Positions 1 through 64,000 of a stretch of 64,000 nt of DNA are shown here, in pieces; within the stretch, counting starts at the first letter, position 1, and the number at the start of each line of letters is the position of its first letter. A program made the translations under genes and the position numbers. The notes under the pieces were generated by a model. It made no database searches and was not told the origin of the DNA. It saw only the letters and a list, made by a program, of their open reading frames with translations. Source of the stretch: an uncultured Stenotrophomonas sp. (GTDB lineage Bacteria; Pseudomonadota; Gammaproteobacteria; Xanthomonadales; Xanthomonadaceae); the NCBI GenBank assembly GCA_913775725.1, contig CAJYNG010000027.1:1-64000 (forward strand). The letters run 5' to 3'.

Positions 1-24
1 AGGCAACGTCAAGTTCCACAGCAG

Positions 25-58
25 AAGCCAGAGCCAAAGCGGCTCTGGCTTTTCTGTT
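25..58 (+). terminator. Rho-independent terminator of an upstream gene
   Basis: A perfect 10-bp stem (26-35 with 41-50, extendable by one A-T pair) closes a 5-nt loop and is followed by TTTCTGTTT. The T-rich tract lies on the + side, so it should end a + strand transcript that begins left of this window. Confidence 0.8.
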
Positions 59-59
59 T

Positions 60-254
60 GTGGGGCGGGGCGGTGTGGGCAGGCAGGACCGTTGGCGCCA
101 TGGATGGCGCCATCGAGCCCCCAGGGATGGGTTTACGGCGTGTCCTGCCTGCCCACACCGCCCCGCCCCCCACGGAAGCCCGCTGTTGCTGTTGCTTCGG
201 CTTTTGCCATTGATTCGGCAGGTGCAGGGCTGCAAGCCCTGCTCGACCAACCCC
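60..254. repeat. Large intergenic palindromic element (copy A) and short hairpin
   Basis: Arms at 63-89 and 142-168 are perfect reverse complements over 27 bases (GC-rich, containing GGTGTGGGC). The 52-base interior holds a second hairpin, GGCGCC-ATGGAT-GGCGCC. The same plan, long arms plus an inner hairpin with an ATGGAT or ATCCAT loop, recurs at 9492-9597 and 9820-9923. A separate 8-bp hairpin (224-231 with 235-242) lies between this element and the cysB stop codon. I see no coding signal here. Confidence 0.7.
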
Positions 255-1238
255 TCACACCGTGATGGTCTGGGTCAGCGACTCCCACGTTGGTGGCACC
301 GGCCACGCCGCCGCCTGGTTGCCATCCAGCACCCTGCGCAGATCGCGCGGATCGATCTGCGGTGCCAGTACATGCACCAGCTCCAGTGCGTAATCACGCA
401 GCACGCGGTCGCGCGGCAGCACCGCCCAGGCAATGCACTCCGTGATCGGCTCCGGGGCCGGCCACGAGCGCAGGTCTTCATCGTTGGAACTGACCGCCAT
501 CTCGGCCAGCAGGCCTACACCCAGACCGGTACGCACGTAGGTCTTGATCAGGTCGGCATCGAGCGCGGTCAGCGCCAGGTCGGGCACCAGCCCATTGGCG
601 GCGAAGGCGCGCTGCAGCGACGAGTTCGGTCGCGTCGAGGATTCGTAGCTGATCAATGGCTGGCGAGCCAGCGCGGCCAGGTCCGGGGCGCGGCCGGCGC
701 GGTCCAGCGGGTGGCCCTTTGGCACCACCACCAGACGCCGCCAGCGGAACAGCGGCACCGCGATGCCATCGGTGGGCTCACCGCCGGCGGTGCTGATGAT
801 GGCGATATCCGCGTCACCCTGGTTCAAGCGATCCAACGCGTCGGCTTCGCCGGCCTGCTGCAGGTGCACGCTGACCTGCGGGTAGGCCTGCTTGATGGCA
901 GCCACTGCCGGCGGCAGCACGAAGCGCGCCTGGGTGTGGGTGGTGGTCAGGATCAGCTGGCCCTGGCTCTCGCGGCGCTGGTTGGCCGCATAGGTGCGGA
1001 TGTTGTTGGCCTCGGCCAGCACCGAACGGGCGCGGGCAATCACCTCGGTGCCGGCCGGGGTGACCGACTCCAGGCTGCGGCCCTTGCGCACGAACAACAG
1101 GAAGCCGAGCTCGTCCTCCAGCTGCTTGAGCTGCTTGGACAGGCCAGGCTGGGTGGCATGCACGCGCGAGGCGGCGAGCGTGATGTTCAGCTCGGCGTCG
1201 GCGATGGCAACCAGGTAGCGCAGCTGGGTCAGCGTCAT
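255..1238 (-). CDS. cysB: LysR-type transcriptional regulator CysB
   Basis: A 327-residue LysR-family activator, the length of classical CysB (about 324). The N-terminal winged helix-turn-helix (about residues 1-60) carries the family pattern ATQPGLSKQLKQLEDELG. The linker to the sensor domain has TTTHTQARFVLPP, close to the CysB TTHTQARYALP segment that contributes to sulfate/N-acetylserine binding. It is known in enteric bacteria to activate sulfate assimilation genes when N-acetylserine is present. It stands divergent from a cysteine synthase gene, which fits. I chose the ATG at 1238 because it begins at the conserved MTLTQLRYLV; an in-frame ATG 42 bases upstream has a GGTGA sequence nearby and cannot be excluded. 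Confidence 0.88.
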   Translation of the reverse strand: MTLTQLRYLVAIADAELNITLAASRVHATQPGLSKQLKQLEDELGFLLFVRKGRSLESVTPAGTEVIARARSVLAEANNIRTYAANQRRESQGQLILTTTHTQARFVLPPAVAAIKQAYPQVSVHLQQAGEADALDRLNQGDADIAIISTAGGEPTDGIAVPLFRWRRLVVVPKGHPLDRAGRAPDLAALARQPLISYESSTRPNSSLQRAFAANGLVPDLALTALDADLIKTYVRTGLGVGLLAEMAVSSNDEDLRSWPAPEPITECIAWAVLPRDRVLRDYALELVHVLAPQIDPRDLRRVLDGNQAAAWPVPPTWESLTQTITV

Positions 1239-1294
1239 GGGAGGCAGGCGGCGTGGGGCGGAGGTCCACTCTAGGGTCATTTGCCGTCACCAGC

Positions 1295-1315
1295 TTATAA
1301 CCAAAGGTTGTTTAA
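1295..1315. promoter_or_regulatory. AT-rich dyad in cysB/cysteine synthase divergent region
   Basis: The sequence TTATAACCAAAGGTTGTTTAA contains the dyad AACC-AAA-GGTT inside an otherwise GC-rich 207-bp divergent intergenic region. LysR-type proteins often bind such imperfect dyads and it may overlap a -10 element. Assignment to CysB is inference; CysB sites are poorly conserved. Confidence 0.3.
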
Positions 1316-1445
1316 GAAAGGTATCTGGTCATTTCCGGGCGTCATATGCCGGCGCTACGGTCAGCCGGCAGCCGCTGGCCTGAACAGCCAGCCCTCCCCC
1401 TTCGCCCGCCGAAGCCCGGCGCGGCCCCGTTTCCGGAGCGCTTCC

Positions 1446-2405
1446 ATGGCCCTGTACGACTCCATCCTCGATACCGTCGGCAACACCCCCATCGTCAGGC
1501 TGCAGCGCCTGGCGCCCCCGCAGGTCAGCGTCTACGCCAAGGTCGAGTCGTTCAACCCGGGCGGCTCGGTGAAGGACCGCCTGGCGCTGGCGATCATCCT
1601 CGACGCCGAAGCGCGTGGCGTGCTCAAGCCGGGCGACACCATCGTCGAAGCCACTTCAGGCAACACCGGCGTGGCACTGGCGATGGTCGCCGCCGCGCGC
1701 GGCTACAAGTTCGTGGCCACCATGGTTGAAACCTTCTCGGTGGAGCGCCGCAAGCTGATGCGCGCCTATGGCGCCAAGGTGATCCTGACCCCGGCCGCCG
1801 AACGCGGCAGCGGCATGGTGCGCAAGGCGGCTGAACTGGCCGAACAGCACGGCTGGTTCCTGGCCAGCCAGTTCGCCAACCCGGCCAACCCGGCCTATCA
1901 CCGCAACACCACCGCCGCCGAGATCCTGCGCGATTTCGCCGGCAAGCGGCTGGACTACTTCGTCAGCGGCTGGGGCACCGGCGGCACGCTCACCGGTGTT
2001 GGCGAAGTGCTGAAGGTCGCGCGCCCGCAGACCCGCATCATCGCCACCGAACCGGCCGGCGCCGCACTGTTGAAGGGCGACGATTGGAAGCCGCACAAGA
2101 TCCAGGGCTGGACGCCGGATTTCGTGCCGGACGTACTCAACCGCGATGTGGTGGATGAACTGGTGACGGTGGAAGATGACCGCGCCATCGCCACCGCACG
2201 CCGACTGGCTGCGGAAGAAGGCATCTTCGTCGGCATCTCCGCCGGCGCTACCGTGGCCAGCGCATTGGACGTGGCTGGCCGTGCTGAACCGGGCTCGGTG
2301 ATCCTGGCGATGCTGCCGGACACCGGTGAACGCTATTTCTCCACGCCGCTGTTCGCCGATGTGAATGAGGGTTCCGACGACGACTGGCTGGCCGGCCTGC
2401 CGTGA
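1446..2405 (+). CDS. cysK: Cysteine synthase (O-acetylserine sulfhydrylase)
   Basis: A 319-residue PLP enzyme that makes cysteine from O-acetylserine and sulfide in the cytoplasm. The PLP lysine is K43 in NPGGSVKDR; the TSGNTG substrate loop, the GTGGTLTG phosphate-binding loop and GISAGA follow in family order. The NPGGSVKDR form of the lysine motif resembles CysM (which also takes thiosulfate), whereas the C-terminal GERYFSTPLF segment is CysK-like, so the choice between A and B isozyme is open. The start is the ATG at 1446, where homology begins (ALYDSILDTVGNTP); an upstream in-frame extension is mostly Arg/Pro and looks non-coding. It is divergent from cysB, its probable activator. Confidence 0.88.
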   Translation: MALYDSILDTVGNTPIVRLQRLAPPQVSVYAKVESFNPGGSVKDRLALAIILDAEARGVLKPGDTIVEATSGNTGVALAMVAAARGYKFVATMVETFSVERRKLMRAYGAKVILTPAAERGSGMVRKAAELAEQHGWFLASQFANPANPAYHRNTTAAEILRDFAGKRLDYFVSGWGTGGTLTGVGEVLKVARPQTRIIATEPAGAALLKGDDWKPHKIQGWTPDFVPDVLNRDVVDELVTVEDDRAIATARRLAAEEGIFVGISAGATVASALDVAGRAEPGSVILAMLPDTGERYFSTPLFADVNEGSDDDWLAGLP

Positions 2406-2672
2406 CACCCGGGGTCAGAGCCTTTTCCATCCGGAAAAGGCTCTGACCCCATCCTGCTGCATACCCGGGGTCGGAGCCCTTTTCCGCAGGAAAAGGGCTC
2501 CGACCCCGTTCTGCTTCAGCCTGCGTGAAGGCGTCGCACGCCATCGTGCGTGAAGGCCGTTGGATCGCAGCGCGTGAGACGGTCATGACGCAGTATCGAT
2601 GCCCTGTCCCCTACCGTGGGAACAGCCGGCGCAGATGCTGCGCGGAACACCTCACAGGCAGGAGACGGACGC
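2406..2672. repeat. Two tandem GGGGTC-type perfect palindromes downstream of cysK
   Basis: Palindrome 1: arms 2411-2428 and 2433-2450, 18 bp, 4-nt loop. Palindrome 2: arms 2467-2485 and 2489-2507, 19 bp, 3-nt loop. Both have the plan GGGGTC(A/G)GAGCC...TTTTCC with its reverse complement. Related copies lie at 5763-5823 and 33106-33145. They directly follow the cysK stop codon and could form transcript-end hairpins. From 2508 to 2657 nothing else is recognisable; GGCAGGAGAC at 2657-2666 is the ribosome-binding site of the next gene. Confidence 0.75.
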
Positions 2673-3272
2673 ATGAAGATCGAAGTTTGGCAGGGCGACA
2701 TCACGACCCTGGCGGTGGATGCGATCGTCAACGCGGCCAATGAATCACTGCTCGGTGGCGGCGGTGTCGACGGTGCGATCCATCGTGCCGCGGGCCCTGC
2801 GCTGCTGGCCGAGTGCGAGCAGCTGCCGGAACTGCGCCCGGGCGTGCGTTGCCCGACCGGCGAAGTGCGCGCCACCGACGCCTATGCATTGCCGGCGCGG
2901 CATGTACTGCACACGGTGGGCCCGGTCTGGCACGACGGCCAGCGCGACGAACCGGCATTGCTGGCCAACTGCTACTGGAAATCGCTGCAGCTGGCCGAGT
3001 CGCTGGGCGTGCAGTCGATCGCGTTCCCGGCGATCAGCTGCGGCGTGTATGGCTATCCGCTGTACCAGGCCGCGCAGATCGCAGTGACCGAAACACTGGC
3101 GTGGCAGCGCAGCCATGCACAGCCGATGCGCATCGTGCTGGTGGCGTTCAACACTGCCACGGCGAAGGCCTACCAGCAGGCGTTGAGCGCCGCCGGGCAA
3201 AGCACGGACAACGAACCGCGCGGGTCGGTGCTGCCGCCTCTGGGCGATTCGGGCTTCGCCGCTGCGCACTGA
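2673..3272 (+). CDS. Macro-domain protein, O-acetyl-ADP-ribose deacetylase type
   Basis: A 199-residue single macro domain of the YmdB/MacroD type. It keeps the ligand loop [18 protein letters not shown] (residues 20-37), where the N and D positions correspond to the catalytic Asn and Asp of YmdB, and the second loop ISCGVYGYP (around 122-131). Family members hydrolyse O-acetyl-ADP-ribose and remove mono-ADP-ribose from proteins; in E. coli YmdB also modulates RNase III. The C-terminal 25 residues extend beyond the domain and are not conserved in character. The ATG at 2673 is preceded by a good GGAG ribosome-binding site; a longer reading frame upstream crosses palindromic DNA and was not used. 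It stands alone, with its own terminator. Confidence 0.88.
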
Positions 3273-3292
3273 ATCCCGGTGCGCGACGTAAA

Positions 3293-3323
3293 GGAAAAGG
3301 CCGGGCATTGCCCGGCCTTTTCC
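3293..3323. terminator. Bidirectional hairpin terminator between convergent genes
   Basis: A 14-bp stem (3293-3306 with 3310-3323), flanked by A-rich and T-rich arm ends, lies between the convergent macro-domain gene and the minus-strand lipoprotein gene, so it can serve both. A second small hairpin with ATCCACGC arms follows at 3341-3359. Confidence 0.7.
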
Positions 3324-3364
3324 GTTGCATCGTTGTCGTCATCCACGCGCGGCGTGGATCACGC

Positions 3365-4507
3365 TCAACGGCTGGCGGCTTCCACCGCGGCGGCGTCATC
3401 GGCCACGGCGGCGGCATCGGCGGCGGCACGTGCCGCCGAAGCCGCAGCTCCGTCGGCGCTGGCACCCTCGACCTGCACGCGCACTTCCACCATGCCCGCA
3501 CCGTTGTTCAGGCTGGACACGTCCACGGTGTAGTGGCCGGCCGGCAGGGTCTCTTCCAGGCGCGAATTGGTACCGCTGCCACCGTCATCATCGGTCAGCT
3601 CGACGTCGCCGCCGACCACGCGCAGCACGGTATCGACCTGGCTGGAAATCGCATCCAGGCGCACGTCGGCCGGGCGGTCCAGGGTCAGCAGGAAGCGGCG
3701 GCGGCCATCGTTGTCGAGCATCGTGTACACGCTGCCCGACTTCGGCAGCGCCGTGCCATCGCGCTCGACCAGATTGCCGGGCAGCTCGATGCGGTTGGCC
3801 GACAGGGTGAACATGCCGTTGACGCCGTCGCCCAAACCGCGTGCAGTCAGGGTGTACTTGCCTGGCTTCAGCGACAGGGTCAGGCGCGAGTTGGTGCTGT
3901 CCCCGCCATCGTCATTCTCGGCGTCCACGCCCTGGCCCGACAGCTTCAGCACCGGATCGAAGACATCCGACACCAGGCGGATCTCGTACAGGCCGGCCTT
4001 GTCCACCTGCAGGGTGTAGTCCTGGGAACCACCGGCCAGCATGTCGACGATCTCGCCACTGCCCGCCAGCGGCTTGCCGTCGTACGGCACCAGCTTCTCG
4101 GCGCGCAGGCGGTACGGACCGTAATCGGTCGAGCCGTTGGCGTTGACCGCTACCTGGTAGGTGCCACCACCGTTGGCACGGAAGGCCAGCGAGACGTCGC
4201 CTTCGCGCTCGTAGCCGGTGTTGCTGCTGGCCACCAGGCTGCCGTTGTTGAACACAGCGATCGAGCCGCTCAGCGAACCGGTCAGCTTCAGCCCGACCAG
4301 CTGCTTGTCTTCCAGCTTGATCTGGTAGAGCTGGTGGTGGCTGCCGTCGTTGTAGTTGATGCCGCTGCGCGAGGTGATTTCGCCGGACACCGGCTTGTCG
4401 AAATCGAGCGACGCGGCCTTGCCTGCGTCACCGCCGCCGCCGAGACGGTTGCAACCGCCGGCGATCAGGACCGTGGCGACGGCCAGTGTGATTGCTGCCA
4501 AACGCAT
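3365..4507 (-). CDS. Secreted lipoprotein with pre-peptidase (PPC)-like beta repeats
   Basis: A 380-residue predicted lipoprotein: the N-terminal hydrophobic stretch ends in LIAGGC, a lipobox with Cys19. The rest is three or more beta-rich units of about 90-110 residues, resembling bacterial pre-peptidase C-terminal domains: each has a segment like DPVLKL or DTVLRV followed by an acidic loop and TNSRL (ENDDGGDSTNSRL and TDDDGGSGTNSRL), then a glycine-rich strand pair. Such domains usually ride on secreted proteases, but no catalytic domain is present here, so a binding or structural role in the envelope is inferred. The C-terminus is an Ala-rich tail. AAGGAG precedes the ATG. It is monocistronic, convergent with the macro gene. 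Confidence 0.7.
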   Translation of the reverse strand: MRLAAITLAVATVLIAGGCNRLGGGGDAGKAASLDFDKPVSGEITSRSGINYNDGSHHQLYQIKLEDKQLVGLKLTGSLSGSIAVFNNGSLVASSNTGYEREGDVSLAFRANGGGTYQVAVNANGSTDYGPYRLRAEKLVPYDGKPLAGSGEIVDMLAGGSQDYTLQVDKAGLYEIRLVSDVFDPVLKLSGQGVDAENDDGGDSTNSRLTLSLKPGKYTLTARGLGDGVNGMFTLSANRIELPGNLVERDGTALPKSGSVYTMLDNDGRRRFLLTLDRPADVRLDAISSQVDTVLRVVGGDVELTDDDGGSGTNSRLEETLPAGHYTVDVSSLNNGAGMVEVRVQVEGASADGAAASAARAAADAAAVADDAAAVEAASR

Positions 4508-4586
4508 GTTGTTTCTCCTTGGCCTTCCATGTGGTTCCCACGCACCGGCCGGGCGCGTGGGGGCGGAAACGATACCCGCAAAAGCA

Positions 4587-4609
4587 AACGCCGGCGTGAT
4601 GCCGGCGTT
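4587..4609 (-). terminator. Terminator of the aldolase gene
   Basis: A 9-bp perfect stem (4587-4595 with 4601-4609), loop of 5. On the minus strand it is followed by TTGCTTTTGC, immediately downstream of the fba stop codon. Confidence 0.75.
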
Positions 4610-4636
4610 GCCTTGTTCATCCAGCGATGGGACGGA

Positions 4637-5641
4637 TCAACCGTTCCACTTGCCCAGCGCGGCCAGGCCGTTGTCCTTGGCGCGCTCGTACACGGTCTTC
4701 TGGGCAGCAGCGTAGTTGCCCTTCATGTCCTTGGCCCACAGCTTCAGCGCGGCCTGCTGCATGGCGCGGCCGTAGGAGAAGCTCAGCGGCCACGGCAGGT
4801 TGCCCAGCTGGTTCATCGCGTTCAGGTGCTCGGTGGATTGCTCGTCGCTCTGGCCACCGGACAGGAACACCACGCCCGGCAGGATCGCCGGCACGGTGCT
4901 CTTCAGGCACATCACGGTCGACTCGGCCACTTCCTCGACGTCGGCCTGCTCATCGCAGCCCTTGCCGGAGATGACCATCGAGGCCTTCAGGATGGTGCCT
5001 TCCAGCAGCACGTTCTGCTGGTACAGGGCATCGAACAGCGAACGCAGGGTGGCTTCGGTGACTTCGTAGCAGGTCTCGATGTCGTGGTCGCCGTCCATGA
5101 TCACTTCCGGCTCGACCATCGGCACCAGGCCACATTCCTGGCACAGGGCCGCATAGCGGGCCAGCGCGTGGGCGTTGGACTCGATGCAGGTGCCCGACGG
5201 AATGCTCTCGCCGATGTTGATCACCGCACGCCACTTGGCGAAGCGCGCACCCAGCTTGTAGTACTCCTGCAGGCGCTCGCGCAGGCCGTCCAGGCCCTCG
5301 GTCACCAGCTCGCCCGGGCAGCCGGCCAGCGGGTGCGCACCCTTGTCCACCTTGATGCCCGGAATCATGCCGTGGTCGGCCATGTACTTGGCGAACGGCA
5401 CGCCGTCCTTGGTCGACTGACGGATGGTTTCGTCAAACAGGATGGCGCCGGAAATGTGCTCGTTGAGCTTCGGCGTGGTCAGCAGCAGTTCGCGGTAGGC
5501 ACGACGGTTCTCCTCGGTGTTCTCGATACCGACGCCAGCGAAACGCTTGGCGATGGTAGCGGTGGATTCGTCGATCGCGATGATGCCCTTGCCCGGGGCA
5601 ACCATGGCCTGGGCGGTTTCAGCCAGCTGTTCGATGCTCAT
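4637..5641 (-). CDS. fba: Fructose-bisphosphate aldolase, class I
   Basis: A 334-residue Schiff-base (metal-independent) aldolase that interconverts fructose 1,6-bisphosphate with DHAP and glyceraldehyde 3-phosphate. The family signature LLEGTILKASM contains the Schiff-base lysine K219; VEPEV (residues 176-180), GKGIIAIDES (17-26) and KWRAV (136-140) are the other conserved active-site segments. The sequence is of the eukaryote-like class I type rather than the zinc class II enzyme usual in enterics; this is normal for xanthomonads. The start at ATG 5641 has AGGAAG upstream and matches the family N-terminus; an upstream in-frame extension is rejected. It lies downstream of pyk in the same orientation, with 195 bases between. 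Confidence 0.95.
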   Translation of the reverse strand: MSIEQLAETAQAMVAPGKGIIAIDESTATIAKRFAGVGIENTEENRRAYRELLLTTPKLNEHISGAILFDETIRQSTKDGVPFAKYMADHGMIPGIKVDKGAHPLAGCPGELVTEGLDGLRERLQEYYKLGARFAKWRAVINIGESIPSGTCIESNAHALARYAALCQECGLVPMVEPEVIMDGDHDIETCYEVTEATLRSLFDALYQQNVLLEGTILKASMVISGKGCDEQADVEEVAESTVMCLKSTVPAILPGVVFLSGGQSDEQSTEHLNAMNQLGNLPWPLSFSYGRAMQQAALKLWAKDMKGNYAAAQKTVYERAKDNGLAALGKWNG

Positions 5642-5762
5642 GTACTTCCTGTGGCGGGTGCGGGAAAAACGTAAGTATAGCCCGCAGCCTGTTGCCCCGA
5701 CGTGGAAGCCAGCCTGGAAACGATTCCAATGTCCGCGCAGGACAAGGGATGTCCTGCGGCAT

Positions 5763-5823
5763 GGGGTCAGAGCCCCTTTGGAGAGCTGACCCCGGGTCGG
5801 ATCCGCACAGCGGCTCCGACCCA
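5763..5823. repeat. Degenerate GGGGTC-type palindromes between pyk and fba
   Basis: GGGGTCAGAGC...GCTGACCCC (5763-5793) is followed at once by GGGTCGGA...CTCCGACCC (to 5823). Both are imperfect relatives of the palindromes at 2411-2507. They sit just after the pyk stop codon, where they could end or stabilise the pyk transcript. Confidence 0.6.
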
Positions 5824-5836
5824 AGGCCGACGGGGT

Positions 5837-7303
5837 TTACAGATCGCCCAGACCGCTGGCGCGGCCGTCGTCGCCCACTTCCAGCAGGCGCAGGGTGTTG
5901 GTCGCACCCAGGGTTTCCATGTGCTCACCGCTGGTGAACACCACACGGTCACCGGCCTGCAGCAGTTCGGCTTCCACCAGCAGGCGGATGCTGCCGCGTG
6001 CGGCTTCGCGCGGGGTCAGGCCACGGCTGTCGAAGTTGATCGGGTAGACATCGCGCATCAGCGCCATCTGCCGGCGCGCACCGTCGTGGCGGGTGACCGC
6101 GAACACCGGCGCCTTGGCGCGGAAACGCGACAGGTAGCGCGCGGTGCCACCGGATTCGGTCATCGCCACGATCGCGCGCACGCCCACGTGCTGCGACAGG
6201 AACATGGTGGCCATGGCGATGGCCTGGTCGGCACGTTCCAGGTTGCGCGGCGAAGCGTTGAAGTCGGTCTCGGTCTGGAACTGGCGCTCGGCGCCCAGGC
6301 AGATGCGTGCCATCGCTTCCACGGCCTTGACCGGGTAGGCACCGGCGGCGGTTTCGGCCGACAGCATCACCGCGTCGGTACCATCGATGACCGAGTTGGC
6401 CACGTCCAGCACTTCGGCGCGGGTCGGGATCGGGCTTTCGACCATCGACTGCAGCATCTGCGTGGCCGTGATCACCACCTTGTTCTGTGCCAGCGAGGCC
6501 TTGATGATCTTCTTCTGCAGGCCCGGCAGTTCGGCGTCGCCGATTTCCACGCCGAGGTCGCCACGGGCCACCATCACCACGTCGCTGGCCTCGACGATCT
6601 CTTCCAGGTTCTCGATCGCCTCGGTACGTTCGATCTTCGACACCAGCGCAGCATCGCAGCCATGCGAGCGGGCGATGTCACGCGCGTCGTTCATGTCCTG
6701 CGCGTTGCGGCAGAACGACACGGCGATGAAGTCGACACCGATCTTGGCGACGATGCCGATCAGCTCCTTGTCGCGTTCGGTCAGCGCGCCCAGCGAGAGG
6801 CCGCCGCCCTGCTTGTTCAGGCCCTTGCGGTCGGACAGCACACCGTCGTTGAGCACGGTGTTGATGATGCGCTCGCCCTGCACCTCCACCACCTGCAGCT
6901 GCATCAGGCCATCGTCGAGCAGCAGCACATCGCCCGGGCCCACGTCCTGCGGCAGGCCGAGGTAGCTCACGCCAACCTGGGTGGCATCACCGGGGCCGGC
7001 GTTGGTGCTGGCGATCAGGTCGAAGCGGTCACCCGCCTTGAGCTGCACCTTGCCTTCGGCGAAGCGCTCGATGCGGATCTTCGGGCCCGGCAGGTCGGCC
7101 AGGATGCCCACTTCCACGCCCACGCGGGCCGCAGCGGCGCGCACTTCGGCAGCACGCTTGGCCTGGCCGGACGGATCGCCGTGGCTGAAGTTCAGGCGCA
7201 CCACGTTGACGCCAGCGCGGAACAGATCCTCCAGCACGCCCGGCGGATCAGTGGCCGGACCGAGGGTGGCAAGGATCTTGGTGCGACGCTGACGCTCGAA
7301 CAT
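5837..7303 (-). CDS. pyk: Pyruvate kinase
   Basis: A 488-residue pyruvate kinase (phosphoenolpyruvate + ADP to pyruvate + ATP), normal length for the family. The N-terminal TKILATLGPAT and VVRLNFSHG strands, the B domain from about residue 70 to 165, the catalytic LVSKIERTEA with its lysine, the metal-binding MVARGDLGVEIG, and the ATQMLQSM helix are all present in order. The C-terminal domain (from about 350) is the usual allosteric/ tetramer domain. It belongs to a minus-strand run of glycolytic genes (pgk, pyk, fba). No strong Shine-Dalgarno is seen immediately before the ATG (a GGGAGAGG lies 12-19 bases upstream), but the N-terminus fits homologues. Confidence 0.96.
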   Translation of the reverse strand: MFERQRRTKILATLGPATDPPGVLEDLFRAGVNVVRLNFSHGDPSGQAKRAAEVRAAAARVGVEVGILADLPGPKIRIERFAEGKVQLKAGDRFDLIASTNAGPGDATQVGVSYLGLPQDVGPGDVLLLDDGLMQLQVVEVQGERIINTVLNDGVLSDRKGLNKQGGGLSLGALTERDKELIGIVAKIGVDFIAVSFCRNAQDMNDARDIARSHGCDAALVSKIERTEAIENLEEIVEASDVVMVARGDLGVEIGDAELPGLQKKIIKASLAQNKVVITATQMLQSMVESPIPTRAEVLDVANSVIDGTDAVMLSAETAAGAYPVKAVEAMARICLGAERQFQTETDFNASPRNLERADQAIAMATMFLSQHVGVRAIVAMTESGGTARYLSRFRAKAPVFAVTRHDGARRQMALMRDVYPINFDSRGLTPREAARGSIRLLVEAELLQAGDRVVFTSGEHMETLGATNTLRLLEVGDDGRASGLGDL

Positions 7304-7443
7304 GATGAAGGGGCCTCTCCCGATAAAGAACGGAAATTAGCACATCCTTCACGCCGCATGTATACGGTTACAGCCTTGTGCTGCCTGACTTCGCGGGTCA
7401 TGGAACGGACATCGGCCGGACATACGCTGGCGCAGGGCGCTCT

Positions 7444-7506
7444 GTTGAGCCGAGCCCATGCTCGGCTGGGCATGCGCCGGAGCAGCCGAGCATGGGCTCG
7501 GCTGCA
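7444..7506. repeat. SMAG-type palindromic dimer
   Basis: Two inward-facing copies of GAGCCGAGC-CATGCTCGGCT separated by about 16 bases form a cruciform-capable dimer typical of the SMAG (GTAG) repeats of S. maltophilia. It lies between pyk and the HAD gene, ending 7 bases from the HAD stop codon. The stretch 7304-7443 before it should hold the pyk promoter, but I cannot pick clear -35/-10 boxes. Confidence 0.75.
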
Positions 7507-7513
7507 CAGGAGG

Positions 7514-8167
7514 CTAGGCCAGCAGCGTTTCCAGCTGCACCGGCTCACGTGCCAGCTGGCCGGCACCGGCTTCAGTGAGTTCTGCCTCGCCGCCAAAGCC
7601 CCACAGCACACCGACACTGCGCAGGCCGTGGTGGCGCGCGCCTTCGATGTCCATGCGGCGGTCGCCGATCATCCAGCACTGTGCCGGCTGCACCTGCAGC
7701 CGACGCAGCGCCTCACCCACCAGTTCCGGCTTGTGGCTGCGCGAGCCGTCCAGGGTGGAACCGACGATCTCCTCGAACAATCCGCCGAACGGTAGGTGGG
7801 CGAGGATGCGGCGCGCATGCGGCTCGTTCTTGGCCGTGACCACCGCCAGGCGGTGGCCACGACCGTGCAGCGTGCGCAGGGTGTCTTCCACCTGCGGGTA
7901 CACCGTGTGCTCGCGCCAGCCCTCGGCGTCGAAGCGCTCACGGTAGTAGCCCACCGCCTGCTCCACCCGCGCCGGTTCACCGAACAGCGGCGCGAAGGTG
8001 GTCCGCAGCGACGGACCGATCCAGCCCAGCAGCGTCTCCTGCGGCGGCACCGGATGGTCCATCTTCTGCAGCGCATAAGCGATGCAGGCGGTGATGCCCA
8101 CCTGCGAATCGATCAGCGTGCCATCGAGGTCGAAGAACAGGACATCCTTGCTGCGCTCGGCACTCAT
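7514..8167 (-). CDS. HAD-superfamily phosphatase, Gph-like
   Basis: A 217-residue haloacid dehalogenase-type hydrolase. Motif I is [10 protein letters not shown] (nucleophile D13, general acid D15), motif II AVVTAKN, motif III SHKPELV, motif [14 protein letters not shown]. The helical cap between motifs I and II is of the phosphoglycolate phosphatase/PGMB type. Its ATG overlaps the pgk stop codon as ATGA, so it is translated from the pgk message; this suggests a housekeeping role in clearing damaged or side-product phosphates from glycolysis, but the substrate cannot be read from the sequence. Confidence 0.85.
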
Positions 8168-9339
8168 GCGCCGCGCGCGTCGAGTGCGGCCACCGCCGGC
8201 AGGGTCTTGCCTTCCAGGAACTCCAGGAACGCACCGCCGCCAGTGGAGATGTAGCTGACCTGCTTGGCGATATCGAACTTGTCGACCGCCGCCAGGGTGT
8301 CGCCGCCACCGGCGATGGAGAATGCCGGCGAGCTGGCGATGGCGCGGGCCAGCGCTTCGGTGCCCTTGCTGAAGGCTTCGAACTCGAACACACCGACCGG
8401 ACCGTTCCAGACCACGGTGCCGGCCTTGTCGATCAGCTGCGCGTACTGCGCAGCGGTCTGCGGGCCGATGTCCAGGATCAGATCGTCTTCGGCAACGGCG
8501 TCGACCGCCTTCACTTCGGCAACAGCGTCCGGCATGAACTGCTTTGCGGTGACCACGTCGACCGGCAGCGGAATGTCGGCGCCACGCGCCTTGGCATCGG
8601 CCACGATCTTCTTCGCGGTATCCAGCAGGTCCGGTTCGTACAGCGACTTGCCGACCTTGTAGCCAGCGGCAGCAATGAAGGTATTGGCGATGCCGCCACC
8701 GACGATCAGCTGATCGACCTTGCCGACCAGGTTGGCCAGCAGTTCCAGCTTGGTGCTGACCTTGCTGCCGGCGACGATGGCCAGCAGCGGCTTGGCCGGT
8801 GCATCCAGCGCCTGCGCCAGCGCGTCCAGTTCGGCCATCAGCAGCGGGCCACCGGCAGCGACCGGGGCGAAGCGGATGACACCGTGGGTGGAGGCCTGCG
8901 CACGGTGCGCGGTGCCGAAGGCATCCATCACGAACACATCGCACAGCGCCGCGTACTTCTTCGACAGGGCTTCATCGTCCTTGCCCTCGCCGACGTTCAT
9001 GCGGCAGTTTTCCAGCAGCACCAGCTGGCCCGGCTGCACGTCGACGCCGTCGACCCAGTCACGCACCAGCGGAACCTCGCGGCCGAGCAGCTCGGACAGG
9101 CGCTGGGCGACCGGCGCCAGCGAATCGGCTTCGCTCCACACGCCTTCCTTCGGGCGCCCCAGGTGCGAGGTGACCATCACCGCCGCGCCCTGCTCCAGCG
9201 CGCGCTTGAGCGTCGGCAGCGAAGCGGTGATGCGCTGTTCGGAGGTGATGCGGCCATTCTCGATCGGCACGTTCAGATCCTGGCGGATCAGCACGCGCTT
9301 GCCGGAGAGGTCGAGGTCGGTCATGCGGACGATGGACAT
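8164..9339 (-). CDS. pgk: Phosphoglycerate kinase
   Basis: A 391-residue monomeric kinase (1,3-bisphosphoglycerate + ADP to 3-phosphoglycerate + ATP). The N-domain has [13 protein letters not shown] and SHLGRPKEG; the C-domain has the nucleotide-binding GSKVSTK, the WNGPVGVFE strand and the GGGDT loop near the end. Length is typical for bacterial Pgk (387-398). I use the ATG at 9339 (MSIVRMTDL), with AAAGAG upstream; a TTG two codons earlier is possible but needless. The stop overlaps the start of the HAD phosphatase gene by four bases. Confidence 0.96.
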
Positions 9340-9992
9340 GGGCAACTCTTTGGCTCAGGGACGGGATGCCGGGGTACGGCAGACGGCCATTGTATCGGGT
9401 ACGGGTGGTGGGAGGGCCGATGCCTGCGGCAGGCAGAGGCGCAGGGCAACTGCAACTGCCAAAGCGCTGGCGCTTCATGATGCTGGAGGTGGGCCGGAGC
9501 GGTGTGGGCTGGCAGGGGGCGCCGTGAATCCGTCCATGGAGGCTTGGCAGCCGCATCCATGCGGCTGACACCCCTGCCAACCCACACCGCCCCGGCCTCG
9601 ACAGGTTCATGAGGTGATGCGGATGGCAAAGGCGGAAGCAAGAGCGGTTTCTAGTGTCGGACGGAGAAGGAATGTAGAGCCGAGCCCATGCTCGGCTGGA
9701 GATTTCGCGGAGAGCAGCCGAGCGTGGGCTCGGCTCTATAAAGAGCGCCCAGCGAAGCTGCTTTGCTTTTGCTCTTCTTCTTTCTCTTCCGTGGGTGGAA
9801 GCAACCGGAAATTGTCAGAGGCCGGGCGGGGTGGGTTCGCGGGGGTGTCAGCCGCATGGATGCGGCTGCCAAGCCTACAAGGACGTACTTGCGGCGTCCC
9901 CCACGAACCCACCCCGCCCGGCCAAGCGCGGCTTTTGCTTTTGCTTTGCACGACCAACCCCACCCACGAGGGGCTGCGCCGTTCGCCGGAAC
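9340..9992. repeat. 653-bp repeat-rich intergenic region (elements B and C plus SMAG)
   Basis: No gene is supported. Element B: arms 9492-9518 and 9571-9597, pairing with two G-U type differences. SMAG dimer: 9672-9737, two GAGCCGAGC palindromes with closing arms TAGAGCCGAGCCCA and TGGGCTCGGCTCTA. Element C: arms 9820-9845 and 9898-9923, one G-U type difference. The interiors of B and C share an identical 30-base core in opposite orientation (9541-9570 and 9846-9875), containing the hairpin AGCCGCATGGATGCGGCT. The pgk promoter must lie in 9340-9490. Confidence 0.75.
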
Positions 9993-11369
9993 CTACGCCG
10001 AAGGCGCCGGCTTCTGCCGAAGCAGGCTGACCGCCAGGCCACCCACTACCAGCACACCCAAGCCCAACAACGCCCACAGCAACCACGACTTCCAATCGTG
10101 CTGCGGTTTCAGCGCCGCGTCGCCGGCCAGCGGCTCCGGGCTGCCTTCCAGGCGCGCCAGCGTCGGCTGCCACGACGGATCATTGCGCTGCCGCAGTTCC
10201 TCGATCAGCACACCGATCGGTGCCTCCATCCGACGCGCGGTCGCGCTGCCCACCGCCAGTGCATACGGCGCTGCCCCCTGGCTCAGGAACACCAGCACTT
10301 CCGGCTGGTAGCCCAGGCGCAGGGTCGGTGCGGTCGCGGTTTCCGCCGGGTTGGCCACCAGCTTCCAGTAGCGGTCGCGATGCACGCCGCCCAGCGGCTG
10401 GGCCGCTGATTGCTGGCGCTGGCCCTGCGCGCCCTGCTGCAACTGGTAGGCAATCCACGGCGCACTGCGGCGCTGCCACTCTGCACTCTCGTCGTCGCGG
10501 CTGAACAATGTCCACTGCACCAGGCTGTTGTCGGTGCTGGCCACGTCGGCACGCGCCGCCGGGAATCGGCCATCCATTTCGAAGGTGAATTCGCCCTTGC
10601 CCGTCGAGGCCGGTTCCAGCGACAACCACTCCCACGGCAGGGTGGCCGGTGCTGGCGGCAGTTCCGCCAGTACGCTGCGCAGCGTCGGCAAGCGCGCATC
10701 GCCCTGTGCCAGTACGCGCAGGTAGCGTGCCTCGCCATTCACCTGCAGGCGGCGCTGCAGCAGGCGCTTGCCGGCGCGCTGCAGGTCCACCAGCGGAATG
10801 TCACGCCCGACCGCCCGCCAGTGTTGCAGATCGTCGCTGGCATCCAGCTGCACCTGCGCCTGCAACGGCTGTCCGCTGTCAGCCCAATCCAGCACCAGTG
10901 CCGCCAACGGTTGCTGGCCGAGCACACTGGCATCAATCAGCCAACCACCCTGCCCGTTCGCTGCCGCACCGCCGCTCACGCGTGCTTCGACGCGACGGAC
11001 ACGGCCATCGGTATCGCGCTCGGTCAGCAACTGCAGATCGTTGCGCTGTGCTTCGGCCAGCGGCGGCAACGCGAACCACGGCAGCTCACGCTGCACAGGC
11101 GGCTGTGCCAGCGGCTGGTCCGGCGCCAGCAATGCCGATGGCAACGATTGGCCGGCGGCGTTGAACACCTGCAGGTCACCCAGGTCTGCGGCACCTGCAC
11201 GGCGATAGATCGCCGGCTCCAGAACTACCCTGTACGCACCGGACTGTGCGCTGGACAGCGTCAGCGGCCACTGCTCGGCGTACTGCGTGCGGTAGTCGGC
11301 GGCCTGCACCGCGACGGCGGCCAGCATGCCGAACATCGCCGGCAGCAGCGCCCTGCTCCACTTCCTCAT
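9993..11369 (-). CDS. DUF3999 family periplasmic/membrane protein
   Basis: A 458-residue exported protein: signal peptide (about residues 1-23, ending VQAA), a long beta-rich periplasmic part with repeated jelly-roll-like segments, and one C-terminal membrane helix (about 432-452, SWLLWALLGLGVLVVGGLAV) followed by a short basic tail. This matches the DUF3999 family, whose genes normally sit next to DUF2339 genes as here. Its ATG overlaps the DUF2339 stop codon (ATGA), so the two proteins are made together and probably act as one envelope complex. The function is not known. Confidence 0.8.
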   Translation of the reverse strand: MRKWSRALLPAMFGMLAAVAVQAADYRTQYAEQWPLTLSSAQSGAYRVVLEPAIYRRAGAADLGDLQVFNAAGQSLPSALLAPDQPLAQPPVQRELPWFALPPLAEAQRNDLQLLTERDTDGRVRRVEARVSGGAAANGQGGWLIDASVLGQQPLAALVLDWADSGQPLQAQVQLDASDDLQHWRAVGRDIPLVDLQRAGKRLLQRRLQVNGEARYLRVLAQGDARLPTLRSVLAELPPAPATLPWEWLSLEPASTGKGEFTFEMDGRFPAARADVASTDNSLVQWTLFSRDDESAEWQRRSAPWIAYQLQQGAQGQRQQSAAQPLGGVHRDRYWKLVANPAETATAPTLRLGYQPEVLVFLSQGAAPYALAVGSATARRMEAPIGVLIEELRQRNDPSWQPTLARLEGSPEPLAGDAALKPQHDWKSWLLWALLGLGVLVVGGLAVSLLRQKPAPSA

Positions 11370-14041
11370 TGTTTTTCCTCCACGGACGGCGCCGCGCTGG
11401 GCGGTGCCGGTGCCAGATAACCCACGACCGTGCACAGCAGGCCGTAGGCGATGAACGATGCGATGCCCAGCAGGTTGCCCAGGTGCTGGCGATCGACAAT
11501 GACCAGTTTGGCCAGTACCACGCCCATCAGCACGGCACCGACCATCCACAGCACGCGCTGGCCACGGCGCGATCCCCACACCCAGGCAATCACGCCGAGC
11601 ACGCTCCACAGCACGGTCAGGCTGGTCTGCGCCAGGCTGAAGCGCATCATCGACGCGTTCCACGACAGGCCGCCCCACTGATGCACGCCATGCAGCACAA
11701 CGCTGGTCAGCGCGACGAAGGTTGCAAGTGACAGCAACGGCATACGGATGTTCAGCAATGCCTGCGGTGCCTGCGGCCCCTGAGCGCTGTACAGCCAGCG
11801 CGCCAGCAGCAACAGGCTCAACCATTGGCCGATCTCGGCCGGATTCAACACCGGCAGCCACAACAGCGGCGCGGCGTCGCCCGGCAGCAGCTGGCCGAAC
11901 AGCCAACCCATGGACAGCAGCCCGAACAGCACGCACTGCAGCGGCTGGCGCACGCTGTCGAACGCTGCACCCAGCGGCCAACGCAGTGCGTTCCAGCGCC
12001 ACAGCGACAGCGCCGCCATCAGCAACCACGGCAGGGTCACCAGCAGCGTCGTCCAGCCCTGTGCCAGATCGGCCTCGCCACCGCCCCACAGGGCCAGCAG
12101 CGAAAGCAGCGACGGCCACAGCAGCCACCACAGGAACTGCGCGATGCGCGCCACCGTGTCGCCCCCCTGGCGCAGGCACAGCAGCGTGCGCACACCCAGC
12201 ACCGCGAACACCGCCCAGGCCAGCGCGCCGTAGCCGGCAAACGGCTGATGGTGCGCATCACTCTGCAAAAGCGCCAGCGGGAAGCCCAGCGCCAGCATCG
12301 CCAGTGCGGTCACCCCCAGCGCGCGCGCCGGCTGGCGGCGCTGTACTTCGGCGGCCAGCCACGCGGTGACGGCAGCCAGCACCAGCAATGCATCCACTTC
12401 GGTGCGGTACGGGAAGAAACGGGTGATCTCATGCACCAGGCCACCCAGCCACCACAGCAGGCCCCACAGGTAGTAGACCAGGGCAATCTCGTGGCGTGAC
12501 CTGCGCTGGTAGCTCCAGGCCGACGCGAAGCCAGCCAGTGCCAGCAGCAGCGCCCCGATGGCAGTCGGATTGATCAGGAAGCGCAGATCCTCATGCCAGT
12601 GGTCGCCGCCGGCCACGAAGGCGAACGCAGCGCCGATCTGCAGCAGCGCACCGGACACCTGCGGCAGCCAGCGCTTCTGGCGCAGGCCCAGCCAGGCCAG
12701 GCCTGCACCTTCCAGCGCAAACACGGCACCGGTGGCCCGCGCCGACAATGCCAGCGGCACCGCCAGCGTGGCGAAGCCCACCGCAAGCACGGCATGCGAC
12801 TGCGCCAGCAGGGTGTACGACGCACGTGCGATCAGCGCCCGTGCCAGTACCGCGTAGATCACGGCCAGGCCCAGCGCACACAGTGCCAGCGTCATCGGCT
12901 GCTCGTGCAGCATGCCCGCCTGCAACGAGAACGCGACCAGCGGCGTGCCGAACACCAGGCTGCCATCGATCAGGTCGCGCCGGCCGGCCGGTTGGCGGCG
13001 CGCGTACAGCAGCGGAATCAACAGGTAGAACACGAAGAACAGCAGCAGGAACGGCTCAGTGCTGCTGAACTTGTCCGGTGCGTACTGCAGCACGCCCCAG
13101 AACGTACCGATGCCGAAGGTGAAGGCGAAACCCAGCAGATTCAGCGCACGCCATGGACGGAACCAGGCGATGGCGAAGATGCCTGCATTGAGCACCGCGT
13201 AGTAGCTGAACAACCCCACATGGTTGCCACTGCCGGTGGACAGCCACAGCGGGGCCATGAAGCCGGCCAGGATGCCCAGCACCGCCAGCGTGCGCGAGTT
13301 CTGCACTACCGCCAGCACACACAGCCCGGCCACCAGTGCAATGGAGCTGACGAAGGCGAAGCCGGGCGGAATCAGGTCGAAGCGCTTGAACGCCGCGAAG
13401 ATGGTCAGCAGCAGCACGCCGATGGCACCGCCCTGCAAGGCCAGCGCGAACAAGCGCCTGCGCTCGCGCTGGTGCCAGCCGAAGGCCAGCAGGCCCAGTG
13501 CGCCTACGGTGACGCCAGCCAGGCGCAGCTCGATCGGCAGCACCAGCCAGCCCTGGTCACTGACGTACTTCAACAATGCGGCGACACCGGCCAGCAGCAC
13601 CAGCATGCCGATCTTCACCGGCACGTTGCCCTCGGTGAACCAGCGTTTGACCGCGCCGATGCCGCGTTCGATGAAATTCGGCAGCGCCGGTTCTGGCGGC
13701 AACGGCGGCAGCTCCGGCACCGGCGGTGGTGCAGCAGGACGGGGGGCTGGCGCCTCGATGGGCGCGGCCTCTCGCACCGGCGGTTGTGGGGGCGGCGGTG
13801 CAGCCGCAGCCACCGGCCGCAGGAACGGTGGATCGGCACTGGCCGCGGGCGTGACCACCGGCCGTTCAGGCGCGGGCGCGGGCGTGGCGGCGGCCGGCTT
13901 GGCAGCGGCAGGCGCGGCGGCCATCGCGCTTTCCAGCGCAGCGACGCGGCGGCGCAGGCCGGCGATCATCACCAGCGCGACTACCAGCAGCAGCGGGATG
14001 GCCAACAGGACCAGTACGACCAGGGCGATCAGTGCTTCCAT
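11366..14041 (-). CDS. DUF2339 multi-pass inner-membrane protein
   Basis: An 891-residue integral membrane protein. One N-terminal helix (about 3-28) is followed by an Ala/Pro-rich linker (about 40-118), then roughly two dozen hydrophobic segments to the C-terminus, with short loops and repeated aromatic/Gly patterns. This is the DUF2339 architecture; no catalytic motif is visible. It is the upstream partner of the DUF3999 gene in a two-gene operon. GGAAGC precedes the ATG. A role in envelope polymer handling is sometimes guessed for the family, but nothing in the sequence proves it. Confidence 0.8.
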   Translation of the reverse strand: MEALIALVVLVLLAIPLLLVVALVMIAGLRRRVAALESAMAAAPAAAKPAAATPAPAPERPVVTPAASADPPFLRPVAAAAPPPPQPPVREAAPIEAPAPRPAAPPPVPELPPLPPEPALPNFIERGIGAVKRWFTEGNVPVKIGMLVLLAGVAALLKYVSDQGWLVLPIELRLAGVTVGALGLLAFGWHQRERRRLFALALQGGAIGVLLLTIFAAFKRFDLIPPGFAFVSSIALVAGLCVLAVVQNSRTLAVLGILAGFMAPLWLSTGSGNHVGLFSYYAVLNAGIFAIAWFRPWRALNLLGFAFTFGIGTFWGVLQYAPDKFSSTEPFLLLFFVFYLLIPLLYARRQPAGRRDLIDGSLVFGTPLVAFSLQAGMLHEQPMTLALCALGLAVIYAVLARALIARASYTLLAQSHAVLAVGFATLAVPLALSARATGAVFALEGAGLAWLGLRQKRWLPQVSGALLQIGAAFAFVAGGDHWHEDLRFLINPTAIGALLLALAGFASAWSYQRRSRHEIALVYYLWGLLWWLGGLVHEITRFFPYRTEVDALLVLAAVTAWLAAEVQRRQPARALGVTALAMLALGFPLALLQSDAHHQPFAGYGALAWAVFAVLGVRTLLCLRQGGDTVARIAQFLWWLLWPSLLSLLALWGGGEADLAQGWTTLLVTLPWLLMAALSLWRWNALRWPLGAAFDSVRQPLQCVLFGLLSMGWLFGQLLPGDAAPLLWLPVLNPAEIGQWLSLLLLARWLYSAQGPQAPQALLNIRMPLLSLATFVALTSVVLHGVHQWGGLSWNASMMRFSLAQTSLTVLWSVLGVIAWVWGSRRGQRVLWMVGAVLMGVVLAKLVIVDRQHLGNLLGIASFIAYGLLCTVVGYLAPAPPSAAPSVEEKQ

Positions 14042-14120
14042 TGCGTGCTTCCATTGCGTTCCCGCGCCCCAGCGGCAGCGGTCGACCGCCCCATGCTACG
14101 ACAGGGTGGGCCCCATAAAC

Positions 14121-14149
14121 GACGAACCCCGGCCAGGCCGGGGTTCGTC
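14121..14149 (-). terminator. Hairpin after gap
   Basis: A perfect 14-bp stem (14121-14134 with 14136-14149) directly downstream of the gap stop codon. The tract after it on the minus strand (GTTTATGG) is only weakly T-rich, so it may act as a terminator or as a 3' stability hairpin. Confidence 0.6.
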
Positions 14150-14166
14150 TACGATCTTCGCCGGCC

Positions 14167-15304
<1,138 letters not shown>

Positions 15305-15364
15305 AGCGTTAGCGCGGCGTGAGGCCGAGACTGGTCCCATCCACCCAGCAACGAGAACACCCCC

Positions 15365-15994
15365 ATGCGCAAGACCTCCCCCCTGATCGTGGCCAGCCTG
15401 GCCGCCGCCCTGTCCCTGGCCGCCGCCCCGGCCATGGCCCAGTCCAAGGGCGACTGGACCCTTTCGGCCGGCGTGCACCAGGTGGCACCGAAGTCGAACA
15501 ACGGCTGGCTGGCCAACCACACCCTGAAGGTCGACGTCGACAACGACGTCAAGCCGACCATCACCGGTGAGTACTTCATCGCCGACAACCTGGGCATTGA
15601 AGTGCTGGCCGCGCTGCCCTTCAAGCACGACATCAACATCAACGGCCTGGGCCGCGTGGGCAGCACCAAGCAGCTGCCGCCGGTGGTGACCGTGCAGTAC
15701 CACTTCAACAGCAAGGGCAAGGTGTCGCCGTTCATCGGTGCGGGCGTGAACTACACGACCTTCTTCAGCGAAGACACCACCGGTGCGCTGAAGGACAGCC
15801 GCCTGAAGCTGCAGGATTCGTGGGGCCTGGCCGCGCATGCGGGCGTGGACTTCGCAATCGGCGAGAAGGGCGCACTGCGCGTGGACATGCGCTGGATCGA
15901 CATCGACAGCAAGGTGAAGTTGAATGGCGAGAAGATCGGCACGGTCAACATCGATCCGCTGGTCTACGGTGCGTCGTACGTCTTCAAGTTCTAA
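15365..15994 (+). CDS. ompW: Outer-membrane protein OmpW
   Basis: A 209-residue precursor: signal peptide of 25 residues ending AMAQ, then an eight-stranded barrel of the OmpW family. Family features are the N-terminal GDWTLSAGVHQVAPK, the strand VTVQYHFNSKGKVSPFIGAGVNYTTFF in the middle, and the C-terminal strand ending VYGASYVFKF with the terminal Phe used for outer-membrane assembly. OmpW barrels pass small hydrophobic compounds. A perfect FNR-type box lies upstream, so low-oxygen induction is likely. The ribosome-binding site is weak (AACGAGAAC). Confidence 0.92.
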   Translation: MRKTSPLIVASLAAALSLAAAPAMAQSKGDWTLSAGVHQVAPKSNNGWLANHTLKVDVDNDVKPTITGEYFIADNLGIEVLAALPFKHDININGLGRVGSTKQLPPVVTVQYHFNSKGKVSPFIGAGVNYTTFFSEDTTGALKDSRLKLQDSWGLAAHAGVDFAIGEKGALRVDMRWIDIDSKVKLNGEKIGTVNIDPLVYGASYVFKF

Positions 15995-16007
15995 GCGTGT
16001 GCTGGGC

Positions 16008-16087
16008 GCGGGGGCTTCGCCCCCGCTCCCCCGCTGCACGCAAAACCCTCGCAGCATGTTGCCCCGGTCTTTGCCGGGGCTTTTTTT
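16008..16087 (+). terminator. ompW terminator
   Basis: A GC-rich hairpin (GCGGGGGC-TTC-GCCCCCGC, 16008-16026) is followed by a second stem, GCCCCGG...CCGGGGC (16061-16067 with 16074-16080), and seven T residues (16081-16087). The second is a textbook Rho-independent terminator. Confidence 0.9.
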
Positions 16088-16110
16088 CGGGAAGCATGCG
16101 TAGGCGCGCT

Positions 16111-16200
16111 CTTCTGTAGCGCCGAGCCACGCTCGGCTATCGCGCGGAGCGCGCAGATACCCGAAGAAGAGCAGCCGAGCATGGCTCGGCGCTACAGAAG
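16111..16200. repeat. SMAG-type palindromic dimer
   Basis: Closing arms CTTCTGTAGCGCCGAGCCA (16111-16129) and their reverse complement (16182-16200) enclose two GCCGAGC...GCTCGGC palindromes. It lies between ompW and the convergent GGDEF gene. Confidence 0.8.
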
Positions 16201-16225
16201 CATGAACGGGCCGCCTTTCAGTCGA

Positions 16226-17353
16226 TTATTGATCCGGCGCCACTTCCACCCGGTTGCGGCCGCTTTCCTTGGCGCGATACAGCGCTGCATCGGCGCGTGC
16301 CAATACCTGATCCAGCGTATCGCCACCATCGTCATGCCAGCGCGCGACGCCGATGCTCACACTTATCACCGGGGCCGCATCCGAATCGGCATGCGCGATC
16401 GCCAGCGCCTGCACCTGTTGCCGAAGCTGCTCGAACGGCGCTGATTCCGATTGCCCCGGCGCCCAGTGCCCCAGCGCCACGAACTCTTCGCCGCCGTAGC
16501 GCGCCACCACCGAGTCGCTACCGCGCAGCTGCGCGGCCAGGGTGGTTGCCACCGCATGCAGAACGGTGTCGCCGGCGGGATGGCCGTGGTGGTCGTTGTA
16601 GCGCTTGAAGTAGTCGATATCGATCATGGCGATGCGCAGTGTGCCGCGCGCATGCGACGTGCGCAGATAGCGCTGGAAGATCTGGTTGGCCTGGCGATCG
16701 AAGGCGCGCCGGTTGAGCAGGCCGGTCAGTCCATCGTGGTTGGCCAACGCATCCAGGCGTTGCTCGGCCCGCCAGGTGGCGCGCATCTGCCGTTCGGAAA
16801 TATAGCTACCGACAATACCGGCCAGGTTGCTGGCCTGCACGAACATCACGCTCTGCAGCATCTGTGCCCAGTGCCGGCCCACCTGCAGCTCGGCCAGCAC
16901 GAACGCCAGCGCGATCAGGGTTCCGGTCAGCGTCGCCACCCCGAAACGCAGCCCGCACAGGAAGTAGTTCAACAACAGGAACAGGCTGATGCCTTCGTAG
17001 GGGTAGTTCACCCCGGCACGGTGCGCGGTCCAGATCATGGTCACCAGCGCCAGCCCGCTGACCAGCACGACGCTGCCGCCGAGCCACTGCAGGTGGCGCC
17101 GCAGTACCGGCACGAAGGTCAGCGCGACGCCCAGCAGCAGTGCCGGCAGCAGCACGCCCAGCCGCCAGCGCAGCACCGACGCGTGCACGTCCGGCGGCAG
17201 CCAGTAGGTATCGAGCACGGCAAAGCCCAGCGAGAACGCGCCGGCCACGGCGCAGGCCCAGCGCATGCGCCAGACCACCTGGGCATTGAACGCGTCGGCA
17301 AATCCGCCGTCATCCGGATGACCGACCATGATGCGCCTGTCCGTGATCGCCAT
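16226..17353 (-). CDS. Membrane-bound diguanylate cyclase (GGDEF)
   Basis: A 375-residue protein: five or six membrane helices between about residues 28 and 190 with no known sensor domain, then a GGDEF domain (about 205-372). The active site is YGGEEF, an accepted variant of GGDEF; DGLTGLLNRRAF, the metal-binding MIDIDYFKRYND and HPAGDTVL are intact, so c-di-GMP synthesis from GTP is expected. No RxxD inhibitory site precedes the active loop. The ATG at 17353 abuts a run of 11 C on the + strand (11 G on the coding strand), which acts as or replaces the Shine-Dalgarno. It is divergent from an S1/P1 nuclease gene. Confidence 0.88.
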   Translation of the reverse strand: MAITDRRIMVGHPDDGGFADAFNAQVVWRMRWACAVAGAFSLGFAVLDTYWLPPDVHASVLRWRLGVLLPALLLGVALTFVPVLRRHLQWLGGSVVLVSGLALVTMIWTAHRAGVNYPYEGISLFLLLNYFLCGLRFGVATLTGTLIALAFVLAELQVGRHWAQMLQSVMFVQASNLAGIVGSYISERQMRATWRAEQRLDALANHDGLTGLLNRRAFDRQANQIFQRYLRTSHARGTLRIAMIDIDYFKRYNDHHGHPAGDTVLHAVATTLAAQLRGSDSVVARYGGEEFVALGHWAPGQSESAPFEQLRQQVQALAIAHADSDAAPVISVSIGVARWHDDGGDTLDQVLARADAALYRAKESGRNRVEVAPDQ

Positions 17354-17364
17354 CCCCCCCCCCC
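17354..17364 (-). promoter_or_regulatory. Homopolymeric G11 tract at the GGDEF start codon
   Basis: Eleven consecutive C on the + strand read as G11 on the coding strand, immediately 5' of the ATG. Tracts of this length are prone to slipped-strand changes; here a change in length would alter ribosome-binding spacing without changing the frame. Confidence 0.6.
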
Positions 17365-17455
17365 GCCGCGTGTGCCCGGGTCACCCTAGCGGCCGATGCA
17401 TCAAGACCGTGTGGCGAACACCTGGCCCGGTAAAGCCCGTGCCAGCCCCACACCG

Positions 17456-17461
17456 CTAGAA
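17456..17461 (+). promoter_or_regulatory. Possible -10 box giving a leaderless nuclease mRNA
   Basis: TAGAAT at 17456-17461 ends 7 bases before the ATG at 17469. If used, transcription would start at or next to the initiation codon. There is no Shine-Dalgarno before the ATG, which agrees; no clear -35 box is seen. Confidence 0.35.
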
Positions 17462-17468
17462 TGTACGC

Positions 17469-18287
17469 ATGAAAGCCCTGCACTCCTTCTTCCTCGCCGC
17501 CGCCCTGGCGCCGGCCCTGCTGTCCGCTTCCGCCCCCGCCCATGCCTGGGGCGCGCAAGGCCACCGCCTTGTAGCCGAAGTCGCCGACGCCCGCCTCAAC
17601 CCCACCGCCCGCGCCGAAGTGGACCGCCTGTTGGCCACCGAACCGGACGCCACCCTGGCCAGCATCGCACCGTGGGCCGACCAGCTGCGCGCCAAGGACC
17701 CGGGCCTGGGCCGCCGCTCGGCCGGCTGGCACTACGTCAACATCGCCGAAGACAACTGCCGTTACGAAGCACCGAAGCACTGCAAGAACGGCAACTGCAT
17801 CGTCGAGGCCCTGAAGGCACAGAGCGCCATCCTCGGCGATCGCAGCCTGACCGATGGCGAACGCCTGCAGGCACTGAAGTTCGTCGTGCACCTGGTGGGC
17901 GACATCCACCAGCCGATGCATGCCGGCTACGCCCACGACAAGGGTGGCAACGATTTCCAGCTGCAGTTCGGCAACCGTGGTACCAACCTGCACTCGCTGT
18001 GGGACAGCGGCATGCTCAACACCCGCAAGCTGGACGATGCTGGCTATCTGCCGCTGCTGCAGAGCCAGCGCGCGCCGAAGCTGGCGCGCCAGTCCAACCC
18101 GCAGCGCGACCCGCAGACGTGGGCCGAGGCCAGCTGCCGCATCTCCATGCAAGCTGGCGTTTATCCGGCCACGCGTAAAATCGGTGACGAATACACCGAG
18201 CGCTACCGGCCGCTGGCCGAGGCGCAGCTGCGACTGGCCGGTGAACACCTGGCGCAGTTGCTGAACCGCGTGCTCGGCACGCGCTGA
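17469..18287 (+). CDS. Secreted S1/P1-type nuclease
   Basis: A 272-residue precursor with a 26-residue signal peptide ending AHA, so that the mature protein starts with Trp27, as the family requires because the N-terminal Trp amine binds zinc. The nine ligands of the trinuclear zinc site are all placed as in P1 nuclease: W27, H32, D71, H88, H141, D145, H151, H175 and D179 (the HLVGDIHQPMH segment is diagnostic). Such enzymes cut single-stranded DNA and RNA and remove 3' phosphates. It closely resembles what is known as S. maltophilia SmNuc1, reported to act also on cyclic dinucleotides; that identity is from memory. It shares a divergent promoter region with a GGDEF cyclase and is followed, 11 bases on, by an MBL-fold gene. 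Confidence 0.92.
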   Translation: MKALHSFFLAAALAPALLSASAPAHAWGAQGHRLVAEVADARLNPTARAEVDRLLATEPDATLASIAPWADQLRAKDPGLGRRSAGWHYVNIAEDNCRYEAPKHCKNGNCIVEALKAQSAILGDRSLTDGERLQALKFVVHLVGDIHQPMHAGYAHDKGGNDFQLQFGNRGTNLHSLWDSGMLNTRKLDDAGYLPLLQSQRAPKLARQSNPQRDPQTWAEASCRISMQAGVYPATRKIGDEYTERYRPLAEAQLRLAGEHLAQLLNRVLGTR

Positions 18288-18298
18288 GGAGAGTTCCG

Positions 18299-19099
18299 AT
18301 GTCGGTCCAGGTGCAGTCGTTCTTCCACCGTGACAGCAGTACCTTCAGCTACCTGGTCAGCGACCCGGCCAGCGGCGAAGCGGCGCTGATCGACCCGGTC
18401 CTGGACTACGACCCGGATACCGACGCCAGCAGTGAAGCGCCGCTGCACGCCGCGTTGCAGGCCATCGAACAACAGGGCCTGCAGCTGCGCTGGCTGCTGG
18501 AAACCCATGCCCACGCCGACCATGTATCGGCCGGGCGCCGGCTCAAGCAGCGCTTCCCCCAGGCCACACTGGCGATCGGTGAAGGCATCCGCGCGGTGCA
18601 GGCCACCTTCGCACCGCGCTATGGCCTGCAGCTTCCTGCGGCCGATGAGATCTTCGACCACCTGTTCAGCGATGGCGAGACCTTCGCTTTGGGCGAACTG
18701 CACGGCCAGGTGATCGCCGTGCCCGGCCACACCAGCGACAGCATCGCGTACCTGATCGGTGATGCGCTGTTCACCGGCGACTCGCTGTTCATGCCCGACG
18801 GCGGCACGGCCCGCTGCGATTTCCCGGGCGGCGATGCCGCGCAGTTGTACCGTTCAATCCAGCGTCTACTGGCCCTGCCCGATGCAACGCGCGTATTCGT
18901 CTGCCACGACTACGGCCCGGGTGGCCGCGACGTCGCCAACGAAACCACCATCGGCGAGCAGCGCGCGCACAACATTCACGTGCACGACGGTGTGGCCGAG
19001 GCGGAGTTCGTCAGCGTGCGCCAGGCCCGCGATGCGACGCTGAAAGAACCGAAGCTGATGCAGCCAGCGGTGAAGGCCAATATTCAAGGCGGGGCGTAG
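18299..19099 (+). CDS. Metallo-beta-lactamase-fold hydrolase, ETHE1/glyoxalase II-like
   Basis: A 266-residue MBL-fold enzyme. Metal ligands are H70, H72, D74 and H75 (THAHADH), H144 (VPGHTSDS), D161 (LFTGDSLF) and H203 (VCHDYGP). The single-domain layout and the GGTARCDFPGGDA segment are those of the Blh/ETHE1 persulfide dioxygenase-glyoxalase II branch. ETHE1-type enzymes use one iron and oxidise glutathione persulfide; the alternative is a thioester hydrolase. It begins 11 bases after the nuclease stop codon with GAGGAG before the ATG, so both genes are probably one transcript. Confidence 0.85.
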   Translation: MSVQVQSFFHRDSSTFSYLVSDPASGEAALIDPVLDYDPDTDASSEAPLHAALQAIEQQGLQLRWLLETHAHADHVSAGRRLKQRFPQATLAIGEGIRAVQATFAPRYGLQLPAADEIFDHLFSDGETFALGELHGQVIAVPGHTSDSIAYLIGDALFTGDSLFMPDGGTARCDFPGGDAAQLYRSIQRLLALPDATRVFVCHDYGPGGRDVANETTIGEQRAHNIHVHDGVAEAEFVSVRQARDATLKEPKLMQPAVKANIQGGA

Positions 19100-19396
19100 G
19101 GTCCAGGCGGGCAACCAGAGAGGCGCCTATCCGATGCTCACCTCGTGATAGGCGGTTTCCTCCCACAGGCAGATCGAAATAGGCGGAACGCGGAACCGGC
19201 AAGGCAGCACCATTGACCCGGATCTGCAGCGATTGCACTCCCTTGCAGGCGCGCGCGCCTTCGCACACTACCTAGCGTGCGAAGGCAGCTGTAGCGCGAA
19301 TGCCCAGTCGCACTTCGACCTTCACACCCGCCGATTGCGCCGTTACAAGCTCCGATGGCCGGTGTCGGCTCTCCGACCTTTACAGATCCGCTTCCC
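19100..19396. other. 297-bp region between convergent genes
   Basis: I see no convincing gene. A 10-bp hairpin (19257-19266 with 19277-19286, GCCTTCGCAC arms) lies midway between the convergent MBL gene and the RHS operon; it lacks a T tract but may end transcripts. Base composition falls toward the right-hand end, marking the edge of the RHS island. Confidence 0.5.
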
Positions 19397-19843
19397 TCAA
19401 TCCAGCTCACAATCCACTACCAGATCCCTGCGCGTCAGAACGGGAAGCTGCGCTTCAAGGTCAGCGCCCATGAACTGCACGTAGATCAAGCCTTTCTGGT
19501 CTGCGCGTTTGTTTCCAAGCAGCACCCGGTCCTTACCCCTTGAATGCTCCGTGCCGACCAGCACGAATCCACGGGTCGGGCTCAGATCCCGACTCCATCG
19601 AACGCCATCGTAGGAAGGATGATTCCCAATATAGACTTCAACGTCCTTGCCAGCCAGCTTTAACAGTCCTTGTTCAAAATCCAGTCCCGGCGCTTTCACG
19701 TGGTAGCTGTCACCGGCCTGAAGAAAGATGCATACCCCAAACTCGCGGCTCATCGGAGTTGGAACGTCGCTGCCACGATGCGTACATGCACCGAGGCAGC
19801 CCACGCCGACCAAGAGAAGCAGCGTCGTCCTATTGGCTCGCAC
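19397..19843 (-). CDS. Small lipoprotein, putative immunity protein of the RHS toxin
   Basis: A 148-residue protein not recognised as any named family. The N-terminus is basic then hydrophobic and ends in LGAC, a lipobox with Cys20, so it should be lipid-anchored on the periplasmic side. The mature part is mixed polar, with one internal Cys (CIFLQAGDSYHVKAP) and a Cys near the C-terminus (VVDCELD). It starts with GTG 14 bases inside the end of the RHS gene, so it is translationally coupled to it. Position, size and location fit an immunity protein against the HExxH domain at the RHS C-terminus, but this is inference. An accessory lipoprotein for surface display is the alternative. GC content is lower than the genome around it. 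Confidence 0.6.
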   Translation of the reverse strand: MRANRTTLLLLVGVGCLGACTHRGSDVPTPMSREFGVCIFLQAGDSYHVKAPGLDFEQGLLKLAGKDVEVYIGNHPSYDGVRWSRDLSPTRGFVLVGTEHSRGKDRVLLGNKRADQKGLIYVQFMGADLEAQLPVLTRRDLVVDCELD

Positions 19844-22800
19844 AGCCGCACCCTCTCACGATGGTTCTGTTCTTCCAGGGATCCAGAACATCTTCCAAGT
19901 TCTTTCCGTCCGGTCTGGCACCATTGAGGTTGCTGCTCATGATGCCGGTCTCTCCTTCATTCACAAGGCCCAGCAAGTGCCCAGCCTCGTGAGGATAGAG
20001 GCTATCGGCGGACCATTGGCCGGGAACGAACCATTCGCCTGAGTTGAGATTGGGTGCATCGACATAGGAGCGTCCGGTGCCCTGGGTCAACGTTATGTTG
20101 TTGACCGTAGCAGCAGGGCGGCTCATGCGATACACCTGGACCCGCGTAACCACGTTGTAACTCCCAATCCGACCACTCCACGCCCTTTCGATGGATGACT
20201 TGATCATCGCGACATCGGAGGAAGAGCCTCCGCTGAAGTTGATCGGAATGGAAATTCCGATGTTCTTCCCTTTCTGGCAAACGTAGCCGATCAAGCCAAG
20301 TGGATCGACAATCTCCACAGGATTGGAAGAAGCATAGACATACGTGTTTGGACCTCCCGCCTTCCCTATGGGATCACTTTGCAGATACCGACCGACATTT
20401 GCGTCGTAGTCGCGGAATCCGCTGTACCACAGGCCAGACTCAGAGTCGAAGTAATGCCCTGGCAAGCCAATGTTGATCCCTCCGATATCGTCCTGCGTGA
20501 CGGTGCGCCCATATGCATAGTTGTACGCCTTCCACCGCACCTGCCCAACATCGTTGGCAGCGAACTCAGGCCGCCCCAGGTGATCGGTTCTCACCGTGTA
20601 GACATCGGGTCCGCGCGTAACGGCAATGAGCTCGCCCATGAACCAGATATAGTTCGACCATCCCTGGCCTTCGGCACCATCGGACATGATCTGGTTCTGG
20701 CCAAGATAGGCATAACTGATCCTGCTGCCATCGCCTCCCAGCTTTCCACTTCGCTGCCCGAGCCCATTGACAACATACTGGGTATCGTTGCCATTGATTG
20801 TGGCGCCAACCATGCGATTGAATCCATCGTACCGGTAACTGCGCACATCGCCCTGCGAAGACTCGGCGGTCCGGTTTCCCATTGCGTCATGCGTGTACAC
20901 CCGGTCAGCCTCGCCTGGCCGGTTGGAGAGATACCCCAGCAACCGGTTACTGCCCGTCTCGAAGGCGTATTGACGGGAAGCAGACTGATCCGTGTGACTC
21001 AGCCAGTTTCCGTTCGCATCATAAGTCATGATGTGATCAAGACCTGAGCGCGACAAGCGGGACAGCCGCCCATCAGGATCATGCTCAATGACCTGCGTCA
21101 ACTGCGGAGCGAGGCGGTCCTCGATTGATCGCATATGGCCCGCTGCATCGAACGTGTACGCCAGCTCCTGCAGCGCAGTGCCGTTCCCTGCAGGCACAGC
21201 AGACCGCCCCGACAGACGCCCGCCAAGGTCATACGTATTTCTGTACGACATGCCATTGCCAAGTGTCAGCTCGGCTACGGCCCCGCTCGGAGTGTAACGA
21301 GCGCCCGCAACGATCGAGCGCGAGACACCTCCAACAATGACATTGAGACCAGCAAGGCGAGCTCCAGCGTAGGTGTACTCAGCAACCACCCCATCCGGAT
21401 ACGTAATGCCCGACAGTCGTCCACTCGCCTCATAACGGATTCCAAGAACGCTGCGCTGCATACCCTGCGCAGAGAATTCCTCAGAGCGCTCCGCCAACTG
21501 TCCATCCTGGGCATACTTGAAACTGACAACGGATTGAGGCGTTGAAGCCGTACACATGCGCCCGGTTCCGTTCACGCAACCATCGTAGGTGAAGTGGCGC
21601 TCGTCTCCTGCGGCCACCACGGAAAGGACTCGCCCAATCCCGTCGTACTGCATCGTGGCTTGCGCACCATCGGATCGCACGTTTCCCATCACACGTGCCG
21701 GCGCAGCGTAACTATAAGTACTGATTCCGGTGTCAGGACTAACCTTCAACCACGCCCGCCCAAATCCGTCACGCTCATAGCGGGTCTGGAAACCACCTTG
21801 ATCGACGATTCCAACAATACGATCAAGCCCATCGTAGTGGAAGTATTGGACAGATCCAGAAGCGGCCTGGGACGAGACCACACGCCCCAGTGCATCGTAG
21901 TTCGACCGCTGGACATTGCCTGCCCCATCGATCAGCTCGACCTGATTCCCGTTGCCATCGTACTTGAAATGCTGTGTTGTTCCGGCACCATCGCTGCGGG
22001 AAATCATTCGACCGAGCTCGTCGTAGCCATAGTTGACCCGAGAGAGCACTTCTCCCGGCCTGACACCCGCGATCGCGGAGACTGCAGCCTCAGCGATCGT
22101 CTCGCCTCGACTGACCAGCCACAGACGCATGCCCGCCGCAGTGACGTTGGTCAAAGCGATGCTGCCTCCAGGACCGCTCGCCAATTGAGTGCCTGCCCCA
22201 CTTCCCGCGGCCGCCCAAAGCTCCGCACTGCCTTGGGACACCAGCCATTGCACTGTTGCCGAACACGTCGATTGCCCCCAAGGTATGGTGCAGGGATTGG
22301 GGCTTGCCGTGATGCTGCCGACTGGTGCTGGCGGAACCTGGAAGGTGCCAGAGCCACCAATCAGACTGTTGGCTCCGCCGACAGGCGAAATGCCATGAAC
22401 AAAGAGCCCCTTCCCGACCTGATCACGACGCTGGGAATAAGTCAGTGGTATCGAGAACCGATAACGTGAGCCTGACGCTCTGCACGCTGTGGCGACGGCC
22501 GCTTCACTCGCCTGATCGGCGCGAACGCCCGCCAGGAATACGCCACCTTGACCCGCCGCTCCACCGGCGTAAAGGTGGACGTCGATGGAATCGTCACGGT
22601 TCGTACTGCAGGCCCAGCCCTGCAGTGTGGTTCCATCACTGGAAAGTCCGTCAATGTTTCCCGTAACCAACGAGGGCGGTGCACTTACCTTGACGGCGAC
22701 ATTGGTGGTGTAAACACCGAACCATTCGACGCCGTCCTGCACCATCTGCCACTGGAAGTTGTAGACACCTGGCGTAGTTGGCGAACGCACCTGCGCAACT

Positions 22801-23741
22801 ATCACAGCCGTAGCACCTGGCCCGATATCACCAGGCAGAGACAGGCGATAAGTTCCCCACGCTGCGTTGTCGTTCAGGGATCCAAGCGCATAGCCGGCCG
22901 CGGAAGTCCATGTGGTGTTGCCTGCATTGTTCATCCGCAGGGAGACACTGTAGGTTTTCCCTGCCTCCATCTCGGCGGGCACATTCTGGTCGATGAAATG
23001 CGCCTTGTTGATGGGACCATTCACCCATAACGTCGCCAGGCCGGACGCCGCACCGAAACGGCCGGCACCGTTGCGTATCATCTGCAGTTGGAATCCATAC
23101 TCGCCGGGTGGCGGCGTGGTGACGTTGATATTGAAAGTAACCGTCTGGCCAGGTGCGACAGCATGCGGAACGGGCACATTGGAGAATGACCATGTGCTTG
23201 CATAGCTGTCGTGCGAACCTCCCAATTGATATTCATAGCCTGCCGGCCATGTAGTGTTTCCCGTATTGCGCACCGTCGCGGTGAACGTATAAGGCGTGCG
23301 ATGCTGCAGGGGACCGGGGATTGTCGAACCGACGAATTCGGCGCCGTCGAATGGTGCAGGTGGTGCATTGACCGTAATCGGACCGACTGCCGATACCAAC
23401 GATCGCCGAGTCTGGTCGCCGTCAGGAAGGTTGCGCACGGCATCCGCGCGCAGTTCATAGTAATAGGTGCCCGGGCTGAGGCCGGCCTCCCGATAGACTC
23501 CACCCGCCTGGATCGTAACGACCGTGCCGTTCCGCAACAGACGCAATCCATCAATGTACTCCGCCTTGGGACCGGTGGTCGTAACCCCCCAGTTGACCTT
23601 CAGCTCGAACACCGCCGGCGCCTGATAGGTGCTGCCGGCCGGTGGGCCATCCAAGCGGATCCACCCCTCGGCGGCAGCACTGCCGATCATGGCAAGGAGC
23701 AATAGAACGCATAAACCGAAGTCCCGAATGAATCTACTCAT
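19830..23741 (-). CDS. Secreted RHS/YD-repeat protein with C-terminal HExxH (metallopeptidase-like) domain
   Basis: A 1303-residue protein. In order: signal peptide (1-24, ending AAA); an Ig-like domain (about 25-128); two NBR1-type Ig-like domains (about 130-240 and 245-355, each with NTGNTTW or NAGNTTW); a GNIDGL...GWAC domain (about 360-470); YD repeats (about 570-1110) such as YDGNGNQVELIDGAGN; the RHS core with GLWYSGFRDYDANVGRYLQ and SDPIG, ending VDPLGL near 1150. The last 153 residues are a separate domain with HEAGHLLGLVNE (H1251, E1252, H1255) and a Met-turn-like GIMSS, as in zinc peptidases, though the usual third His/Asp ligand position is Asn. The ATG overlaps the stop of the preceding YD gene (ATGA); the end overlaps a lipoprotein gene. 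Low GC suggests transfer. Confidence 0.85.
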   Translation of the reverse strand: MSRFIRDFGLCVLLLLAMIGSAAAEGWIRLDGPPAGSTYQAPAVFELKVNWGVTTTGPKAEYIDGLRLLRNGTVVTIQAGGVYREAGLSPGTYYYELRADAVRNLPDGDQTRRSLVSAVGPITVNAPPAPFDGAEFVGSTIPGPLQHRTPYTFTATVRNTGNTTWPAGYEYQLGGSHDSYASTWSFSNVPVPHAVAPGQTVTFNINVTTPPPGEYGFQLQMIRNGAGRFGAASGLATLWVNGPINKAHFIDQNVPAEMEAGKTYSVSLRMNNAGNTTWTSAAGYALGSLNDNAAWGTYRLSLPGDIGPGATAVIVAQVRSPTTPGVYNFQWQMVQDGVEWFGVYTTNVAVKVSAPPSLVTGNIDGLSSDGTTLQGWACSTNRDDSIDVHLYAGGAAGQGGVFLAGVRADQASEAAVATACRASGSRYRFSIPLTYSQRRDQVGKGLFVHGISPVGGANSLIGGSGTFQVPPAPVGSITASPNPCTIPWGQSTCSATVQWLVSQGSAELWAAAGSGAGTQLASGPGGSIALTNVTAAGMRLWLVSRGETIAEAAVSAIAGVRPGEVLSRVNYGYDELGRMISRSDGAGTTQHFKYDGNGNQVELIDGAGNVQRSNYDALGRVVSSQAASGSVQYFHYDGLDRIVGIVDQGGFQTRYERDGFGRAWLKVSPDTGISTYSYAAPARVMGNVRSDGAQATMQYDGIGRVLSVVAAGDERHFTYDGCVNGTGRMCTASTPQSVVSFKYAQDGQLAERSEEFSAQGMQRSVLGIRYEASGRLSGITYPDGVVAEYTYAGARLAGLNVIVGGVSRSIVAGARYTPSGAVAELTLGNGMSYRNTYDLGGRLSGRSAVPAGNGTALQELAYTFDAAGHMRSIEDRLAPQLTQVIEHDPDGRLSRLSRSGLDHIMTYDANGNWLSHTDQSASRQYAFETGSNRLLGYLSNRPGEADRVYTHDAMGNRTAESSQGDVRSYRYDGFNRMVGATINGNDTQYVVNGLGQRSGKLGGDGSRISYAYLGQNQIMSDGAEGQGWSNYIWFMGELIAVTRGPDVYTVRTDHLGRPEFAANDVGQVRWKAYNYAYGRTVTQDDIGGINIGLPGHYFDSESGLWYSGFRDYDANVGRYLQSDPIGKAGGPNTYVYASSNPVEIVDPLGLIGYVCQKGKNIGISIPINFSGGSSSDVAMIKSSIERAWSGRIGSYNVVTRVQVYRMSRPAATVNNITLTQGTGRSYVDAPNLNSGEWFVPGQWSADSLYPHEAGHLLGLVNEGETGIMSSNLNGARPDGKNLEDVLDPWKNRTIVRGCGCASQ

Positions 23742-25858
23742 GGCTGAGTCCCCCGGCCTGGGTCGGCAAATACACGCTGTACTGTTTCAGTGACCGGAAG
23801 CGAGAACGCGTTGTACTCATATCTCGTTTCCGCAAAGCTTCCATTCGGCTCAGGCATCGAGGTAGACAGCAGCCGACCAGCCACGTCATAGAGGTGGGAA
23901 ATCCTGACACCATCCGGCCCGGTCACGGACGCGAGCTTGCCAAAGGCGTCGTATTCATAGTGGGTCGTGCGGACACCACTGGACAACAGCAGACGAACCT
24001 CGGAAGGTCGTCCACGCGAGTCGTAAACGAAATCCGTACGCACACCGTTCACGTCAATCGAGTAACCCGGATAGCCGTAACCCGTGTACCCGCCCATGAC
24101 CACAGCGTGCCCGAGGCTGTTCTCGATCCGCACCAGGTCACCCAACTCCGAGTAGGTGGACGTCACCGCATCACCACTACCCGATGCCGGCCCGTCCTCG
24201 ACCATCCTGCTGACAAGGCCATTGGGGTGCAGCTGATAGCTGAAGGTAGTCGTCTGCACTTCGCCCTGCGCATGACCGGCAACCAAGCTCTTCTCCGAGC
24301 GGGACACCAGCCGATTATTTGCGTCGTAGGCATAGCGGGTTTCAAGCACCCCCTGCAGTGTTTCCGCCACGACACGGTTGCCCTGCTCATCCCACTCGAA
24401 TGTCGTCACCCGCGCACTGGGCGTGCCGCTTGCTTCTTCACGGCGAAGAAGATGGCCATGGGTGTCGTACTGATAGCGGGTCAGGTTTCCTTCGAAATCC
24501 GAAGTGAGCGATGTATTCCCGTTTTCGTCGTAGTGCGTTTCGCTATAGCCTGCGGCACAGTTTGCCGAAGGAAGGCCTTCGATGGCGATCAGTCTCCTGT
24601 CCTTGAAACGATAGCGGGCGACCTTTCCAAGCGGGTTGGTCTCCACGGTAACGCTCTCTCCATTGGCTCCCGGCTCATACGCGAAGCCAAACCGCTCGAC
24701 GCCCCCCGCATGCGCCGTCGAAGTCGCACGATTCTTATCGTCGTAGGTGAACATCGAGTAGCGGCGACCATTGATCGACTTACCGGTGAGCAGCGGCAAC
24801 CCGTAGGTCTGCCCCAGCTCCTTGTACATGTAGTGATACTTGACCGTGGTGGCAGGAGTGCCGTTGTAGGTAACCGACTCCAGGAAGCCGTATACGTCCT
24901 GCGTGTATCCGTATTCGATGGTATTTCCCTGCGGGTCCCGCACTCTGATCACACGCGGATCAACGCCAGTCTGTGCATTTTTCTGGATCCACGTGAACTC
25001 AATGTAGCGGCCATTGCTATGGGTGACACGCTGCAGCTGGGAACCTTCAGGACCTCCGTAACTGAAGGTCCAGCGCACGCCGTTGGCGTTCCGGATCTCC
25101 ACCATCTTGGTGCCTTCATAGGTCTCCGTAGTCAGGTCGGGGCTCAGGTAGATCCACTTTCCGCCCGCAACTGACTTCAACTGCCCGCCCTGCTGTGCAC
25201 CATCCTCCCGGTAAATACCGTCGACTCCTCGCTTGAACACCAGATAACGACCATCGGGGCGGCGCATGCGCGCCTCGTTCGAGTCCGTGTAGACGACCAG
25301 CTGCCGATCAAGGTTGCTGTACCACGTGTCAAAAATGTTGAAGCGGTCCATCACAGCCGAGTTGAAGGTACGCTCGAGCGTCAATGGCATCTCGCCACCG
25401 CCAGTGAAATCCAGCTCGGTTTCCACTTTCGTACCGGTCCGAAGAACCACCGGGTTGCCACTCTTCGGGCACTCGTCGGCGGCATCCCTCCCCGACTGGT
25501 CCGGCTCTCCTTTACTGGGTTCGACGAAGTCATCCCATTGATTCGGCCTAGGGAAAAGATTCGAAGGAACGCCCCAGAGCGACATGAACCCGTCCAGTCG
25601 CCCAGGCACCACACCATCGGCGACAGCATCCACCCGTGGAAGGGTGGTGATACCAGGTCCTGCGCCCGCGCCGGCACCACCCGATCCCGGCTGATTCTGG
25701 ATGATTCGCCCGTCAGCCTCAGCAGGCGCCAAGCAGACAATAACGCTCAACAGTGCAGCGGGAAAAAGATGAAGTTCACGACACATCCACCCAGTAGCAG
25801 CCTCCTGGATGCGTCGAGTGGGCAGGAGGCAGGACATCAAGCGGAATGCCGAATCCAT
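23738..25858 (-). CDS. Secreted YD-repeat protein with DUF6531-type N-terminal domain
   Basis: A 706-residue protein. A hydrophobic export segment (residues about 30-46, ending PAEA) is followed by a Gly/Pro-rich spacer and the RHS N-terminal DUF6531-type unit (KSGNPVVLRTGTKVETE and LTLERTFNS, about 145-185), then YD repeats to the end. It has no RHS core and no toxin-like tail, so it looks like the front half of an RHS protein whose rear half is the next gene, coupled by ATGA. GAGGGAA before the ATG at 25858 supports this start; ATG 25786 would give a cleaner signal peptide. Both halves carry their own export signal, so the split appears to be functional, not a frameshift. Confidence 0.8.
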   Translation of the reverse strand: MDSAFRLMSCLLPTRRIQEAATGWMCRELHLFPAALLSVIVCLAPAEADGRIIQNQPGSGGAGAGAGPGITTLPRVDAVADGVVPGRLDGFMSLWGVPSNLFPRPNQWDDFVEPSKGEPDQSGRDAADECPKSGNPVVLRTGTKVETELDFTGGGEMPLTLERTFNSAVMDRFNIFDTWYSNLDRQLVVYTDSNEARMRRPDGRYLVFKRGVDGIYREDGAQQGGQLKSVAGGKWIYLSPDLTTETYEGTKMVEIRNANGVRWTFSYGGPEGSQLQRVTHSNGRYIEFTWIQKNAQTGVDPRVIRVRDPQGNTIEYGYTQDVYGFLESVTYNGTPATTVKYHYMYKELGQTYGLPLLTGKSINGRRYSMFTYDDKNRATSTAHAGGVERFGFAYEPGANGESVTVETNPLGKVARYRFKDRRLIAIEGLPSANCAAGYSETHYDENGNTSLTSDFEGNLTRYQYDTHGHLLRREEASGTPSARVTTFEWDEQGNRVVAETLQGVLETRYAYDANNRLVSRSEKSLVAGHAQGEVQTTTFSYQLHPNGLVSRMVEDGPASGSGDAVTSTYSELGDLVRIENSLGHAVVMGGYTGYGYPGYSIDVNGVRTDFVYDSRGRPSEVRLLLSSGVRTTHYEYDAFGKLASVTGPDGVRISHLYDVAGRLLSTSMPEPNGSFAETRYEYNAFSLPVTETVQRVFADPGRGTQP

Positions 25859-26053
25859 ACGTATTCCCTCGCATGGATTCGCGCACGCGCCATCCATGAC
25901 GTCGTCAACACGTTGATACTGCGATTGATCCGCCAGGCACTGGCGGCTCCCCAGGGTAGGACGTTGCGCCCCAAGCCCCAGCCGCCTAGATACGCCCGGA
26001 ACCGCCCCTTGTCAACAATCGCTGCATCTCTGTACCGACAGCATGGCCCGCCG
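25859..26053. other. Upstream region of the RHS operon
   Basis: 195 bp with no supported gene. It must hold the promoter of the YD/RHS operon; a TTGACG-like box lies on the minus strand at 25903-25908 but no good -10 follows. Base composition rises here from the low-GC island to normal. Confidence 0.4.
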
Positions 26054-26617
26054 CTACCGCCCCTGCATCCGCACCACATGCTGGCCCTTCACGATCTCGA
26101 AGGTGAAGGCGTACTGCAGGGTGACCGCTACCGGCTCGACGCGCTCGGCGCCGCGGCAGTCGCCGCGATCAGCCGGCACCTTGCCCGGTGCGAAGTAGCA
26201 GACCGCGGCGGACGAGTACTTCCACATCGCAACCGCCTCCTGCGCGGCCTGCAGCAAGGGCGCATTCTCCGGCGCCCCACCTGCATTGCATGCGCTGCGG
26301 TCTGTCAGCGGCATGCTGCGTTCGACGCTGCCCTGCGCATCGACCACCACCTGCAGGCAGATGGTGGTCGACGCCAGTTCCGCACGCGGGTCGCGATCGC
26401 CGACCTGTGGATCCGGTGCCACGTGCAGCTGCGGCATCCGGTAGCCCTCGCTCGCACCCAGCGAGTACGCCTGCACCTGTCCATTGCCGCCACCAGCCTT
26501 TGGCTGCAGTCGCTGGTGGCCGACATTCTCGCTGCGGGTATCGACGGTGGTCAGGCGATCCTGGGTTGCACATCCGGCCAACAGCGCCGCCGTCAAGAAC
26601 AGCGGCGCGGACTTCAT
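26054..26617 (-). CDS. Lipoprotein with TonB-C-like domain
   Basis: A 187-residue predicted lipoprotein: lipobox LLAGC at residues 12-16. After a Gly-rich linker, residues about 80-180 have the strand-helix-strand pattern of TonB C-terminal domains (TTICLQVVVDAQGSVERSMP, then a helix and AVAMWKYSSA), with an inserted Cys-containing loop. The ATG overlaps the stop of the BlaR1-like gene (ATGA), making it the third gene of that operon. It repeats the type of domain found at the C-terminus of the BlaR1-like protein, so the two may work together. No function is known. Confidence 0.65.
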   Translation of the reverse strand: MKSAPLFLTAALLAGCATQDRLTTVDTRSENVGHQRLQPKAGGGNGQVQAYSLGASEGYRMPQLHVAPDPQVGDRDPRAELASTTICLQVVVDAQGSVERSMPLTDRSACNAGGAPENAPLLQAAQEAVAMWKYSSAAVCYFAPGKVPADRGDCRGAERVEPVAVTLQYAFTFEIVKGQHVVRMQGR

Positions 26618-27813
26618 TTCGCGTCCTCGGTGTTATCCATGGCGTAGGTGATCGGAATGCGTACAGCACCAGCCACCGGCTTGCCGTTCTTCACCGCTGG
26701 GCGATAGGTCCAGCTGCGCGCGGCGGCGATGGAGACGGCGTCGAACACCCCCGGATTGGTCGCACTGAGCACCTGCACATCGGTTGGATGGCCTTGTGCA
26801 TCCACTTCGATGCGCAGATTGACCACGCCTATCTGGCGCTGCTCGAAGGCGGACTTCGGATAGGACGGCGGCGGCATCTTGTCGACCTGGATCTCCCGAT
26901 CCATGACGGACCCTGCCGGGCCTCCCGCCGCACCGCCCTGGCTGGCCCACGCCACCGCGCCCATTCCCACGCACAACCCGACTACCAGCATCTGCCCCGA
27001 CACCCACGGCACTGCCTTCCGCTTGGACTGCTTCAACATGGCGATACGCTCCTTCAACACGGGTTGGCTGCGCCAATGGCAGACCGCGGGCGCAACCGGG
27101 TGGACCAGCTGCGCCTTCAGCAGCGTGCTGGCATAGAGGCCGCGCAGCGCAGGCCGCAGGCCGATGGTGCGGGCATCGCAGGCCAGCTCCTGATCGCGCA
27201 GGAAGCGGCGTGCAGCCCATGGCAGCAGCGGGTGGAACCAGAACACCGCGCGCGCCAGCAGCAACGCGCCATTGGCCCAGTGATCACCATTGCGACGGTG
27301 GCTGCGCTCGTGCTGCAGGATCAGCGCCTGCTCCTGTTCGGTGAATCGCTGGTCGAAGTCAGGGCCGACCACGATGCGCGGCCGCCACAGGCCAACCAGC
27401 GCGGGCAGGCCTGGATCTTCGCTGGCCTGCCAGCTGCCATCGGTGCGCGCGCGCAGTGGGCCCATGCTGCGTTCGAAACGGCGCTGCGCACGCAGGTCGC
27501 GCAGCAGGAAGATGCCCGTGCCCAGCGCCCATGCCAGCAGCAACAGCGGCGCCCATGGCAGCGACTGCCCTGCCAGTTCGTTCACCGCCCCTGGCACGAC
27601 TTTCAGCGGCACTGTCGGCACGTGCTGCAACAGCGCAGCCTGTGGCAATGGCAGCAGCAGGGTCACCAACAGCAACGGCAGCAGCCACCAGCTGCGGTAG
27701 GCCAGCCCTGCGCCGCCCAGGCTCACCAGCAGCGGTCGCAGCGCCGCCAGCAGCAGCACGCCCACCGCCAGCCACAGGCTGGCCCGCCACAGTCCGTCGA
27801 GCAGCTCAGTCAT
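26614..27813 (-). CDS. BlaR1-like M56 membrane metallopeptidase with TonB C-terminal domain
   Basis: A 399-residue protein. Membrane helices lie at about 8-26, 40-60 and 85-103; then comes an M56 peptidase with the zinc motif HERSH (HExxH) in LILQHERSHRRNGDHWAN, flanked by FWFHPLLPW and RDQELACDA, all M56 signatures. A fourth helix (about 272-292) precedes a periplasmic TonB-type domain (about 310-395) with VNLRIEVDAQG and ARSWTYRPA. BlaR1/MecR1 normally carry a penicillin-binding sensor at this place; that sensor is missing, so the signal is probably not a beta-lactam. Its start overlaps the end of the blaI-like gene by 8 bases. Confidence 0.85.
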   Translation of the reverse strand: MTELLDGLWRASLWLAVGVLLLAALRPLLVSLGGAGLAYRSWWLLPLLLVTLLLPLPQAALLQHVPTVPLKVVPGAVNELAGQSLPWAPLLLLAWALGTGIFLLRDLRAQRRFERSMGPLRARTDGSWQASEDPGLPALVGLWRPRIVVGPDFDQRFTEQEQALILQHERSHRRNGDHWANGALLLARAVFWFHPLLPWAARRFLRDQELACDARTIGLRPALRGLYASTLLKAQLVHPVAPAVCHWRSQPVLKERIAMLKQSKRKAVPWVSGQMLVVGLCVGMGAVAWASQGGAAGGPAGSVMDREIQVDKMPPPSYPKSAFEQRQIGVVNLRIEVDAQGHPTDVQVLSATNPGVFDAVSIAAARSWTYRPAVKNGKPVAGAVRIPITYAMDNTEDAK

Positions 27814-28171
27814 GGTCCAGCTCCTGGATCAGCTTCTTCAGTTCGGCAATGTCCTGCGCACTCAGCTGGCCGCGTTCGCTGAAGTGCGCCACCAGTGGCG
27901 CCACGCGGCCCTCGAAAACACGCCCGATGAAGTCCTGGCTCTGCGCCTCCACCCATGCCTGGCGCTGCAGCAGCGGCCGGTACAGGTAGCGCCGGCCATC
28001 GCGCTCGGCGGCGATCGCGCCCTTGGTCAGCAGGCGGTTGAGCAGGGTCTTGATGGTCGGCTCGGCCCAGTCGCGGTGGGCCAGCGCGGCCACCACGTCA
28101 TCGGCGCTACGCGGTGCCTGCTGCCACAGCACCTCCATCACAACGGCTTCGGCTTCGCTGATCGGGGTCAT
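27806..28171 (-). CDS. BlaI/MecI-family transcriptional repressor
   Basis: A 121-residue winged-helix repressor of the BlaI/MecI/CopY family: ISEAEAVVMEVLWQQAP, then TIKTLLNRLLTKGAI as recognition region and RYLYRP in the wing, followed by a helical dimerisation domain. Family members are inactivated when the partner M56 peptidase, here the next gene, is triggered. Two palindromic sites lie directly upstream between a TTGACA -35 box and the ATG, so it probably represses its own operon. The flavin reductase-like gene is divergent and may be under the same control. Confidence 0.88.
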   Translation of the reverse strand: MTPISEAEAVVMEVLWQQAPRSADDVVAALAHRDWAEPTIKTLLNRLLTKGAIAAERDGRRYLYRPLLQRQAWVEAQSQDFIGRVFEGRVAPLVAHFSERGQLSAQDIAELKKLIQELDHD

Positions 28172-28226
28172 GATTTACATCCGTAATCGACAACCTGATT
28201 ACGCGCGTAATCGAATCGTCTGTCAA
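28172..28226 (-). promoter_or_regulatory. Promoter and two BlaI-type operators
   Basis: On the minus strand a consensus -35 TTGACA (28226-28221) is followed after about 18 bases by a GTAATC/TAATCA -10-like sequence. GATTACGCGCGTAATC (28197-28212) is a perfect 16-base palindrome covering the spacer and -10. A second, looser copy, GATTTAC-ATCC-GTAATC (28172-28188), lies next to the start codon. Repeated GATTAC/GTAATC half-sites on a repressor's own promoter suggest auto-repression. Confidence 0.65.
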
Positions 28227-28289
28227 GCCCCTCGACTCCGGGTTCATCCCGGTTGCGCCAGCATCGGTTCCTCCCGCCCCAGGCCCCGG

Positions 28290-28847
28290 ATGAAAGCGCT
28301 GTCCAAGAAGGATTTCCCGGTCGAGCAGGCCCGCCGCTTCCTTGAACCCGGCCCGATCGTGCTGGTCAGTACCGCGTGGCAGGGCCAGCGCAACCTGATG
28401 ACGATGGGCTGGCACATGGTGATGGGCTTTTCGCCGTCGCTGGTCGCCACCTACCTGTGGAATGAAAACCACAGCCATGCACTGGCCGTCAGTAGTGGCG
28501 AGTGCGTGATCAACGTGCCCGGCGTGGAGCTGCTCGATACCGTGGTCGACATCGGCAACTGCAGCGGCCGCGAGGTCGACAAGTTCGCGCGTTTCGGGCT
28601 GGATGCAGTACCTGCGCGCGAGGTCGGCGCGCCGCTGGTAGGGCAATGCCATTCGTGCTTCGAATGCCGCTTGTACGACGACAGCCAGGTGGCGTCGAAC
28701 AACCTGTTCATCTGGGAAATCGTGCGGGCCCACGTGGCACCACGGCCGAAACTGCCTCGCACGGTGCATTACCGGGGCGATGGGCAGTTCATGGTGTCCG
28801 GCGCGGAAGTCTCGCGTCGACGGCGGTTCAAGCCCGACATGCTGTAA
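28290..28847 (+). CDS. Flavin reductase-like domain protein
   Basis: A 185-residue split-barrel flavin-binding protein of the flavin reductase-like family. The segments GPIVLVSTAWQGQRNLMTMGWH, SPSLVATYLW and SGECVINVPG are the typical FMN-binding barrel strands, and VGQCHSCFECRL has two Cys. Members bind FMN and reduce or transfer flavin, or act as oxygen-sensitive NADH oxidoreductases; the substrate is not visible. The ATG has no strong ribosome-binding site. It is divergent from the blaI-like repressor and 34 bases ahead of the acetyl-CoA hydrolase gene. Confidence 0.8.
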   Translation: MKALSKKDFPVEQARRFLEPGPIVLVSTAWQGQRNLMTMGWHMVMGFSPSLVATYLWNENHSHALAVSSGECVINVPGVELLDTVVDIGNCSGREVDKFARFGLDAVPAREVGAPLVGQCHSCFECRLYDDSQVASNNLFIWEIVRAHVAPRPKLPRTVHYRGDGQFMVSGAEVSRRRRFKPDML

Positions 28848-28881
28848 TGCCAGCACTCCCCCACACGCAGGACCGCCCCGC

Positions 28882-30834
28882 ATGACCGAACACCTCACCG
28901 ACCTGGACGCCGCTGTCGACTGGTTGTTTGCGCGCGTGGACGGGCCGCTGCGGATCGGTGCACCGCTGGCACTGGGCAAGCCACACCGGTTGCTCAATGC
29001 CCTTTACGCACGCGTCGAGCACGACCCTTCGCGGCCGCTGCAGCTGTATACCGCACTGTCGCTGAATCCGCCGAAGGCGCGCGGCAACGGCCTGGAAGCG
29101 CGCTTCATGGCACCGTTCGCGCAGCGCCATTTCGGGGACGATTTCCCGCGCCTGGCCTATGCCGATGCGATCGCGCGCGACGCGTTGCCGGCACATGTGC
29201 AGGTGGAGGAGTTCTACATGCAATCCGGCGCCCTGCTCGGTTCGCGCCAGGCGCAGTCCAGCTATACCAGCCTGAACTACACCCACGCCGCCGATGCGGT
29301 CGCCCAGCGCGCGCCGCAGGTGATCGTGCAGAAGGTGGCGATGCGGCCGGATGATCGCCGGCTGTCGCTGTCGTGCAACAACGACATCACCCAGGACACG
29401 CTCGATGCCATCGCAGCGCGTGGCCTGCCACGCCCCCTGCTGATCGCCGAGATCGACCCGCAGCTGCCCTACCTGGGCGGCTCGGCCACGGTCGATGTGT
29501 CGTTCTTCGATCTGGTGATCACCCCGCCACCGCCGTACCCGGCGCTGTTCGGGCTGCCGCGGCAGCCGGTCGGCGATGCCGACTACGCCATCGGCCTGTA
29601 CGCCAGCACGCTGGTGCGCGACGGCGGCACCCTGCAGATCGGTATCGGCACGCTGGCCGATGCACTCAGCCACGCACTGGTGCTGCGCCATACCGACAAC
29701 GCCCGCTACCGCCGCGTGCTGCACGCGCTGGACCCGCAGCTGGCCAGCCACCCGCTGGTGCAGGAGATCGGCGGACTGGATCCGTTCGAGGTCGGCCTGT
29801 ACGGCTGCAGCGAGATGCTCAACGAGGGCTTCCGCCGGCTGGTGCAGACCGGGGTGATCAAGCGCAAGGTGCACGACGACCTGGCGCTGATGCAGCGCAT
29901 CGAAAATGGCAGCACGCTGTCCATCGACCACGCCACCCTGGCCGCCGAAGGCGAGTACCTGCACGGTGCGTTCTACCTGGGCTCGCCGGAGTTCTACGAG
30001 TGGTTGCGCACGCTGCCGGAAGATGAATGCCGTGCGATCGGCATGCGCCGCATCAGCGAGATCAACCAGCTGTACGGTGGCAACGAGACGCTGGAACGCC
30101 TGCAGCGCCGGCACGCGCGCTTCTTCAATTCCTGCATGATGGCCACCGCGCTGGGCGCAGCGGTGTCGGATGCACTGGACGATGGCCGCGTGGTGTCCGG
30201 CGTGGGTGGGCAGTACAACTTCGTGGCGATGGCCCATGCCCTGCCGGAAGCGCGCAGCATGCTGATGTTCCGCGCGGCGCGCGACGACAAGGGCCGGCGC
30301 GAATCCAACGTGCGCTGGAACTACGGGCACACTACCATCCCACGCCACCTGCGCGACATCTACCTCAACGAATACGGCATCGCCGACCTGCGTGGTCTGA
30401 CCGACGAGGACTGCGTACATGCGATGACCGCGATCACCGAAGCCCCGTTCCAGGGCGGCCTGCTGCAGCAGGCACATGCCGCGCGCAAGCTGCTGGCGGC
30501 CGCGCAACCGGACCCGGCGCGTCTGCAGCGCAATACGCCGCAGGCATTGGCGGCAGCACTGGCACCGTTCCGCGCCGATGGCAGCCTGCCGGACTATCCG
30601 CTGGGCAGCGACTTCAACGACATCGAGCAGGTGCTGGTGAAAGCGCTGGGTTGGCTGAAGGCCAACACGCAGACCCGCGGCGACAAGCTGCGTACCGTCT
30701 GGGCGGCGTTGCGGCAACCGGCCGGCGACGGCGATGCGGTGTACCTGCAGCGCATGGGCCTGCAGGCCCCGACGGATTTCGCAGAGCGCCTGGACGCGCG
30801 ACTGCTGCGCCTGGCGCTGGCACGCACTGCCTGA
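28882..30834 (+). CDS. Acetyl-CoA hydrolase/transferase family protein
   Basis: A 650-residue member of the acetyl-CoA hydrolase/CoA-transferase family. The N-terminal half has the CoA-binding fold (IAEIDPQLPYLGG, GTLQIGIGTLADA); the C-terminal half has GCSEMLNEGF, GGNETLERL, SGVGGQYNFV and YLNEYGIADLRG, the conserved segments around the glutamate-based active site and CoA loop. It probably moves CoA between acyl groups or hydrolyses acyl-CoA. It is longer than succinyl-CoA:acetate transferases (about 500-540), with extra N- and C-terminal stretches. It follows the flavin reductase-like gene closely and may share its transcript. Confidence 0.85.
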   Translation: MTEHLTDLDAAVDWLFARVDGPLRIGAPLALGKPHRLLNALYARVEHDPSRPLQLYTALSLNPPKARGNGLEARFMAPFAQRHFGDDFPRLAYADAIARDALPAHVQVEEFYMQSGALLGSRQAQSSYTSLNYTHAADAVAQRAPQVIVQKVAMRPDDRRLSLSCNNDITQDTLDAIAARGLPRPLLIAEIDPQLPYLGGSATVDVSFFDLVITPPPPYPALFGLPRQPVGDADYAIGLYASTLVRDGGTLQIGIGTLADALSHALVLRHTDNARYRRVLHALDPQLASHPLVQEIGGLDPFEVGLYGCSEMLNEGFRRLVQTGVIKRKVHDDLALMQRIENGSTLSIDHATLAAEGEYLHGAFYLGSPEFYEWLRTLPEDECRAIGMRRISEINQLYGGNETLERLQRRHARFFNSCMMATALGAAVSDALDDGRVVSGVGGQYNFVAMAHALPEARSMLMFRAARDDKGRRESNVRWNYGHTTIPRHLRDIYLNEYGIADLRGLTDEDCVHAMTAITEAPFQGGLLQQAHAARKLLAAAQPDPARLQRNTPQALAAALAPFRADGSLPDYPLGSDFNDIEQVLVKALGWLKANTQTRGDKLRTVWAALRQPAGDGDAVYLQRMGLQAPTDFAERLDARLLRLALARTA

Positions 30835-30835
30835 G

Positions 30836-30900
30836 AAAAGGGGACGGAGGGGATTAAGTCGTTTGTGCATAAACGACTTAATCCCCTCCGTCCCCTTTTT
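30836..30900. repeat. 29-bp perfect palindrome with 6-nt loop
   Basis: Arms 30836-30864 and 30871-30899 are perfect reverse complements over 29 bases (A4G4ACGGAGGGG...), loop GTGCAT, ending in a run of T. It begins one base after the acetyl-CoA hydrolase stop codon and could serve as its terminator. GGGGACGGAGGGGATTAAGT sequences of this type recur in many gammaproteobacteria, as I recall, in REP-like repeats. Confidence 0.75.
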
Positions 30901-30913
30901 TCTGCGGCAAAGA

Positions 30914-30937
30914 AAAGGCCGGCGTGCGCCGGCCTTT
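30914..30937 (-). terminator. Terminator of the transketolase gene
   Basis: A perfect 10-bp stem (30914-30923 with 30928-30937), 4-nt loop, followed on the minus strand by TCTTTGCC after an AT-closing base (CCTTTTCTTTG), just past the tkt stop codon. Confidence 0.75.
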
Positions 30938-30960
30938 CCTTCATTGCATCGCGAAGCTGC

Positions 30961-32958
30961 TTACAGCGCCTTGGCGGCTTCCACCACGTGGGCGGTGGTG
31001 ATGCCGAAGTGCTTGTACAGCTGGTCGGCCGGGGCCGAGGCACCGAAGGTGTCGATACCGATCACCGCGCCGTCCAGGCCGACGAACTGGCGCCAGAAAC
31101 CGGTGACGCCGGCTTCCACGGCCACGCGCTTGCGCACGGCGTTCGGCAGCACCGATTCACGGTAGGCCGCATCCTGGCGCAGGAACACGTCGGTGGACGG
31201 CATCGAGACCACGCGGGTCTTGAGGCCGGCCGCGTCCAGCTGGACCTTGGCTTCGGTAGCCAGCGAGACTTCCGAACCGGTGGCGATCAGGATCACGTCC
31301 GGGGTACCGGCGGCATCGGCCAGCACGTAGCCACCGCGCTCGATCTGGGCGATCTGCTCGGCGTTGCGCGGCTGGTGCGGCAGGTTCTGGCGGCTGAACA
31401 CCAGGCAGCTCGGACCATCCTGACGGGTGATCGCAGCCTTCCAGCTCACCGCCGACTCGACCGCGTCGCACGGACGCCACACGTCGTTGTTCGGGATGTA
31501 GCGCAGCGAGGCCAGGTGCTCCACCGGCTGGTGGGTCGGGCCGTCTTCACCCAGGCCGATCGAGTCGTGGGTGTAGACGTGGATGGCGTGGGCCGGGATC
31601 AGCGCGCTCATGCGCACGCCGTTGCGGGCGTAGTCGCTGAACACCAGGAAGGTGGCGTCGAACGGAATGAAGCCACCGTGCAGGGCCAGGCCGTTGGCGA
31701 TGGCGGTCATGCCGAACTCGCGCACGCCGTAGTACACGTAGTTGGCGTTGGCGTCGTCGCTGGCGACCGACGTGCTGCCCTTCCACAGGGTCAGGTTGGA
31801 GTGCGCCAGATCGGCCGAGCCGCCGACGATTTCCGGCAGCAGCGGGGCGAAGGCTTCAATGGCCAGCTGCGAGGCCTTGCGCGAGGCGATCGTCGGGCCT
31901 TCAGCCGCCACCTGGGCGATGTAGGCATCGGCCTTGGCAACGAAGTCTGCCGGCAGATCGCCGTGCGAACGACGGGTCAGTTCGGCGGCTTCGCCCGGGT
32001 ACTGGCTGGCGTACTTGTCGAACAGCTGTTCCCACTCGGCCTGGCGCAGGGTGCCGGCGCCATTGGCACGCCAGCCGTCGTAGATCGCCTGCGGGATCTC
32101 GAACGGACCGTATTCCCAGCCCAGCTGCTTGCGGGTGGCTTCCAGTTCGTCCTTGCCCAGCGGCGCGCCGTGGCTGGATTCCTTGCCCGCCTTGTTCGGC
32201 GAACCAAAACCAATGGTGGTGCGGCAGCAGATCAGGGTCGGCTTGTCGCTCTGCGACAGCGCGGCTTCGATGCCGGCCTTGATGCTCTCCGGGTCGTGGC
32301 CGTCGACGTCGCGGACCACGTTCCAGCCATAGGCTTCGAAACGCTCCGGGGTGTTGTCGGTGAACCAGCCCTCGACGTTGCCGTCGATGGAGATGTGGTT
32401 GTTGTCCCAGAAGCAGACCAGCTTGTGCAGGCCCCAGGTACCGGCCAGCGACGCCGCTTCATGCGACACGCCTTCCATCAGGCAGCCATCGCCCATGAAC
32501 ACCCAGGTGCGGTGGTCGACCACTTCCAGCTCCGGGCGGTTGAAGCGCTGTGCCAGCAGCTTCTCGGCCAGGGCGAAGCCCACAGCGTTGGCGAAACCCT
32601 GGCCCAGCGGGCCGGTGGTGGTTTCCACGCCCGGGGTCTCGTGGCGTTCCGGGTGACCGGCGGTGTGGCTGCCCAGCTGGCGGAACAGCTTCAGCTGCTC
32701 GATCGGCAGGTCGTAACCGCTCAGGTGCAGCAGCGCGTACTGCAGCATCGAACCGTGGCCGTTGGACAGCACGAAACGGTCGCGGTTGAACCAGTGCGGA
32801 TTGCTCGGGTTATGGCGGAGGTAGTCGTTCCAGAGGACTTCGGCGATGTCGGCCATGCCCATGGGCATGCCGGGGTGACCGGACTTTGCGGTTTCAACCG
32901 CATCGGCGGCAAGGAAGCGGATGGCGTTGGCCAACTGGCGACGGGTAGGCTGCGTCAT
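30961..32958 (-). CDS. tkt: Transketolase
   Basis: A 665-residue thiamine diphosphate enzyme of the non-oxidative pentose phosphate pathway, full family length. The N-terminal [18 protein letters not shown], the ThDP motif [18 protein letters not shown] with NNHISIDG, the pyrimidine-domain [19 protein letters not shown] and [19 protein letters not shown], and the C-terminal ATGSEVSLA are all intact. It moves two-carbon units between sugar phosphates and links the pentose pathway with the gap, pgk and fba products nearby. It is monocistronic with its own terminator. Confidence 0.97.
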
Positions 32959-33173
32959 GGTTCTGTCGGAATCGGGAGGCGGCCGCGGACGTGCGGGCGG
33001 CCTATTGTCCCATAGTCGCCGGGCGGGGGTCAGTCCAAGTTGCCCGGTAGGCGGCGGCCGCTGGCCGGCACTTTCATGATCTCCGCCGGATTCCGCATGT
33101 GAAAAGGGGTCGGATCCCTTTCCTTGCGGAAGGGGATCCGACCCCGATCAGGTCACCAGCAGTGGCTCCGGAC
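32959..33173. repeat. Intergenic region with GGGGTC-type palindrome
   Basis: Arms 33106-33123 and 33128-33145 pair over 18 bases with one G-U type mismatch; the sequence is of the family seen at 2411-2507. It lies downstream of the symporter gene (minus strand) and may end that transcript. The tkt promoter should lie in 32959-33090; no clear boxes are seen. Confidence 0.65.
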
Positions 33174-34493
33174 TCAATCCTGCTTCGGACCCAGCGCCGG
33201 GCCATCGTGGCCTTCGCCCTTGGCCACCAGCGTGGTCAGGGCCAGGTCGCCAGTCACGTTCAGGGCGGTACGGCACATGTCCAGGAAGTGGTTCACGCCC
33301 AGGATCAGGCCGATGCCCAGCGGGTTCACGCCGACCATCGCACAGATCATCGCCACCACCGGCAGCGAGCCCGACGGCACGCCGGCAGTGCCGATGCCAC
33401 CGAGGATGCAGACCGCCATCACCATGATCTGCTGGCCGATGCTCAGGTCCACGCCGAAGAACTGGGCCAGGAAGATCACCGTCACGCCCTCGAACAGCGC
33501 GGTGCCGTTCTGGTTGGCGGTGGCGCCCACGGTCAGCACGAAGCGCGACACGCGCTGCGGCAGGCCCATCTGGTCAGCCACGCGCAGCGCGGTCGGCAGG
33601 GTGGCGTTGCTGGAGGCGGTGGAGAACGCCATCACCGTCGCTTCCTGGGTATCGCGGAAGAACGACAGCGGCGAGCGACCGGACAGCCATACGGCCGTAC
33701 CGTAGGTCACCACCATGTGCAGGCCCAGCGCAAGCACCACCACGCCCACGTAGGCGCCCAGGCGGATGATCAGCTCGAAGCCGAACAGCGCGGCCAGGTT
33801 GAACATGAAGCAGGCCACCGCATACGGGGCCAGGCGGATGACCAGGTTGATCAGGGTCATCGAGATTTCGAACACGCCCTCGATGGCGCGGCGCAGCGGG
33901 GCAACCTTCTCGTTGTCGGTCAGCACCATGCCGATGCCGAACATCAGCGCGAAGAACATCAGCGACAGGATCGCGCCGTTGTCAGACGCAGCCTGCAGCA
34001 CGTTGCTCGGCACGATCGACAGCAGCATGTCCATGCCCTTCGGCGTGCCATGGATGCCAGCAACGATTTCCTTGCTGCGCTCTGCGTTCTCCGACAGCAT
34101 CATCGCGGCGACCTGCGGGTCGACGCCGGCACCGGGCTTGAGCAGGTTGACCAGCACCAGGCCGATGCCCACGGCGATGCCGGACAGCAGCACGGTATAC
34201 GCCAGGGTCTTCCAGCCGATGCGGCCGAGGGCGCGGATGTCGCCCATCTCCGACACGCCCATGATCAGCGCCGAGAAGATCAGCGGCACGATCAGCATGA
34301 AGATCAGGTTGAGGAACAGGCCCGAAGCCGGGGTGGTGACGTAGTCCATTACCCACTTGGCACCGGTCTGCAGACCATCGACGCTGCCGCCCAGGGCGTG
34401 CACGATCAATCCCAGGACCAGGCCGATCGCAAAGCCGATGCCCATCTTCCAATGCAGGGGCAACTTCTTCCTGTCGGCAGCAGCTGCTGTCAT
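33174..34493 (-). CDS. Dicarboxylate/amino acid:cation symporter
   Basis: A 439-residue inner-membrane transporter of the DAACS family (GltP/DctA/GltPh fold): six N-terminal helices, hairpin loop 1 with the Ser-rich STASSNATLPT, the cation-binding GATANQNGTALFEG in TM7, hairpin loop 2 with GTAGVPSG, and TM8 with FLDMCRTALNVTGDLALT. The TM8 Asp and Arg (D-x-x-R) point to an acidic substrate, glutamate/aspartate or C4-dicarboxylate, co-transported with Na+ or H+. The exact substrate cannot be decided from sequence alone. Confidence 0.88.
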   Translation of the reverse strand: MTAAAADRKKLPLHWKMGIGFAIGLVLGLIVHALGGSVDGLQTGAKWVMDYVTTPASGLFLNLIFMLIVPLIFSALIMGVSEMGDIRALGRIGWKTLAYTVLLSGIAVGIGLVLVNLLKPGAGVDPQVAAMMLSENAERSKEIVAGIHGTPKGMDMLLSIVPSNVLQAASDNGAILSLMFFALMFGIGMVLTDNEKVAPLRRAIEGVFEISMTLINLVIRLAPYAVACFMFNLAALFGFELIIRLGAYVGVVVLALGLHMVVTYGTAVWLSGRSPLSFFRDTQEATVMAFSTASSNATLPTALRVADQMGLPQRVSRFVLTVGATANQNGTALFEGVTVIFLAQFFGVDLSIGQQIMVMAVCILGGIGTAGVPSGSLPVVAMICAMVGVNPLGIGLILGVNHFLDMCRTALNVTGDLALTTLVAKGEGHDGPALGPKQD

Positions 34494-34550
34494 ACGCGGG
34501 TTTCCTCGAAAAATGAATGCACTCTAACAAAGCGCGCAAGCGGCGCCGGT

Positions 34551-36266
34551 TCAGGTTCGCCGTGGCGGATACAGCGGCGCCAGCCCAGTGTCGACGGCAC
34601 CCGCGGCCGTCGACCAGTGCGGTCCGTCACGGAAGACTTCGCGCAGGCGCGCACGCAGCGGCGCCAGATCACCCTGCCCGCCCCAACGCGCCTGCTGCAG
34701 GTCCTGCAGTACCTGGCGCTGGGCTGCATCCTCAAGCCGCGCGATGACCTGTTCGATGCGTTCAACGCCGGCCATCGCACACAGCTGTGCTTCAACCTGG
34801 TCGAACCCCTCGCCATCGAGCGTGCGGCGCAGTTCGGCCAGGCCGGCACGTCCGCTCGCCACAGTCGGCACAGAGGGCTTGCCAGCTACAGGCGCCACTG
34901 CACGCGGGCGCCGGCCTCGCTGCCAGCCCCACAACAGGGTCAACAGCCACAGCAGCGCCAGACCGATGGCCGCCGCCATCCACGGCCACGGACGCTCGGC
35001 CAAGCCGCTGGCGCGCGGATCGGTGGCCGCGATACGGCTGTCCTGGCCGTCGGTGCCGGGCAGCGCGGCATCGGTGTCGATCGGCGGCAGCGGCGCAGGT
35101 GAAGCACTGCCACCGCCATTACCGGCTGCGACGGCGAGTGTCAGGTCCGGCAGCTTCGCTTCCTGTGGCTTCCCATTGCGCACGTCCCACCACGGCAGGC
35201 GCGGCCCCGGCACCACCAGCGCGCCCGGCTGGCGTGGCACGATCGAATAGCGGCGGGTGATCTTCAGCCGCGGCGTACTGCCGCTGAAGGTTTCTTCGTA
35301 CTGCGCGGGTTCGGCAAACACCTGCGCATTGGCGCCGACATCCGGCACCGGCAGGTCGGTGAACTGCGCACGGGTGGCACCGTCGGCAATGGCCTCGACC
35401 ACCACGTTGGCCGCTTCGCCGGTACGGGCACTGGTCGGCGCACTGGTGTAGCGCAGTTGCAGGCTCTGCAGCGGCAACCACGGCTGCGGCGCCTGTGCCG
35501 GCTGTGCCTGCACCTGCAACGTGCGGTCCGCGCCGGTGGCATTCATGCGGCCGTCGCCGCCACCAAAGAAGTCATCGAAGAAGCCGCCCGCGCTGCGCCC
35601 GTTGAAGCGCGCACCGGCGAGTCGCAACGCGCCGCTGCGCTCCGGAATCAGCAGGAAGCGCCGCTCGACCACGTTGTAGCGGCGGCCATTGACCTGCCGC
35701 ACATCGGTGCGATCGTCGCCCACGCGCTGCAGCGACGCCCCGGCCGGGGTATCCAGCACCAGTTCGCCGGAGGCCAGCTGCGAGGCAAAATACAAGCGCA
35801 CCACCACGCCCACGCTCTGCTGCACATACGGCGTATCGTCATCGACAACGGTTTCGATGAAGGCCACCGCATTGCTGTCGGGGCCGGCCACGGCAGCGGC
35901 ATCCACCTGCAAGGTCAGCGGCGCAGTACGTACGCTGCCCACCTGCAGGCCCGGCACCACCAGTGCACCGCTACGCCGCGGCGTCAGCGCCACGCCGTAC
36001 AGGTTGCGCTGCTGCATGCTGCCGTTGCTCCACTCCACCTGACGGCTGCTGGTCTGCCCGCTGAGATCGAAGTCGGTACGCAACGGCGTGAAGTCTGGTG
36101 CGCCCTGATCGCTCTCGACATTGAGGGTGACCGTGTCGCCCATCGCAATGCGGTCGCGGTCCAGCCACGCGCGCGGCTGCGCCCAGGCCAGCAGCGGCAG
36201 CCACAGCAGCAGTGCCGCCAGTACCTGCAGTGGCCAGTGCCCGTGCATGTTGATCGCCCGCGTCAT
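34551..36266 (-). CDS. batD: BatD-like Ig-fold membrane protein
   Basis: A 571-residue protein: signal peptide (about 1-29, ending AWA), a long periplasmic part made of beta domains typical of BatD (start ARAWLDRDRIAMGDTVTLNVESD-like pattern, then TPRRSGALVVPG and a second PRQPGALVVPG), a Gly-rich insert GGFFDDFFGGGDG, one membrane helix (about 430-450, WMAAAIGLALLWLLTLLWG) and a cytoplasmic helical tail. It is the last gene of the six-gene moxR/bat operon; its ATG overlaps the previous stop codon. Bat proteins affect stress tolerance and envelope integrity in several bacteria; their mechanism is unknown. Confidence 0.85.
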   Translation of the reverse strand: MTRAINMHGHWPLQVLAALLLWLPLLAWAQPRAWLDRDRIAMGDTVTLNVESDQGAPDFTPLRTDFDLSGQTSSRQVEWSNGSMQQRNLYGVALTPRRSGALVVPGLQVGSVRTAPLTLQVDAAAVAGPDSNAVAFIETVVDDDTPYVQQSVGVVVRLYFASQLASGELVLDTPAGASLQRVGDDRTDVRQVNGRRYNVVERRFLLIPERSGALRLAGARFNGRSAGGFFDDFFGGGDGRMNATGADRTLQVQAQPAQAPQPWLPLQSLQLRYTSAPTSARTGEAANVVVEAIADGATRAQFTDLPVPDVGANAQVFAEPAQYEETFSGSTPRLKITRRYSIVPRQPGALVVPGPRLPWWDVRNGKPQEAKLPDLTLAVAAGNGGGSASPAPLPPIDTDAALPGTDGQDSRIAATDPRASGLAERPWPWMAAAIGLALLWLLTLLWGWQRGRRPRAVAPVAGKPSVPTVASGRAGLAELRRTLDGEGFDQVEAQLCAMAGVERIEQVIARLEDAAQRQVLQDLQQARWGGQGDLAPLRARLREVFRDGPHWSTAAGAVDTGLAPLYPPRRT

Positions 36267-38101
36267 CGCCCTTCCCTCTTCCTGCGTTCGTTTTCCAGCT
36301 GGAACTTGGCCCGCAGCAGTGCCCCCGGATCATCCGGCACGCGCCGCATCCAGGCCTCCACCGCTTGTTGCTCCTCGCGTTGGCGCGGGGTGCTGCCGTC
36401 ACTGCCTGGCACGGGCTTGCCATCCTGTTCGCCCTTGCCCTCACGTGCCTGCTGCATTGCCTGCTGCATGCGCTGGCGCTGCTGCTCATCCGCCTGGGCT
36501 TGCGCCTTGGCATCCTCCACCTGTGGTGGCGCCTGCTGTCCATCGCGACCGCGCTCACCGGGTTGAGGCGTCGACTGCGTGTTGTCGTCACCCGCCTTGG
36601 GCTGCCCCTGCTGGCCCGGCTGCGGCCGACCCTGCCCCGGATCCTTCTGGCCCTGCTGCGGCTGTTGGCCCTGCGGATTCTGCTGGCCCTGTGAATCGTT
36701 CTGCTGCTTCTGCTGCCCGTTCTGCGGTGGCTTCTGCTGATCCTGGCCTTTGCCACCCGACTGCTTGCGCTTGCGCGCGGCATCGACCACGGCACGATTG
36801 GCGACCGCATCGGCCATGCCGGGATGCAGCGCCAACGCGCGGTCGTAGGCGGCAATGGCTTCGTCGTAGTTGCCCTGGCGTGCCAGTGCGTTGGCCAGGT
36901 TGTACCAGCCTGCATCACTGTCGATGCCTTCGAATTGCTTGCGTGCGTTGGCAAAGTCGCCGTTGCGGTAAGCCTGTACGCCTTCCGCCAAGCGCTGGTG
37001 CTGCAGTTGATCAGCACGCTTCCACAGCGTGCCCTGCACGGGCTGCGAAGCGGGCGCCGGAGGTGCCTGTGCCTGCACATCCCCCATCCACGGCAGCAGG
37101 CCCACCGCCAGCACGGCGGCCAGTACAGCGCGGCGACGGAAGGCGAGCAGCGCCAGCAGCATCACCGGTGGCACCAGCCAGAACCCTTCATCACGCCATT
37201 GCTTGCCCTCGCCCGGCCGCTGCGCCGCAGTGCCTTCGCGTGCATCAAGTACACCCAGTGCGCGCAGGTCACTGTCATCGGCGGCGATGCGGGCATAACG
37301 GCCACCGCCTGCGGTGGCCACCGCACGCAGACTGCCTTCGTCCAGCGCAGCCTGGCGGATCTGCCCACTGCCATCCCGGTACGCCGCACCAGCGGGCGTA
37401 CCCAGGCCCAGTACCGACACCTGCAGGCCGAGGCTGCGCGCCTGCGCTGCAGCCAGTGCCGCTTCATCATCCGCCTGATCGCTGACCAGCAGGATCTGCC
37501 CCCGCAATGCCCCGATCTGGCGCATCAATCGCGTCGCCCAGTCGATACCGCGGTCGGCACGCTGGCCCTCGCGTGGCATCACATCGGGCGACAACGCGTC
37601 CAGATACAGCGCAACGTTGCTGCCGTCGTCGGTCAGCGGCGCCACGGTGTAGGCATCTTCGGCGTAGACCACCAGGCCCACCTGGCCGCCCTGGCGTGCG
37701 CGCAGCAGCTCGCCCACCTTCGCCCGCGCCTGCAGCAGGCGCGACGGTGGCAGATCGGTGGCGGTAATCCGGCTGGACAGATCCAGCACCACCAGCAGGG
37801 GTGCGCTGGCCTGGAACATCGGCTGTGCCTGCTGGCGCCAGCTTGGCCCGGCCATGGCCAGCGAGGCCAGCGTCCAGCCCAGCAGCACGGCCCAGGGCAG
37901 GCGTACACGGCGGCGCTTGCCCGCAGCCAACAGATGTGGCAACAGGTGGGCATCCACCGCTGTTCGCCACACATCGCTGCGCCGCTGCCGGTACAACGCC
38001 AGCGCGAGGATCAGCGGCAACGCCAGCAAGGCCCACAGCCATTCCGGGCGCAGGAAGTGCAACGCATTCCAATCGGGAAGATGGGAGGCCAACGCGATCA
38101 T
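36263..38101 (-). CDS. BatB-BatC type fusion: VWA domain plus TPR and Gln-rich tail
   Basis: A 612-residue membrane protein. Two N-terminal helices (about 20-36 and 55-75), a von Willebrand A domain (about 90-270, MIDAS region VVLDLSSRITATDLPPSR, where the usual DxSxS is DLSSR), a helix near 310-345, then TPR repeats (ADQLQHQRLAEGVQAYRNGDF; DEAIAAYDRALALHPGM) and a long Gln/Pro/Gly-rich low-complexity region (about 450-560) before a basic end. In Bacteroidetes and others BatB (VWA) and BatC (TPR) are separate; here they are one chain. Start at ATG 38101, which overlaps the batA stop codon. Confidence 0.85.
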   Translation of the reverse strand: MIALASHLPDWNALHFLRPEWLWALLALPLILALALYRQRRSDVWRTAVDAHLLPHLLAAGKRRRVRLPWAVLLGWTLASLAMAGPSWRQQAQPMFQASAPLLVVLDLSSRITATDLPPSRLLQARAKVGELLRARQGGQVGLVVYAEDAYTVAPLTDDGSNVALYLDALSPDVMPREGQRADRGIDWATRLMRQIGALRGQILLVSDQADDEAALAAAQARSLGLQVSVLGLGTPAGAAYRDGSGQIRQAALDEGSLRAVATAGGGRYARIAADDSDLRALGVLDAREGTAAQRPGEGKQWRDEGFWLVPPVMLLALLAFRRRAVLAAVLAVGLLPWMGDVQAQAPPAPASQPVQGTLWKRADQLQHQRLAEGVQAYRNGDFANARKQFEGIDSDAGWYNLANALARQGNYDEAIAAYDRALALHPGMADAVANRAVVDAARKRKQSGGKGQDQQKPPQNGQQKQQNDSQGQQNPQGQQPQQGQKDPGQGRPQPGQQGQPKAGDDNTQSTPQPGERGRDGQQAPPQVEDAKAQAQADEQQRQRMQQAMQQAREGKGEQDGKPVPGSDGSTPRQREEQQAVEAWMRRVPDDPGALLRAKFQLENERRKREGR

Positions 38102-39102
38102 CGACGGCGCTCCGGCCACACCCATGCCAATGCCCCCAGCAACAACGCCAGGCCCAACGGCCACGCATAGCGCTCTTCGCGCGGGCGCAGGCTCGGCCCC
38201 TTCGCCGCGATCGGCTCCAGCCGATCCAGTTCGGCATAGATGCCGGCCAGCTGCGCGGTATCGCGGGCGCGGAAGAACTGGCCGCCGGTCATGCTCGCGA
38301 TCTTCTTCAAGGTAGCCTCGTCGACCGGATCCTGGTCGGCGGAAATGGGAATACCGAACAGGCGCATGCTGCCATCGCCGCCAAAGGCGACGGTGTGGAT
38401 ACGCACACCTTCGGCGCGAGCCACTTCCGCCGCGCGCAGCGGTTCCAGCACGCCGGCATTGCTGACGCCGTCGGTCAGCAGGATCAGCACGCGCTGTCCC
38501 TCGGGTTGGCTGCGCAGGCGTTTCACTGCCAGGCCGATGGCATCACCGATGGCCGTCTCGCGTCCGGCCAGGCCGACCACGCTGTCGCGCAGCTGGTCGC
38601 GCACGCTGGCCAGATCGGCAGTAAGCGGTGTAAGCGTGTAGGCGCGGTCGCCGAAGATCAGCAGGCCGATGCGATCACCGGCACGACGATCAAGGAAATC
38701 GGCCAGCACGGCCTTGGCCGCGGTCAGGCGATCCACCGCCTGCCCGCCCAGCACCATGTCGCCCTCGCCCATGCTGCCGGACACGTCCATCGCCAGCATC
38801 ATCTGCCGGCCCTCCTGCGGTGGCGTGATCGCTTCGCCCAGCTGTTGCGGACGAGCCAGTGCGACGCACAGCGCGCACCAGCCCAGCCACAACAGCAGCA
38901 TACGCAGCCACGACACATCGACGCGGCCGCCACCGGCCAGCGCTTCCAGTTCCGTCGCCGCATAGGGCACGCGCAGCGCAGCGCCGGGATCGGCACGACG
39001 CTTCCACCAGCGCATCAGCAACGGCAACGGCAGCGCCAGCAGGGCCAACGGCCACGCCAGCTGCAGGTCCGGCCATGGCCAGTAACTTGCCAGCAGGTTC
39101 AT
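38098..39102 (-). CDS. batA: BatA-like VWA membrane protein
   Basis: A 334-residue protein with two N-terminal membrane helices (about 13-30 and 66-83), a von Willebrand A domain with an intact MIDAS (AMDVSGSM, the threonine region DRLTAAK and the Asp of LLTDGVSNAG) and a C-terminal helix (about 313-330). The VWA faces the periplasm and should bind a divalent metal and a protein partner. It overlaps both neighbours by ATGA. An upstream longer frame is rejected because it has no homologous character and the ATG at 39102 is coupled to the previous gene. Confidence 0.88.
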   Translation of the reverse strand: MNLLASYWPWPDLQLAWPLALLALPLPLLMRWWKRRADPGAALRVPYAATELEALAGGGRVDVSWLRMLLLWLGWCALCVALARPQQLGEAITPPQEGRQMMLAMDVSGSMGEGDMVLGGQAVDRLTAAKAVLADFLDRRAGDRIGLLIFGDRAYTLTPLTADLASVRDQLRDSVVGLAGRETAIGDAIGLAVKRLRSQPEGQRVLILLTDGVSNAGVLEPLRAAEVARAEGVRIHTVAFGGDGSMRLFGIPISADQDPVDEATLKKIASMTGGQFFRARDTAQLAGIYAELDRLEPIAAKGPSLRPREERYAWPLGLALLLGALAWVWPERRR

Positions 39103-39548
39103 CGGCGCCGCTCCAGCAGCATGGCCAGATAGCGCTCGCGCGCCCAGCTGCGCAGCGCCGCCACATCGTTGGCGTCCACCCGTGGGCGATAGGCGCCCTC
39201 CGCCAACAGACTGCGACGTGCCGCGGGCAGCGTGCCTTCCGGATCCACGCGCTGCCACCAGGCATCATCGCGCAGGGATTCACTGCCGGGCTGTGCCCGG
39301 CGTGCGGCGCGACGCAGCAGTCCGGCGATCGCCGCCAGTTCTGCAGCAGCATCGGCGGTGGTTGCCAGCTCCTGATCGAACAGCTGCAACCAGCGTTGGC
39401 GGCGTCGGCGGCGCTGCCACCACAGGAAGGCCAACGCCACCAGCAACAGCAGCACCACACCGCCGATCATCAGATAGCCTGGCGCCGGTGGCCACCACGA
39501 TGGGGCCGGCGGCAACTGCACATCGCGCAGCGGCAGGTTGGCGCTCAT
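39099..39548 (-). CDS. DUF4381 family membrane protein
   Basis: A 149-residue protein with one N-terminal membrane helix (about 25-44) followed by a very basic stretch (RRRRRQR) and a cytoplasmic helical domain with the WWQRVDP segment. This size, topology and place between DUF58 and VWA genes define the DUF4381 family of moxR operons. It overlaps both neighbouring genes by four bases. No enzymatic motif is seen; an adaptor role in the MoxR/VWA complex is inferred. Confidence 0.8.
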   Translation of the reverse strand: MSANLPLRDVQLPPAPSWWPPAPGYLMIGGVVLLLLVALAFLWWQRRRRRQRWLQLFDQELATTADAAAELAAIAGLLRRAARRAQPGSESLRDDAWWQRVDPEGTLPAARRSLLAEGAYRPRVDANDVAALRSWARERYLAMLLERRR

Positions 39549-40474
39549 GCCGGCACCTCGGTGGGGGATGGTGCCAGCCAGGCATCGCTCGGCGCATCGG
39601 TGGACAGCACCTGCACATCGACGCGGCGCGCGCCAAGCTGGCGTCGCAGTTCCTGCAGCGGTTCGACGAAGTGGGCCTGCCAATGGGCCTGCACCTCGCT
39701 GCGTCGCAGGTCGAGGCCGATGCGCTGCTGCGCGGTCTGGAACTGCAGCGCGGCCGAGGGCGGCTGCATCTCCAACGGATCGACCAGCAGCACCAGGCTG
39801 AGGTCATGATGCTGGGCCAGCGCGCTCCAGCGCGCAGGCGGAATGCGGATGGCCTGCTGCGGATCGGCCAGCACCAGCATGCGCGCACCCGGGCGCAGCA
39901 CGCGGGCCGCATGGTCCAGCGCACGCTCCAGGCCGAGGTCATCGGCAGGCGGCTGTGCATACCAGCGGGTGAGTGCATCGAGCACGCGCAGCACGCCACG
40001 CGGGCCGCCGGCGGGGGCGATGGGCGGCTCACGATCACTGCCGCGCAATGCACCGACGCGGTCGCCCCGACGTTGCGCCGACCACGCGGCGACGGCGCCC
40101 GCACGTGCAGCCTGCACCGATTTGAAGCGCACGCGGGTGCCGAAGTACAGGGCCGGCGAGGTATCGGCCACGATCAGGCTGACCCGCTCGCGCTCGGCCT
40201 GGAACAGTTTGGTGTGGGCACGGCCGGTCCGTGCGGTCACCCGCCAGTCGATATGCCGCGCATCATCACCGGCCACGTACTCGCGTGACTCGGCATATTC
40301 CATGCCACGCCCGCGCAGCGGTGACGGCGCCTGCCCCGCATGGCCGGCACGGCCCCGTCGCGGCGGCGGCGGTCGCTGTGCAAGGCGGCGCAGCGCCACC
40401 AGCTCGGACAGCTGCGGGCGCAGGCCATCGCCATCGCTGACGTTGGAGACGGGTTCCTGGGATGGATCGGTCAT
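39545..40474 (-). CDS. DUF58 domain protein
   Basis: A 309-residue cytoplasmic protein of the DUF58 family, which has a VWA-like fold. The signature RGRGMEYAESREYVAGDDARHIDWRVTARTG (about residues 54-84) is intact, followed by the strand SLIVADTSPALYFGT with the DxSxx pattern. DUF58 proteins are regular partners of MoxR AAA+ ATPases. It starts 8 bases after the moxR stop codon and overlaps the DUF4381 gene. Confidence 0.88.
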   Translation of the reverse strand: MTDPSQEPVSNVSDGDGLRPQLSELVALRRLAQRPPPPRRGRAGHAGQAPSPLRGRGMEYAESREYVAGDDARHIDWRVTARTGRAHTKLFQAERERVSLIVADTSPALYFGTRVRFKSVQAARAGAVAAWSAQRRGDRVGALRGSDREPPIAPAGGPRGVLRVLDALTRWYAQPPADDLGLERALDHAARVLRPGARMLVLADPQQAIRIPPARWSALAQHHDLSLVLLVDPLEMQPPSAALQFQTAQQRIGLDLRRSEVQAHWQAHFVEPLQELRRQLGARRVDVQVLSTDAPSDAWLAPSPTEVPA

Positions 40475-40482
40475 GCGCAGGC

Positions 40483-41508
40483 TCAGGGTGCCGGCACCCG
40501 GGCCAGCAGCTCCTGCACCAGGCGTTCGCCATCCCAGCCTTCAGCGGTGGCTTCATAGCTGGGCAGCACGCGATGGCGCAGCACATCGGCGGCAACCGCT
40601 CGCACGTCATCGGGGGTGACGAAGTCGCGGCCGGCCAACCAGGCGCGCGCACGCGCGCAGCGTTCCAGCGCGATGGAACCGCGCGGGCTGGCACCCCAGG
40701 CAATGCGGCGGCCAAGGCCAGCGTCATAGCGCGACGGATCGCGCGAGGCCAGCACCAGTTCGATCAGGTAGCGTTCCAGCGCCGGCGCCATGTGCAGGTC
40801 CAGCACTTCGCGGCGGGCATCGAACACCTCCTGCATCGGCAGCTTCTCCGGTGCCGGTGCCGCCTCGCCCAGCGCGCCACGGGCACGCTCGCGGGCCAGG
40901 CGCAGGATCTCCGATTCGGCGGCCTGATCGGGGTAGCTGATGCGCACGTGCATCAGGAAGCGGTCCAGCTGCGCTTCGGGCAGCGGGAAGGTACCTTCCT
41001 GCTCGATCGGGTTCTGCGTGGCCATCACCAGGAACAGCGGCGGCAGCGCGTAGGTGTGGCGGCCAACGGTGACCTGGCGCTCGCCCATCGCTTCCAGCAG
41101 TGCCGACTGCACCTTGGCCGGCGCGCGGTTGATTTCATCGGCCAGCAGGATCGGGTGGAAGATCGGGCCGGGCACGAATTCGAAGCGGCCCTCCTGCGGG
41201 CGCCAGATCTCGGTGCCGGTCAGATCGGCCGGCAGCAGGTCCGGGGTGAACTGCACCCGGGCGAAGTCAGCCTCCAGGCGCGCGGCCAGCGCACGGATCG
41301 CCGTGGTCTTGGCCAGGCCCGGAGCGCCTTCCACCAGCAGGTGGCCATCGGCCAGCAGCGCGATCAGCAGGCGTTCGACCAGTGCCGTCTGTCCGACGAT
41401 CTCGGCCGACAGGGCGTCGCGCAGCTGGGTGAAGGCGCCATGCAGGCGGGAGGCGGCCGGCGCGGGCGGCGGCGTGGCGGATTCGGGCATCGGCGGTGGC
41501 AGGTTCAT
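40483..41508 (-). CDS. moxR: MoxR-family AAA+ ATPase
   Basis: A 341-residue AAA+ protein, first gene of the operon. Walker A is GAPGLAKTT, Walker B ILLADEINRAPAKVQSALLEAMGE, sensor 1 MATQNPIEQEGTF, arginine-finger region LPEAQLDRFLMHV, and sensor 2 SPRGSIALERCARA. MoxR ATPases act as chaperones that load metal or remodel VWA proteins; the four VWA-type or associated proteins encoded downstream are the likely clients. The ATG at 41508 begins the conserved part; further upstream the frame has no homology. Confidence 0.92.
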   Translation of the reverse strand: MNLPPPMPESATPPPAPAASRLHGAFTQLRDALSAEIVGQTALVERLLIALLADGHLLVEGAPGLAKTTAIRALAARLEADFARVQFTPDLLPADLTGTEIWRPQEGRFEFVPGPIFHPILLADEINRAPAKVQSALLEAMGERQVTVGRHTYALPPLFLVMATQNPIEQEGTFPLPEAQLDRFLMHVRISYPDQAAESEILRLARERARGALGEAAPAPEKLPMQEVFDARREVLDLHMAPALERYLIELVLASRDPSRYDAGLGRRIAWGASPRGSIALERCARARAWLAGRDFVTPDDVRAVAADVLRHRVLPSYEATAEGWDGERLVQELLARVPAP

Positions 41509-41598
41509 GGGGGCCTTTGACCGGCGCGGGACGGCACGGGTTCCCGACATCATCGCAGGGTGCCTTGCGATTGGCATCAAGAACGGCTGAACGGCCCG

Positions 41599-41662
41599 TC
41601 CACGCATGGCGTGGATCTACCTGTGGAAACGAAGAAGGGCCGCGCATGGCGGCCCTTCTTCG
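41599..41662 (-). terminator. Terminator of pilQ operon and ATCCACGC-type hairpin
   Basis: A 14-bp stem (41630-41643 with 41649-41662) lies 20 bases beyond the pilQ stop codon; after it on the minus strand comes TTTCC. Next to it a small TCCACGC-ATG-GCGTGGA hairpin (about 41599-41615) resembles one at 3341-3359. Confidence 0.7.
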
Positions 41663-41681
41663 TTTCGCGGGTGGCGCGGGC

Positions 41682-43655
41682 TCAGTTCTGCTTGGCCACG
41701 CGCAGCACCTTCGGGGTGACGAACACCAGCAGCTCGGCCTTGTCCTTGTTGCGGCCACGCTTCTTGAACAGGTTGCCCAGGAACGGCACGTCGCCCAGGA
41801 ACGGCACCTTGCTGATGCTGCTGCGGTCGGTGAACTCATACACACCACCGATGACCACGGTCTGGCCATCCTCGACCAGCACCGCAGTGTTGACCTCGCG
41901 GCGGTTGATCGACGGCACCGTGCCGTAGCCCTGCAGTTCGATCAGACGGTCGACTTCGTCCTTTTTCACCTGCATGTTGAGGAACACGCGGTTGTCGTTG
42001 GTGATGGTGGGGGTCACCCGCAGTTCGAGCACCACTTCCTTGAACTGCACGTTCGGCGTGGAGCCGGCGCCACCGGCAGCACCGGCGCCGCTGATGGTGA
42101 CGTAGCCGATTTCCTTGCCCTGCTTGATCATCGCCTCGCGCTGGTTGGTGGTGACCACGCGCGGGTTGGAGATCACTTCACCACGTGACTCTTCCTGCAT
42201 GGCCGACAGCTCCACGTCCAGCAGGTAGCCTGCGTTGAGGATCGACAGCGCCAGCGAGCCGGGGTTGTTGGCCGCTGCCACCGGCAGATTCCAGTTCAGG
42301 CCGCGCTTGATGGTCGGGCTACCGGGAATCGGGGCCGGACCGACACTGCCACCGGCCTGCCACTCACGGACCGCCTTGGCGTTGGCCAACGCCGTATCCA
42401 CCTGCGAATTGCGGGTGGCCTCGTTGGCATCCAGGCTGCCGCTGAAGTACACGTTGTCGCGGCTGCCGCTGATGCCGAACTTTGCGCCCAGCTCGCGGGC
42501 GAAGGTGTCCGTGGCGATGACAATGCGGCTTTCGATCAGCACCTGGTCGACCGGGCGATCAATCACACCGATCAGTTCACGCATGCGCGCGATCTTCTTC
42601 GGGATGTCGCTGATCATCAGCGTGTTGGTGCGCTCGTCGGCGACGATGCGGCCGCGCGAGGACAGGAAACCACTGTCTTCCTGCGACGAACCGCCACCAC
42701 CACCATTGCCGCCACCACCGCCGCCACCGATGCCCTTGGCCTCGGTCAGCGCTTTGAAGATCTGCGTGGCGCTGTGGTAGTTGATCTGGACGTAATCGGT
42801 GACCAGGTCTTCGCGGTTCTCGATGGCGATGCGCGCGTCTTCCTTCTCCTGCTCGAACTTGGCCAGTTCGGCCTGCGGAGCCACCCAGATCACGCTGCCG
42901 TCGCGGCGCTTGTCCAGGCCCTTGGCACGCAGCACGATGTCCAGTGCCTGGTCCCACGGCACATTGACCAGGCGCAGGGTCACATTACCCTGTACCGAAT
43001 CGGACGCCACCACGTTGAGATTGGATTCTTCGGCGATCAACTGCAGCACCGTGCGCACCGGCACGTCCTGGAAGTTGAAGGTCACCGGCTTGCCGGTGAA
43101 ACCGCGCTGGCCGACAGCCTTGGCAGCCTGGGTGACGCTGCCGGCAGTGACTGCACCGACAGCGGCCGGAGCCTGCCGCGGGCTGATCTCCACCACGTAC
43201 TCGTTGCCGCTCTGGTAGGCCAGCGACTCCACCGCGCCACCGGTGCTCAGCACCAGCTGGGTGCCGGCACCGGACGGCTTGGCGTCGATGCGCTGCACCG
43301 GCGTGGCGAAGTCGGTGACGTTCATCGGCTTCTGCAGGTTGGCCGGCAGTCGGGCATTGCCGACGTCGACCACCACGCTGTTGCCCTGCGTGCGCAGGTC
43401 CGGGATCGCACCCTGGCCGTCGAACTGGACGATCAGGCGCCCGGCGCCGTCATCGCCACGCTTGAAATCGATCTTGGCCACCGACAGGCCCGCCGGCGCT
43501 GCCGCCGGGGCCACGGTGGCGCCCACCGGCTTTTCCGCCGGTGCGGCGGCCAGCGCCGGAGCGCAGGCCAGCATCAGCGCGACTCCCAACGCGCTGACAC
43601 GGTTCAAGGTAGAGCGCCGGATGGGACGCAGCCCCTTGGCTTGGTGAAAGGTCAT
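41682..43655 (-). CDS. pilQ: Type IV pilus secretin PilQ
   Basis: A 657-residue outer-membrane secretin through which type IV pili pass. Signal peptide (about 1-37), one AMIN domain (about 58-155, peptidoglycan binding), the secretin/TonB N0 domain (VNVPWDQALDIVLRAKGLDKR), N1 domain with a Gly-rich insert (GIGGGGGGGNGGGGGSS, about 310-326), then the C-terminal secretin channel with VPFLGDVPFLGNLFKK and LLVFVTPKVLR. PilQ is last in pilMNOPQ, 21 bases after pilP. A repeated GCC/ACC-rich DNA tract codes the Gly insert and may vary in length between strains. Confidence 0.95.
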   Translation of the reverse strand: MTFHQAKGLRPIRRSTLNRVSALGVALMLACAPALAAAPAEKPVGATVAPAAAPAGLSVAKIDFKRGDDGAGRLIVQFDGQGAIPDLRTQGNSVVVDVGNARLPANLQKPMNVTDFATPVQRIDAKPSGAGTQLVLSTGGAVESLAYQSGNEYVVEISPRQAPAAVGAVTAGSVTQAAKAVGQRGFTGKPVTFNFQDVPVRTVLQLIAEESNLNVVASDSVQGNVTLRLVNVPWDQALDIVLRAKGLDKRRDGSVIWVAPQAELAKFEQEKEDARIAIENREDLVTDYVQINYHSATQIFKALTEAKGIGGGGGGGNGGGGGSSQEDSGFLSSRGRIVADERTNTLMISDIPKKIARMRELIGVIDRPVDQVLIESRIVIATDTFARELGAKFGISGSRDNVYFSGSLDANEATRNSQVDTALANAKAVREWQAGGSVGPAPIPGSPTIKRGLNWNLPVAAANNPGSLALSILNAGYLLDVELSAMQEESRGEVISNPRVVTTNQREAMIKQGKEIGYVTISGAGAAGGAGSTPNVQFKEVVLELRVTPTITNDNRVFLNMQVKKDEVDRLIELQGYGTVPSINRREVNTAVLVEDGQTVVIGGVYEFTDRSSISKVPFLGDVPFLGNLFKKRGRNKDKAELLVFVTPKVLRVAKQN

Positions 43656-43676
43656 CGTGCTATCCCCAGTAAACGA

Positions 43677-44213
43677 TCATTGATCTTCAAGCGAGAGCGT
43701 TGCCGGCCGTTCCAGCCAGCCGCCCGCGCCATCCGGCACCAGTTCGATCAGCTCCACGCGGTCTTCGAAGACCGCCGTGACCCGCCCGTCGCTCTGCCCG
43801 AGGTAACCGCCCGGGCGCACCCGGTAGGTCACCTTGTCCGGCCCCATCACCAGCGCCACGGTGGCGGCGCCGGTGCCGATGGTACCGACCATGTCCAGTG
43901 CATCCAGCGGGAAGCCTTCCAACGGCTCCTTGCGCCGGTTCGGATCCGGACGCAATCCGCCATTCCCCTGCTGCGGATTGGTCCAGGCATCGGTGAACGG
44001 ATCGCGCATGCCCTGCGCGGAGTACTCGAAGGTCTCGAACTGCTGCATTACCGGCAGCGGCTCCAGCGGCTGTGCCGGTCGCGCACGCTCACCCTCCACC
44101 CACTTTTCAAGATTCGGCGCATCGCCCGGCGTGCTGGTCACATCGCGGCCGCACGCGGCCAGCATCAGCACGACGGCAGCCATCCCACAACGCGCAAAGA
44201 GGGAACGGATCAC
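43677..44213 (-). CDS. pilP: Type IV pilus assembly lipoprotein PilP
   Basis: A 178-residue lipoprotein; the lipobox LAAC has Cys21. The C-terminal beta domain (GTIGTGAATVALVMGPDKVTYRVRPGGYLGQSDGRV) is the PilP fold that binds PilQ N-domains, and the unstructured N-terminal part binds PilN/PilO. The first codon is GTG, overlapping the pilO stop (GTGA). It links the inner-membrane PilMNO platform with the secretin. Confidence 0.94.
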   Translation of the reverse strand: MIRSLFARCGMAAVVLMLAACGRDVTSTPGDAPNLEKWVEGERARPAQPLEPLPVMQQFETFEYSAQGMRDPFTDAWTNPQQGNGGLRPDPNRRKEPLEGFPLDALDMVGTIGTGAATVALVMGPDKVTYRVRPGGYLGQSDGRVTAVFEDRVELIELVPDGAGGWLERPATLSLEDQ

Positions 44214-44866
44214 TTCTTGTCCTCCTTGCCGGCTTCAGCCTTCTGCTGCTCCTGCACCTCGGTCTCGTCCAGGTAGCGATAGGTCTTGACCGTGCCGGAC
44301 AGTTCCAGCGCACCACTGCGGACGTTGCCGCTGGTCTTGTCCTTGGGCTTGAGGTTGATGTCGTGCATGGTCAGGATGACCACGCGCGGCAGCGACGCCA
44401 CGCCACTGACGAAAGCACCGAACTGGTGGTAACTGCCCACCATCCGCAGCTTGATCGGCTTTTCGGCGTAGAACTCCTTGACCTGCTCCTGCTCGGGCTC
44501 GAACAGCTCGTTGGTCAAGCCGCTGGACAGCGCGGTCTGCGAGATGTCGATGATCAGGTCGGGCATTTCGGTCTTGCTGGGCAGCTGCCGCAGCATCTGC
44601 TGCAGCACCTGTTCCATCTGCGCCAGCTGCTGCTTCAGCGGCGCCAGGTTCACCGCGCGCTCCTGCTGCTTGGTGAACTCGGCACGCAGGTCGACTTCCT
44701 TCGATTCCAGGCCGGCCAGTTCCTCACGCTTGCCGCTGATCAGCAGCATCCACGCAACGAACATGATCACCACCGCCAGCAGCGAGCAGAAGACGATCTT
44801 GGCCTTCTGCGGCCAGTTGCCGATGTCGTTGAAATCCAGGTTCTTGAGATCGATCTTCTGGCTCAT
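44210..44866 (-). CDS. pilO: Type IV pilus alignment protein PilO
   Basis: A 218-residue inner-membrane protein: short cytoplasmic N-terminus with LKNLDFNDIGNWPQKAK, one membrane helix (about 25-44), a periplasmic coiled coil (about 48-95) and a ferredoxin-like C-domain. It pairs with PilN in the alignment complex. A lysine/glutamate-rich tail ends the protein. ATGA overlap with pilN. Confidence 0.94.
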   Translation of the reverse strand: MSQKIDLKNLDFNDIGNWPQKAKIVFCSLLAVVIMFVAWMLLISGKREELAGLESKEVDLRAEFTKQQERAVNLAPLKQQLAQMEQVLQQMLRQLPSKTEMPDLIIDISQTALSSGLTNELFEPEQEQVKEFYAEKPIKLRMVGSYHQFGAFVSGVASLPRVVILTMHDINLKPKDKTSGNVRSGALELSGTVKTYRYLDETEVQEQQKAEAGKEDKK

Positions 44867-45746
44867 GCGCGGTCCCCCTGCAGCGGGGCATGGAAGGCCT
44901 GCGGCGGCTGCGCCAGGCGGCTGCCCTCAGGCTTCGGGGCGGGCTGGGCAGCCGGTGCGGCCGGTTGGTTCGGCTTGGCCGGTGCGCTGGCCGGGGCGGC
45001 AGCAGGTGCCGCTGGCGCCGGTGCAGCCGGGCTCGCTGCCGGACCTGCCGCCGGAGCCGCAGGCGCGGCCGCATCCGGGCCTGCGGCAAGCGGTGCCACT
45101 GGCGCCGGCGCTGCCGTTGCTACCGAGCCGTCTGCGTTCAGACCGGGCGTCGCCGCCACTTCATCACTCTGTGCCGGCAGCTTCACCTTGACCACGAACA
45201 CGTAGGGCAGCGCCTTGATGTCCGCAACCGGGCCGGTCTTGCCGTCCTTGTCCTTCTCGGGGTCACGCGCTTCGATGATCGACAGTTCCGGGTTGGTCAT
45301 CCAACCGGAGGTCTCCAGGTTGCGCATGTACGCCGAAACACGGGCGTTGGACTGGGTGCGGCCTTCCAGGGTCAGCACGTCGCCTTCCTGCTTCAGCGCG
45401 GTCAGCACCAGGCCATCGGGAATCGTGCGCACCAGCGCATCGAACAGGTGCACCATCTGCGAGCGCTTGGCCTGCAGTTCCTCGATCACCTTCTTGCGTG
45501 CCAGCAGGCGGTCCTTCTGCGCGTCAAGGCGGTCGATCTCCTTGTTCTGTTCCTTGACCTTCTCGATCTCGGCTTCCAGATAGGCATTGCGGTCCATCTG
45601 GCCGCTCACCTGACGGTCGTAATAGAACCAGATCAGCAGCGACAGCAGCAGGCCACCGACCGCGGCCATGCCCAGCATTGCGTAGAACTCGCGCTGGCGT
45701 TGCTTGCGCCGTTCGGCGCGCCAGGGCAATAGATTGATGCGTGCCA

Positions 45747-45747
<1 letters not shown>
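44863..45747 (-). CDS. pilN: Type IV pilus assembly protein PilN with long Ala/Pro tail
   Basis: A 294-residue inner-membrane protein. It begins MARINLLPWR, the conserved segment that docks in PilM, followed by one membrane helix (about 25-43), a coiled coil (about 50-95) and the periplasmic ferredoxin-like domain to about 198. The remaining about 95 residues are Ala/Pro repeats absent from Pseudomonas PilN (about 200 residues), probably a flexible extension in the periplasm. Its start codon shares one base with the pilM stop codon. Confidence 0.94.
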
Positions 45748-49745
<3,998 letters not shown>

Positions 49746-50390
49746 ATGCATCGCGCCCGTCAGCATGCTGCCAGCCAGACCCGCGAGCGGCGTCACCGCC
49801 TCGCCCACGAAGCCGCCCGCCTGATGGCCGAGGGCGGCATCCGCGACTACCACCAGGCCAAGTTGAAGGCCGCCAGCCGGCTCGGCATCCACGACGATGC
49901 CTCCCTGCCCCGCAACACCGAGATCGAAGACGCCCTGCGTGAGTACCAGCGGCTGTTCGCCGGGCCCCAACACGGCAATGAACTGCAGCGCCGCCGCGAG
50001 GCCGCCATGCGTGCACTGGAGTTCCTGCACGGCTTCGCCCCACGGCTGGCCGGACCGGTGCTGGAGGGTACCGCCGATGCCAACAGCCCCGTACAGCTGC
50101 ACCTGCACAGCGACGACCCGGAAGCCGTGCATCGCTTCCTGGACGAACACGGCATTCCCGCCGAATCGCGGACACGTCGCCTGCGCATGGACCGCGAACG
50201 CTGCCTGGACGTGCCGGTGTGGGTGTTCAGTGCCGAGGAGCTGACCTTCGACCTGGCCGTTCTGCCGTATGACGCCCTGCGCCAGGCCCCGCTGTCACCG
50301 GTGGATGAGAAGCCGATGCGGCGCGCGTCTGTCGCGCAGTTGCGGCAGGTGCTGGCCGAGGCGGAGATCACCGGGTACATCGGCGGATGA
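49746..50390 (+). CDS. Conserved hypothetical protein, nucleotidyltransferase-like
   Basis: A 214-residue soluble protein with no signal or membrane helix. The N-terminal half is helical and basic (RRHRLAHEAARLMAEGGIRDYHQAK); the C-terminal half has a beta sheet with VQLHLHSDDPEAVHRFLDEHGIP and FDLAVLPYDALRQAPLSPVDEKPMRRAS. Similar proteins are found in pseudomonads and xanthomonads and are sometimes labelled nucleotidyltransferase-like, but I see no full catalytic motif, so the function is unknown. GGGAG precedes the ATG. It stands alone between two repeat clusters. Confidence 0.65.
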   Translation: MHRARQHAASQTRERRHRLAHEAARLMAEGGIRDYHQAKLKAASRLGIHDDASLPRNTEIEDALREYQRLFAGPQHGNELQRRREAAMRALEFLHGFAPRLAGPVLEGTADANSPVQLHLHSDDPEAVHRFLDEHGIPAESRTRRLRMDRERCLDVPVWVFSAEELTFDLAVLPYDALRQAPLSPVDEKPMRRASVAQLRQVLAEAEITGYIGG

Positions 50391-50522
50391 CGGCAGCGCC
50401 GGCCCATGGCCGGCGAGCGCAGCGGTACCTGCCTTTGGTGGGTGCGGACCGTTGGTCCGCACTGTGCTTCAGGTTTTGCGGATGCCTGGCCGAAGAGCAG
50501 CCGAGCATGGCTCGGCTCTACA
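50391..50522. repeat. GTGCGGACC hairpin and single SMAG palindrome
   Basis: GTGCGGACC...GGTCCGCAC (about 50441-50461) and a single GAGCAGCCGAGCATGGCTCGGCTCTAC-type SMAG unit (about 50494-50521). The CTA at 50518-50520, part of the SMAG, is the reverse complement of the stop codon of the following minus-strand gene. Confidence 0.65.
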
Positions 50523-51267
50523 GTGGCAATCCGGTGCCGCGCTGCCGCTCGCGGTCACTCATCCACTCGGCCAGCCACGGTGCGGCGGCACGCTTCGGAT
50601 ACTCCTCCATCATCCGCGCATGCATGGTCTGCAGGTCATTCAACAACCAGGCCTGGTGGTAGATATCGCTGAACGAATCAGACCAGCCGCTCTTCACCCG
50701 CTGGCGATCGCTGCTTTCCAGGCTCGGCACCAGATCGTGCGGCCCATCCAGAATGGTCTGCAGCGCGCGGTTGATGCCGGCGTTCACCTCGGCCGCCTCA
50801 CGCAGCGAAGCGATGTGGTCCACCACACGCGTGCAGCGATAGGGTGCACAGCCGCCCGTGGCCTCGATGTAATCGGCAATGTCCGCCAGCAGGTTGGCCT
50901 TCAACCGCCACGCCACTTCGCTTTCCATCGCCTGCCGTACCCGCATGGTTCGTCGCGTGCTGGCACGGATGTCCTCCGCGGTGACGTACGGTTGCCCCGG
51001 CGTGTTGCTGCCATGACGCACCAGCACGATGCGGTGAATCGCCTCCTTGCCGATGCCCTCCACGCGCAGCGCGGCCGCCTGCGGGTGAATGCGCGGCGGA
51101 GGCACATGGGTGAACCGCCAGTAGTACCAGAGCAGCATGACCACACCCGACAGGCACAGCAGGCTGGCCAGCATCCAGCCATCCAGGTGCCGGGTGTAGT
51201 AGTAGTACCGCGCCCGCCACAGATAGAAGCTGCGGTAGCTCATGAATCGACGTACCCAACCGTACAT
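50518..51267 (-). CDS. Hypothetical single-pass membrane protein
   Basis: A 249-residue protein that I do not recognise. A basic, Tyr-rich N-terminus (YRSFYLWRARYYYYTRH) precedes one membrane helix (about 31-50, GWMLASLLCLSGVVMLLWYYW); the remaining 200 residues are predicted to lie on the periplasmic side, are mostly helical and hold two Cys (GGCAPYRCTR). GAGGAG six bases before ATG 51267 decides the start. It follows the giant trimeric autotransporter gene by 69 bases in the same direction, so a role as helper in its secretion or anchoring is possible (inference). Its stop codon lies inside a SMAG repeat. Confidence 0.6.
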   Translation of the reverse strand: MYGWVRRFMSYRSFYLWRARYYYYTRHLDGWMLASLLCLSGVVMLLWYYWRFTHVPPPRIHPQAAALRVEGIGKEAIHRIVLVRHGSNTPGQPYVTAEDIRASTRRTMRVRQAMESEVAWRLKANLLADIADYIEATGGCAPYRCTRVVDHIASLREAAEVNAGINRALQTILDGPHDLVPSLESSDRQRVKSGWSDSFSDIYHQAWLLNDLQTMHARMMEEYPKRAAAPWLAEWMSDRERQRGTGLPL

Positions 51268-51336
51268 TGCCATCTCCTCGGCAAGGACCCCGGCGCGACG
51301 GGGTGGATTACGCGCGTCACGCCGGGGCTCCATCGC

Positions 51337-54300
51337 TTACCAGCCGATGCCCACACCCACGCCCATGCTGCGTTCACCGCTGTTGGTGAACGCGCCATTG
51401 AGGCTGAAGGTGGCTGAGCCCTTGTCGTTGAGTACGCGCTGGTAACCCACCGCCATGGCCGACTCGCCCTCGGCGTAGCCCACGCCCGCACCGAGGCGGT
51501 TGTAGGTGGCCAGGCCGGCGGTGTTCATGGCCATGGCCGTCTGCGCGCTGCTCATCGCCGCCATGCGGTTGAAGCGCTTGTCCATCTTGTCCAGGCGGCG
51601 TTCGAAGTTGCTGATCGCGCCATCGGTGTATTCGTTGGCGCGGGCCAGCATCTTCTCCAGTTCGGCGGTATCGACCTGTGGCGTGGGCGACGGCGTGTCG
51701 TCCTTCTTCGACTTCGGCTGCGGTGTGGGCGACGTGCCCTCGCCTGCCGAGGCCACCTGTGGCGAATCGCTGACTTCCGGCGTTGGCGTGACCTGCTCGG
51801 TGGGCGCGGCCGAAGCCGTAGACAACGCACGCGACTGCGGCTGGCCATCCACGCGCTGCTCCAGGCCATCCATGCGGCCATTGAGCTGCTGCTGCACGGC
51901 ATGCAGCTGGCCACCGTTGACCGCTTCGCGGCTGCCGGCCGCGATCAAGCCGTTGGCCACGTTGGAGATGACCATCCCGTTGGCGCCGGCCAGGGTGAGC
52001 TGGGCGGTGCCGTCGCTACGGGTAGAGGGGGTTTCCTGGAAGACCGAGCGGAGCTGGGTTTCGACGCGGTCCATGCGGGAGCCGGTGGTGACTACGGCGG
52101 AGTCCAGCGTGGTGAGAGCGTCGTTGACGGTGTTCTGGTGCTGGCCCTGGATGTTGAAGCCGGGGGTGGTGACGTTGCCGTTGGCGTCGATGTTGCCGCC
52201 GAGGGCGGACAGGGCGCCGCGGAGCTGGCCGATGGTGGCTGCGTCGTTGGCGTTGCGGCCGTTGGCTACGTTCACGAGGCGGCGCTGGTATCGGCTGTTT
52301 CCGAAGGACGCCGTGTCAGCTTCCGTGGCGATCGCACCCATGCCAATAGCGACAGACCTGACCGCACCGACTTCTGTTCTGCTAACTAAGCCTAGCGCCA
52401 CGCTATCAGCCCCAGCTGCACGTGACCCAGCACCGAGAGCGAATGCACCTTCTGCCCCCTCCTCAACCAGGGCACCTCTACCCAGCGCAACCGAATTCTT
52501 GCCCCAAGCAATCGCATAAGCCCCCAGGGCTGTTCCTCCCTCATTTCCATCCTGCGGTGTCGCCTGCGCGGATTCACCGATCGCAACACCAGACGATCCA
52601 GCCTTGGCCTCTTCACTGAAATCATCCCGGCCGATCTTGAAGAATCGATGAGTTGATTCCACGCTCGCGATTCTTTCATTGGTCGCATAAAGCTGACCAC
52701 CGTTAACTGCATCAGTACTGAAGGCAGATGAGATGTCCCCCGAATCAATCCCAGTCAATCGCGATCCAGCGAAATCGATCGGTCCGCCGCGCAGATCAAG
52801 TGCTTCCTGAAGGGCATACTTCACACCTCCGTCTGACATGTTCTTCATACGCTCGATTTCATCTCCATTCCTGGCGATTTCCTGCTTGGCTGCGTACAGC
52901 TGGCTACCCGTAACTGCATCACGGCTGCCTGCAGCAATGCGTCCATCGGCCAGATTCGACAGAACCATGCCTTGCGCACCTGCCAGATTCAGCTGGCCAA
53001 CGCCATCCGCCCGGATCGAGGGTGATTGTTGGAACGTCGAACGCAGCTGACCTTCGAGGCCATCTACGCGAATGTCCGAGCTGACCACGGCACCATCGAG
53101 TGCAGCCAAGGCGTCTCCGACATTGTTCTGCTTGCCACCTTGTACGCTATAGGTAGGCCCAATAACGTTCCCGAAAGCATCCAGGCCTGCACCGCCACCG
53201 AGTCCAGCAAGAGCTTCGTTGAGCTGCGTAATGGTGGTCGCTTCGTGATCGGAAATGCCACGATCAAGGTTCACCAGGCGCCGCTTTACAGAGCTGTTAC
53301 CCACTGAAACGGTGTTTTCTTCGGTTGCAACTGAATAAGAACCCAGCGCCACGGCGCCATCAGCGCCCGCTACGACACGGCTCAACGCTCCAAAAGCGAC
53401 TCCCTCCTTCGCATACACGTTGGAACCGACCCCCAACGCAAAGCCGCTTTCTGCAGTCTCCGCAACAACCGCCCCCCTTCCTAGCGCGACTGAGTTCAAT
53501 GCATCTGCAGCCGCAAAGCTACCTAAGGCTACCCCGCCCTCAGAACTCACCGAAGCTCTTGCTGAATCGCCCAGTGCAATCCCAAGCAGCCCGGCATCGG
53601 CATCAATGCTCTCATCGTCAAAACCAATGCTGAGGAATCTCCCCTCCCGTTCGATCTCTCTGACTCGAACATTGGTCGCAAACAACTGCCCGCCATTCAC
53701 CGCATCCGTGCTGGTCGCAGAACTGATATCACCCGCTGCCACACCCGATACACGCGCGCCTTCCATGTCCACCAGCAGGCGATCAGCACTGAACTTGACC
53801 ACGTCATCCAGATCCGGATCGAAGTTATCGAAGTCCGCACGCAACGCATCCAATTCGACCCGGTTGTCGGCGATACGCCCGTCCTGATCCGTCAGCTGCT
53901 GCGCATGCCCAGCCAGAGCCTGTCGCTGTGTCTCCACCGTGGTATTGGTCGCAAACAGCTGCTGCCCGGTCACCGCATCCGTGCTGCCCGCACTCAGCGT
54001 GCCGTTGGCGATGTTGTAGATCCGCCGCTTGCCACCGCTCTTGTTTGCGACATCCACAATGGTGCCGGTGTTCTCTGCACCCAGGCGGACATTGCCGCTG
54101 GCAGACACCTGGCCCACCAGGCCGCCCAAGGCATCAGCCTTCTGCACAGCGCCATCGGCCACGCCACGGGCGGCATCGGCCGCCGTCTTCGCCGCGGTTG
54201 CCGCCGTGCGCACGCTGGTCACTTCGCTATTGGTGGCATTGAGCTGCTGCCCGGTCACTGCATCCGTGCTGGACGCACTGAGCACGCCATTGGCCAGGTT

Positions 54301-56499
54301 CTGCAGCTTGCGCTTGGCGCCGGCCTTGTTGGCCACGTCGATGACGGTGCCGGTGTTGTCTGCGCCCAGGCGCACGTTTCCACTTACCGATGCCTGCCCC
54401 ACCAGGCCATCCAGTACCGCCACGCGCGCCTGCGCTGCGTCTGCCGTGGACTTCACGGCGGCAACGTTGCCGTTGGTGGCATTCAACTGCTTGCCGGTGA
54501 CGGCCTCCGTGCTTGATGTGCTCAGTGCCCCATCCTTCAGGCCGGTGATGCTGCGCACCGCATTGGACTTGTTGCGGGCATCCAGCACCGTGCCGGTGTT
54601 CTCTCCACCCAGGCGTACGTTGCCGCTGGCAGATACCTGACTCACCAAGCCACTGACCGTATTGGCCTTGGCCAGCGCTGTATTGGCGTTGGTGTTGGCC
54701 GTAGTGGCGGTGGTCTGCGCTGCCGTGGCCGTCGTCTTCGCCGCGTCGGCCGCCGTCTGAGCAGTCGTCACATTGGTGTTGGTTGCGTTGAGCTGCTTGC
54801 CCGTCACAGCTTCCGTACTGGATGTAGAAAGCGCCCCATCCTTCAGGCCGGTGATGCTGCGAACGGCGTTGGACTTGTTGCGGGCATCCAGCACTGTCCC
54901 GGTGTTTTCGCCACCCAGGCGTACGTTGCCACTGGCAGATACCTGGCTGACCAGGCCACTAACCGTATTGGCCTTGGCCAGCGCCGTATTGGCGTTGGTG
55001 TTGGCCGTAGTGGCCGTTGTCTGCGCTGCCGTGGCCGTCGTCTTCGCCGCGTCGGCCGCCGTCTGAGCAGTCGTCACATTGGCGTTGGTTGCATTGAGCT
55101 GCTTACCCGTCACGGCTTCCGTACTGGATGTAGAAAGCGCCCCATCCTTCAGGCCGGTGATGCTTCGAACAGCATTGGACTTGTTGCGGACATCCAGCAC
55201 GGTGCCGGTGTTCTCGCCGCCAAGGCGCACGTTGCCACTGGCCGATACCTGGCTGACCAGGCCACTGACCGTATTGGCCTTGGCCAGCGCTGTATTGGCG
55301 TTGGTGTTGGCCGTGTTGGCCGTGGACTGCGCTGCCGTGGCAGTTGTCTTCGCCGCGTCAGCCGTGGTCTGGGCCTTGGTTACATTGGAGTTGGTGGCAA
55401 ACAGCTGTTGTCCGGTAACCGCATCGGTACTGCTGGCGCTCAGCGCTCCGTTACGGATTCCATTGAGGTAGCGCGTTGCATTGTTCTTGTTGGCGAAGCT
55501 GACAGTGGTGCCGGTATTGTCACCGCCCACACGTACGCTGCCACTGGCCGATGCCTGGGTGACCACACGCGAATTGGCCAAGGCCTGATCTGCAGTGGAC
55601 TTGGCGGTGGTAGCGGTAGTGTTGGCCGTATTGGCTGTTCGCTGCGCGCCGGCGGCGGCGTCCGCGGCCGTCTTGATATCATTTTTTGCCGTCTGCAGCT
55701 GTCGGCCGTTTACCGCGTCAGTACTGCTGCTGCTGATGGTGCCGTCGGCAACATTGACGATCCGCCGTTTCGTAGAACCGTTGCCCACCGATACGGTGTA
55801 GGCCTCGGTGGCCTGCGACCCGCGCCCGAGTGCCACAGAGTTGGCCGCGCTTGAACGCGCCTGGTACCCCAGGGCAATGCTGTCGTGGGACGCAGACGCT
55901 TCGCCACCGAGTGCAACGGCCCCCGTCCAGCCCTGCGTGCCCGCACGTGAGTCGGCACCGATGGCGATACCGGAAACGCCCGCCCCGGTTATGACCGTCG
56001 CCTTGCTGCCCAGCGCGACCGCGTTGCCGCCATAGGCGTTCGCATCATTGCCAATCGCCGTTGCACCGATTCCCGTGGCGTTGGCAAAAGCACCTACGGC
56101 GGTGGCATACCCGCCCGCTACACCGGCGCCATAGCCGAAGGCGGAGTTACGGTCACCATAGGAGGTGATGTTGTTACCAAACGCAGTCGCATAGTCGCCT
56201 TCGAACGTGATGGCATTGCCGGTCAGCAGCACGAAACGCCCATTCCCACTGATCCACTGGTAGTCATGCACCCATGCCCAAGTCGGCACGCATCCTTGGC
56301 TGGCGGTGTAGCACGAGAAAAGATTGCGCTCCGCATGGGCGGTGCCGGCCGCACCGAACAACATGACCAGCGCCGCTGCCGTACTGCGTCGAAGGGGGCG
56401 TGTGGAAGCCCCTGGCTTACGCTTTGTGGACGCGAGCTCACTGGTGACCACCCAGCACTGCCGGGCGGTGGACCAAAGACGGCGGTAAATCCTGTTCAT
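51337..56499 (-). CDS. YadA-type trimeric autotransporter adhesin
   Basis: A 1720-residue trimeric autotransporter. The N-terminus is an extended signal peptide (MNRIYRRLWSTARQCWVV type) with cleavage after AHA56. YadA-head left-handed beta-roll repeats (SVALGRGSQA, AVALGGEASA) fill about 75-225; necks (STDAVNGRQL, AVTGQQL) alternate with Ala/Thr-rich coiled-coil stalk. Three units of 102 residues around 365-670 are nearly identical. A second head region lies at about 985-1100 and another at about 1325-1420. The C-terminal anchor (about 1640-1720) ends GVGVGIGW. It is an outer-membrane adhesin expected to mediate attachment and biofilm growth. AAGGAG stands before the ATG. The middle of the gene (52.3-53.7 kb) has much lower GC than both ends. 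Confidence 0.92.
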   Translation of the reverse strand: MNRIYRRLWSTARQCWVVTSELASTKRKPGASTRPLRRSTAAALVMLFGAAGTAHAERNLFSCYTASQGCVPTWAWVHDYQWISGNGRFVLLTGNAITFEGDYATAFGNNITSYGDRNSAFGYGAGVAGGYATAVGAFANATGIGATAIGNDANAYGGNAVALGSKATVITGAGVSGIAIGADSRAGTQGWTGAVALGGEASASHDSIALGYQARSSAANSVALGRGSQATEAYTVSVGNGSTKRRIVNVADGTISSSSTDAVNGRQLQTAKNDIKTAADAAAGAQRTANTANTTATTAKSTADQALANSRVVTQASASGSVRVGGDNTGTTVSFANKNNATRYLNGIRNGALSASSTDAVTGQQLFATNSNVTKAQTTADAAKTTATAAQSTANTANTNANTALAKANTVSGLVSQVSASGNVRLGGENTGTVLDVRNKSNAVRSITGLKDGALSTSSTEAVTGKQLNATNANVTTAQTAADAAKTTATAAQTTATTANTNANTALAKANTVSGLVSQVSASGNVRLGGENTGTVLDARNKSNAVRSITGLKDGALSTSSTEAVTGKQLNATNTNVTTAQTAADAAKTTATAAQTTATTANTNANTALAKANTVSGLVSQVSASGNVRLGGENTGTVLDARNKSNAVRSITGLKDGALSTSSTEAVTGKQLNATNGNVAAVKSTADAAQARVAVLDGLVGQASVSGNVRLGADNTGTVIDVANKAGAKRKLQNLANGVLSASSTDAVTGQQLNATNSEVTSVRTAATAAKTAADAARGVADGAVQKADALGGLVGQVSASGNVRLGAENTGTIVDVANKSGGKRRIYNIANGTLSAGSTDAVTGQQLFATNTTVETQRQALAGHAQQLTDQDGRIADNRVELDALRADFDNFDPDLDDVVKFSADRLLVDMEGARVSGVAAGDISSATSTDAVNGGQLFATNVRVREIEREGRFLSIGFDDESIDADAGLLGIALGDSARASVSSEGGVALGSFAAADALNSVALGRGAVVAETAESGFALGVGSNVYAKEGVAFGALSRVVAGADGAVALGSYSVATEENTVSVGNSSVKRRLVNLDRGISDHEATTITQLNEALAGLGGGAGLDAFGNVIGPTYSVQGGKQNNVGDALAALDGAVVSSDIRVDGLEGQLRSTFQQSPSIRADGVGQLNLAGAQGMVLSNLADGRIAAGSRDAVTGSQLYAAKQEIARNGDEIERMKNMSDGGVKYALQEALDLRGGPIDFAGSRLTGIDSGDISSAFSTDAVNGGQLYATNERIASVESTHRFFKIGRDDFSEEAKAGSSGVAIGESAQATPQDGNEGGTALGAYAIAWGKNSVALGRGALVEEGAEGAFALGAGSRAAGADSVALGLVSRTEVGAVRSVAIGMGAIATEADTASFGNSRYQRRLVNVANGRNANDAATIGQLRGALSALGGNIDANGNVTTPGFNIQGQHQNTVNDALTTLDSAVVTTGSRMDRVETQLRSVFQETPSTRSDGTAQLTLAGANGMVISNVANGLIAAGSREAVNGGQLHAVQQQLNGRMDGLEQRVDGQPQSRALSTASAAPTEQVTPTPEVSDSPQVASAGEGTSPTPQPKSKKDDTPSPTPQVDTAELEKMLARANEYTDGAISNFERRLDKMDKRFNRMAAMSSAQTAMAMNTAGLATYNRLGAGVGYAEGESAMAVGYQRVLNDKGSATFSLNGAFTNSGERSMGVGVGIGW
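54465..55382 (-). repeat. Three tandem 306-bp repeats in the adhesin gene
   Basis: The period is 306 bp (102 codons): the CATTGG(T/C)GTTGGTTG sequence at 54771 recurs at 55077, and related copies start near 54465. Each unit codes for SASGNVRLGGENTGTVLD, the neck STEAVTGKQLNATN and a coiled-coil segment rich in Ala, Thr and Asn. They differ by scattered silent changes. Confidence 0.8.
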
Positions 56500-56569
56500 G
56501 AAAACTCCTTAACAAGGGAAACGAAGAAGTGCCGTCGCGGCGGGACTGCGCCACGACGGCCTGAGGGGT

Positions 56570-57268
56570 TCAGGGAGCCAGTGCCTGCACATGCTCGCGA
56601 TAGCCGTCGCGCGTCAGGCGGTAACGCATCTGCAGCGTGTGTCCCGGTTGCACCGGGAACGGCAGTTCCAGTGCACTGCCCGGATACAGGCTTCGCGAAA
56701 CGTCGTGCGCGGTGCAGCGCGCGCCATCGCAGTCGGCGATGCTGGTAATGCCTACGCGCACCGTGCCGGTGTTGCGCAGGTGGTTGCCTTCCACCTGCAC
56801 CGCCATGGCCGGCTGTGCGGGCAGCACATTGACCAGCGCGCCCCAGACCAGGCTGACGCCGATGTTGGCCTGCGCGCGCTCGCCCTCGCCTGCGCGTTCA
56901 ATCCCTTCAGGGCCACGCACACCTTCGAAGTACACGCGGTAGGCGGTTTCCTTCTCGACCGGCTGCAGCGGAATCACCCGGATCAGGCGATTGCCGCCAC
57001 CGGCCAGCGCGAACTTGCCGGGGGTGATGGCGATGGCCGCTTCGCCGGGCTCGACCTCAACCTCCTGCTCGTCTGCGCCGGCGGGATTGACGATGCGCTT
57101 GATCGAGGCCTGCACGTACTGCGGCTGGGTGGACTGCGAATAGATGCGGATCTGCGCGCCCTTCTTCACGTCTACCGACGTGCGCATGGGGTGCACGGTG
57201 AGATTGGCGTGGGCAGGCATCGCCATCAGCAGCGACAAGGGAAGCAGGCAGCGAATGAGAGGTTTCAT
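56570..57268 (-). CDS. Fimbrial periplasmic chaperone, CS1/Cbl type
   Basis: A 232-residue precursor: signal peptide of about 21 residues (AHA), then a two-domain Ig-like chaperone. The N-domain starts LTVHPMRTSVDVKKG and has the FALAGGGNRLIRVIPL strand, equivalent to the G1 region with its Arg; it belongs to the alternate (CooB/CblB) rather than the PapD branch. It guides pilin subunits to the usher. The gene is last in the operon, 17 bases after the tip protein gene. A longer frame upstream is not used because ATG 57268 begins the signal peptide. Confidence 0.82.
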   Translation of the reverse strand: MKPLIRCLLPLSLLMAMPAHANLTVHPMRTSVDVKKGAQIRIYSQSTQPQYVQASIKRIVNPAGADEQEVEVEPGEAAIAITPGKFALAGGGNRLIRVIPLQPVEKETAYRVYFEGVRGPEGIERAGEGERAQANIGVSLVWGALVNVLPAQPAMAVQVEGNHLRNTGTVRVGITSIADCDGARCTAHDVSRSLYPGSALELPFPVQPGHTLQMRYRLTRDGYREHVQALAP

Positions 57269-57285
57269 CGGGGGCTCCGTGGGAA

Positions 57286-58413
57286 TCAGGGCGTGACAGT
57301 GGGAACGCGCAGTTCCACCTTGAGATCGCCGTCGTAGTAGCCGGGGCGCTTGCTGCTGACCGGCACGCGGGGGGTTTCCAGCGTCAATGGCGTGGGCACG
57401 CAGAACACCGGCTGCGTCATGCCGGGTAACAGCACCAGGCGCAGCTTTGCGGTATCGATGCCATGCAGTAGCTGCTCCACGCCGTTCCGGAGGGGAACGG
57501 CGCTGCCGTTGTGATCGAGGGTGACGGTGTAGTCCACGCGCTGCGTGGCGTCGCTGCCGCCGTCGGTATGCCAGACCGAGTAGCCGGAAGGCCCCGGAGG
57601 GCGTGGCCCGCTGTCGCGCACGGTGACGCCCAGGTACTGGCTCTGCGAGCCCAGTCCGTCGTACAGGCACATGTCGAGTTGGGTTCGCCCGCCCACGGTC
57701 TGGGCGATCGGGTCGTACTGCAGGTTCAGGCCGACGTGCGGGGTGACCTGATCGAAGAGCGGGAAGTAGATGGAGACTGCGTTGTAGTCGGTGATGGTGA
57801 AGTCGAACTTGAACGAGTAGGTCGCGAGCACTGGGCCGTTGACACTTTCATGAAGTTCAAGGAAAGCAACTGCCTCCCATGTTCCGGCCACAAGCCTTTC
57901 AAGCTCGGAACTCGGCAACTCCAAGTGAGCGCCTGTGCCTATCGGCCATTCCCCCGCGCACTCAGCTGCAGAAGAAGACCATGGCGGAAGCACCGCCTTG
58001 CCCCAGTAGTCACTTGAACAACCTCGCCCAGGCATTGCTCTCGCGAGGGAGCCCAGCAGCTGTATCTCCTCGACCAATCCCGACCGCTTCTCGGTAGCGC
58101 GAATCGTTACCGCTCCCCGGCCAGTATCAAACTCAGTGCCGGCAGTAGGGCATCGTCCTTGAGCAGCGTCTGTTGACGATCGGCAAGTCAGATGCAGCGT
58201 TCCGTAGCGCGTCGAACTTGTCTCATAGCCAAGCACCGTCCTCGGCGCCCACAACTCGATATCCCCGGGCATCGCAGCGCGATCCCAGCTCATCACGATG
58301 TCGCGATGCTCACTCGTCGGATGCGTTTCCGGCGGCCGCTGCGCCATCGCCCGCGGCGCCAACACCACCAGCGCACACAGCACCACCATCACCCACCACA
58401 CCCGGCGGCTCAC
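57286..58413 (-). CDS. Fimbrial tip adhesin/minor pilin, CooD/CblD type
   Basis: A 375-residue protein with an N-terminal export helix (about 5-24, ending PRAMA). The rest fits the two-domain tip subunits of CS1-type fimbriae: an N-terminal adhesin part with several Cys (TCRSSTDAAQGRC; RGCSSDYW; SSAAEC) and a C-terminal pilin-like part (GLNLQYDPIAQTVGGRTQLDMCLYDG; DGDLKVELRVP). Start is GTG 58413, whose bases overlap the usher stop codon (GTGA). The weaker resemblance at the N-terminus is expected, since tip adhesins vary. Confidence 0.78.
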   Translation of the reverse strand: MSRRVWWVMVVLCALVVLAPRAMAQRPPETHPTSEHRDIVMSWDRAAMPGDIELWAPRTVLGYETSSTRYGTLHLTCRSSTDAAQGRCPTAGTEFDTGRGAVTIRATEKRSGLVEEIQLLGSLARAMPGRGCSSDYWGKAVLPPWSSSAAECAGEWPIGTGAHLELPSSELERLVAGTWEAVAFLELHESVNGPVLATYSFKFDFTITDYNAVSIYFPLFDQVTPHVGLNLQYDPIAQTVGGRTQLDMCLYDGLGSQSQYLGVTVRDSGPRPPGPSGYSVWHTDGGSDATQRVDYTVTLDHNGSAVPLRNGVEQLLHGIDTAKLRLVLLPGMTQPVFCVPTPLTLETPRVPVSSKRPGYYDGDLKVELRVPTVTP

Positions 58414-61130
58414 TGCGCACCTCCTGCGGCCGCGGTCTGCGGCGTGGCGGCAATCAACGCCTGCTCCTGCAGCAGTCGCGTCACCCGTGCCTGATGGCGG
58501 ATGTCGGCGGGCAGCTGCGCCACGGCCAACGGTTCGCACTGCACGGCACCCACCAGCATCACCACGCTGCGGCGCTCGCGCACCTGCAGCGGGCAGTGCA
58601 GCAGCCGGTCGTCCTGCAGCAGGTACAGGGTCGTTTCGCGTCGCGGGAAGTCGGCCACGAAGCCTCCATTGCTGCCGGTGCCCGGCACCGGCGCGTTGAG
58701 AATGCGGGCGCCGCGCAGCGGTGCACCGGCGATGTCGTGGGCGTTGCCGATGAAGGTGTAGGTCACTTCAATCGGCACCGGCATGCGCACCAGCCGCCCG
58801 GGCGACAGGAACAGCGGGCGCGCGCCACCCACGCCGCTCACCCGCACCGCCGCGATGCTGTCCAGTGCGCTGGCGTCCTGCACTTCGGCGCGGTGCGATT
58901 GGTAGGCGGACACCGGCAGCAGGCGGCGTTCGCCCAGCTTCAGCCGCTGCCGGCGCCCGCCCACCTGCAGTTCGGAGGCCACGCCGGTCAGGCCCAGGTC
59001 GTCGGTGCCATCCACCTGCACCGCCAGCCCGGCATCGGCGCCCACGCCTGCGCCCCAGTACAGCCCGCGCGAGCCGATGGCCAGGCCGGAACTGTGCGTG
59101 GCGCTGTACGCCGCCTCATTGCCACCCTGGTGCTGGTAGCGCGATACCGTGGCACCGGTCTGGCCGATGCGGTTCTGCAGCTGCCCGCTCAGCGTGGCGC
59201 TGTAGCGTTCGTTGTTGTTGCCGCGCAGTTCGCCGGACACTTCGCGGTACTGGTCTTCGTATTCCTGGCGCAGGGTCTGGCCGACGCTGTAGTTGATGTC
59301 GGGCCGCGCATGCTGCGGCTGGCGCACATCCAGGCCGTAGCGACGCTGCGAACTACCGCGATCACCGCGCTGCAGGCGGTTGAGGCTGACGTTGAAATAG
59401 ATGCCGCGGTCGCGTCCATCGCGCAGGCCGCCGCCACTGGTCTGCTGCCACACGCCGATGCGGCTGGAGACACTGAACTCGCCCCAGCGCTGGCTGCGGC
59501 TGTAGTTGGCCTGCCAGGTGCGGCTGAGCTGCGGCACGCGCGTGGGCTGTGGCAGCCACGGTGGCAACAGTGGGTCGAGCCCCGCCAGCGGATCATCCCC
59601 CAGCCCCGGCTGCACGGTGCCCGCGCGCCATGTCTGGCGGCGGGTGTAGGCCACGTAGACGTTGCCGCCCGCCATCGGCAGCGCCATCGAGGCGCTGAGC
59701 GAGTCGGCACAGCCCAGCCGGTCGCGCGCGTCGTCCTCGAACTGGCAGGCGCGGCCGCGCATGCGCTGGTGGTACACATTCCACGAGGCACGGCGACGAT
59801 ACGAAAGCTGATTCTGCTGGCCACGGCTGCCATCGCTGCCGTGCATGCCACTGAAGGTGGCGCGGATCTCCTGGGTGGCGAACACGTGGCGCAGGTCCAG
59901 CCGCAGTTCGCCATAGCTGAAGCCGCCGAGGTCGGCGACACCGGCCGTCACTGCCACGTTGCGCGATACCGGCACGCGCAGGCCGGCCATCGCTGCCAGC
60001 TCGTCGTTGAAACGGTCGCTGCGGCGCTCGTTACGGCGGCCGCCCTGCATGAACCACTGCACGCTGCTGTCGGTCCAGTCGCCGCCCTTGTCGAACGGCG
60101 CGTCCTCGCTGCGCACCAGTACGCCGTCTTCGTAGATGCGCAGGGTGACGGTGTAGTTGCCCAGCGGGAACCGGCGCGTATCGAGCTGGTTGATACCGGC
60201 CTGCAGGTAGAAGGTCTGCAGCAGGCGCTCGCCATCGAAGGCATCCACCCGTGCATCGCGTGCCAGCAGCACGGTGAGCGGCGTGGCCTGCACGGCGGCG
60301 GCGGCATCCACGTAGGCCTGGGTGGTGCCCAGGCGCAGCCCCTGGAAGCGGTCCATCGGCAGCATGCTGAAGCTGAAGGTGCCGCCCTGCGGGCTGCTCA
60401 GGTTGCGGCGATCCATGCGCCCGGCCTGCAGGTAGTGCTGCTGTCCCAGGTCATGGCGGTAATAGGCGTTGTCCAGTTGGAAGTCGCGGTTGGCGCGGCC
60501 GCCGCGATAGTGCTGCTGGCTGAAGGTCCAATCGGCAGACAGGTGCCCGCGCTGCAACACGCCCAGCGCGCCCATGCCCTGCGCGGCCAGCGACTGGTAG
60601 CCGCGGCCGCCGCTGACATTGAGCGTGTGCTGGTGCAGGAAGGCGTTTTCGGCAGTGGCGCTGACCTGGTGGTAGCGCTCGGCCGCCGGTTCGCCGGGAA
60701 TCCATTGGCGGGCGACGAACAGGCGCACGGCGCCCTCGCCTTCGTCATACAGCGCGCGCACGGCGGTGGGCTCCTCGGGGGGATCGATGTAGCCGCAGCC
60801 GGCGCTGGCGCCACCGTAACGGCAGGCCAGATGGCTGTTGCGCGGCAGCGGCTGCGACAGTGCCGGCAACAACGCGGCCTGTGCCTCGGCGGGCAGCTGC
60901 AATGCCTGCAGCGCCTCGGCCGGGGATTCCAGCTGCACGTGTTCCAGGGTCACGCGCACCGGCACCAGCCCGGTCGAACGGCCGAACAGGCGCACCTCGA
61001 GTTGTTCGGTCTGGCCTTCGACCAGATCCTCGAAACCGGCGGGAACGCCGCGCGCCGCGACCACGGGCATGGCCAACGACAGGGCAAGCGCGACCGCCAG
61101 CCGGGTGACGGCGGGTGCGGGAGATTTCAT
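58410..61130 (-). CDS. Outer-membrane fimbrial usher, CooC/CblC/TcfC type
   Basis: A 906-residue precursor: signal peptide (1-26, ending VVAA), an N-terminal domain that begins GFEDLVEGQTEQLEVRLFGRS, a 24-strand barrel with alternating aromatic strands (about 150-700), then a plug/C-terminal part with VTYTFIGNAHDIAGAPLRGARILN, as in TcfC ushers. Two Cys pairs are visible (CRYGGASAGC; CQFEDDARDRLGC). It forms the outer-membrane pore for the fimbrial subunits. It follows the major pilin gene after a 51-base gap with a strong hairpin, and its end overlaps the tip gene. Confidence 0.88.
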   Translation of the reverse strand: MKSPAPAVTRLAVALALSLAMPVVAARGVPAGFEDLVEGQTEQLEVRLFGRSTGLVPVRVTLEHVQLESPAEALQALQLPAEAQAALLPALSQPLPRNSHLACRYGGASAGCGYIDPPEEPTAVRALYDEGEGAVRLFVARQWIPGEPAAERYHQVSATAENAFLHQHTLNVSGGRGYQSLAAQGMGALGVLQRGHLSADWTFSQQHYRGGRANRDFQLDNAYYRHDLGQQHYLQAGRMDRRNLSSPQGGTFSFSMLPMDRFQGLRLGTTQAYVDAAAAVQATPLTVLLARDARVDAFDGERLLQTFYLQAGINQLDTRRFPLGNYTVTLRIYEDGVLVRSEDAPFDKGGDWTDSSVQWFMQGGRRNERRSDRFNDELAAMAGLRVPVSRNVAVTAGVADLGGFSYGELRLDLRHVFATQEIRATFSGMHGSDGSRGQQNQLSYRRRASWNVYHQRMRGRACQFEDDARDRLGCADSLSASMALPMAGGNVYVAYTRRQTWRAGTVQPGLGDDPLAGLDPLLPPWLPQPTRVPQLSRTWQANYSRSQRWGEFSVSSRIGVWQQTSGGGLRDGRDRGIYFNVSLNRLQRGDRGSSQRRYGLDVRQPQHARPDINYSVGQTLRQEYEDQYREVSGELRGNNNERYSATLSGQLQNRIGQTGATVSRYQHQGGNEAAYSATHSSGLAIGSRGLYWGAGVGADAGLAVQVDGTDDLGLTGVASELQVGGRRQRLKLGERRLLPVSAYQSHRAEVQDASALDSIAAVRVSGVGGARPLFLSPGRLVRMPVPIEVTYTFIGNAHDIAGAPLRGARILNAPVPGTGSNGGFVADFPRRETTLYLLQDDRLLHCPLQVRERRSVVMLVGAVQCEPLAVAQLPADIRHQARVTRLLQEQALIAATPQTAAAGGAQ

Positions 61131-61149
61131 GGGGGTGTTACCGGAAGCG

Positions 61150-61172
61150 GCCGGCCCGGCAAGCGGGCCGGC
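61150..61172 (-). promoter_or_regulatory. Intercistronic hairpin between pilin and usher
   Basis: A perfect 9-bp GC-only stem (61150-61158 with 61164-61172), 5-nt loop, with no T tract. Located between the major pilin and usher genes, it may protect the pilin message from 3' decay or attenuate the downstream genes, giving more pilin than usher (inference). Confidence 0.6.
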
Positions 61173-61181
61173 GCGGGCGCC

Positions 61182-61688
61182 TTACGGGCTGGTGGTCTTC
61201 TGCTGCATGGCGATGGTGACGATGCCTTCGTAGGTACCGCCCTTGGTGATCGGCGCCTGGTTGGTCTGCGCGATACGCAGCGGCATCGGGATCGATGCGC
61301 CCTCCAGTGCGCCGTCGAACAGGTCGGACGCGGCGAAGTCCTGCGCGGCCACGGTCAGCGCCTTGCCGTTGAGGCTGACGGTCAGCGGCACCGGGGCACC
61401 GCTGCCGTCGGTATTGAGCAGCTGCGGAGCGCTGCCGACACGCACTTCGATGTCCTTCTCGTCATCGTTGGAGTAGATACGCACCTGCTGGGTCCACGGC
61501 ACCAGACCGGTGACCGGGTTGTGGACCATGTTGACGACCGAATCCAGCGCGGTGCCATCGGCCTTGAGCAGGGCCAGGGTCGGGTCGACGTTGGCCCAGA
61601 CCTTGATGTCGGCGTCGAAGGCGTTGGCGGACAGCGAAGCGGTGGCCAGCGCTGCAGCGAGCGTGGCCTTCTTCAGAATGGCGTGCAT
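61182..61688 (-). CDS. CS1/Cbl-type major fimbrial subunit
   Basis: A 168-residue precursor: signal peptide with cleavage after ANA23, mature chain beginning FDADIKVWANVDPTLALLKADG, close in pattern to CblA/CooA major pilins (which also carry a donor strand with alternating hydrophobics). No Cys is present, as usual in this class. It is first in an operon pilin-usher-tip-chaperone. GAGAGA precedes the ATG. It forms the shaft of the fimbria. Confidence 0.85.
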   Translation of the reverse strand: MHAILKKATLAAALATASLSANAFDADIKVWANVDPTLALLKADGTALDSVVNMVHNPVTGLVPWTQQVRIYSNDDEKDIEVRVGSAPQLLNTDGSGAPVPLTVSLNGKALTVAAQDFAASDLFDGALEGASIPMPLRIAQTNQAPITKGGTYEGIVTIAMQQKTTSP

Positions 61689-61982
61689 GTGTGTCTCTCT
61701 CGGACAGGGGGAATATGAAAGCCCCCCTCCCCAATGAGAAAGGGAGGGAGGCGCCGCCCGTGGAGGTGGTCACGGGCGACGAGAGAATGGTAGGTACGCC
61801 TACCCCTCGCCGGCCATTCAAGCTTTCCTAAATAACTGAACGTTAAGGAGATTCTTTGAAGGGGTTCAATGTTTGAGGGTTATGCAAACTTCCTCATCCG
61901 ATCTTTGCAACAACCCTCATTGCGAGACACGCAATCTTGTTGAGCCGGGCTACGCTCGACGCACGGGTGCACCACCGCCGCC
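61689..61982. promoter_or_regulatory. Upstream region of the fimbrial operon
   Basis: 294 bp without a gene. It holds an AT-rich block (61820-61915) unlike its surroundings, the likely promoter of the pilin gene; on the minus strand TTGAAC (about 61880) is a possible -35. A degenerate SMAG-like hairpin (61938-61963) lies near the BOF gene end. A purine-rich leader with AAAGGGAGGGAGG is read on the + strand only. Confidence 0.4.
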
Positions 61983-62345
61983 TCAACGCGTGCCGACGAT
62001 CCGTACATGATCCACATCAATGTCGGTGGGCTTGAAGCGGTGCGTATCCACTTCACCGTGCAGCTCCACCACGGTGGTCGCGCTGACAGCCTGGTGGCTG
62101 GGCAGATCCTTGTCGTCGATTTCCACATCGATTTCGCCGGTGGCGTCCTTGAAGCGGTAGCGCTGGTGGCCGATCCTGGCCACCAGCGTGCCCCGCAGCA
62201 CCACCGGCTGGTCGTCACGCTGGTCGCGCGCCTCGGCCACCGTGGTGACGGCATGGGTGGCGCCCGGGCCGGTGTACTGGGCAAAGGCCCCGGCGCTGAG
62301 CAGGCTCAGGGAAGTGGCGATGAGAAGGGTGAGTCGTCGGTTCAT
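61983..62345 (-). CDS. BOF-domain (YgiW/YdeI family) periplasmic stress protein
   Basis: A 120-residue precursor with a 22-residue signal peptide (AFA) and a bacterial OB-fold (BOF) domain: QYTGPG, VLRGTLVARIGHQRYRFKDATGEIDVEIDD, VVELHGEVDTHRFKPTDIDVDHV. The pattern GxLVxxIGxxxYxFxDxTGxIxVEID is diagnostic. YgiW/YdeI proteins increase tolerance to peroxide, metals or antimicrobial peptides in enterics. The start is ATG 62345 with GGAG upstream; the upstream in-frame ATG would spoil the signal peptide. Confidence 0.85.
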   Translation of the reverse strand: MNRRLTLLIATSLSLLSAGAFAQYTGPGATHAVTTVAEARDQRDDQPVVLRGTLVARIGHQRYRFKDATGEIDVEIDDKDLPSHQAVSATTVVELHGEVDTHRFKPTDIDVDHVRIVGTR

Positions 62346-62725
62346 GGTGTTCTCCATGCAGGGATAAGTGCCCACAGCTTCCTTCGCCTCGACTTTGACG
62401 CCCATGCGATCACTCCGAAAAGATGTGAAAACGACATCACATGTCAGAAACCATTCATCGTGGACCCGACGCGTCTTTCAGGAATGATTCCGAGCGCATT
62501 TTCTGCGGCCTTCCGGCGTGCGCTGGGGTGTTCGCCGAGCCGGTACGCGGCGGTGTAGTTCAGCTGCCGCGCCTTGCTTTTGTAGAGTCGAGCCAGGCTC
62601 GACTGCTGTTCGCGCGGCGCGCATGACTCGAGCATCGCTCGACGCTGCAAACACATGCTCACGCACGACGGGATGGCATCAGGCCGCCTTACGGCGGCCT
62701 GACGGATCCACTCAACGATGCAATC
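62346..62725. repeat. 380-bp region with degenerate SMAG dimer
   Basis: No gene is supported. A SMAG-like dimer with changed sequence (GTAGAGTCGAGCCAGGCTCGACT ... ACTCGAGCATCGCTCGACGCT in two blocks) lies at 62582-62650. An AT-richer stretch at 62420-62450 (GAAAACGACATCACATG) may include the promoter of the BOF gene. A GCCGCCTTACGGCGGC hairpin at 62685-62700 follows the 23-residue peptide gene and may end that transcript. Confidence 0.55.
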
Positions 62726-62797
62726 TCAGAAGAAGATTGCGTACAGGATCAGCAGCGGAATCGGCACGCCCAACAGCCAGAGCAGAATCATTTTCAT
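62726..62797 (-). CDS. 23-residue hydrophobic membrane peptide
   Basis: A tiny frame encoding MKMILLWLLGVPIPLLILYA followed by IFF and a TGA stop. AAGGAGA lies eight bases before the ATG, a better ribosome-binding site than most genes here have. The peptide is one membrane helix with a central Pro-x-Pro kink (VPIP). It starts 27 bases after the four-TM protein gene in the same direction and is followed by a hairpin. Similar short peptides occur, as I recall, in other proteobacteria. Function unknown; a small partner of the upstream membrane protein is possible. Confidence 0.65.
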   Translation of the reverse strand: MKMILLWLLGVPIPLLILYAIFF

Positions 62798-62824
62798 GGC
62801 AGGTCTCCTTGCATGGAATGCGGG

Positions 62825-63889
62825 TTACAGGTCGCGGCGTCGGCCGCCCCAGGTGGCGCTGAGGCTGGCGAAGAACGCGCCAATCAGCAGGGTGATGAAC
62901 AGCCACAGCGCGGCATACGCTGCGGCCTTGCGGGCATCGTCGGCCGCCTGCTTGGCGGTGGTCTTGGCTTTCTCCAGCGCGGCACGCATGCGCGTCTGCA
63001 CATCGGTCACACGGGCCTGCGCTTCGGCCTGGCTCATGCCGGTTTCGCGCGCGATGAGCTGCGACAGGTACTGGGTGTCGGCCGGGTCGAGGCCATCGCC
63101 CTGCAGGCTGTTGACGATGATGCGGTTCACTTCGGTGCGCAGTTCACGACGGTCGCCGGCCGGTGCACGGCCCGGCATCGGGCGCGGCGGCGCCATGCCG
63201 GTCTCGCGTGGGCCCGCATTCGGTGCCGGCGGCGGAGCCGCGTTCGGATCCAACGGCGCGCCCGGCGGTGGCGGCGCCGCGGGATCGGCAGCACCGGCGC
63301 TGGTGGCATTGCGGAACAGGGAATCCACCCAATAGTTGAGATCGCCTTCCGGTGCGGCCGCGGCGGCGCTACCGGCACCTGCGGCGGCAACGCCGGCTGT
63401 GGATGCAGCGGCGCCCGCAGTGGCGCCGGTCACCTTCGCGCCCGTGCCGAGCACGCCGCCAATGGCCGAGGTCAGCAGGCCCGCAGTCAGCAGCGTGGCC
63501 ACCGCCCACGACACGAAGCCGTGCGCGGTATCGCGGAAATAGGTTTCATCGCCATGGATCTGCGTCCACTTGGTGCGCAGGCGCCCGGCCAGGTAGCCGC
63601 CCAGGCCGGAAGCGGCCAGTGCGGTGAAGGTGAGCCAGGCGATGCTGGACCAGCCGAAGGTTTCCTTGCTGACGCCTTCGAACGACCACGGCGACACCGA
63701 GGAGAGGCCAAGGCCGACACCGAGGATGAGCAGGATGAGGGAGAGTGCGGCGGCGGCGGCGGCACCTGCGAAGATCGCGCCCCAGGAAACGGCGCTTTCG
63801 CTGGGAGGGGCGACGATGGGGGCGGTGACGACAGTGGCGACGTCGGGACCAAGCGGGCCGCGCTCGGATGGGTCGAATCGGGTACTCAT
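62825..63889 (-). CDS. Four-helix envelope protein of unknown function
   Basis: A 354-residue protein. Three membrane helices lie at about 35-60, 80-100 and 122-146 with Gly/Ala-rich packing faces; a long Ala/Pro-rich linker (about 150-240) and a helical, charged domain (about 245-320, EVNRIIVNSLQGDGLDPADTQ and QARVTDVQTRMRAALEKAKTTAKQAADDARK) follow; the last helix (about 325-347) ends in basic residues. The lysine/alanine coil before the last helix recalls membrane-associated stress proteins, but no named domain was recognised. GGAG stands 10 bases before the ATG. It probably forms an operon with the 23-residue peptide gene. Confidence 0.7.
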   Translation of the reverse strand: MSTRFDPSERGPLGPDVATVVTAPIVAPPSESAVSWGAIFAGAAAAAALSLILLILGVGLGLSSVSPWSFEGVSKETFGWSSIAWLTFTALAASGLGGYLAGRLRTKWTQIHGDETYFRDTAHGFVSWAVATLLTAGLLTSAIGGVLGTGAKVTGATAGAAASTAGVAAAGAGSAAAAAPEGDLNYWVDSLFRNATSAGAADPAAPPPPGAPLDPNAAPPPAPNAGPRETGMAPPRPMPGRAPAGDRRELRTEVNRIIVNSLQGDGLDPADTQYLSQLIARETGMSQAEAQARVTDVQTRMRAALEKAKTTAKQAADDARKAAAYAALWLFITLLIGAFFASLSATWGGRRRDL

Positions 63890-64000
63890 CGGGATGGACG
63901 CTCCATTTCAGGTGCTGCGGATGCAGCTGGCGTCCTGAGGCTGCGCGAGCGGTCGTGAAGCTGGCGAGACCCTTGAATCACGCGGTCTTGGCGCGATGAA
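63890..64000. other. Right end of the window
   Basis: The last 111 bases contain no supported gene; they should include the promoter of the four-helix protein gene. Confidence 0.4.

What the first reader, a model, noticed from the sequence alone, without database searches (positions are those of the whole stretch)
19397..23741. RHS protein with HExxH C-terminal domain and an overlapping lipoprotein: a candidate toxin-immunity pair
After the RHS core ends in VDPLGL, the protein has a separate 153-residue tail with HEAGHLLGLVNE and a downstream GIMSS, the layout of a zinc peptidase with a Met-turn. RHS tails are known as polymorphic toxins followed by a small immunity gene. The next gene is a GTG-start 148-residue lipoprotein that overlaps the RHS end by 14 bases. 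A lipid-anchored periplasmic inhibitor of a peptidase effector would be an uncommon pairing. The third zinc ligand is not in the usual place (Asn), so the fold may be new.
Basis: partly seen in the sequence, partly recalled or inferred. Interest (0 to 1): 0.78.

Follow-up and report, generated by a model that had tools for sequence, protein, structure and literature searches.

The report
Exported RHS peptidase toxin with immunity
A bacterium related to Stenotrophomonas carries a modular exported toxin whose tip looks like a zinc protease, next to a small membrane-anchored protein that most likely protects the maker from it; systems of this kind are already known.

Summary
In detail: a 1303-aa RHS protein ends in a 153-residue tail with HEAGHLLGLVN...GIM, and a GTG-start lipoprotein gene overlaps its end by 14 bases. 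The tail belongs to a family found mainly in the window's order; 40 of 41 tabulated tails have HExxH. The model (pLDDT 88) puts HExxH on one helix, and 49 of 50 listed structural matches are metzincins by title, so the fold is probably not new. The neighbour behaves like a co-inherited immunity gene: its type follows the tail tree (7 changes against 22.5 shuffled), and orphan copies occur, one at the window's own site in a sister genome without the toxin genes. Lipobox neighbours are commoner than beside control RHS tails (19 of 39 against 7 of 55). On the same scaffold, six of eight neighbours of other tails show no export signal, which points to an envelope target here. VipB is absent, so T6SS delivery is unlikely. 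Precedents are published (VgrG2b/PA0261; karilysin-like Tse2 of S. rhizophila; potempins; Listeria Mtz/Tim). The window lineage alone has Asn at the third-ligand position, so its activity is uncertain and it is filed only as metzincin-like. Toxicity, inhibition and substrate are untested.

The parts
23738..25897 (-). Upstream partner gene, 719 aa, DUF6531 + RHS repeats; its end overlaps the next gene by 4 bases
   Evidence: ORF; PF20148 4.6e-12, PF05593 2.2e-29; a second long RHS-like ORF also stands upstream in 8 of 9 scaffold relatives (by eye)
19830..23741 (-). RHS carrier plus toxin, 1303 aa: signal-peptide-like N-terminus, two NBR1-type Ig-like stretches, RHS repeats, RHS core, C-terminal peptidase-like tail
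   Evidence: ORF; PF16158 1.2e-13, PF05593 1.4e-24; TIGR03696 1.1e-19; signal peptide by eye
20292..20519 (-). Rhs_assc_core region (residues 1075-1150), ends VDPLGL
19833..20291 (-). Toxin tail, residues 1151-1303, predicted metzincin-like domain
   Evidence: alignment A2; model pLDDT 88.1, pTM 0.87; matches
19977..19991 (-). HExxH zinc site, H1251-H1255
   Evidence: invariant in 36 of 36 aligned tails; on helix 96-107 of the tail model
19959..19961 (-). N1261 at the third-ligand position; D or H in 25 of the other 37 HExxH tails, Asn only here and in two near-identical sister proteins
19938..19940 (-). M1268, candidate Met-turn
   Evidence: sequence; role inferred
19397..19843 (-). Putative immunity lipoprotein, GTG start, 148 aa, overlaps the toxin gene by 14 bases
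   Evidence: model pLDDT 80.0
19784..19795 (-). Lipobox candidate L17-G18-A19-C20
   Evidence: sequence, by eye; Cys20 is replaced in the orphan copy of G622, where a weaker candidate Cys16 remains
19730..19732 (-). C38, invariant in the immunity alignment; possible disulfide partner of C145 (19409-19411)
   Evidence: disulfide inferred

Best explanation
A polymorphic RHS toxin-immunity pair. The upstream RHS protein and the 1303-aa RHS protein are exported by Sec (inferred from their N-termini) and probably form an RHS shell round the tail (inferred). After release at the DPLGL core end (inferred), the tail, a small metzincin-like zinc endopeptidase, attacks a protein or peptide target in the periplasm or envelope of a competitor. 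The overlapping gene makes a lipoprotein facing the periplasm that binds and blocks the peptidase, protecting maker and siblings. Shown here: architecture, tail family, fold class by prediction, co-inheritance with the neighbour, different tails on related scaffolds, orphan immunity genes. Inferred: export, target compartment, inhibition. Unknown: substrate, delivery into the target, and whether the Asn-bearing window copy is active.
Against: No experiment and no predicted complex. N1261 replaces the usual D/H ligand, so the window copy may be weak or inactive. The statistics use related rows and near-copies, and shared descent of the genomes is not removed. Structural Z for the immunity stays below 8, where chance arrangement is common. 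Foldseek gives only 1 match at E 0.001 or better, and unrelated proteins appear from rank 20. Neighbour types B, C and D are outside the main immunity family, so pairing is not one-to-one over the family. Exported neighbours are common beside other RHS tails too (33 of 55). Tail dN/dS (0.14-0.23) is above that of the scaffold (0.06-0.07), on 9 changes.
Confidence: 0.8

Rival explanations
1. The toxin works as described in most of the family, but the window lineage (three near-identical proteins) carries a degenerate copy with Asn at the third zinc ligand; the locus is kept for its immunity gene or for a non-catalytic role.
For: N only in window, G639 and G630; immunity dN/dS 0.07 lower than tail 0.14-0.23; immunity present without toxin in G622.
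Against: Tail frame intact in three species with dN/dS well under 1, on few substitutions; HExxH, the Gly and the Met kept.
Confidence: 0.3
2. A secreted housekeeping or nutrient-scavenging metzincin with an inhibitor that protects the producer's own periplasm during export (as AprA/AprI or potempins), not a weapon against rivals.
For: Distant homologues without RHS in other phyla (three of five read); AprI is thought to protect the producer and potempins are reported to inhibit the co-expressed protease (PMC4070987, PMC7296668; passages).
Against: The tail sits at the variable end of an RHS protein whose scaffold relatives carry nuclease-like and deaminase-like tails (motifs recalled) with mostly non-exported neighbours; sporadic distribution, 22 of 91 genus genomes; orphan immunities and a possible array of two types.
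Confidence: 0.15
3. The lipoprotein is exported only because the carrier passes through the periplasm; the tail acts in the cytoplasm of the target.
For: Carrier has a signal-peptide-like N-terminus; 38 of 60 control RHS neighbours also look exported or hydrophobic.
Against: On related Sec-type scaffolds six of the eight neighbours listed have no export signal by eye, the two others being lipoprotein-like, so location seems to go with the tail and not with the carrier.
Confidence: 0.12
4. Chance motif and unrelated neighbour.
For: None found in these calls.
Against: Invariance over 36 tails and tree concordance.
Confidence: 0.01

Closest known systems
Stenotrophomonas rhizophila PAAR2-Tse2/Tsi2 (PMC13340143; passages read)
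   Same: Same genus; putative karilysin-like metalloproteinase effector with an immunity carrying a signal peptide
   Different: PAAR-fused T6SS effector; Tsi2 reported as similar to potempin A. The window protein is RHS with a Sec-type N-terminus, no VipB in its genome, and its lipoprotein profile finds no potempin in the PDB sequences. The Tse2 sequence was not compared.
VgrG2b C-ter / PA0261 (Tpe-Tpi) (PMC6899460; passages read)
   Same: HExxH metallopeptidase toxin acting in the periplasm; envelope-targeted immunity, predicted lipoproteins in Enterobacteriaceae; partly conserved cysteines
   Different: T6SS spike-fused; reported homologues thermolysin-like, DUF4157; here metzincin-like
Tox-MPTase1-5 of polymorphic toxins (PMC3482391; passages and section 17 read)
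   Same: Small zincin-like toxin domains typically with N-terminal RHS repeats; T2SS/Sec among the export routes
   Different: Described as distantly Wss1-like; their alignments were not available here, so identity with one of them, Tox-MPTase1 above all, is not excluded
Potempins and KLIKK proteases of Tannerella (PMC7296668 passages; PDB 8b2q title)
   Same: Small lipoprotein inhibitor encoded beside a secreted metzincin (karilysin)
   Different: Inhibitor gene precedes the protease; no RHS; no potempin among the 50 rows for the immunity model
Listeria Mtz/Tim (PMC8235301; abstract and outline read)
   Same: Secreted metzincin with a lipoprotein of TIMP-like structure, acting on the cell wall
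   Different: Phage-derived, Gram-positive; no RHS mentioned in the abstract
AprA/AprI (PMC4070987; passages read)
   Same: Periplasmic inhibitor encoded near a secreted metzincin
   Different: Signal-peptide protein of the periplasm, not described there as a lipoprotein; not a polymorphic toxin (recalled)
Tsi3 (PMC3792639; passages read)
   Same: Periplasmic immunity whose structure resembles MOG1P and PsbP; in the match list of the lipoprotein model

Membership tests
Polymorphic RHS toxin | RHS repeats and Rhs_assc_core before a variable tail | tested here: met
Polymorphic RHS toxin | Related scaffolds with different tails | tested here: met
   nine relatives fetched, L142-L150, tails compared by eye
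Polymorphic RHS toxin | Immunity gene directly downstream that protects | tested here: inconclusive
   position, co-inheritance and orphans shown; protection not testable
Metzincin clan | HExxH on one helix | tested here: met
Metzincin clan | Third ligand H or D at HExxHxxGxx(H/D) (recalled signature) | tested here: not met
   N1261 in the window copy; D in 22 and H in 3 of 40 HExxH tails. The window copy is therefore called metzincin-like, not filed as a metzincin
Metzincin clan | Met-turn after the third ligand | tested here: inconclusive
   GIM1268 in sequence; no coordinates were available to inspect geometry
Metzincin clan | Fold | tested here: met
Pfam/NCBIfam peptidase families | Score over the curated cut-off | tested here: inconclusive
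   P0004: no family listed up to E 10; best among 36 members Reprolysin_3 3.8e-5 and M6dom 1.3e-4, cut-offs not shown in that scan
Tox-MPTase1-5 | Match to the published alignments | not testable with these tools
   look-ups in supplements are capped at 0
VgrG2b/Tpe family | T6SS delivery | tested here: not met
   PF05943 VipB: 0 of 1 (own genome); 1 of 14 control genomes, E. coli, positive
Potempins | Sequence or fold match | tested here: inconclusive
   no PDB sequence match; not among the listed rows
Lipoproteins | Lipobox with Cys after a hydrophobic stretch | tested here: met
   L17-G-A-C20 by eye; regular expression positive in the sister copies L063 and L064; no dedicated predictor was available

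The most novel reading that the evidence does not exclude
A T6SS-independent antibacterial delivery route: a Sec-exported two-protein RHS shell (DUF6531 protein plus Ig/RHS protein) that carries exchangeable tails, here a family of metzincin-like toxins. Each tail clade keeps its own exported immunity family, so that one toxin fold has recruited at least three to four apparently unrelated inhibitors.
Probability: 0.35. Interest if true: 0.72.

Novelty: new member of a known kind. Interest (0 to 1): 0.5.

Why it matters
It adds a metzincin-like toxin family, with several candidate inhibitor families for one protease fold, to the arsenal of Stenotrophomonas, Xanthomonas and relatives. That makes testable how natural protein inhibitors of metzincins (a fold shared with ADAMs and MMPs) arise repeatedly, and how RHS toxins with Sec signals are delivered without a T6SS.

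Tried and rejected
New fold for the tail: not supported. T6SS delivery: VipB absent; no other T6SS family was searched. A T4SS coupling-protein family (PF02534) is present; no link to the RHS protein was tested.

One immunity family for all tails: rejected. Direct profile comparison of types A and A' was hardly better than against types C and B (E 0.0011 against 0.0036 and 0.0018). B, C and D stayed outside.

Plasmids and viral contigs: no relatives. Class level: 2 of 369 genomes, one being the window's own (other profile and stricter limit).

Rows dropped: three matches (L013-L015) as out-of-frame chance. Of the matches regions were fetched; most weak ones were left out and not checked. L098 (no HExxH) was left out of A2, the tree and the neighbour counts, but stands among the 40. 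L071, L100, L101 and L102 (short or odd frames) were left out of A2 and the tree. The Mantel test used 19 of the 24 pairs of the main immunity family. Some neighbour starts (L067, L092, L099) were set by hand. The 60 control cores were hand-picked near the top of the list, and their ORF limits differed slightly from those of the family set. Four family neighbours scored as not exported (L079, L090, L094, L101): L090 has a signal peptide by eye; the other three have doubtful starts or frames. In the tree the group A2 is a remainder set by me; with A, A' and A2 merged the tree needs 5 changes for five states.

Full report
Where it is. The window lies in a 4.56-Mb genome, 99.8% complete. Two genomes of its genus have contigs of the same length as records of Stenotrophomonas sp. 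RAC2 and S. maltophilia IAM 12423, so the genus is taken as Stenotrophomonas (inferred). Neighbours include a metallo-beta-lactamase-fold gene on one side and a BlaR1-like M56/TonB gene with a penicillinase-repressor-like regulator on the other.

Observation. Coordinates, tail motif, GTG start, 14-base overlap and lipobox candidate are as described. The RHS protein begins with a signal-peptide-like segment (by eye) and has two NBR1-type Ig-like stretches, RHS repeats and the RHS core. A 719-aa DUF6531/RHS gene precedes it with a 4-base overlap. The tail has no Pfam or NCBIfam family up to E 10; the lipoprotein has only KorB_C at 0.008, below its cut-off.

The tail family. Protein search: 15 of 297 family genomes at E 0.01, three of the 16 matches spurious. 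Profile search at E 0.001: 31 of 398 order genomes and 22 of 91 genus genomes, weak matches mostly not inspected. At class level 2 of 369 at E 1e-6 with another profile, one being the window's own. Of 40 fetched loci 35 showed an RHS-core-like end in frame before the tail; in five the frame is too short or odd to tell. In 36 aligned tails only H, E and H of HExxH are invariant. Of 41 tabulated tails 40 have HExxH; position 11 is D in 22, H in 3, N in 3 and other in 12, several of these with inserts that may shift the ligand. N occurs only in the window protein and its near-identical sisters in G639 and G630.

Polymorphism. The N-terminal scaffold is found in 25 of 91 genus genomes, some by one domain only. 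The nine best besides the two sisters, 42-48% identical, were fetched; all nine end in other tails by eye and eight have a second long RHS-like ORF upstream. By recalled motifs the tails include HNH-like, JAB-like and deaminase-like ones. Six of the eight neighbours listed show no export signal by eye and two are lipoprotein-like (L146 with the JAB-like tail, L148); none was listed for L149. So immunity location seems to follow the tail, not the carrier.

Pairing. Each tail region was read for its next gene. By one crude rule 35 of 39 family neighbours have a hydrophobic N-terminus or a lipobox, 19 a lipobox; of 55 non-HExxH control tails 33 and 7; of 5 other HExxH control tails 5 and 3. Fisher P 0.002 and 0.00017 for family against non-HExxH controls; rows are not independent and include near-copies. 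Neighbours fall into a broad family round the window lipoprotein (24 of 40, of which 9 seeds or their copies; 0 of 60 controls) and types B, C and D. Types follow the tail tree: 7 changes, least 6, shuffled mean 22.5, 0 of 200. Type D stands within the type A clade, once beside a tail (L076) that groups with starred support with type A tails: a likely change of partner. Distances correlate, r 0.82 over 19 pairs, 0 of 5000 permutations; shared descent of the genomes is not removed.

Reciprocal search and orphans. The type A profile hits 9 of 91 genus genomes: 7 beside a tail, 2 without an RHS gene within about 1.5 kb. In G622 the orphan (86% identical) stands at the window's site with both flanks conserved and the RHS genes absent; homology runs about 20 bases past its start into the toxin's 3' end, which fits loss of the toxin, though the direction is inferred. 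In the order 11 of 398 genomes hit: 6 beside a tail, 5 without one within about 1.5 kb. In G116 an orphan type A gene lies about 0.5 kb downstream of an orphan type-C-like gene (by eye), as in an immunity array. Xanthomonas pisi carries a 50% identical tail with a type A lipoprotein.

Selection. Window against G639/G630: dN/dS scaffold 0.067/0.062, tail 0.144/0.233, immunity 0.070/0.070; 9 changes in the tail in each comparison.

Delivery. VipB is absent, so the T6SS route of published metallopeptidase effectors is unlikely in this strain. The Sec-type N-terminus and the partner RHS protein suggest another route, unknown.

Literature. Searches. No paper held the terms metzincin, immunity protein, toxin and Rhs together. 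The nearest published systems are listed under Closest known systems with what was read. The concept, a periplasm-acting metallopeptidase with an exported immunity, is in print. This family and its immunities were not recognised in these searches, but the Tox-MPTase alignments and Tse2 could not be compared.

Verdict. A known kind of system with an apparently uncatalogued family inside it: of interest for the metzincin-like fold, the several candidate inhibitors and the T6SS-free Sec route; uncertain for the activity of the Asn-bearing window copy.

Noticed in passing
L151:5795-6238 (G622) against window 19397-19843: Orphan immunity gene at the window's own chromosomal site, toxin genes absent, main lipobox Cys replaced
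   Followed up: partly
L232 (G116) 463-969 and 1450-1929: Two orphan immunity-like lipoproteins of different types (C-like and A) close together without a toxin: a possible immunity array
   Followed up: partly
L159, L161, L168, L185, L209: Other RHS tails of the genus with HExxH outside this family; all five have lipobox or hydrophobic-N-terminus neighbours by the crude rule
   Followed up: no
L146 (G606): Related scaffold with a JAB-like tail (GFFHTHP, recalled motif) and a lipoprotein-like neighbour, as reported for Tox-JAB-1/Imm65
   Followed up: no
L222, L224, L226 (Micrarchaeota), L223 (Bacteroidales), L225 (Ignavibacteria): Distant homologues of the tail domain in other phyla; L222, L223 and L225 were read and show no RHS
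   Followed up: partly
L152 (own genome, contig C8): Second RHS protein of the genome, 1625 aa, different tail, next gene again lipoprotein-like by eye
   Followed up: no
window 51337-56499 (-): YadA-type trimeric autotransporter adhesin, 1720 aa
   Followed up: no
window 26614-28171 (-): BlaR1-like M56/TonB_C gene with penicillinase-repressor-like regulator
   Followed up: no
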